A DNA stretch of 33,021 bases, from contig CABYDS010000003.1 in NCBI GenBank assembly GCA_902517745.1, positions 1 through 33,021 on the forward strand. The letters run 5' to 3'. Source of the DNA: an uncultured Pelagibacteraceae bacterium (GTDB taxonomy: Bacteria; Pseudomonadota; Alphaproteobacteria; Pelagibacterales; Pelagibacteraceae). Both the position numbers and the translations under genes were made by a program. Every line of letters starts with the position of its first letter. Within the stretch, counting starts at the first letter, position 1. The notes under the pieces are model-generated. The model had not been told where the DNA came from and made no database searches. It saw nothing but the letters and a program-made list of their open reading frames with translations. Below are positions 1 to 33,021 of this stretch, piece by piece.

Positions 1-63
1 AGGTAGTCTATCATTAAACCATTTACCAAATTTTGAACTAGGTGTGTATTCGTGATCACTCAT
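1..63 (-). CDS. petB: Cytochrome b of the bc1 complex (N-terminal 21 residues only)
   Basis: The reverse complement of the first 63 bases reads as an open frame from ATG at 63 and runs off the window edge. It begins MSDHEYTPSS and continues with KFGKWFNDRLP, the polar N-terminal segment typical of proteobacterial cytochrome b before the first membrane helix. Cytochrome b carries hemes bL and bH and the two quinone sites of complex III. The start lies 2 nt after the Rieske stop codon, the usual petA-petB order of alphaproteobacteria. The call rests on this short peptide plus context; nothing of the catalytic part is visible. Confidence 0.82.
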   Translation of the reverse strand, partial: MSDHEYTPSSKFGKWFNDRLP

Positions 64-65
64 AT

Positions 66-587
66 TTATCCAATCTTAATCGTGTTAGTATTTACAAATT
101 CGTATTTAGGTATCTCCATATTAGTTGGAGCTGGTCCTTTTCTAATTCTACCAGATGTATCATAATGAGAACCATGACAGGGACAAAACCAACCATCATA
201 ATCACCTTTATCTGTTAATGGTACACATCCAAGATGAGTACAAATTCCAAGCATTACTAACCATTCAGGATTTTTTGCTCTATCTTCGTCTTTTTCAGGA
301 TGCTTAAGATCATTAATATCAACTGTTCTCGCCTTTTTAATTTCATCTTCAGTTCTTCTTTTAATAAAAACTGGTTTACCTCTCCAAAGTACTGTTAAAG
401 ACTGTCCAGGTTGCATTGAACTCACATCTACTTCTGTGCTTGCTAATGCTTTTACAGAGGCATCTGGGTTCATTTGGTCTACTAATGGCCAAACAGCAGC
501 ACCTACTCCAACTGCGCCAGCAGCGGCTGTAGCAGTAAACAAGAAATCTCTCCTGTTGGTCTTTTTTTCGTCTTTTTGGTCTGACAT
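66..587 (-). CDS. petA: Ubiquinol-cytochrome c reductase Rieske iron-sulfur subunit
   Basis: The 173-residue protein is the 2Fe-2S subunit of complex III, taking electrons from ubiquinol at the periplasmic face and passing them to cytochrome c1. Residues 11-36 look like a twin-arginine signal anchor (NRRDFLF followed by an Ala/Gly-rich hydrophobic stretch). The cluster-binding boxes are intact: CTHLGC at 116-121 (ligands C116, H118) and CPCHGS at 135-140 (ligands C135, H138), with C121 and C137 placed for the structural disulfide. Length fits the family. It is the first gene of the petABC operon, which continues off the left edge, and is divergent from trmL across a 60-nt gap. Confidence 0.97.
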
Positions 588-612
588 CTTTAATATTTTA
601 TATCTTTGGTAA

Positions 613-628
613 TATATGATTTCATATA
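613..628. repeat. 16-bp AT-rich perfect dyad in the petA/trmL divergent gap
   Basis: TATATGA-TT-TCATATA is an inverted repeat with 7-bp arms and a 2-nt centre. It lies in the only 60-nt space between the divergent petABC and trmL-hemF-greA units. On the plus strand a TATAAT hexamer (625-630) overlaps its right edge and could be the -10 of the trmL unit, but no convincing -35 is visible. Such a dyad could be an operator, yet in DNA this AT-rich it may be chance. Confidence 0.3.
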
Positions 629-647
629 ATAAAAAAGAGATATTTCT

Positions 648-1124
648 ATGGTAACAATGACACAGAAACCTTTAAAACACGGTCTAAAAGTAGCTCTATA
701 TCAGCCAGATATTCCTCAAAATACAGCTTCAATTATTCGAACTTGTTCTTGCCTAGGTGCTAGTTTAGAAATCATTGAACCTTGTGGGTTTTTATTTAGC
801 GATAAAAGGTTCAAGAGAGTTGTTATGGATTATTTAGATTACAATGAAATTAAATTTTACAAGAGCTCTAAAGAATTCTTTGATGAAAATAGTAAAAATA
901 GAGTAGTTTTAATGACGACAAAAGCTAGCAAAGTTTATACAAAGTTTAAATTTAAGCGTAATGATATATTGCTCTTTGGCAGAGAAAGTGCTGGTGTTCC
1001 AGAAGATGTGCATTCTAAGGTTAATGAAAGAATTAAGATTCCAATGCTAAAAAATAAAAGATCGTTAAACATTTCAATATCAGTGGCCATAGGAGCTTCA
1101 GAATTTATACGACAGTTAGGTTAA
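648..1124 (+). CDS. trmL: tRNA (cytidine(34)-2'-O)-methyltransferase, SPOUT family
   Basis: TrmL-type enzymes methylate the 2'-OH of the wobble nucleotide of certain leucine tRNAs. The 158-residue protein has the single SpoU/SPOUT domain of that small subfamily: an N-terminal strand with the conserved [15 protein letters not shown] block, [13 protein letters not shown] around residues 111-123, and the C-terminal trefoil-knot segment (IPM...[15 protein letters not shown]). ATG 648 is used here; ATG 657 (MTQKP) is an equally good start and is closer to typical homologues. The gene abuts hemF with no intervening base, suggesting co-transcription. A weak purine stretch (AAGAGA, 635-640) is the only candidate ribosome site. 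Confidence 0.9.
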
Positions 1125-1942
1125 ATGGATCAATACATAAAAAAGAAATTAGCAAAAAATTGGTTTAAAACTTTACAAGAAGTACTTTGTAGAGAAATAG
1201 AGGAAAAAGAGGGCAAAAAAACCAAATTTAAAATTACTAATTGGAATAGAAGTAAAAGTAATGATGAAGGTGGAGGACAATATAGAATTTTAGAAAACGG
1301 TAAAATTTTTGATAAAGTTGGAGTAAATTTTTCAGAAGTTTATGGAAAATTTTCAAATGAATTTAAAAATAAAGTTCCAGGCACTAAAACAAGCTCTAAA
1401 TTTTGGGCATCCGGAATATCTGTTGTTATGCATATGAAAAATCCTCATGTGCCGGCAATGCATTTTAACACGAGGTATATAGTTACTTCATTTGGTTGGT
1501 TTGGAGGTGGAATGGATGTTACACCTTGTATGAAAGATAAGAAATTGGAAAATTGGTTTCATTCAGAACTAAAAAAATCATGTAATAAACATAACAAAAA
1601 TTATTACAAAAAATATAAAAAGTGGTGTGATGAATATTTTTATTTGCCACATAGGAAAGAGCCAAGAGGTATTGGTGGGATTTTTTTTGATTATAAAAAA
1701 AATAATTGGGAAAAAGATTTTTCTTTTGTTAGAGAAGTGGGAATAAAAATATTTCTAATGAAATAATTGAGAAAAAAAATAAATTAAAATGGACAATTAA
1801 AGATAAAGAAATCCAATACAAAAAAAGAGGTAGATATGTTGAATTTAATTTATTACATGATAGGGGGACAAAATTTGGTTTACAAACTGGTGGAAATGTT
1901 GAAGCTATACTTATGTCATTACCACCTACAGCTAAATGGTAA
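1125..1942 (+). CDS. hemF: Oxygen-dependent coproporphyrinogen III oxidase, frameshifted
   Basis: HemF converts coproporphyrinogen III to protoporphyrinogen IX using O2, in heme synthesis. The first frame (1125-1766) carries conserved HemF segments such as the GGGQYR and MHFNTR stretches and [11 protein letters not shown] near residues 179-189, then ends early at a TAA. The family C-terminus ([31 protein letters not shown]) continues in another frame and stops at 1942. One base is missing between about 1741 and 1757; adding one T to the TTT at 1752-1754 gives [14 protein letters not shown] and about 272 residues, normal for the family. Both halves look fully conserved, so I read this as one functional gene with a sequence error. 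ATG 1125 directly follows the trmL stop. Confidence 0.9.
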
Positions 1943-1945
1943 ATT

Positions 1946-2422
1946 ATGGATAAAGAACCAATTACTACTGAAGGATTAGAAAAATTAAAAAGTGAATTAA
2001 TTTTTTTAAAAGAAAAAAAGAGACCCGAAATTGTTGCAGCCATTGCTGAAGCAAGATCACATGGAGATTTGAAAGAAAATGCTGAATATCATGCTGCAAA
2101 AGAACAGCAATCTCATAATGAGGGAAGAATTCAAGAAGTTGAGGATTTAATTGCAAGAGCAAATGTAATTGATATCACCAAGATTAGTAATGATGGGAAG
2201 GTGATATTTGGATCTACAGTCTACCTTCAAAATTTAGATACAAATGAAAAAATAAATTACAAAATTGTTGGGAAAGACGAGGCAGATCTAAAACAAAAGC
2301 TTCTTTATTTTCAATCACCAATAGGAAAAGGTCTTATAGGTAAAAATAAAGGCGATCTTGTAGAGATAAATACACCAGCAGGGACAAAAAATTTTGAGAT
2401 TGTAGACGTAAAATACGTTTAA
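1946..2422 (+). CDS. greA: Transcription elongation factor GreA
   Basis: GreA enters the secondary channel of backtracked RNA polymerase and stimulates cleavage of the 3' RNA end. The 158 residues match the family length: an N-terminal coiled-coil hairpin (about 1-75, with the acidic/basic tip around [20 protein letters not shown]) and a C-terminal FKBP-like domain ([27 protein letters not shown]). It starts 3 nt after the hemF stop with no clear Shine-Dalgarno. Its TAA overlaps the TAA of the convergent cca gene inside one TTAA. Confidence 0.96.
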
Positions 2423-3690
2423 TTTGATAAAACTTTTTCCATATCTTTTTTTGATAAATTAAAATTATTTTCAATCCATTTCATTTCTAAATTTTTTAAT
2501 TTTTGACCCAATTCCCTTCCCTCCTTTAATCCATAATCATTTATTAATAACTGAGCTTTTATTGGAAATTCTGGTTTATCTAATTTTTCAAAGTAAGTTT
2601 TTAATTCTGAAAGTTTTTTACTTTGTCTAAAATATAACAAATTGAAATCAATTAAATCGATTGTGCTAGATTTACCCTCATAATAAAATATTTTTTGTAA
2701 ATCTTTCTTGTTAAAAATTTTAGTACTATCTTTATTTAGCGAATTATTTTTTAGAAAATTAATTTTATCTTTTAACTCATTGGGTAAATTATATTTATAT
2801 ACAAAATAGTCAGAATTGTCGGTTTCATCGATTACAAGAAAAGAAATGACGAAATTTAAACTTTTATTTTTTAATATCTTTTCTTGTGGTTTTGATAACT
2901 TACTCAATTTTTTAAAATTTTTTAGTTGAGGGAAAATTAATGAAAATAATTCACAAGAGGTTTTATTTTTAAATAACTTTAAAAAGTTGTCCAATTTGAG
3001 GATTTTTTTTAATTCATTGAATTGTCTTTCTTTTGATATTTTTCCTAAACCCTCTATATTTTTTTTAATTATTTTTATAAGATTAATTTCATGATCGATT
3101 TTGCTATATTCAGTATAAAATCTTAAATATCTAATAATTCTTAAATAATCTTCTTTTATTCTAGTTTCTGGATCACCTATAAATTTAATTATTCCAACAT
3201 TTAAATCTTTATGACCAGAATTTGGATCATATAAATTCCCGTCTAAATCTGAATATATTGAATTTATTGAAAAATCTCTCCTTAATGAATCTTCCTTCCA
3301 ATTAGTTGTATATTCTACGACAGCATGCCTTCCATCTGTTTTTACATCTTTTCTTAATGTTGTAATTTCAAAATTTTGATCATCAATCACTGCTGTGATT
3401 GTACCATGTTCGATTCCTGTTTCAAAAAACTTTATTTGGTTTTTATCTAAACATTGCTTAACCTGATCAGGAGTTAAATTAGTTGCAAGGTCGATATCAT
3501 CTGTTTTTTCATCATTTAAAATTTTTCTTACACAACCACCAACATATCTAATCTCGCTGGTTTCATTGTAATTATTTATTGCACCAAATATTTTATTTAC
3601 TCCCTTGTTATTTTTTAAATCTAGAAATTTGAGATCTTTATCACTTGAAATTTTTTTGTTTTGAAAAATTTTTTTAAGTAAAGCTTTCAT
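2419..3690 (-). CDS. cca: CCA tRNA nucleotidyltransferase (class II, poly(A) polymerase family)
   Basis: The enzyme adds or repairs the 3'-CCA of tRNAs. The 423-residue protein has the nucleotidyltransferase head with GGCVRK (51-56) and the metal-binding pair in DIDLAT (D65, D67), the [10 protein letters not shown] and DPNSGHKDL motifs, and the nucleotide-recognition helix region [15 protein letters not shown], followed by a Lys/Asn-rich helical tail. The family also holds true poly(A) polymerases; length and motif spacing favour the alphaproteobacterial CCA enzyme. Its ATG is only 3 nt downstream of the tRNA-Gln gene, so its mRNA leader must include that tRNA. It converges with greA, sharing the stop-codon TTAA. 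Confidence 0.92.
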
Positions 3691-3693
3691 AAA

Positions 3694-3768
3694 TGGCTGG
3701 GGTGCTAGGATTCGAACCTAGGAATGGCGGTACCAAAAACCGCTGCCTTACCACTTGGCTACACCCCA
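3694..3768 (-). tRNA. tRNA-Gln (anticodon TTG)
   Basis: The 75-nt minus-strand gene folds into a complete cloverleaf. The acceptor stem is TGGGGTG/CACCCCA, the D stem GCC/GGC, the anticodon stem GCGGT/ACCGC with loop TTTTGGT (anticodon TTG at 3736-3734), and the T arm CTAGG/CCTAG with loop TTCGAAT. Discriminator G is followed by an encoded CCA. The UUG anticodon reads CAA and, by wobble, CAG. It lies between ispE (32 nt upstream) and cca (3 nt downstream), all on the same strand. Confidence 0.97.
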
Positions 3769-3800
3769 AGATGTTTTTCGTATAACACAAAAAAAAAGCT

Positions 3801-4643
3801 TTATATAGTTTTAGAGTAAATACACCAATAGTTTTTATATTTATTTTTTAATTTTTTTTGAGCTTTTATTGCCGCATTTTTGGTTAAAAAATAACCAATT
3901 ATAGTAGAACCCGACCCAGTCATATTTGCAAAGTAAATATTATCTAAATTTTGCAAGTAACTTTTGATCTTTCTTAAAATTGGATATTTATTAAAAGCTG
4001 CTCTCTCTAAATCGTTATTTGAAACTTTTAATAGATCTTGTCTGTCAATCTTGTTTGATTTATTGAATAGGCTCTTTGAAAATCCTTTGTGTTTTGCATA
4101 AATCATCTTAGAAGAACATCCAAAATTAGGCTTTATTATTAACAAATGAAAATTTAATTTTTTATTAATTTTACTAATATTTTGCCCTTGTAGGATCATT
4201 GGACTCTCATAAAGACCCAAAATTACATCTGAGCCAACTTTATTTGCAATTTTTATTAAATTATTTTTTGTAGTTTTAATTATTCTCTTTTTAAATAAAT
4301 GGTTCAAAATAGATGCTGCATTCATTGATCCTCCTCCCATACCAGAGGATTGGGGTATATTTTTTTTTACTTTGATATTGAATTTTTTATTTTTAATATA
4401 ATTATGATTATTTAATATTTTCAATAGTTTCGAAATTGTATTTGTATTTGAAATATTTGAGGAAAATTTACCACTAAATGATATTTTATTTTTTGAACCT
4501 TGTATCTCTTTTATTAAAATCTCATCAGCCAAATTGATCTTAGATATTAAACTTTCAATTTTATGATAACCATTTGAGTATTTATTTAAAATTTTTAAAG
4601 TTAGGTTAACTTTTGCAAAAGATTTTATTTTATGAAACTTCAT
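3801..4643 (-). CDS. ispE: 4-diphosphocytidyl-2-C-methyl-D-erythritol kinase
   Basis: IspE phosphorylates the 2-OH of CDP-methylerythritol in the MEP pathway of isoprenoid synthesis. The 280-residue GHMP kinase has an N-terminal substrate segment (FAKVNLTLKI, K11, and NGYHKIESL), the glycine-rich ATP loop SSGMGGGSMNAAS at about 99-111, and a GSDV motif (137-140) whose Asp is the expected catalytic base. A late TGSGST loop matches the GHMP C-terminal motif. The loop is somewhat altered from the common GLGGGSSDAA. It directly follows the TPR gene with no gap and precedes tRNA-Gln. A second MEP enzyme, IspH, is also in the window. Confidence 0.95.
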   Translation of the reverse strand: MKFHKIKSFAKVNLTLKILNKYSNGYHKIESLISKINLADEILIKEIQGSKNKISFSGKFSSNISNTNTISKLLKILNNHNYIKNKKFNIKVKKNIPQSSGMGGGSMNAASILNHLFKKRIIKTTKNNLIKIANKVGSDVILGLYESPMILQGQNISKINKKLNFHLLIIKPNFGCSSKMIYAKHKGFSKSLFNKSNKIDRQDLLKVSNNDLERAAFNKYPILRKIKSYLQNLDNIYFANMTGSGSTIIGYFLTKNAAIKAQKKLKNKYKNYWCIYSKTI

Positions 4644-6323
4644 TTAAGAATTATTATTTAATCCATTATATAATTTTTCCTTAACTTTAATTTTTAATTC
4701 TTCGTCTGCTTCATCGCTATTTAAAGCACTTTTCCAAAAATAATTAGCTTGGATTTTTCTATTTAATTGCCAAAGAACATCTCCATAATGATCACTTGCA
4801 ACAGGATCACTTGGTAACAATTCAACAGCTTTTCTTAAATATTTTTCTGCTTCAATATAATTTCCTGTCAAATAATAACCCCAACCAACTGAGTCTGTTA
4901 TATAAGGGTCTTCTTCTTTCCCTTTGTAAGCTTGATTTAACATCTCTATTGCTTCTTCAATTTTATATCCTCTTTCTAACCAACTATAAGCGAGATAGTT
5001 AAGTGTATAGGGTTCGTCAGGTCTAATTTTAATTGAATTTAGCAAATCCTTATCCGCCAAATCATAATTTTTTAATCTTTCATACGCTCCACCTCTGCGA
5101 TAAAGAACATCTGCATAAGCCATAGAATTTTTATCCAAATTTTTTAAGGCCAAAGTATAATAATTTATAGCCTCATCATATTTTTTAAAGTTTTTGTAAA
5201 TATTTGCCAAATCATAAATCATCTTTGTCGATTTATTATTAAATTTTTCAAGATTTTTTAATATATAGTTCAAACTTGCATCATAATTTTCTTCCTCTGC
5301 TATTATTCTTGCAATCTTCTTTGTTTTGTACCAAAAAAATATTTCATCCTTATCATCAAATTTTTCGAAAGTTTTTTTTGCTAGATCATAATTATTATTA
5401 GACTGATAGTTTTCAGCTATTAATGATAAATTAAAATAAAATTTTGGATTTAAATAATTTGAAATATTTAAATATATGTTTGAGTAATCAAATCTACTTT
5501 GAGATGAATAAAAATTAGATATAAGGAAAAAGAATTCTGCCAAAATATCATTCTCATTTTGACATGAAAAATGCTGTGTTAATTTTGTGTATTTTTTTTG
5601 ATCTATCCATTTTTTTACTTGAGAAATAAGCAAACTACTTCTTAAAGGATCTATTGTATCAGCAAAATTATCAACTGTTGCAAAGTCATTATTAGACACT
5701 TCGTTACTCAAATAAAAAAAAGTATATCTAGAGTAATCACTTTGAGGATCGTTAATTAAATTTAAAAAATAAGGCTCAGTTTTTTTGGAATTCAAATAAC
5801 AATTTTGAAAAGCCATATTTATCAAATCTAATTTTCCAAATTGCTCAACAATGTCAGATTTTTTATATATGAAAAGATCAATGTAACTTTTTAAGCTAGA
5901 ATAAATTATAAATTTGTATGAGTCGTCCTCTTTGAACTTTTCCAATTTTTTTAACTTCAAAGCTGCTTGTTTAAACTTTTTCTTGTTAATGCTATCTAAA
6001 ATTAATAATAAATTTCCTTCGAAAAAATCTCCTCCTATTGAGGTATTAGAATATTTTACTTGTTTAATTGCTTTTTTAACCTGACCATCCAAAAGTAAAG
6101 AAAATACATATTCTTGCAAAAAACTATCATGTGATTGAATTAATATTTTTGAATTTTCAAAAAACTTAAGAGCATCGTTATTTTTCTGGTTATCAAATGA
6201 TAATAATGCTGAAAGATAATTTGATAGATACTTCTGGTTGAATTCTTTTTCATTCGCTGCTTTTGAATAGAGATTTGTTTGGTATAGAATTAATATTATA
6301 AAACAAAAAATTTTTAAGAACAT
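4644..6323 (-). CDS. Secreted or periplasmic tetratricopeptide-repeat protein
   Basis: The 559-residue protein starts with a hydrophobic signal sequence (MFLKIFCFIILILYQTNLYS, cleavage likely near 20-22), so it is exported, possibly as an envelope protein. The middle is helical and poorly conserved. From about residue 365 onward there are clear TPR units: the segments around YDEAINYY, YDLADKDLLNSIKIRPDEPYTLNYLAY, EEAIEMLNQAYKG, YIEAEKYLRKAVELLPSDP and ASDHYGDVLWQLNR. This C-terminal block resembles TPR proteins widespread in Proteobacteria. No enzymatic domain is visible. It is head-to-tail with ispE and divergent from the UDG gene with only 10 nt between starts. The role is unknown; protein-protein scaffolding is inference. 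Confidence 0.8.
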   Translation of the reverse strand: MFLKIFCFIILILYQTNLYSKAANEKEFNQKYLSNYLSALLSFDNQKNNDALKFFENSKILIQSHDSFLQEYVFSLLLDGQVKKAIKQVKYSNTSIGGDFFEGNLLLILDSINKKKFKQAALKLKKLEKFKEDDSYKFIIYSSLKSYIDLFIYKKSDIVEQFGKLDLINMAFQNCYLNSKKTEPYFLNLINDPQSDYSRYTFFYLSNEVSNNDFATVDNFADTIDPLRSSLLISQVKKWIDQKKYTKLTQHFSCQNENDILAEFFFLISNFYSSQSRFDYSNIYLNISNYLNPKFYFNLSLIAENYQSNNNYDLAKKTFEKFDDKDEIFFWYKTKKIARIIAEEENYDASLNYILKNLEKFNNKSTKMIYDLANIYKNFKKYDEAINYYTLALKNLDKNSMAYADVLYRRGGAYERLKNYDLADKDLLNSIKIRPDEPYTLNYLAYSWLERGYKIEEAIEMLNQAYKGKEEDPYITDSVGWGYYLTGNYIEAEKYLRKAVELLPSDPVASDHYGDVLWQLNRKIQANYFWKSALNSDEADEELKIKVKEKLYNGLNNNS

Positions 6324-6333
6324 TTTTTACTTT

Positions 6334-7020
6334 ATGACTTTAAATGAAAAAAATCAAAATGACATATTTGATAATGATTTATTAAACGAACTAGGTATTG
6401 AGTATGAATTTAGCAATGAGCCAATAAATAGATTTAAAAATAATGCTCCTAATGAGGAAAAATCTGATCAATTAGCAAAACTTAGAGTTGAAATAGAAAA
6501 GATTGAAGATTGTGAACTAAAAAATAGTGCAAAAAATCTTGTTTTCAGTGATGGAAATTCATCTTCAAAAATAATGATTGTAGGTGAAGGACCTGGACAA
6601 AAAGAAGATGAATTAGGAAAACCTTTTGTTGGTGATGCAGGAATGCTTTTAAATAAAATGTTGAAAGCTATTAATTTAGATAGAACTAACGTGTATATAA
6701 CTAATGTTGTAAATTATAGACCTCCAAATAACAGAAAACCTGAAATATCAGAAATAAATAGATACTCTGAATATTTAAGAAAACATATTTCGATTATAAA
6801 TCCAGAAATACTTATTTTAATGGGAAGCACAGCAATGGAAGCGCTCTTCGGGAATAAAATTAAAATTTCTAAAGAAAGAGGAAAATGGAAAGAAGTAATA
6901 ATTAATAATAAAACATATTTAACAATGATAACTTTTCACCCGGCATATCTGCTAAGACAAGCAGAGCAAAAAAAATATTCTTGGGCCGATCTTAAAGAAA
7001 TTAGAAAAAAAAATAGATGA
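6334..7020 (+). CDS. Uracil-DNA glycosylase, family 4-like, lacking Fe-S cysteines
   Basis: The protein belongs to the UDG superfamily that removes uracil from DNA. It has motif 1 GEGPGQKEDELGKPFVG (84-100), VGDAGMLLNKML, NYRPPNNRKPE, LMGSTAMEAL, and motif 2 FHPAYLLR (201-208). Typical family 4 enzymes bind a 4Fe-4S cluster with four cysteines; here only C60 is present. The last residues KKNR* follow an A9 run (7005-7013); with one A fewer the frame would continue as KKIDETGLEI and stop at 7039 (234 residues), which I think is the true end. It starts 10 nt from the divergent TPR gene and is followed by rnhB. Confidence 0.85.
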   Translation: MTLNEKNQNDIFDNDLLNELGIEYEFSNEPINRFKNNAPNEEKSDQLAKLRVEIEKIEDCELKNSAKNLVFSDGNSSSKIMIVGEGPGQKEDELGKPFVGDAGMLLNKMLKAINLDRTNVYITNVVNYRPPNNRKPEISEINRYSEYLRKHISIINPEILILMGSTAMEALFGNKIKISKERGKWKEVIINNKTYLTMITFHPAYLLRQAEQKKYSWADLKEIRKKNR

Positions 7021-7058
7021 AACTGGTTTAGAGATTTAAATTTTTAATAATATTTTAT

Positions 7059-7631
7059 ATGAAAAAAATTATTGCTGGTGTTGATGAAGTTGGAAGAGGA
7101 AGCCTTGTAGGACCAGTTTATGCAGCGGCTGTTATATTAAATAAAGAAATTAATAGAAAAATTCTTAAAGATTCAAAAAAACTTAACAAAATTCAGAGGC
7201 AATCTTTAGCTAAATATATAAAAAAAAATTCAGTTTGGGCGTTAGGATCTGCATCAATAAAGGAAATTGAAAAAATTAATATTTTAAATGCTAGCCTACT
7301 TTCAATGAAAAGAGCAATTAAGAAACTCAAATTGAAACCTAAAAAAGTTTTAATAGATGGTAATAAACCACCAGACTTAAAAAATTATGTAATTAAAACT
7401 ATTGTAAAAGGTGATGAAAAAATTCCTGAAATTTCAGCCGCATCGATTATTGCTAAAGTTGAAAGAGATAAGCTAATGAAAAAGATGTCTTTTTCTTTTA
7501 AAAAATACGGCTGGGATAATAATGCAGGTTATGGAACTAAGGATCATATTAAAGCTATTAAAAAATTTGGAGTGACTAGATTTCATAGAAAAACCTTCCA
7601 ACCAATACACAAGATATTGAGTCTAAAATAA
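7059..7631 (+). CDS. rnhB: Ribonuclease HII
   Basis: RNase HII cuts RNA in RNA/DNA hybrids and starts removal of single ribonucleotides from DNA. The 190-residue protein has the type 2 RNase H signature: the acidic pair in AGVDEVGRGSLVGPV (D9, E10), LIDGNKPP with the third Asp, and the ISAASIIAKVERD helix, followed by GYGTKDHIKAI and the basic C-terminal HRKTFQP segment. Length is normal. It precedes ccrM, an arrangement common in alphaproteobacteria. The second RNase H of this genome (rnhA) is also in the window. Confidence 0.96.
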   Translation: MKKIIAGVDEVGRGSLVGPVYAAAVILNKEINRKILKDSKKLNKIQRQSLAKYIKKNSVWALGSASIKEIEKINILNASLLSMKRAIKKLKLKPKKVLIDGNKPPDLKNYVIKTIVKGDEKIPEISAASIIAKVERDKLMKKMSFSFKKYGWDNNAGYGTKDHIKAIKKFGVTRFHRKTFQPIHKILSLK

Positions 7632-7670
7632 TAATCATAACAATTATCAATCAATAAATTCAATCACAGG

Positions 7671-7699
7671 TTGACGTAGACTCCTGACTGGAGTCTAAT
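7671..7699 (+). promoter_or_regulatory. Candidate ccrM promoter with two GANTC sites
   Basis: TTGACG (7671-7676) and TCTAAT (7694-7699) are separated by 17 nt, a good sigma-70-type promoter. GACTC (7679-7683) lies in the spacer and GAGTC (7691-7695) covers the first two bases of the -10. Both are GANTC, the target of the enzyme encoded just downstream. Transcription from this promoter would start about 7 nt before the ATG at 7713, with no Shine-Dalgarno, so the mRNA may be almost leaderless. In Caulobacter, GANTC methylation of the ccrM promoter region lowers ccrM transcription; the same feedback here is inference. Confidence 0.6.
7677..7697. repeat. 8-bp inverted repeat in the ccrM promoter spacer
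   Basis: TAGACTCC-TGACT-GGAGTCTA is a perfect inverted repeat with a 5-nt centre. Each arm contains one GANTC site. It sits between the -35 and -10 hexamers of the candidate ccrM promoter, so it could be a protein-binding operator or a DNA cruciform/hairpin. Confidence 0.75.
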
Positions 7700-7712
7700 T
7701 CAAAAATATAAA

Positions 7713-8786
7713 ATGATCATTTCAGACATAAAAAATAAAATTATTAATGGAGATAGTATTAAGGAATTAAAAAAAATTCCGGCTGAAAGTTTTGATCTGA
7801 TATTTGCAGATCCACCTTACAACCTTCAACTGAAAAAAGAATTAAGTCGACCTGATAGATCTAAAGTCGATGCTGTAGACGATGCGTGGGATAAATTTGA
7901 TAGTTTTAAAAGTTATGATGAGTTTTCAGTTCAATGGCTTAAAGAATGTAAAAGAATTTTAAAAAAAAATGGATCTATATGGGTCATAGGAAGTTATCAT
8001 AATATTTTTAGAGTTGGTTCAAAAATGCAAGATTTAGGTTTTTGGATACTAAATGATGTGATTTGGAATAAAAATAACCCTATGCCAAATTTTAGAGGAA
8101 CACGTTTTACGAATGCGCACGAAACACTCATATGGGCATCAAAAAGTGAAGGCTCAAAATATACTTTTAATTATCAATCACTTAAATGTTTAAACGATGA
8201 TCTACAGATGAGATCTACATGGAATTTACCTATATGTAATGGAAAAGAAAGACTTAAAAATAATGGTAATAAAGTTCACTCAACGCAAAAGCCAGAGTCT
8301 TTATTGCACAGAATTATATTAGCATCGTCTAATAAAGGTGATTTAATATTGGACCCGTTTCTCGGTACGGGAACAACTGCTGTAGTTTCAAAAAAGTTAG
8401 GTAGAAATTATTTTGGGATAGAAAAAGAAAAAAACTATTTTGAAGCTGCAAGTAAAAGAATTAAAAATACAAAAATTATAGAAGATGAATATTTAGATAC
8501 TATAAAAAATAATAGATCCAAACCAAGGGTGCCATTTGGATCTTTGGTTGAATTAGGAATTATTAAACCTGGTACTGAAATTTTTGATCAAAAAAAACAA
8601 ATCAATGCGAAAATTATGATTGATGGTAGTATAAAATATCGGAAATCAGAAGGATCAATTCATAAAGTTGCTGCACAAATATTAGGTGCTGAGAGCTGTA
8701 ACGGTTGGACTTTTTGGTATTATAAATCAGGTAATTCACTCAAACCAATTGATGATTTGAGGCAAAGACTAAGGCCAACTACTTAA
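7713..8786 (+). CDS. ccrM: Cell-cycle DNA adenine methyltransferase CcrM (GANTC)
   Basis: CcrM methylates adenine in GANTC and, in alphaproteobacteria, marks newly replicated DNA and times cell-cycle transcription. The 357-residue protein is a beta-class N6-adenine methylase: catalytic motif IV DPPYNL at 33-38 comes before the AdoMet motif DPFLGTGTT, with the target-recognition segment between them. The last 85 or so residues (from about VPFGSLVELGIIKPGT to GWTFWYYK) form the C-terminal domain characteristic of CcrM. GANTC specificity is inferred from this full-length match. No restriction partner is nearby, consistent with a solitary regulatory methylase. It overlaps the convergent monooxygenase stop by 4 nt (TTAA). 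Confidence 0.95.
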   Translation: MIISDIKNKIINGDSIKELKKIPAESFDLIFADPPYNLQLKKELSRPDRSKVDAVDDAWDKFDSFKSYDEFSVQWLKECKRILKKNGSIWVIGSYHNIFRVGSKMQDLGFWILNDVIWNKNNPMPNFRGTRFTNAHETLIWASKSEGSKYTFNYQSLKCLNDDLQMRSTWNLPICNGKERLKNNGNKVHSTQKPESLLHRIILASSNKGDLILDPFLGTGTTAVVSKKLGRNYFGIEKEKNYFEAASKRIKNTKIIEDEYLDTIKNNRSKPRVPFGSLVELGIIKPGTEIFDQKKQINAKIMIDGSIKYRKSEGSIHKVAAQILGAESCNGWTFWYYKSGNSLKPIDDLRQRLRPTT

Positions 8787-9907
8787 TTTCTATAAATTTT
8801 TCCAAGATAACTCTCTAGAAATTTTTTATTTTTTGATAAAAATTTCAAAACAATATTTCTAATTAATATTATTATTGGATTAGTTAAATGGAAGGCAAAA
8901 TGGTTTAATTTTGATCTTTTATTTACTAGTAATATTTTACTTACTTTATCTTTATAAATACTATTTGAACTTGTAATATTTTCAAAAATACCATTTGCTG
9001 TTTCAATACTTTGAGAAGCACCTTGTGCAAAAGAAGGTGGAAAAGCAAATAAAGCATCTCCACTCAAAAAAGTATTTTGGTATTTTAATGAGGGTAATTC
9101 AGTGCTCACAAATACAGGAAAACACTTTAAATTTACTAAATTTTCCAAATTTATAATAGAATTTTTTGAAATAAGGTCTTTTAAAGATTTTATAAATGTT
9201 TCAGAATTAAGAATATTTTTATCTTCAATTTCTTTAGTAGTTAACTTCTTTTTAATTATAGCAACGAAATTGTATTCGAGTTTTTGATTTACAGGATAAG
9301 TTACATAGTGAAAATTTGACCCCATATATACAGAAATATTATCTTTTTCATGTTGTTTTAAATTCGCCCTTAAAGCAATGTTCCCATTAAAAATTGGGTT
9401 TAAATCATTATTGGATATTTGGGATTTTAATTTTGAAAAAACACCGTCTGCAATTACTATATAATCGAAACTTTCATTCTTATTATTCCAAGAAATCTTT
9501 ATTTTTTCATTATATTCGATATTTTGAATATTGGCTTTAAATTGAATTTTTTCCTCAGGAATATTGCCAATTAAAAACTTTATTAATGTTGATCTTTTAA
9601 GTGTTGTGTAACGGTCGTTTACATTATTGAATTGCTTTAAATCAATTTCACAAATCTTTTTAATATTATTAGCCTGGAAAAAATTAACTTTTGTTGGATA
9701 ATAAACATCTGATGCTGAAATATTTTTAAATCCTATTTTATTCAACAAATTAATACTATTAACTGAAAGTTGAATGCCATAACCTTCATTTAAATTGAGG
9801 TAATCTTTTTTTTCAAAGATTTTATAGTCTATTTCAGTATTTTTGTTTAATTCATTTGCAAGATACAAACCAGATATGCCAGCTCCAACAATTGCAACTT
9901 TTTTCAT
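8783..9907 (-). CDS. FAD-dependent aromatic-hydroxylase-type monooxygenase
   Basis: The 374-residue protein belongs to the group A flavin monooxygenases (UbiH/salicylate hydroxylase-like). It has the N-terminal dinucleotide-binding loop VAIVGAGISGLYLA (about 4-17), and the FAD-ribityl motif GDALFAFPPSFAQGASQSIE near residues 275-295. A DG-type motif appears as YIVIADGVFSKLK. The substrate-binding beta domain is divergent, so the substrate cannot be read from sequence; a ubiquinone-ring hydroxylase is possible but unproven. Its ATG overlaps the mutY stop by 4 nt, suggesting translational coupling, and it converges on ccrM. Confidence 0.85.
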   Translation of the reverse strand: MKKVAIVGAGISGLYLANELNKNTEIDYKIFEKKDYLNLNEGYGIQLSVNSINLLNKIGFKNISASDVYYPTKVNFFQANNIKKICEIDLKQFNNVNDRYTTLKRSTLIKFLIGNIPEEKIQFKANIQNIEYNEKIKISWNNKNESFDYIVIADGVFSKLKSQISNNDLNPIFNGNIALRANLKQHEKDNISVYMGSNFHYVTYPVNQKLEYNFVAIIKKKLTTKEIEDKNILNSETFIKSLKDLISKNSIINLENLVNLKCFPVFVSTELPSLKYQNTFLSGDALFAFPPSFAQGASQSIETANGIFENITSSNSIYKDKVSKILLVNKRSKLNHFAFHLTNPIIILIRNIVLKFLSKNKKFLESYLGKIYRN

Positions 9908-10897
9908 TCAGATTTTGCGATGGTATAAAATATTTTTTTGGTAAATGATGGAATTATTTCTGAGCTTAATTTGTCTTTTTTAATTAATATTTTATTTTTA
10001 ATCTTTGGAGGTCTCTTTGCATTATTTAGCAAAATTTTCATTTCCATATTAGATAATTTTATATTAATTTTTTTATTATTTGAATAATTATACTTACTTT
10101 CTCGAACTTCAGTCATAGGAAAAATTGGCATATTTTTTAAAAATTTAAATTTATCATTTTTGACTAATAAGTAGTTATTATGTTTTTTGTAAATAGTCGC
10201 TTCGAAATATTTAGTTTTTATTTCTTTATTAATTTTAGTTAACTCAAAATCATTTTTTTTAAAAGATATACAATTTTTATTTAATGGACATTCTTTACAA
10301 CTTGGATTTTTTGGTTTGCAAATTAAAGCACCTATTTCCATAATTGCTTGTGAGTAATCGCTGGCACGATCGGACAGTCCAAAAAAATTAATTTTTGTTA
10401 TTAAAAAATCTTTAGATATTTCGTTCTGCTTTTTTAAATACAAAGTTCTTTTAAGAATTCTCTCTACATTTCCATCTAAAGGAATAGTTTTAACGTTAAA
10501 TGCTATAGACATTATTGCTTTAGATGTATATTCACCTACTCCTGGTAATTCTATTAACTTTTCATAAGATTTTGGCAACTTACCATGGAAATCTCTAACA
10601 ATTATAATTGCACTTTTTTTTAAATTTCTTGCTCTTGAATAATAACCAAGTCCTTCCCAATGTTTCATTAAGATCTTTTCGTCGACATTTGCCAATGATT
10701 GAAAGGTTGGAATTTGTTTTACAAATTTTTTTAAAATAAGGAATAACAGTTTTTACTTGAGTTTGCTGCAACATAAATTCACTAACAAACGTAAAATATT
10801 CTTTTTGCTTGTGAGAAACTTTTTTTCTCCAAGGTAAAATTCTTTTATTATTATCGTACCAAAGTAGAATTTTATTTGATATGTTTTTATTATTCAT
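9904..10897 (-). CDS. mutY: A/G-specific adenine glycosylase MutY, frameshifted
   Basis: MutY removes adenine mispaired with 8-oxoguanine. Reading from ATG 10897, the first frame gives MNNKNISNKILLWYD, ILPWR and the catalytic-Glu segment SEFMLQQTQV, then IPYFKK. A run of seven A (minus strand; 10726-10732) has one base too many. Skipping it gives FVKQIPTFQSLANVDEKIL and EGLGYYSRARN in line with MutY. The second frame holds LPGVGEYTSKAI, the catalytic Asp in PLDGNVERIL, and the 4Fe-4S ligands C-x6-C-x2-C-x5-C (CKPKNPSCKECPLNKNC). The corrected protein is about 330 residues, near normal length. The start codon abuts that of the divergent DUF721 gene. I treat it as intact apart from a base-count error. 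Confidence 0.92.
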
Positions 10898-11380
10898 ATG
10901 AGTCAAAAATATAATACTAAGCAGAGATATAATTCCATTCAAGGTTTAAGATCTTTTAAAGATACTTTACCCACAGAAGCAAAAAGAATAATTAGCAAAA
11001 AAGGTAAAATTTATAATGAGACTTTAGATAATTGGAAATATTTAGTAGGTAAAGATTTATTTAAAGTAAGCTTTCCTAAGTCATATAAAAGTTCAAACAA
11101 GTTATCGGGCAGTCGTTTAAATATTTTAGTAAAGAGGGGAAATGAAGTTGACGTTGAGTATTCTAAAAAAGAAATAATAAAAAAAATTAATGTTTTTTTT
11201 GGCTATCATGTTTTAGATGACATTAAATTGAATACATTTGATGGAAAAATTGAAGAAAGCCATAAAAATACCGCTATTAATGCGACAAAAAATAAACATA
11301 TAAAGAGCATAAATAATATTAAAAATGACAAAATAAAAAACTCACTTTTAGAGCTAAGTAAACATTTTAAAATAAAATGA
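10898..11380 (+). CDS. DUF721 protein, DciA-like replicative helicase loader candidate
   Basis: The 160-residue protein has the DUF721 pattern in its centre (about 45-120): NWKYLVGKDLFKVSFP, a strand LNILVKRG, then KKEIIKKINVFFGYHVLDDIKLN. DUF721 includes DciA, which works with the DnaB helicase in bacteria lacking DnaC/DnaI. The N-terminus and the Lys/Asn-rich C-terminal tail are not conserved. The position between mutY and a dsbA-like gene followed by smc is a recurrent alphaproteobacterial neighbourhood. The ATG begins immediately next to the mutY ATG on the other strand, so its promoter must lie inside mutY. Helicase loading is inferred from the family only. Confidence 0.75.
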   Translation: MSQKYNTKQRYNSIQGLRSFKDTLPTEAKRIISKKGKIYNETLDNWKYLVGKDLFKVSFPKSYKSSNKLSGSRLNILVKRGNEVDVEYSKKEIIKKINVFFGYHVLDDIKLNTFDGKIEESHKNTAINATKNKHIKSINNIKNDKIKNSLLELSKHFKIK

Positions 11381-11952
11381 AAAAAATAATTCTTGTCTCA
11401 ATTTTAATTTTTTTTAATTTCATTAATGCTAATTCTGAAGTTAAACCAATTTTAGTTGGAAGTGCAGACTCTAAAGTTAAGTTGATGGTTTTTGAATCTT
11501 TAACTTGCAGTTTTTGTGCAAATTTTCATAAAAATATTTATCCTAAACTAAAAGAGGATTTTATTGATAAAGGATTGATCTCAATAGAATTTAAAAGCTT
11601 CCCATTAGATATCATTGCATTTAATGCAACTAAATTAGCGCATTGTAGAAATGATGGTGAGCACGAAATTTTGCATCACCTTTATTTAAATCAAGATAAG
11701 TGGATCAAGGGAAAAAATGAATTAGAAGCAAATCAAGCAATGAAAAAATTTATTGATAATACTGAATATAATCTTGATTTTGATAAGTGCTTGGCTGATA
11801 AGAAGATAGAGGATCACATTTTAGAAGACCGAATCGAAGGTGTTAAAAAGTATAAAGTGAATTCTACTCCTACAGTCATAATTAACGGAAAAAAGTTTGA
11901 AAATCACTCAAACTACAAAAAATTAAAAAAATACATTGAAAAACTGATATAA
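11377..11952 (+). CDS. DsbA-family thiol-disulfide oxidoreductase, exported
   Basis: The 191-residue protein has an N-terminal signal sequence (about 1-19, MKKIILVSILIFFNF) followed by a thioredoxin-like domain with an inserted helical region, as in DsbA. The active site is C44-S-F-C47 in ESLTCSFCANFH, and the cis-proline loop is NSTPTVIINGKKF. The fold and the FHKNIYPKL segment match the DsbA/DSBA-like thioredoxin_4 group found next to smc in alphaproteobacteria. It probably forms or shuffles disulfides in periplasmic proteins. It overlaps the DUF721 gene by 4 nt and is 8 nt upstream of smc. No DsbB partner is visible here. Confidence 0.88.
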   Translation: MKKIILVSILIFFNFINANSEVKPILVGSADSKVKLMVFESLTCSFCANFHKNIYPKLKEDFIDKGLISIEFKSFPLDIIAFNATKLAHCRNDGEHEILHHLYLNQDKWIKGKNELEANQAMKKFIDNTEYNLDFDKCLADKKIEDHILEDRIEGVKKYKVNSTPTVIINGKKFENHSNYKKLKKYIEKLI

Positions 11953-11960
11953 GTCAGTGA

Positions 11961-14534
11961 ATGGAATTTAAAAAAATCCAACTAAATGGATTTAAGTCTT
12001 TTGCTGAAAAAACAAATTTTCTGATTGAAGAAGGTTTAACTGGGATAGTTGGCCCAAACGGTTGTGGCAAATCAAATATAGTGGAGTCGTTGCGATGGTG
12101 TATGGGTGAGACATCGGCAAAAAGTATGAGAGGTTCAGGAATGGAAGACGTTATATTTTCTGGAACTTCAAACAAACCATCAAAAAATATTGCAGAAGTT
12201 TTAGTGAGCTTATCAAATGACAACAAGGATGGTCCTCTACAATATAATGAGCTCGATGAAATTGAAATAAGAAGAAAAATAGAAAAAGATAAAGGCTCAA
12301 AATTTTATATAAATGGGAAAGAAGTTAGAGCTAAAGATGCTCAAATGTTTTTTGCAGATTTGTCAACAGGTGCTCATTCACCTTCGATTATTAGTCAAGG
12401 TAGAATTGGAGCATTGGTTACGGCAAAACCTTCAGATCGAAGAGCTATTTTAGAAGAAGCAGCTGGTATAGCAGGTTTACATGTTAGAAGACACGAAGCA
12501 GAATTACGATTAGGCGCGGCAGAAAATAATTTAAAAAGGGCAGATGAATTAAGAAGACAACAGGAAAGACAATTAGCAAATTTGCAAAAGCAAGCTGAAG
12601 AGGCTGCAAAATACAAATCTATTTCAGAAGAAATAAAAAAAGTTGAGGCAGGTTTATATTATTTACGTCTTTTAGAAATTGATAATGAAATTAAAGTAGA
12701 AAACGAGATCAATAATGAGGCTGATGATCAAGTTAAGTCCTTCAATGATAAATTAGAGAATTTAAGCATGAAGATTATTGAAAAGAATAAGAATGTAAAT
12801 CCTATAAGAGAAAAAAATCAAGAAAACTTGTCAAAAATACAAAGGTTAAATTTAGAGTTAAAGAGCTTAGATGAAGAAAAAGACAGGGTTAATGATGAAA
12901 TTCAATCAATTAGAAAGGCTTTAAGTGTAATAGATGAAGATATTGTTAGAGAAAAAAGCATAATCATTGATGCCAACTCTAATGAAAAAAGACTTAGAGA
13001 AGAAAAAGAAAATTTAATTACAGTCGATTCAAAATATTATGAAACTGAAAAATTGTCAGGTTTAGATTTGGTAAATGCAAAAGGAAAATTAAAAGATGAG
13101 CAAGATAAGCTAGAGAGAATACTAGAAAATCTAAACCTTGATACTCTAAAAAAGAACTCAGAGACTATTGATTTAGCAAGTGAGCAGTTAGATAAAGCAA
13201 AAGAAATGCTCTCAGAGAACAATATCAATGGTGCAACTAATTTAATAGATGAATGCAAAATAAATCTTTCATTTTTAAAAATGAAAATTAATGAAATGCA
13301 TGACAACGATTTAGCGATAACAGTAACTAAGAAAAACGAAGAAATCAAAAGTCTACAAGAAGAATACGCTGAAGCATTTAGCACAAATCAAAATATTAAA
13401 AAAGAGTCAATAAAAAGAAGTGAAAGAATTAAAATAATTGACCAAGAAATAGAAAGTTGGAAAAACTTATTGGTAAATTCTGAAAAAATGATTAATGAAT
13501 TAAATAGTAGAAAAGATACTCAACAAAAAAAATTAGATAGTCTTGAAAAACAACCTCAAACACAAGCTGAAAGAAAAGGACAAATATCAGAAAATTTAAG
13601 AATTTCTGAAAAAGAAAAAAGTGATAATGAAATATTAATAGATGAGCTAGATAAAGAGATTAACGAATTAAGAAGTAATCTTAATACAACAAAAGAAGAG
13701 TCTATTGAAATAAGAGAACGAAAGGCAAGCTCTGGAGCAACAATCGATGGTTTGAATAAAAGAAGAAATGATTTGCTAGAAAGAGTATCAACAGAACTTA
13801 ATTTAAAAGAAGAAGAGATACTGAATTTTTCAAACCTAAAAGATGTATCTGAATATCCAGATACAGTAACACAAGAGGAATTGCTTGATGAAAGAAAAAG
13901 GGAAAGAGAAAAATTAGGCTCAGTCAACTTAAGAGCAGACGAAGAGACTTCAAAATATGAAGATGAAATTAAGAAAATGGAAAAAGATAGACAAGATTTA
14001 GTAACTGCAATTATAAAGTTAAAAGAAAGTATTACTGAACTCAATCAGAAAGGTAGGGAAAGACTTCTAGATGCTTTTGAAAAAGTGAATAGAAAGTTCA
14101 ATGAAGTTTATACCAAACTATTTAATGGAGGTAGTGCAAAACTAGAATTAGTAGACTCTGATGATCCTTTAGATGCAGGATTAGAAATGTTGGTAAGTCC
14201 ACCGGGAAAAAGATTACAATCAATAACTTTATTATCTGGAGGTGAACAAGCCCTGACTGCTTTATCTTTAATCTTTGCAGTGTTTCTTACTAATCCGGCT
14301 CCGATATGTGTTCTCGATGAAGTAGACGCACCTCTAGATGATGCGAATGTAACAAGATTCTGCAATCTTTTGACGGAACTAACTAAAATCACATCTACAA
14401 GATTTATTATTGTAACTCACCACGCTTTAACCATGTCTAAAATGGACAGACTATATGGTGTAACAATGCCAGAAAAAGGAATTAGCCAACTAGTTGCTGT
14501 AGATCTTCAAAAAGCAGAGAGTATGGTTGCTTAA
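11961..14534 (+). CDS. smc: Chromosome segregation ATPase SMC, short and apparently hinge-less
   Basis: SMC is the ATP-driven condensin subunit that organises and helps separate chromosomes. The heads are complete: Walker A GPNGCGKS (31-38), ABC signature LLSGGEQALTALSL (757-770) and Walker B ICVLDEVDAPLDD (782-794), with a switch His in VTHHALTM (818-825). Residues about 170-700 are almost continuously charged, coiled-coil-like sequence. The usual bacterial protein is roughly 1150-1190 residues with a 150-180-residue glycine-containing hinge in the middle; here the total is 857 and no hinge domain can be recognised. The centre of the coil (about 395-450, around SENNINGATNLIDECK) is the likely turn. 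The gene is 2 nt upstream of atpI. Confidence 0.93.
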   Translation: MEFKKIQLNGFKSFAEKTNFLIEEGLTGIVGPNGCGKSNIVESLRWCMGETSAKSMRGSGMEDVIFSGTSNKPSKNIAEVLVSLSNDNKDGPLQYNELDEIEIRRKIEKDKGSKFYINGKEVRAKDAQMFFADLSTGAHSPSIISQGRIGALVTAKPSDRRAILEEAAGIAGLHVRRHEAELRLGAAENNLKRADELRRQQERQLANLQKQAEEAAKYKSISEEIKKVEAGLYYLRLLEIDNEIKVENEINNEADDQVKSFNDKLENLSMKIIEKNKNVNPIREKNQENLSKIQRLNLELKSLDEEKDRVNDEIQSIRKALSVIDEDIVREKSIIIDANSNEKRLREEKENLITVDSKYYETEKLSGLDLVNAKGKLKDEQDKLERILENLNLDTLKKNSETIDLASEQLDKAKEMLSENNINGATNLIDECKINLSFLKMKINEMHDNDLAITVTKKNEEIKSLQEEYAEAFSTNQNIKKESIKRSERIKIIDQEIESWKNLLVNSEKMINELNSRKDTQQKKLDSLEKQPQTQAERKGQISENLRISEKEKSDNEILIDELDKEINELRSNLNTTKEESIEIRERKASSGATIDGLNKRRNDLLERVSTELNLKEEEILNFSNLKDVSEYPDTVTQEELLDERKREREKLGSVNLRADEETSKYEDEIKKMEKDRQDLVTAIIKLKESITELNQKGRERLLDAFEKVNRKFNEVYTKLFNGGSAKLELVDSDDPLDAGLEMLVSPPGKRLQSITLLSGGEQALTALSLIFAVFLTNPAPICVLDEVDAPLDDANVTRFCNLLTELTKITSTRFIIVTHHALTMSKMDRLYGVTMPEKGISQLVAVDLQKAESMVA

Positions 14535-14536
14535 TA

Positions 14537-14812
14537 ATGGATGAAGACCAGTTTAAAACTCGCTTAAAAATTGCAAAAAATAAAACCGATAAAGTGAAAA
14601 AATCTGAAGAGAGAAATAAAGGCTCAAGTATGGGGTCAGCCTTCAAAATGAGCACAGAATTGGTATCTGCAGTAGCTGTTGGGACAATTATTGGGTTTAT
14701 TTTAGACAATTGGTTTGGTACTAAACCTTGGTTAATTTTAATATTTTTTTTTATTGGTGTAATAGCTGGAATTATGAACGTTATTAGATCAGCAAAAAAA
14801 ATGCAAAAATAG
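14537..14812 (+). CDS. atpI: ATP synthase accessory protein AtpI
   Basis: AtpI is a small membrane protein encoded ahead of the F0 genes and thought to help c-ring assembly. The 91-residue protein has a charged N-terminus (MDEDQFKTRLKIAKNK) and two membrane helices (about 42-57, with VSAVAVGTIIGFILD, and 63-83, with PWLILIFFFIGVIAGIMNVIRSA). These match the AtpI/DUF-type alphaproteobacterial form. It begins 2 nt after the smc stop and ends 7 nt before atpB, so the F0 operon may be co-transcribed with smc or start inside it. Confidence 0.88.
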   Translation: MDEDQFKTRLKIAKNKTDKVKKSEERNKGSSMGSAFKMSTELVSAVAVGTIIGFILDNWFGTKPWLILIFFFIGVIAGIMNVIRSAKKMQK

Positions 14813-14819
14813 AAGGCAA

Positions 14820-15551
14820 ATGGCAGCAAATCCAATGTACCAATTCAATGTGTACCGAATTGGTCCAGAAATTAAAATAAATAACATAGATATCTCATTC
14901 ACAAACGCGAGTTTGTTTATGGTCATAAGTTCATTAGCAATATTAATTATCTTTAACTTGGGTACAAAGAGATCGATTATACCAAATAAAATTCAATTAC
15001 TTGCAGAACTCAGTTACTCTTTTATTTCAAAAATGATAAGTGATACAGCTGGATCGAAAGCTAAGCCTTACTTTTCTTTCATATTTTCTTTATTCATGTT
15101 TGTTTTATTTTGTAACATGTTTGGAATGATACCATACTCTTTTACTGTCACTAGTCACATCATTGTAACTTTTGTATTAGCTGCATTTATATTTATAGGA
15201 GTAACAATAATTGGATTTATTAAACATGGACTTGGATACCTAAAACTTTTTGTACCAAGTGGAGTACCAATGGTTTTATTGCCATTAATAGTTGTTATAG
15301 AAATAATTTCATACTTAAGTAGGCCAATTAGTTTATCAGTTAGATTGTTTGCAAATATGATGGCAGGCCATACGATGATGAAAGTTTTTGGAGGTTTTGT
15401 AGTTAGCTTAGGAATTGTTGGTGGATGGCTACCACTAGGTTTTTCGGTTGCATTAACAGGTTTGGAGATATTAGTTGCTTTTCTTCAAGCATATGTATTT
15501 GCAATTTTAACATGCATCTATTTGAATGATGCATTAAATTTACACCATTAA
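14820..15551 (+). CDS. atpB: F0F1 ATP synthase subunit a
   Basis: Subunit a forms the two proton half-channels beside the c-ring. The 243-residue, multi-spanning protein contains the essential arginine (R175) in ISLSVRLFANMMAGH, plus LPLIVVIEIISYLSRP and the C-terminal helix LEILVAFLQAYVFAILTCIYL. Length is normal. A GAAGG sequence (14812-14816) 3-4 nt before the ATG may serve as ribosome site. Gene order I-B-E-F'-F is the F0 half of the split alphaproteobacterial ATP synthase; the F1 genes are not in this window. Confidence 0.97.
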   Translation: MAANPMYQFNVYRIGPEIKINNIDISFTNASLFMVISSLAILIIFNLGTKRSIIPNKIQLLAELSYSFISKMISDTAGSKAKPYFSFIFSLFMFVLFCNMFGMIPYSFTVTSHIIVTFVLAAFIFIGVTIIGFIKHGLGYLKLFVPSGVPMVLLPLIVVIEIISYLSRPISLSVRLFANMMAGHTMMKVFGGFVVSLGIVGGWLPLGFSVALTGLEILVAFLQAYVFAILTCIYLNDALNLHH

Positions 15552-15558
15552 TTAACAT

Positions 15559-15565
15559 AAGGAGG
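15559..15565 (+). promoter_or_regulatory. Strong Shine-Dalgarno of atpE
   Basis: AAGGAGG lies 5 nt before the atpE ATG and is essentially a full anti-16S match. Most genes in this window have weak or no Shine-Dalgarno sequence, so this stands out. It fits the need for many c subunits per ATP synthase compared with its neighbours. Confidence 0.85.
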
Positions 15566-15570
15566 ATATA

Positions 15571-15798
15571 ATGGAATTAGAAGCAGCAAAAATGATAGGA
15601 GCGGGACTAGCAGCAATTGCACTTGCGGGCGCGGGAGTTGGTATTGGGATAATTTTTGGAAATTATCTTTCAGGTGCAATGAGAAATCCATCTGCAGCTC
15701 AAAAACAGTTTCCAAACTTGCTATTAGGCTTTGCATTAGCGGAAGCGACCGGTTTATTTGGATTAGTTGTTGCATTAATTATTCTTTTCGCGTTTTAA
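15571..15798 (+). CDS. atpE: F0F1 ATP synthase subunit c
   Basis: Subunit c is the rotor-ring hairpin. The 75 residues form two membrane helices around a polar loop (RNPSAAQKQ, 38-46). The first helix has the glycine motif GAGVGIGIIFG; the second carries the ion-binding carboxylate E58 in FALAEATGLFG. I do not see the extra polar ligands expected of Na+-binding rings (E58 is preceded by Ala and followed by Ala-Thr), so a proton-type ring is likely. It is preceded by a strong AAGGAGG ribosome site and followed 3 nt later by atpF'. Confidence 0.98.
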   Translation: MELEAAKMIGAGLAAIALAGAGVGIGIIFGNYLSGAMRNPSAAQKQFPNLLLGFALAEATGLFGLVVALIILFAF

Positions 15799-15801
15799 TT
15801 A

Positions 15802-16392
15802 ATGTTGAAAAAGATAATTTTTCAATTTTTAGCTTTAAGTCTTATCTTTACTTATAGCGCTCAAAGCGCTGAAAGTGGAGGTATGCCCCAGCTTAATCCC
15901 GAGTTTTGGATATCTCAAATTTTTTGGTTAGTACTTACTTTTGGATTATTGTTTATAGTTTTATCTAATTTCATACTACCAAAGATTAGTAACAATCTTG
16001 AAACCAGAAAATCTCAAATTTTAGAGAATATTGAAACTGCAGACAAGCAAAGGGAAGAAACTGAAAAAAAAGTTAAAGAATTTGATAAAATTATCAATGA
16101 TACAAAAGTTGAGGCGAAAAACTTCTTTAATAGTGAAAGACAAAAAGTTTTGGACAAAATAAACAATAAAAGATTATCTTTAGAAAAGGATATCGAAAAA
16201 GAAATAATAAAAGCTGAAGAAGAAATAGACCAATTAAAAAAAACTTCTCAAGAGAAAGTTACTAAAATTGCAATTGAGACATCCTCCGATCTAGTTAAAC
16301 AATTAATTGGTGAAGATATAAACAAAAGTAGTCTTTCAGCCATAGTCGAAGATCTTTCTAAAAAAGAAATGGAAAAACATAATGGCATTTGA
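15802..16392 (+). CDS. F0F1 ATP synthase subunit b'
   Basis: b' pairs with b to form the peripheral stalk in organisms with two b-type genes. The 196-residue protein has a possible signal-like hydrophobic N-terminus (1-23, ending SAQSAES), the conserved MPQLNPEFWISQIFWLVLTF entry to the membrane helix (about 28-58), then a long charged helical stalk. The extra N-terminal segment is typical of alphaproteobacterial b'. It starts 3 nt after atpE and overlaps atpF by 11 nt. Deciding b' versus b rests on order and on the PQLNPEFW motif. Confidence 0.92.
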   Translation: MLKKIIFQFLALSLIFTYSAQSAESGGMPQLNPEFWISQIFWLVLTFGLLFIVLSNFILPKISNNLETRKSQILENIETADKQREETEKKVKEFDKIINDTKVEAKNFFNSERQKVLDKINNKRLSLEKDIEKEIIKAEEEIDQLKKTSQEKVTKIAIETSSDLVKQLIGEDINKSSLSAIVEDLSKKEMEKHNGI

Positions 16393-16879
16393 TGCAACAT
16401 TTTGGGTAGCTGTATCTTTTGTAATATTTTTTGGAGCCCTAATTTATTTAAAAGTTCCACAAAATGTTAATAATTTATTAAGCAAAATGATTACTGATAT
16501 CAAAAATGAGATTGATGAAAGCGAAAAACTACGAGCTGAGTCTAAAAGACTATTGGATGAGGCGCAAAAGAAGCTAGATACTGCAAAAATTGAGAGTGAA
16601 AATATTATGCAGCAGTCAAAAGATGAAGCTGAAAGATTTGTAATTGAAATGAATGACAAATTTCATAAATCAGCTGAACTCAAGAAAAGTCTAGCAGAAA
16701 CTAAAATCTCTCAAATGAAGGATAATGCCATTAAAGAAATTAAAGATACATCAATTAACATTGCTGTGGAGTCAGTGAAAAAAATTATCACAAAATCTGT
16801 TGATAAGTCTAAACTTGACAATTTGTTTAATAAAAATCTTGAAGAAACAAAGACAGAATTAAAGAAAATCAGTTCTTAA
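16382..16879 (+). CDS. atpF: F0F1 ATP synthase subunit b
   Basis: The 165-residue protein has one N-terminal membrane helix (about 4-24: FWVAVSFVIFFGALIYLKVP) and a long amphipathic, charged helix that would reach to F1. The FDATFWVAVSF opening and LLDEAQKKLDTAK segment fit subunit b. Its start lies inside the end of atpF', an 11-nt overlap suggesting coupled translation in equal amounts. The gene ends the F0 block; crtI follows after 48 nt with no visible terminator. Confidence 0.93.
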   Translation: MAFDATFWVAVSFVIFFGALIYLKVPQNVNNLLSKMITDIKNEIDESEKLRAESKRLLDEAQKKLDTAKIESENIMQQSKDEAERFVIEMNDKFHKSAELKKSLAETKISQMKDNAIKEIKDTSINIAVESVKKIITKSVDKSKLDNLFNKNLEETKTELKKISS

Positions 16880-16927
16880 ACTAAGATAGTTTATCAAATT
16901 TTATAAAAATAATGTAAATTAAGGAAT

Positions 16928-18386
16928 ATGAATTCAATTGTAATTGGATCAGGTTTTGGTGGCATAGCAGCAGCTCTTAGACTCCGGGCAAAAGGTCATA
17001 AAGTCACTTTAATTGAAAAACAAAAAGATTTAGGTGGAAGAGCGAGAGTATTTAAAAGTAATGGGTTCACTTATGATGGTGGACCAACTGTAATAACCGC
17101 TCCTTATTTAATTTATGAAATTTTTAAACTTTTTAATAAAAATCCAGATGATTACATAAAAATAAAAGATTTGGATACTTGGTACAGATTTGTTTTCGAA
17201 GATGGAAGCCATTTTGATTATTCAGCTGATGAAAAGAAAATGGAAGAGCAAATTGCAATAATTAATCATAAAGATGTCATGGGTTACAGAAATTTACTTA
17301 AATTTACAAAAAAAATATTTGATAAGGGTTATTCAGAATTATCAGATGTGCCATTTGATAAACCTTCATTTATGTTTAAGCAAATTCCTGCTTTGCTAAG
17401 TTTAAAAAGTTATAAATCTGTTTATTCTTTGGTTAGTGGTTTTATTGAAAATGAAAAACTAAGAAGGCTATTTAGTATGCACCCATTATTGGTAGGTGGG
17501 AACCCTTTTACTACAACCTCTATATATGGATTAATTTTATATTTAGAAAAAAAAATGGGGAATTCATTATTCTATGGGTGGAACAGGACAAATCATAAAA
17601 GGATTTGAGAAATTGATGTTAGAGGAAGATGTTGCAATTATTAAAGGTAAAGAAGTTAAAAACTTGCTTACAGAAAATAAAAGAGTTGTCGGGGTTGTGA
17701 CAAGTGAAGATGAGGAAATTAAAGCAGATAACGTAGTTTGTAATGCAGATCCTCCCGGTGTTTATTCCAAAATGCTAAATAATCAAAAATATAACACCTT
17801 ATTTAATTGGAAGATAAATAGAATGGAATATTCAATGGGATTGTTTGTTTATTACTTTGGAACGAAGAAAAAATATGAAAATGTTGAACATCATACTATA
17901 AAGTTTGGCGACAAATACAAAGAACACTTGGATGATATATTTGTAAATAAAAAATTAAATAACGATATAAGCTATTACCTACATAGACCTACTGCAACAG
18001 ATTCGAGTATGGCACCAAAAGATCATGATTGCTTTTATGTATTAGTGCCTGTACCTAATAATAAGTCAGGAATAGACTGGTCAGTAGAAGGTGAAAATCT
18101 AAAAAAACTTGTAATAGATAAAATGGAAAAAAGTTTATTACCTAATTTAAGAGAAAATATTGTAGATGATTTTTATTTAACTCCTGATTATTTTGAGAAT
18201 GAATTAAATACAAAATACGGCTCTGGTTTTTCAATTCAGCCCAAATTTTCTCAATCAGCATACTTTAGATTTCATAATAAATCTGAGGTTTATGATGGTT
18301 TATATTTTGTTGGAGCGGGCACTCATCCTGGAGCTGGTGTACCAGGTGTCCTATCATCCGCAAAGGTCTTAGATAAAATTTTGTAA
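16928..18386 (+). CDS. crtI: Phytoene desaturase CrtI, frameshifted
   Basis: CrtI introduces the double bonds that turn phytoene into lycopene. The first frame opens with the FAD loop VIGSGFGGIAAALRLRAKGH and DLGGRARVF, and runs to 17608. The second begins near 17574 and ends with YFVGAGTHPGAGVPGVLSSAK, the CrtI C-terminal signature. The join is a run of nine A (17547-17555): with eight, the text reads LEKKWGIHYSMGGTGQIIKGF, matching the family. The corrected protein is about 485 residues, normal for CrtI. An AAGGA (16921-16925) precedes the ATG by only 2 nt. It heads the crtI-crtB-crtY-blh unit and shares one base with the crtB start (TAATG). A base-count error is likelier than a pseudogene. 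Confidence 0.92.
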
Positions 18387-19237
18387 TGAATGAACAAAGT
18401 TATTTATCGATATATGCTAAATCTTTTAATTGGGCAGGCTTCTTTTTGCCGAAACAAGTCTACTCTGAATGTTCTAATTTGTATGATTTTTGTAGATACA
18501 TAGACAATTTAGCAGATGAAAAAGGTGATCTTGATACGAAATTAAAAAATTTTAATACTTTCAAACAAGATTTCAAATTGAAAAATGAAAATAATCAAAT
18601 AATTAAAAACATGTGGGCTTTAATAAATAAATTTGAAATATCGCTGAAAATAATTGATGATTTATTTGATGGCGTCGAGGCTGATTTAAAATCAAAAGTA
18701 GAAATCAATACTGACAAAGATCTATATGTTTATTCATATAGAGTGGCTGGAACAGTTGGATTAATGATGGCAAAAATTTTAAATGTCAAAGAAAGATCAG
18801 CACTTTTAGGGGCAATTGACTTGGGTATTGCAATGCAATTAACTAATATTTCAAGAGATGTTATTGAAGATGAAAGCAATAATAGGTTTTATATAAAAAA
18901 AAATTTTGATGAAATTAAAAGAATTCTAAAAATTGCTGACAAGTTTTATAATAATTCTTTTATATCAATTAAAAAAATTCCATTCTTTTTAAGATTTTCG
19001 ATTTTGGTTGCTAGAAGAGTATATAGACAAATTGGAAAAGAAATCTTAAAAAAAGGAAACTTAGAAAATTATAATAAATCAGGAAAAATTTATGTAAACA
19101 ATTTTAGAAAAGTCTTTCATACAGTGCTATCTATTGGTGATTTGATTAAATTATATTTTGTAAAAGAAGATAAAAAACTTACAATAAAAGAGCATGAGAT
19201 AATCATGCAAGACATTGAGTATAATGAAAGATTTTGA
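18386..19237 (+). CDS. crtB: Phytoene synthase
   Basis: CrtB condenses two geranylgeranyl diphosphates to phytoene. The 283-residue protein has both metal-binding aspartate regions of the squalene/phytoene synthase family: CRYIDNLADE (about 36-45) and AMQLTNISRDVIEDESNNRFYI (about 145-170). The conserved VAGTVGLMM stretch lies between them. It starts in the crtI stop codon (TAATG) and overlaps crtY by 14 nt if crtY begins at 19224. No crtE (GGPP synthase) is in the window, so the substrate must be supplied from elsewhere. Confidence 0.95.
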   Translation: MNEQSYLSIYAKSFNWAGFFLPKQVYSECSNLYDFCRYIDNLADEKGDLDTKLKNFNTFKQDFKLKNENNQIIKNMWALINKFEISLKIIDDLFDGVEADLKSKVEINTDKDLYVYSYRVAGTVGLMMAKILNVKERSALLGAIDLGIAMQLTNISRDVIEDESNNRFYIKKNFDEIKRILKIADKFYNNSFISIKKIPFFLRFSILVARRVYRQIGKEILKKGNLENYNKSGKIYVNNFRKVFHTVLSIGDLIKLYFVKEDKKLTIKEHEIIMQDIEYNERF

Positions 19238-20291
19238 TTACATAATTATTGGAGGCGGCTGTGCAGGCTTAACATTGGCTTACGAGTTAGAGTATCACGA
19301 TAAACTTAAAAAAAAGACTTTAGCAATTATTGAAAAAAGAGATGAATATAAAAGAGATAAAACTTGGTCATACTGGAAAACTGTACCTCACAAGTTTGAT
19401 GACTGTGTAAAAAAAAGATGGAAAGATTATACAATCAATTTTAAAGGAAATGTTGAATATAAAGATTGTAAAGAAACTCCTTATGAAAGTATTGATAGTG
19501 GACTATTCTACAAAAAGATTTTAAATAAAATCAATAAAAATCCTAATATTCAATTCTTTAAAGATATTAGTGAAGTAAATACTGAAAAAGCAATTTTATT
19601 TAACAGTTTACCAAATCTTGAAAGCAAAGATTCTAATTTATGGCAACACTTCCAAGGCGTTGAGATTGAAACTGAAAAAGATTTTTTTGATGATCAAATA
19701 ATGAATTTGATGGACTTTGATTGTGATCAAAAAAAAAGTGTACATTTTTTCTATACACTACCCTATTCAAAAAAATCAGCTTTAATCGAAACTACGTGGC
19801 TTTCAAAAATGGAAGATGGTAGTGAAAAAGATTATGATAAACAAATTACTGAATACATCGAAAACACTTTAAAATTAAAAAAATATAAAATTAATTATAA
19901 AGAAGTTGGGGCTATACCATTATTTTATCCAAAATTTAAAAACGATAAAAATATGATTAATATTGGAACTGCTGGAGGTATGACACGTTTAAGCACTGGC
20001 TATACTTTCCTAAATATTCAAGAACAGGCAGAATATATTACCCAAAACATTGATAAAATAACCCAAACTAGAACTTTCAATATAAAAAATAAGTATAAGT
20101 TTTTAGATAATGTTTTTTTGAAAGTCCTAGCTGAAAAGCCAGAGATCATGCCAAATATTTTCTTCAAAATGTTTAAAAGCAATTCAAAAACAGTAATAAA
20201 TTTTCTTTCCAATAAAAGTAATATTTTCGAGGACTTATCCATTATATTAAAGATGCCAAAATGGATTTTTATTAAAGCTGTATTTAAATAA
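19224..20291 (+). CDS. crtY: Lycopene beta-cyclase
   Basis: CrtY closes both ends of lycopene to give beta-carotene. The protein begins MKDFDYIIIGGGCAGLTLAY, a Rossmann dinucleotide motif, followed by DKTWSYW near residue 50 and, later, IGTAGGMTRLSTGYTF, both typical of CrtY-type cyclases. I prefer ATG 19224 (355 residues) over the upstream TTG at 19215, which would only add three residues. The gene overlaps the end of crtB and shares its final base with the ATG of blh. The C-terminal part (IFFKMFKSNSK...) is also family-like. Confidence 0.93.
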   Translation: MKDFDYIIIGGGCAGLTLAYELEYHDKLKKKTLAIIEKRDEYKRDKTWSYWKTVPHKFDDCVKKRWKDYTINFKGNVEYKDCKETPYESIDSGLFYKKILNKINKNPNIQFFKDISEVNTEKAILFNSLPNLESKDSNLWQHFQGVEIETEKDFFDDQIMNLMDFDCDQKKSVHFFYTLPYSKKSALIETTWLSKMEDGSEKDYDKQITEYIENTLKLKKYKINYKEVGAIPLFYPKFKNDKNMINIGTAGGMTRLSTGYTFLNIQEQAEYITQNIDKITQTRTFNIKNKYKFLDNVFLKVLAEKPEIMPNIFFKMFKSNSKTVINFLSNKSNIFEDLSIILKMPKWIFIKAVFK

Positions 20292-21353
20292 TGATCAACA
20301 AAATAAATTTTTTTCATTCTATTATTTTTTTTAATATCTGTATTTTTTTTTCTGCCTTTGAGGTATTGAGAGATAATTCGTTTATACTTTTTAGTTTTTT
20401 TTTAATTCTTACAATTGGCATCTCTCATGGTGCTCTGGATCATGAAAAAGGTAAAAAACTTTTAAAAATTTATAAAATTAAAAATACAGAAGTATTCTAT
20501 ATTACTTATATAGGTATTGCTATTTTTGTTATTTTAATCTGGATTTTAAGTCCAATATTGTTGCTTTCGCTTTTTTTTAATATTTGCAGCATATCATTTT
20601 GGCAAAGAGGATAGTGACTTTATCAAAACAAAAAATGTTAATTTTTTAGAAATTTTTTATTTTATTAAAGGATCATTAGTTATTTCAGCACCCTTGCTAT
20701 TTCATAAAACCGAGACTATCGAAATTTTTAAAATGTTAAATTTTTCAATAGACGAAAATATTGTGGCTAATAATTTTTTAATTCCTTTAGTTATATTATC
20801 GGTGCTAAGTAATTTAGTTATATATAGAGGTAATAATAATGATTTAAGATCAATTCTTTTTTTAGATAGTTTTTCAATAATTATTTTAAATTATTTTTTT
20901 AACCCTATATTGGCTTTCACTATTTATTTCTGCTTTCTTCATTCTATTAGACATTCACTAAGTTTAATTAGTGAGATAAATAAAAATTTGATGAAAGGAT
21001 TTCCTATTTTTTTACGAAAAATTATTCCACTTACAGTCATTACAGCAATAATGTATTTGATTGTTTTTTATTTTATTTCAGAAAAATTTGGTATAGATGA
21101 GAGTATTATTAAAATAATATTTGTTGGATTGGCTTCATTGACCTTTCCTCATATTTTACTTGAATTCATGGTAGAAAAAAAAATGAAAAATAAAACTATA
21201 AATCTAATTGGATGGATATTGTTTATTATATCTTCAATTGGTTTCATCATTTCAAGTGTAGGAAGTTTTTGGGCCATGTTTGGAAGCTTATTTTTTTTTA
21301 TTGCTTGTATAGTATTTTTAATTCCATTTTTTAAAAAGGATGAAAATGAGTAA
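20291..21353 (+). CDS. blh: Beta-carotene 15,15'-dioxygenase (Brp/Blh), frameshifted
   Basis: Blh splits beta-carotene into two retinals, the proteorhodopsin chromophore. It is an all-helical membrane protein with metal-binding histidines. The first frame (to 20614) has ISHGALDHEKG (H46, H51). A run of eight T (20571-20578) is one base too long; with seven, the frame continues as FLIFAAYHFGKEDSDF, giving the next His motif. The second frame then carries HSIRHSLSLI and FPHILLEFMVE. Corrected length is about 353 residues. All four His-containing motifs survive, so an intact gene with a base-count error is likely. It starts at the last base of crtY and overlaps ispH by 14 nt. Confidence 0.92.
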
Positions 21354-22290
21354 CAAAAATTTAAAAATTTATTTAGCTGCACCAAGAGGATTTTGTGCGG
21401 GAGTTGATAGAGCAATTGAGATTGTAAAAAAAAGTATAGATAAATTTGGTGCCCCTGTTTATGTGAGACACGAAATTGTTCATAACAAACATGTTGTAGA
21501 AGGGTTAAAAAAGTTAGGTGCAATATTTGTTGAAGAATTAGATGAAATCAAAGATAAGTCTAGACCAGTTATTTTCTCAGCGCATGGGGTTCCAAAATCT
21601 GTTCCAGAGGAAGCTTCTAATTTAAATATGATGTTTGTAGATGCAACATGTCCTCTAGTATCAAAAGTTCATAGAGAAGCGGAAAACTTAAATAAACAAG
21701 GACATCATATATTATTAATAGGACACAAAAACCATCCAGAAGTCATAGGAACTATGGGTCAATTACCAAAAGGTTCAATAGATTTGATTGAAAATATTGA
21801 GGATGCAAATAAGTATGAAAATATCTCAAATAAACAGCTGTCTTTCATAACTCAAACAACACTATCTGTAGATGATACCAAAGATATAATTGCAGCTCTA
21901 AAATCTAAATTCCCAGATATTAAAGAGCCCAAAAAAGACGACATATGTTATGCAACAACAAATAGGCAATCAGCAGTTAAAGAAATAGCAGATAAATGTG
22001 ATATGTTTTTTGTAATAGGAAGTAGAAATTCATCTAACTCTGTAAGATTAGTCGAGGTTGCTAAAAACTCTGGTTGCAATTCTGCTGAGTTAATACACTC
22101 AGAAAGTCCAGTGCCAATAGATAAGATTAAAGAATGTAACACAATTGGAATTTCATCAGGTGCTTCGGCGCCAGAAATACTTGTTGAAAAATTTATAGCA
22201 GAGTTAAAAAATCAATTTACAGTAAACATTAAAGAAGTTGAAATCGTAAGGGAAAATATAATTTTTAAAATTCCTGGAAAATTAAATTAA
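21340..22290 (+). CDS. ispH: 4-hydroxy-3-methylbut-2-enyl diphosphate reductase
   Basis: IspH (LytB) is the last MEP-pathway enzyme, making IPP and DMAPP through a 4Fe-4S centre. The 316-residue protein has the three cluster cysteines in PRGFCAGVDRAI, DATCPLVSKVH and DDICYATTNRQ, together with SAHGVPKSV, HPEVIGTMGQ and SSGASAPEILV. ATG 21340 overlaps blh; ATG 21346 (MSNKNLK) is an alternative start. The overlap with blh suggests co-expression with the carotenoid genes, matching its role in supplying their precursor. It shares one base with the thrB start (TAATG). Confidence 0.97.
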   Translation: MKMSNKNLKIYLAAPRGFCAGVDRAIEIVKKSIDKFGAPVYVRHEIVHNKHVVEGLKKLGAIFVEELDEIKDKSRPVIFSAHGVPKSVPEEASNLNMMFVDATCPLVSKVHREAENLNKQGHHILLIGHKNHPEVIGTMGQLPKGSIDLIENIEDANKYENISNKQLSFITQTTLSVDDTKDIIAALKSKFPDIKEPKKDDICYATTNRQSAVKEIADKCDMFFVIGSRNSSNSVRLVEVAKNSGCNSAELIHSESPVPIDKIKECNTIGISSGASAPEILVEKFIAELKNQFTVNIKEVEIVRENIIFKIPGKLN

Positions 22291-23255
22291 TGGCTGTTTA
22301 CACTAAAATTAATAATAAGCAGATAAAATTTATTGAGAAAAAATATAATATTGGGAAAATTATAAATTATTCAGGCATAAAAAAAGGTATCGAGAATACC
22401 AACTTCCTTTTGAAGACAAAGAAAAATAAATATATTTTAACTATTTACGAAAAAAGAGTTCAGAAAAAAGATCTTCCATTTTTTGTTAATCTTATGTCTG
22501 GTCTATCTAGATTAAAAGTAAAATGTCCAGTTCCTATAAAAGACAAAAAAGGCAAATATTTATTTAATTTAAAAAGTAAAAAGGCATGTATTGTCAGTTT
22601 CTTGGAAGGAAAAGATAAAGATCAACTAAATAACAAAGATTGTTTTATTGTTGGAAAAAATGCTGCACTTCTTCATAAAGCTTCAAAAAAATTGAAATTA
22701 TATAGAAAAAATTCTCTATCGATAAATTCATGGGGATCAATTCTAAATAAAATAGACAATAAAATTAATAAATTATCTAAAAACCTAAAAGATTTAATGA
22801 AAGATGATTTGAAAGATATCAAAAGAAAATGGCCTAAAAAAATGCCAAATGGAATAATTCATAGCGATCTATTTATTGATAATATTTTTTTCAATAAAGG
22901 CAAATTTCATGGATTCATAGATTTTTATTTTTCAGCTAATGATTTTCTATCTTATGAATTAGCAACCTGCATTAATGCTTTATGCTTTAAAAAGAAAAAT
23001 AAAAAATTTGTATTAGATAAAAAAAGATCTTCAAATTTATTAAAGGGCTACCAATCTGTTAGAAAATTAAGTGAAATTGAAAAAAGAAATTTAAATACAC
23101 TATGTAGAGGATCGGCTTTAAGATATCTTTTGACTAGATCTTATGATTATTTAAATACTCCCAAACAAGCTATTATTAAAATTAAAGATCCAAAGGAGTA
23201 TATAGATAAATTAAACCTTCATAGAAATTTAAGTTCATTTAAGGATTATTCATGA
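22290..23255 (+). CDS. thrB: Homoserine kinase, APH-like type
   Basis: The enzyme phosphorylates homoserine on the way to threonine. The 321-residue protein belongs to the aminoglycoside-phosphotransferase/choline-kinase fold group used by many alphaproteobacteria in place of the GHMP-type ThrB. It has MAVYTKINNKQIKFIEKKY, the GIENTNFLLKTKKNKYILT nucleotide-binding strand region, the catalytic HSDLFIDN loop (about 191-198) and the metal-binding FIDFYFS. It overlaps rnhA by 4 nt. The next enzyme, ThrC, is encoded 0.9 kb away on the opposite strand. Confidence 0.92.
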   Translation: MAVYTKINNKQIKFIEKKYNIGKIINYSGIKKGIENTNFLLKTKKNKYILTIYEKRVQKKDLPFFVNLMSGLSRLKVKCPVPIKDKKGKYLFNLKSKKACIVSFLEGKDKDQLNNKDCFIVGKNAALLHKASKKLKLYRKNSLSINSWGSILNKIDNKINKLSKNLKDLMKDDLKDIKRKWPKKMPNGIIHSDLFIDNIFFNKGKFHGFIDFYFSANDFLSYELATCINALCFKKKNKKFVLDKKRSSNLLKGYQSVRKLSEIEKRNLNTLCRGSALRYLLTRSYDYLNTPKQAIIKIKDPKEYIDKLNLHRNLSSFKDYS

Positions 23256-23677
23256 TGATTAAAATCTACACAGATGGTTCATGCATTGGAAATCCAGGAA
23301 ATGGCGGCTGGGCAGCAATCATCATTGAAAATGGAAAGAAAACTCAAATTAAAGGAAGCAAAAAAGAAACAACAAATAATCAAATGGAATTGCTTGCCCC
23401 CATTAAAGCTTTAAAAAAAATTCCAAAAGGAAGCAAGGTTCAAATATTCACTGACTCTAAATATGTAAAATCTGGAATAACTGAATGGATTCATAATTGG
23501 AAAAAAAATGGTTGGAAAACAGCTAATAAAAAAGAAGTTAAGAATAAAGAACTTTGGACTGAATTAGATAACCTATCAAATACTTTTGATATTAAATGGA
23601 GTTGGGTAAAAGCACATTCAACGGACAAACTTAATAATGAAGTTGATTTATTGGCAAGGTCCTCTGTCGCAATATAG
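23252..23677 (+). CDS. rnhA: Ribonuclease HI
   Basis: RNase HI degrades the RNA strand of RNA-DNA hybrids such as R-loops and Okazaki primers. The 141-residue protein has the catalytic tetrad context: the first Asp in IYTDGSCIGNPGNGGWAA, Glu in NNQMELLAPI, Asp in FTDSKYV, and Asp in NNEVDLLAR, with the auxiliary His in VKAHSTDK. The basic handle WIHNWKKNGWKTANKK is present. ATG 23252 overlaps the thrB stop; ATG 23255 would also serve. It ends 30 nt before the convergent peroxiredoxin gene. Confidence 0.97.
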   Translation: MMIKIYTDGSCIGNPGNGGWAAIIIENGKKTQIKGSKKETTNNQMELLAPIKALKKIPKGSKVQIFTDSKYVKSGITEWIHNWKKNGWKTANKKEVKNKELWTELDNLSNTFDIKWSWVKAHSTDKLNNEVDLLARSSVAI

Positions 23678-23707
23678 GTGCACCTTGCAACAGAACTGCC
23701 CTAATAA

Positions 23708-24193
23708 TTATAATAAATCTATAACACCTTCTGCAGAAGATAAACCGCATTGCTTAGTCTCTTTCTCAACTTGAACATTAATCACTTCTAAGTTTTCAAT
23801 AACCATTGCATAACGATTTGAACGAATACCCATTCCTTTTGAATTTCTATCTACTTCAGCACCGATGGCTTTTGTAAACAATAGATATGGATCTGATAAC
23901 ATTGTAATTTTACCAGCTGCATTGTTTGCTTCTCCCCAAGCATTCATAACAAATGGATCATTTACAGATAAACAAAATATATTATCTATTCCTTTAGCTT
24001 TTATTTTATCAGCATTAGCTACATAGCCAGGAAGATGGAGTTTTGAACAAGTTGAAGTAAAAGCGCCAGGTAATCCAAACAAAACTACTTTGCCATTTCC
24101 TAAAATATCTCTAATTTTACTAGTTTGTGGTTCACCATCTATTAGATGGAAAATTTCTATGTCTGGAATTTGATCTTTTATTTTTAATTTCAT
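23708..24193 (-). CDS. Peroxiredoxin, Prx5/AhpE-like thiol peroxidase
   Basis: The enzyme reduces hydrogen peroxide and organic peroxides with a cysteine thiol. The 161 residues match the Prx5 group: peroxidatic C49 in GLPGAFTSTCSKLHLPGY, the conserved FVMNAWG helix, and IGAEVDRNSKGMGIRSNRYAM. Further cysteines occur in NIFCLSV and KQCGLSS, the latter a possible resolving Cys. The reductant (glutaredoxin or thioredoxin) cannot be told from sequence. Its start overlaps the thrC stop by 4 nt, so it is the last gene of the long ctaC-to-prx run. Confidence 0.93.
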   Translation of the reverse strand: MKLKIKDQIPDIEIFHLIDGEPQTSKIRDILGNGKVVLFGLPGAFTSTCSKLHLPGYVANADKIKAKGIDNIFCLSVNDPFVMNAWGEANNAAGKITMLSDPYLLFTKAIGAEVDRNSKGMGIRSNRYAMVIENLEVINVQVEKETKQCGLSSAEGVIDLL

Positions 24194-25563
24194 ATTGAGT
24201 TAATTACGTAATCTTTAACTTTATTTATATCATTTGAGATAACCTCAAATTTTTCTTCTCTATCATAAACATACTTAAGACTATCTGGTAATTCTTCAGT
24301 TTTTGAGGTTGCATCTTCTATTGCTTTTGGAAACTTACATGGGTGTGCTGTAGATAAAACAACACAATTTTGTTCTAGCCCAAGTTTTTTTGCAGCACCA
24401 ATTCCAACTGCAGTGTGTGGATCAACTACAACTTTATATTCTTTGTTTATATCTTTTATCATTTGGATAGTTTCGTTTTCATCTAACATTTCAGATGTAA
24501 AATTCTTTTTTATTTCATCTAAGTCACTATTATCGATTTGATAAGTATTATTTTTTATTCTAATCATTACATCTTTCGTAAGATCTGAATTACAGTCTTT
24601 TACATCATATAAAAGTCTTTCAAAGTTACTTGCTATCTGAATATCCATGCTAGGAGTATTTGTTTCCTCAACTTTCTTTTGAGAATAATCCCCACCAGAA
24701 ATTGCTCTATGAAGGATGTCATTTTTGTTAGTAGCTACAATAAGTTTATCAACTGGAAGTCCAAGTTTCTTTGCTAAATAACCAGCATAAATATCTCCAA
24801 AATTTCCAGTCGGGACAGAAAAAGACAAAGGCTGTCCATTACCTATTTTAAAATAAGCATAAAAATAATAAACAGCTTGAGCAACAATTCTTGCCCAATT
24901 AATCGAATTAACACCTGACATATTTATTGAGCTAGAAAATTTTTCATCATTAAACATTGATTTAACTAGATTTTGACAGTCATCAAAATTTCCCTCAATA
25001 GCAATATTGAACACATTTTTTTCTTCATGGATTGTCATCAGTCTTCTTTGTACTGGTGAAATCCTGTTATTTGGATGTAATACAAAAACATTTAAATTCT
25101 TTTTGCCTTTTAAAGCATCAATAGCAGCTGCACCTGTGTCTCCAGAAGTTGCTACAATAATATTAATTTTTTTTTGCTCATTTGCTAAATGAAATTGATA
25201 AAAATTTCCTATTAATTGCATTGCAATATCTTTAAAAGCAAGAGTTGGGCCATGATAGAGTTCTAAGACTTTTAAATTCCCTAAATCAGAGATTTTTACA
25301 ACATCTTCTGCTCTAAAATTTGAGTAAGATTTTGATACTGTGGAAATTAACTCTTCCTTAGTCATAAAATCACCGATAAATGGGAATATTATTTCGGCTG
25401 CTAATTCATTGTAATTAAAACTACTTAGTTTGTTTAGTTCATCTTTACTAAATGGTTTGATTGACTTTGGCACAAAAAGGCCTCCATCATCAGCTAAGCC
25501 TTTCAGAAATACATTTTTAAATGAAAAATGATCTGAATTATTTCTAGTGCTTATATATTCCAT
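24190..25563 (-). CDS. thrC: Threonine synthase
   Basis: ThrC converts O-phosphohomoserine to threonine with pyridoxal phosphate. The 457-residue protein has the N-terminal GGLFVPKSI motif, the PLP lysine K111 in ELYHGPTLAFKDIAMQ, ATSGDTGAAAIDAL for cofactor phosphate binding, and SVPTGNFGDIYAGYLAKKLG. Length fits the long bacterial form. It overlaps surf1 by one base upstream and the peroxiredoxin by 4 nt downstream, so it sits in the oxidase transcription unit, a position seen in other alphaproteobacteria. Confidence 0.97.
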   Translation of the reverse strand: MEYISTRNNSDHFSFKNVFLKGLADDGGLFVPKSIKPFSKDELNKLSSFNYNELAAEIIFPFIGDFMTKEELISTVSKSYSNFRAEDVVKISDLGNLKVLELYHGPTLAFKDIAMQLIGNFYQFHLANEQKKINIIVATSGDTGAAAIDALKGKKNLNVFVLHPNNRISPVQRRLMTIHEEKNVFNIAIEGNFDDCQNLVKSMFNDEKFSSSINMSGVNSINWARIVAQAVYYFYAYFKIGNGQPLSFSVPTGNFGDIYAGYLAKKLGLPVDKLIVATNKNDILHRAISGGDYSQKKVEETNTPSMDIQIASNFERLLYDVKDCNSDLTKDVMIRIKNNTYQIDNSDLDEIKKNFTSEMLDENETIQMIKDINKEYKVVVDPHTAVGIGAAKKLGLEQNCVVLSTAHPCKFPKAIEDATSKTEELPDSLKYVYDREEKFEVISNDINKVKDYVINSI

Positions 25564-26216
25564 CAGTAATTTTTTTTTCTAAAATATAAATATATTAAAA
25601 AAATGGAAACAGCTAATGAAAACCATGTAAGAGCATACTTTAAGTGGTTGTTTGAAATATTGGCTCCAATTTGTTTTGACTGAGGATAAATTCCTTCCTG
25701 ATTGCTAATATTGTTGATAATGAATGGAGAAAATTCTTTACCTGTATAGGTCAATAAATCTTCATCTTTAAGCGTGAACCAATAATTCTTATTTACGTCA
25801 TTATCTGGCTTGAAATAATTAAATTTGCTTTTTAATTTTAAAACTCCCTCAAATTTACTTTCATTTGAAACATACTTTTTAGATTTAAAATCTCTTGGAA
25901 CCCAACCCCGATTTATTAAATAGCTTTTATTGTTAATGCTAACTGGATTTATAATGTCAAATCCTGGCTCTCCTTTTTCATTTAAGGAATATAAATAAAT
26001 TATTTTTGAATTATCTAATATTCCCTCAAATTTGATTTTTTTAAAGTTAATTGGATTACTTCCATTAAATTCTACTGGATCTCTTTTTAAAGATTGGTCG
26101 ATTGAATTTATTAAATCAAGCTTCCAGTTTAGTCTTATAATTTGCCAAGTACCTAATGCCAAAAAAACTAAAATAAAAAAGTATACAAAGATTGAAAAAG
26201 ATAGCTTATTTTTCAA
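25563..26216 (-). CDS. SURF1 family cytochrome oxidase assembly protein
   Basis: SURF1 (Shy1) helps insert heme a into subunit I of cytochrome c oxidase. The 217-residue protein has the typical layout: an N-terminal membrane helix ending in LALGTWQIIRLNWK (about 10-32), a periplasmic domain with GEPGFDIINPV and LINRGWVPRD, and a C-terminal helix beginning NNHLKYALTWFSLAV (about 189-210). It lies 6 nt after ctaE in the direction of transcription, within the oxidase cluster. Confidence 0.92.
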   Translation of the reverse strand: MKNKLSFSIFVYFFILVFLALGTWQIIRLNWKLDLINSIDQSLKRDPVEFNGSNPINFKKIKFEGILDNSKIIYLYSLNEKGEPGFDIINPVSINNKSYLINRGWVPRDFKSKKYVSNESKFEGVLKLKSKFNYFKPDNDVNKNYWFTLKDEDLLTYTGKEFSPFIINNISNQEGIYPQSKQIGANISNNHLKYALTWFSLAVSIFLIYLYFRKKNY

Positions 26217-26222
26217 GAACTA

Positions 26223-27014
26223 TTAACTTCCCCAAATGTAAATAGCTGCAAATAAGAACAACCAGACAACGTCAACAAAGTGCCAGTACCAAGCAGCAGC
26301 CTCGAAACCAAAGTGATGTTCTTTAGTAAAATGTCCTAATTTACCTCTCCATAAGCAAACCGCTAAGAAAATAGTCCCAACTAAAACGTGGAAACCATGA
26401 AACCCTGTGGCCATATAGAATGTAGCTCCATAAATGTGACCTGAAAAACTAAATGTAGCGTGTTGGTATTCGTATATTTGCAATAACGTAAAGAATGCTC
26501 CTAAAATTACTGTACAGATTAGACCATTTATAAATCCTTTTCTATCATCCTCTAATAAAGAATGGTGTGCCCAAGTAACTGTTGTACCAGATAAAAGTAG
26601 GACAAGAGTATTTATAAGTGGGATGTCCCATGGATCAAAAGTTTCAATATCTTTTGGTGGCCATACATTTCCCATGAATTCATTTGGAAACAAACTTGCA
26701 TCAAAGTATGCCCAAAACCATGCAACAAAAAACATTACCTCAGAAGCAATAAATAATGTCATTCCATATCTGTGATGAATTTGAACAACAGGTGTATGAT
26801 GGCCTTTGTGTTCAGCTTCAATTACAACATCTCTAAACCACATAAAGGCACAATAAATTATAAGTAAAAAACCTAAAACCATTGCCCACATAACTTTACT
26901 GTGAAAATAATAAACAGATCCAACAGCTGTAACTAGTGTTGCTATAGATGTAGCTAAAGGCCAAGGACTAGGGTCAACTAAATGATAATCATGTTTTTGA
27001 CCTGATGCAGACAT
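26223..27014 (-). CDS. ctaE: Cytochrome c oxidase subunit III
   Basis: Subunit III stabilises the catalytic core of the aa3 oxidase and helps proton uptake. The 263-residue protein has about seven membrane helices and opens with KHDYHLVDPSPWPL, the family N-terminus. FIASEVMFFVAWFWAYFDASL, GATFYMATGFHGFHVLVGT and AAWYWHFVDVVWLFLF are the diagnostic blocks. It lies 5 nt from ctaG and 6 nt from surf1. Confidence 0.97.
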   Translation of the reverse strand: MSASGQKHDYHLVDPSPWPLATSIATLVTAVGSVYYFHSKVMWAMVLGFLLIIYCAFMWFRDVVIEAEHKGHHTPVVQIHHRYGMTLFIASEVMFFVAWFWAYFDASLFPNEFMGNVWPPKDIETFDPWDIPLINTLVLLLSGTTVTWAHHSLLEDDRKGFINGLICTVILGAFFTLLQIYEYQHATFSFSGHIYGATFYMATGFHGFHVLVGTIFLAVCLWRGKLGHFTKEHHFGFEAAAWYWHFVDVVWLFLFAAIYIWGS

Positions 27015-27019
27015 TTATT

Positions 27020-27568
27020 TTAACTCTCTTTTTTTTCGTTTTTATAATATTCAGATGAGAAAAAAGTATATGACATAGTAACATCTTCAACTCTAGATGT
27101 TTTTGGATCATTTACTAATTCTGGATCTAGGTAAAAAACTAGGGTGTAACTTGCCTTTTCCCCCGGATCTAATGTTTGTTTTTCAAAGCAAAAACAGCCT
27201 AATTTATTAAAATATGCTCCAAATGATGATGGAGAAACATTATATGTAGCTACAGCAGATGAAATTTCATCTCCCGTGTTTTCCACTTCAAATTTAATTC
27301 TGTATACCTTGCCTGGCTGAACATCCATTGTTTTTTGATCAACATCAAAATTCCAATCAAGAGCACTGTTAACGTTGGTATCTAATCTTACATTTATTTT
27401 TTTATCTAAAACTATATTAGGAGCCTCTTTGGATATTTGTGTTGTTCCACCAAAGCCAGTTACTCTGCAAAATAAATCATACAAAGGCACAGCCGCAAAA
27501 GATAATCCCAACATAAAGACAAAAATTCCTGCTAGAATTAGTGGAGTTAAAGTATTTTTTTTAATCAT
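27020..27568 (-). CDS. ctaG: Cytochrome c oxidase assembly protein Cox11/CtaG
   Basis: Cox11 delivers copper to the CuB site of subunit I. The 182-residue protein has one N-terminal membrane helix (about 10-30, ILAGIFVFMLGLSFAAVPLYDLFCR), the FCRVTGFGGTTQ motif and a periplasmic copper-binding domain with the CFCF motif in KLGCFCFEKQTLDPGE, followed by LVFYLDPEL. Length fits. The ATG overlaps the stop of the 41-residue membrane protein by 4 nt, indicating translational coupling. Confidence 0.95.
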   Translation of the reverse strand: MIKKNTLTPLILAGIFVFMLGLSFAAVPLYDLFCRVTGFGGTTQISKEAPNIVLDKKINVRLDTNVNSALDWNFDVDQKTMDVQPGKVYRIKFEVENTGDEISSAVATYNVSPSSFGAYFNKLGCFCFEKQTLDPGEKASYTLVFYLDPELVNDPKTSRVEDVTMSYTFFSSEYYKNEKKES

Positions 27569-27690
27569 AGAGGTCTTTCAAATACTCCAATATTAAATAG
27601 TGTGAAAATGAATAAGAAAACTATAAATGCAACCAAACCAACTGCTGTCCATAAATTTTTCTTTTTTAATTTTTGATCTTTGACTATCAT
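27565..27690 (-). CDS. Small single-helix membrane protein between ctaB and ctaG (CoxF-like position)
   Basis: A 41-residue frame begins MIVKDQKLKKKN, continues with one membrane helix (about 14-33: TAVGLVAFIVFLFIFTLFNI) and ends GVFERPL. Its ATG overlaps the ctaB stop by 4 nt and its TGA overlaps the ctaG ATG by 4 nt, the same ATGA arrangement on both sides, which strongly suggests it is translated. Many alphaproteobacterial oxidase operons carry a tiny membrane protein (CoxF) at this exact place; I assign it by position and topology, not by a strong sequence match. The lysine-rich N-terminus would stay in the cytoplasm. Function is unproven. Confidence 0.8.
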   Translation of the reverse strand: MIVKDQKLKKKNLWTAVGLVAFIVFLFIFTLFNIGVFERPL

Positions 27691-28595
27691 AAAACTTTAT
27701 CCACTAAAAAAAAAACAAATATTAAAAATAAGTAAATAATTGAATAGCTGAAAATATGTCTAGCTTTCTTTATGTTAAATTTTCCAACTTTATAATTGTA
27801 AAGCTGGAAACAAATTAAATTATAATAAAATGTAAGTAGTAAGCTAAGTGTTAAGAATACTTCACCAACAAATCCAATGTAATATGGGAAAACAATTGTT
27901 GGTATCATTAGAAAAGAATAAATTAGAATGTTCTTTTTAGTATCCTGAATTCCATTAGTTACTGGAAGCATTGGAATGCCTGCTTTTTTATAATCATCAG
28001 CTTTGTACAAACTTAATGCCCAAAAGTGTGATGGTGTCCAAAAGAAAATTATTAAGAAAAAAGCAATCGACTCCAACGAAATAGAATTTGTTGCTATTGC
28101 CCATCCAATTACTGGTGGTAAAGCTCCTGATGCTCCACCTATAACAATATTTTGTGGGGTTTTTCTTTTTAACCAGATTGTATAAACAAATACGTAAAAT
28201 AATATTGTAAACAATAATAGAAATGCTGATAAAGCATTAGTAACAAAGTATAAGCTTACAACTGAAATAACTGACAGAAATGTTCCAAAATATAATGCTT
28301 GGTTTCTGTTTAGCTTTCCTCTTGGAATTGGACGCAAACAAGTTCTAGACATTAATTTATCTAAGTCAGCTTCATACCACATGTTAAGTGCTCCTGCTGC
28401 TCCAGCTCCAAAGGCTACAATTAATATCCCAATAACTGATTGTTGAAACGAAACTGAAGTAGGAGCTGTTAATAGACCAACTGCACAAGTGAAGATAACA
28501 AGAGACATTACCCTTGGTTTCATTAACTTTAATAATTCAGGAATTATACCTAATTCGTAATATGATTTTTTTACTTTAGAATACGTCGTAGCCAT
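27687..28595 (-). CDS. ctaB: Protoheme IX farnesyltransferase (heme O synthase)
   Basis: CtaB attaches a farnesyl group to heme B to give heme O, the precursor of heme A in the oxidase. The 302-residue polytopic UbiA-family protein has the prenyl-diphosphate motif NMWYEADLDKLMSRTCLRPIP (about 71-91 region), KPRVMSLVIFT at the start, and the second motif FFWTPSHFWALSLYKADDYKKAG. It consumes isoprenoid made by the MEP pathway. It lies 26 nt after ctaD and overlaps the small membrane-protein gene by 4 nt. Confidence 0.97.
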   Translation of the reverse strand: MATTYSKVKKSYYELGIIPELLKLMKPRVMSLVIFTCAVGLLTAPTSVSFQQSVIGILIVAFGAGAAGALNMWYEADLDKLMSRTCLRPIPRGKLNRNQALYFGTFLSVISVVSLYFVTNALSAFLLLFTILFYVFVYTIWLKRKTPQNIVIGGASGALPPVIGWAIATNSISLESIAFFLIIFFWTPSHFWALSLYKADDYKKAGIPMLPVTNGIQDTKKNILIYSFLMIPTIVFPYYIGFVGEVFLTLSLLLTFYYNLICFQLYNYKVGKFNIKKARHIFSYSIIYLFLIFVFFLVDKVL

Positions 28596-28621
28596 TTTAA
28601 TTTTTATATCTTAAGACGTTA

Positions 28622-31071
<2,450 letters not shown>

Positions 31072-31095
31072 TTGTTTTCTATATAGATCGAAAAT

Positions 31096-31126
31096 ATTAT
31101 AAAAAATACTAGAGAATTCGCGACAA
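31096..31126 (-). promoter_or_regulatory. Candidate promoter of the ctaC oxidase operon
   Basis: On the minus strand a perfect TATAAT (31101-31096) lies about 25 nt before the ctaC ATG. The best -35 is TTGTCG (31126-31121), 19 nt away, which is a long spacer. The 59-nt gap between the rsmE stop and ctaC is one of the few in this window able to hold a promoter, so its position supports the call more than the -35 does. Confidence 0.4.
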
Positions 31127-31130
31127 TTTA

Positions 31131-31829
31131 TCAATTTTGCAAATAATTAATCACAGATAACGCGGATATAACCGCAGTTTCAGACCTTAAAATGTTATCA
31201 CTTAGTTTTATCGATTGAGACCCTTTAAAGTTTAGAATCTTTTTAATTTCACCGGCTGAATAATCCCCTTCAGGACCAATTAAAAGACAATTTGGTTTTG
31301 AATTAGAAATTTTAATTTTTTTATTATTCGTATTTAAGTCTCCAAAAATTAAATTTATATCTGAATTGTTAGACAGGAATTTATCTAATGATTGAGGTTT
31401 TTCAATTGGAGGAATATTTATTCTATTACTTTGCTCACACGACTCTATAATTATTTTATTTAATCTCTCATTATTTACTTTTCTAACAATTGTCCTTTCA
31501 GAAATAATTGGTACAAATTTTGTTACTCCAAGCTCAGTTGCTTTTTGTATCATGAAGTTAAAATAATTTGATTTAATGGGTGAGAAGGCTAACCATATTT
31601 CTTGCTCTTTATCTTTTTGTCTTAATTGTTCAACAACCTTGAAATTTAAGCTGCTTTTTGAAATTTCAGTTACAATTGACTTCCATTCCCCAGATTTATT
31701 AAAAACTGAAAAGGTCTCTCCTTGTTTAATCCTCATTACTTTCAATAAATAATGTGACTGAGACTTAGTTAAATTAGTTTCTAAATTAATTGATAATTTT
31801 TCTGGATAAAATATTCTAATATTGCTCAT
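31131..31829 (-). CDS. rsmE: 16S rRNA (uracil(1498)-N3)-methyltransferase
   Basis: RsmE methylates N3 of U1498 in the decoding region of 16S rRNA. The 232-residue protein has an N-terminal PUA-like domain (about 1-70: QSHYLLKVMRIKQGETFSVF) and a C-terminal SPOUT knot domain with KATELGVTKFVPIISERT, LLIGPEGDYSAGEI and LSDNILRSETAVISALSVI, the AdoMet-binding knot. It lies upstream of ctaC on the same strand and is divergent from the HAD gene with 17 nt between the starts. Confidence 0.95.
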   Translation of the reverse strand: MSNIRIFYPEKLSINLETNLTKSQSHYLLKVMRIKQGETFSVFNKSGEWKSIVTEISKSSLNFKVVEQLRQKDKEQEIWLAFSPIKSNYFNFMIQKATELGVTKFVPIISERTIVRKVNNERLNKIIIESCEQSNRINIPPIEKPQSLDKFLSNNSDINLIFGDLNTNNKKIKISNSKPNCLLIGPEGDYSAGEIKKILNFKGSQSIKLSDNILRSETAVISALSVINYLQN

Positions 31830-31846
31830 TACATTTAAATTAATTT

Positions 31847-32509
31847 ATGAAAAAAATTAAAGCAATCATATTTGATGCATACGGCACTCTATTTGATGTA
31901 AATTCTGCAGCTGAAAAATGTAAGGAAAAATTAGGAGATAAATGGGAAGGATTTGCTAATTATTGGAGAACTACACAGCTTGAATATACTTGGCTTAGAA
32001 GTTTAATGAGAAGACACAAAGATTTTTGGCAAATCACTGAAGATAGTTTGGATAAATCTATGAATTTTTACAATATTGATAATTCAATGAGATCAGAACT
32101 ATTAAATTTATATAAAGTGCTTTCACCATTTACAGAAGTAAGGGATGCTTTAAAAAAATTAAAACAATTAAATTATAAATTAGCAATTCTATCAAATGGC
32201 ACACCTGACCTTTTAAATGAACTTGTAGTTAGTAATCAATTAAAAGATATTTTTGATGATATTTTTTCTGTAGAAGAAGTTGGTATTTTTAAACCAGATT
32301 CAAAGGTATATGATCTTCCAATAAATAAATATAATATTGAAAAGAATGAAGTTTTATTCTTAAGTGCTAATACATGGGATGTTTCTGGTGCAGGGAATTA
32401 TGGATACAACACAGTTTGGGTGAATAGAAATAATAATATTTTTGATAAATTAGATTTTGAACCTAACCAACAAATAAGTAATTTATCAGAATTGCTTGAT
32501 TTAATTTAG
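31847..32509 (+). CDS. HAD-superfamily hydrolase, L-2-haloacid dehalogenase type
   Basis: The 220-residue protein matches haloacid dehalogenase type II. The nucleophile is D10 in FDAYGTLFDV; motif 2 is LSNGTPDLL; the lysine lies in VGIFKPDSKVYDL; and SANTWDVSGAGNYGYNTVWVNR is the type II end motif. The cap segment NYWRTTQLEYTWLRSLM has the Arg/Tyr pattern of true L-2-haloacid dehalogenases. The reaction would replace the halogen of L-2-haloacids with OH, giving D-2-hydroxyacids; natural substrates in this organism are unknown. It is 11 nt upstream of the pirin gene. Confidence 0.88.
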   Translation: MKKIKAIIFDAYGTLFDVNSAAEKCKEKLGDKWEGFANYWRTTQLEYTWLRSLMRRHKDFWQITEDSLDKSMNFYNIDNSMRSELLNLYKVLSPFTEVRDALKKLKQLNYKLAILSNGTPDLLNELVVSNQLKDIFDDIFSVEEVGIFKPDSKVYDLPINKYNIEKNEVLFLSANTWDVSGAGNYGYNTVWVNRNNNIFDKLDFEPNQQISNLSELLDLI

Positions 32510-32520
32510 ATATATCCTAT

Positions 32521-33021
32521 ATGAACAACATGATAAATATCGAAGTAGAAAAAATTATAGATCCAACACCAGCATCAGATGGTGCAGGTGTTAAATTAAA
32601 AAGAAGTATTGGTGTTGAACCAAATTATTATGATCCATTTTTGATGTTAGATGAATTTGGATCAGAAAATAAAGATGATTATATTGCAGGCTTTCCTCCT
32701 CATCCACATAGAGGAATTGAAACAGTTACATACATGTTAGCTGGGAGTTTCGAACATAAAGATAGTACAGGTGGTCAAGGAAAAATGACTGCAGGAGATG
32801 TTCAGTGGATGAAAACTGGTAGTGGAATAATTCATTCTGAAATGCCAGCTATGAACGACGGAAAACTTCATGGTTTTCAATTATGGATTAATATGCCTGC
32901 TAGCAAAAAGATGAGCAAACCAGAATACCATTATATAGACTCAGATAAAATGAGCACACATAAAGATGAAAATAAATTTATAAAAGTAATAGCTGGAAAG
33001 TTTGAAAATTCAGAAGGTCCA
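32521..33021 (+). CDS. Pirin family protein (N-terminal 167 residues, runs off the edge)
   Basis: The open frame starts at ATG 32521 (MNNMINIEV; ATG 32530 is an alternative) and is still open at the window end. It is a bicupin-type pirin: FLMLDEFGSE, FPPHPHRGIETVTYMLAG with metal-binding histidines, EHKDSTGGQGKMTAGDVQWM, GSGIIHSEMP with the remaining His and Glu, and GFQLWINMP. Bacterial pirins include quercetin dioxygenases and regulators of metabolic enzymes; the role here is not clear. It follows the HAD gene by 11 nt, probably in one transcript. Confidence 0.93.
   Translation, partial: MNNMINIEVEKIIDPTPASDGAGVKLKRSIGVEPNYYDPFLMLDEFGSENKDDYIAGFPPHPHRGIETVTYMLAGSFEHKDSTGGQGKMTAGDVQWMKTGSGIIHSEMPAMNDGKLHGFQLWINMPASKKMSKPEYHYIDSDKMSTHKDENKFIKVIAGKFENSEGP

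Follow-up and report, generated by a model that had tools for sequence, protein, structure and literature searches.

The locus studied here raises the question of why the gene for a DNA methyltransferase carries the target sites of its own product inside its core promoter, and what methylation of these sites would do to its expression. The window, meaning the whole stretch of DNA analysed, comprises 33,021 nucleotides from an uncultured Pelagibacteraceae (SAR11) bacterium. SAR11 bacteria rank with the most numerous cells of the ocean, and how they time their cell cycle without CtrA is, in our view, a question for the field. The ccrM gene of Caulobacter is driven by CtrA. Pelagibacter, in contrast, is reported to lack a ctrA ortholog (PMC2877005).

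The methyltransferase gene of the window was found to be ccrM, as the first-pass annotation had proposed. The protein is intact, with a methyltransferase domain (PF01555, E=3e-68) and a C-terminal RAMA domain (PF18755, E=3.3e-18), and its top solved relative is Caulobacter CcrMI (PDB 6pbd, E=7.8e-139, residues 9-354). It is 99-100% identical to the CcrM of the nearest named Pelagibacteraceae genomes. The NCBIfam equivalog NF050803 is by far the best-scoring model, matched over positions 3-349 of 350; the score of 580.9 bits lies below the curated cut-off of 830 and does not decide GANTC methylation, the defining feature of CcrM, which published methylation data support for Pelagibacter (PMC9516812). 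The three neighbours scanned, a uracil-DNA glycosylase, rnhB and a convergent FAD enzyme downstream of ccrM, include no endonuclease, and on this gene order the predicted enzyme is an orphan.

The TTGACG-17-TCTAAT promoter, the two GANTC sites and the perfect 8-bp dyad were all confirmed at the coordinates given in Table 1. The arms of the dyad, TAGACTCC (7677-7684) and GGAGTCTA (7690-7697), enclose a TGACT centre. Both sites fall inside the polymerase footprint, as had been claimed. T7694 and C7695 of site 2 form the leading two bases of TCTAAT, and the lower-strand methyl-adenine of this site would pair with T7694. The promoter was missed by a consensus promoter scan of the window, since TCTAAT has no A at its second position, and the exact register of the -10 is uncertain.

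Table 1. Features of the ccrM locus in the window
Feature	Position	Strand	Basis and remarks
rnhB, ribonuclease HII, upstream neighbour	7059-7631	+	ORF and profile search
Third, upstream GANTC (GAGTC)	7619-7623	+	Motif scan; within the 3' end of rnhB
-35 element TTGACG	7671-7676	+	Sequence; TTGAC present in 72/72 genus loci, the window's own counted
Spacer, exactly 17 bp	7677-7693	+	Sequence; contains site 1 and the initial three bases of site 2
Perfect 8-bp inverted repeat	7677-7697 (7677-7684 / 7690-7697)	.	Sequence; not conserved
GANTC site 1 (GACTC)	7679-7683	+	Motif scan; absent from 6/72 genus loci
GANTC site 2 (GAGTC)	7691-7695	+	Motif scan; overlaps the presumed -10
Presumed -10 TCTAAT	7694-7699	+	Sequence and conservation; register uncertain
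ccrM, GANTC adenine methyltransferase, 357 aa, N6_N4_Mtase + RAMA	7713-8786 (ATG at 7713)	+	ORF, profile search, structure-database match

The window as a whole is depleted of GANTC by 2.5-fold (36 observed, 89.3 expected from shuffles), so that promoter clusters stand out; three sites nevertheless lie inside 77 bp at the ccrM promoter. A sample of 585 kb from two relatives, each with its genome in a single contig, has GANTC 1.21 times per kb overall and 1.69 times per kb outside long frames, and three sites were present in 5 of 10,569 segments of 110 nt. Two GANTC in the next 24 nt were seen after only one of the 734 TTGAC words in this sample, that of the ccrM promoter of its genome. GANTC density in the 110 nt around the ccrM upstream reaches 27.1 per kb for the genus and 26.3 for the sister family, and stands at 20.5 for the family's other genera and 19.5 for other families of the class; the ccrM coding sequences of the same four groups have 0.74, 1.53, 1.56 and 1.75 per kb. 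The TTGAC/GANTC/GANTC pair did not occur once over 200 shuffles in any group.

A whole-genome search for TTGAC-N3-4-GANTC-N5-7-GANTC gave 61 matches in 59 of 81 SAR11 genomes; 58 stand beside ccrM and the remaining three are in genomes G020, G052 and G053. More general patterns do not exceed their reversed controls. GANTC-N5-8-GANTC occurs at 12 places in the window's genome (17 for the control), and TTGAC-N11-15-GANTC was below the control in all eight SAR11 genomes tried, with 17 against 24 in the window's own. The signal is therefore specific to ccrM. A repeated TTGAC..ATGACTC word was dropped after two of five fetched stretches had been checked, both lying inside long reading frames.

Conservation of both sites in relatives had been set beforehand as the test of the arrangement. 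Upstream DNA was anchored on TTGAC by script, and a pair was defined as two GANTC within 24 nt after TTGAC. The genus set (g1) consists of 72 loci, the window's own included, with 62 distinct 110-nt upstreams; it is made up mostly of best-scoring matches and hand-picked loci, is dominated by close relatives and covers only a part of the 186 genomes of the order with ccrM. A further set of 80 named loci overlaps with it, 37 of the 80 upstreams being identical to one in the genus set. Rows were excluded where there was no ccrM match (L064), where the gene start was off the contig (L307) or where the match was secondary (L267-L269), and L376 was unused.

The expectation was borne out in the genus and in the sister family (f2). 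Both sites are present in 65 of the 72 genus loci, and the other seven have one, six having lost site 1 and one (L288) site 2. Site 1 is missing from three close relatives (L224, L228 and L233). In the 65 pairs site 2 is always GAGTC at offset 20 from TTGAC, and the GAG in front of the T of TCTAAT shows 99-100% conservation across the genus. Site 1 is freer, at offset 8 in 48 loci and 9 in 17, with C (39), A (20), G (3) or T (3) as the variable base. The sister family holds both sites in 23 of 26 loci, with site 2 as GAATC at offset 19, and its other three loci lack site 1. Both sites were also found in 74 of the 80 named loci. A cluster of 35 GANTC is seen in the bin -55 to -51 from TTGAC over 60 distinct genus promoters.

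The expectation failed in some genera of the same family. Of 27 loci from its other genera none has two sites within these 24 nt, 21 have one and six have none (both g61, two of the four g63 and two g64 loci). A second GANTC in these genera has often moved into the presumed -10, the bin at +25 containing 15 sites for 22 promoters. A GANTC placed 19-20 from TTGAC was recorded in 61 of 62 distinct upstreams of the genus and 18 of 18 of the sister family, compared with 2 of 27 in the other genera and 17 of 41 in the class. The two g61 loci (L263, L264) have TTGACA as the -35 and no spacer GANTC. A compensation of site loss by TTGACA is doubtful and was dropped, as L259 and L260 (TTGACT) and L279 and L281 (TTGACC) are also without spacer sites.

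The dyad was not conserved. Arms of 8 bp were seen only in 18 of the 65 pairs of the genus, the other 47 having arms of 2-6 bp, and are absent from the 23 pairs of the sister family (2-5 bp) and the 17 pairs of the class (2-6 bp). The dyad was thereby ruled out as a functional unit, and the idea that it places the two sites in mirror-image hemimethylated contexts loses its support.

The class sample comprised 57 genomes, namely that of the window and 56 more that each represent a different family, and CcrM matches were present in 51. Upstream DNA was examined for all 41 long CcrM-like matches besides the window's; 36 of these loci have an rnhB match ahead of ccrM in the same orientation. TTGAC is followed by two GANTC in 17 loci, by one in eight and by none in six, and is missing from the stretch in ten. 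The 17 pairs come from 17 different families, with a spacing of 9-12 and site 2 at 19 or 20 in all, in genomes of about 1.7-6.5 Mb and with a locus G+C of 52-70%. The layout was thus not the compaction of a streamlined genome that had been suggested. Across all 105 pairs (genus 65, sister family 23, class 17) site 2 keeps to 19-20 nt from TTGAC, while the offset of site 1 ranges from 7 to 10 and all four bases occur at its N, GA..TC being kept. Within the 40 nt ahead of TTGAC another GANTC occurs in 23 of the 25 class promoters that have a site in the spacer, in all 15 distinct sister-family promoters, in 31 of 60 distinct genus promoters and in 11 of 22 other-genus promoters. TTGAC/GANTC/GANTC is therefore a layout widespread before ccrM in the Alphaproteobacteria, and a third GANTC frequently lies farther upstream. 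Because the arrangement is common to many other alphaproteobacteria, target sites of CcrM in its own promoter are probably an old feedback device rather than a small-genome novelty.

The position of the start codon supports the promoter assignment, since in most promoters the ATG falls at, or up to 9 nt past, a +1 at offset 35, which is calculated from the 17-bp spacer and is not a mapped start. The initial in-frame ATG has an offset of 41-44 in every one of the 72 genus promoters, which leaves some 6-9 nt of leader, and the near-leaderless start described for the window holds. It lies at 35-36 in 25 of 26 sister-family and 18 of 22 other-genus promoters. Of the 25 class promoters, 10 have it at 35-38 and the rest nearer (27, in three) or farther, with one not found. 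Many of these ccrM genes would be leaderless.

The design is not restricted to ccrM. A looser pair pattern matched in 33 of the 57 class-sample genomes, and the recurrent word besides ccrM was TTGAC-N4-5-GAATC-N6-7-GATTC. An FtsB-type gene lies just downstream of this word in 12 of 14 loci fetched from other alphaproteobacterial families (L309-L316, L318-L321), and starts 34-40 nt after TTGAC. Ten of these genes were assigned by Pfam DivIC, and two (L312, L315) by reading of the translation. No FtsB-type gene was found downstream of the word in L308. At L317 (genome G125) the word stands directly before a frame read as a transposase, which suggests an insertion or a borrowed promoter. Two of three fetched SAR11 loci of the sister family (L324, L327) have a pair of GANTC shortly ahead of ftsB, with no exact TTGAC. 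The 120 nt before ftsB contained no GANTC in any of the three genus loci with a placed start (L322, L326, L330).

A gene for GcrA, the sigma70 cofactor, is present in the window's genome (G000:C5:27525-27956; PF07750, E=9.3e-33, above cut-off), although it scores 101.3 bits with NF050816, below the cut-off of 280. PF07750 matched 70 of 81 SAR11 genomes, the window's counted, and 39 of 57 class genomes; in a control of 14 genomes it matched Caulobacter but also the unlikely Sulfolobus acidocaldarius. Class loci with a GcrA match (34) comprise 14 pairs, five single sites, six with none and nine without TTGAC; the one locus with a weak match has a pair; and the six without a match, some from incomplete genomes, comprise two pairs, three single sites and one without TTGAC. 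A second profile, built from nine GcrA proteins, again found no GcrA in those six genomes, a number too small for the association of the pair with GcrA to be tested. The pair before ccrM is retained in genome G128 and in the single-contig G135, and the one before ftsB in G100, three genomes in which the profiles found no GcrA. The promoter design can thus exist where GcrA is undetected, while six genomes are insufficient to prove independence. Control of gcrA by the same sites in SAR11 was rejected: the nearest GANTC is 426 nt upstream of gcrA in the window's genome, and none occurs in the 110 nt before gcrA in five of eight loci (L065, L066, L069-L071), in which the start was placed.

The reading placed first, at roughly even odds (a probability of about 0.5), is that the ccrM promoter is a methylation-responsive core promoter under replication-coupled autogenous control, with full methylation damping ccrM. 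Between the -10 and TTGAC lie the two GANTC, about one helical turn (9-12 bp) apart and the second in contact with the -10, and the RNA polymerase holoenzyme would have to cover both to start transcription. Passage of the replication fork would render both sites hemimethylated and permit transcription of ccrM. CcrM would then restore full methylation and damp its own gene, the outcome being an autogenous control of the enzyme coupled to replication. GcrA would probably help to read the sites without being indispensable. Starting from the observed sites, their position, their conservation and the presence of GcrA, we infer both an effect of methylation on promoter output and its sign.

The free N and shifting offset of site 1 indicate that selection acts on a site for methylation more than on a fixed word read by a protein, and pairs without a detected GcrA, as in G128 and G135, are expected if the polymerase itself senses the sites. 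GANTC methylation occurs in the group, with 3477 of 3482 GANTC motifs reported as fully methylated in SAR11 strain NP1 (PMC9516812). Published precedents exist for both signs. Transcription of the methyltransferase genes of CfrBI, AhdI and LlaDII is reported to be lowered by promoter methylation (PMC12707154), and the gcrA promoter of Agrobacterium, with six GANTC, to be repressed by it (PMC11514494). Caulobacter ccrM is described in a review as having a promoter with two GANTC and being expressed when hemimethylated (PMC10073500), and in a modelling paper as shut down by methylation and expressed from hemimethylated DNA (PMC2217572). It is this description that puts negative, replication-coupled feedback first. 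Against it stand the loss of site 1 in the three close relatives, the absence of the pair from other genera of the family and the 16 of 41 class loci without TTGAC and a spacer GANTC. The same double-site design before ftsB in many genomes is a further difficulty, as self-limitation would be senseless there.

A serious rival, ranked second and possible though less probable, reverses the sign. GcrA bound to sigma70 would recognise the methylated spacer sites and stimulate open-complex formation, so that ccrM would be on when methylated; ccrM and ftsB would belong to a core GcrA/CcrM regulon, with a positive feedback on ccrM lasting through the hemimethylated phase. The presence of GcrA in most SAR11 genomes and the design shared with ftsB fit this reading. 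It also draws on Caulobacter, where a GANTC between -35 and -10 is reported to activate ftsZ when methylated, mipZ being likewise activated (PMC3708114), and where a cluster of start sites with a spacer GANTC is switched on at 40-60 min (PMC4287350); these activating cases count against silencing. The GcrA target mipZ is described with two juxtaposed GANTC (PMC3667746). The methyl groups of the window's sites would lie in the region in which sigma70 and, in Caulobacter, GcrA are reported to act (PMC7403470). The genomes that keep a ccrM or ftsB pair with no GcrA found speak against it, as does the lack of enrichment of TTGAC-N11-15-GANTC in eight SAR11 genomes, where no large regulon is visible. 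The window sites read AGACTCC and GGAGTCT on the + strand, and neither fits YGAKTCK, the GcrA word of Caulobacter, though Brevundimonas is reported to show no such preference (PMC7987155). In the same report very few Pelagibacter ubique orthologs are given a high probability of GcrA control. It can also be reasoned that a positive feedback through the methylation mark would risk irreversible loss.

A bolder form of the preferred reading is improbable: the polymerase itself would read adenine methylation of both GANTC at the edge of the -10 without a dedicated regulator, and the promoter would be the ancestral core of an alphaproteobacterial replication-methylation clock, driving leaderless ccrM and ftsB and serving as the sole timer of CcrM in SAR11 bacteria without CtrA. 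Still more doubtful is that the sites bind a protein which keeps them unmethylated, or which reads GANTC-like DNA regardless of its methylation, the latter being incidental. MucR acts so at some hypomethylated GANTC. In a Pelagibacter genome 42 GANTC, mostly intergenic, are reported as unmethylated in all samples, in the same report that has nearly all NP1 sites methylated (PMC9516812), the latter count opposing such protection. The free N and variable offset of site 1 are ill-suited to a fixed operator, and a fixed repressor operator is disfavoured on these grounds. That the sites lack a role, being kept by descent and the need for a -10, is very unlikely. In its favour, the genus set consists largely of near relatives, site 1 is lost in some of them, and several genera of the family have no pair. 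It is strongly opposed by the density of GANTC, at 27.1, 26.3 and 19.5 per kb upstream compared with 0.7-1.8 per kb in coding sequence, by the shared position of site 2 in 17 loci of 17 families and by the conserved GAG.

Silencing by full methylation keeps the first place. The promoter can be set beside known systems. The ccrM promoter of Caulobacter crescentus is alike in belonging to an orphan CcrM gene, in its two GANTC (PMC10073500) and in the tie of expression to the hemimethylated state (PMC10073500, PMC2217572). The GcrA/CcrM-dependent promoters (ftsZ, mipZ, ctrA P1) share GANTC between or adjoining the -35 and -10, and GcrA, which covers the DNA between -35 and -10 in a footprint of fully methylated ctrA P1 (PMC3667746), is present in the window's genome. 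The double-site design of class ftsB is a further likeness. They differ from the ccrM promoter of the window, in which neither site fits YGAKTCK and the two sites are part of a near-fixed arrangement, often with a third upstream. The CfrBI, AhdI and LlaDII methyltransferase genes likewise hold the enzyme's own target inside their own core promoter, that of CfrBI lying within inverted repeats as in the window (PMC12707154). Unlike these enzymes, CcrM is an orphan with two target sites in its promoter, and it is replication to which its control would be coupled.

A ccrM promoter with two GANTC is already known from Caulobacter. Brilli et al. counted GANTC before cell-cycle genes across alphaproteobacteria and concluded nothing as to control (PMC2877005). 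The literature searched, outside which many older papers and supplements fall, yielded no account of the fixed geometry within the spacer, of how widely it occurs or of its counterpart before ftsB, and no report of ftsB with GANTC.

The conserved element, some 30 bp long, may couple the methyltransferase to replication and would offer a testable handle on cell-cycle timing in SAR11. Its near-fixed geometry in many families, common to the division gene ftsB, could provide a simple in vitro system for the reading of adenine methylation by polymerase and GcrA, and the geometry may serve as a promoter signature by which the CcrM circuit is traced in uncultured genomes.

Timing from chromosome position was considered and dropped, as GC skew follows gene orientation and genome G144 has no pattern. 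In genome G012 the skew is positive in seven of the first ten sampled stretches and negative in eight of the last ten, a hint that the origin is close to the beginning of the contig, ccrM lying at 135 kb.

Elsewhere in the window, genes at 16928-18386, 9904-10942, 1125-1766 and 20291-21353 are split across adjoining frames or shortened. They include an amine-oxidase family gene, which we take to be a phytoene desaturase, an HhH-GPD repair gene, a coproporphyrinogen oxidase and a beta-carotene dioxygenase; assembly indels are a likely cause.
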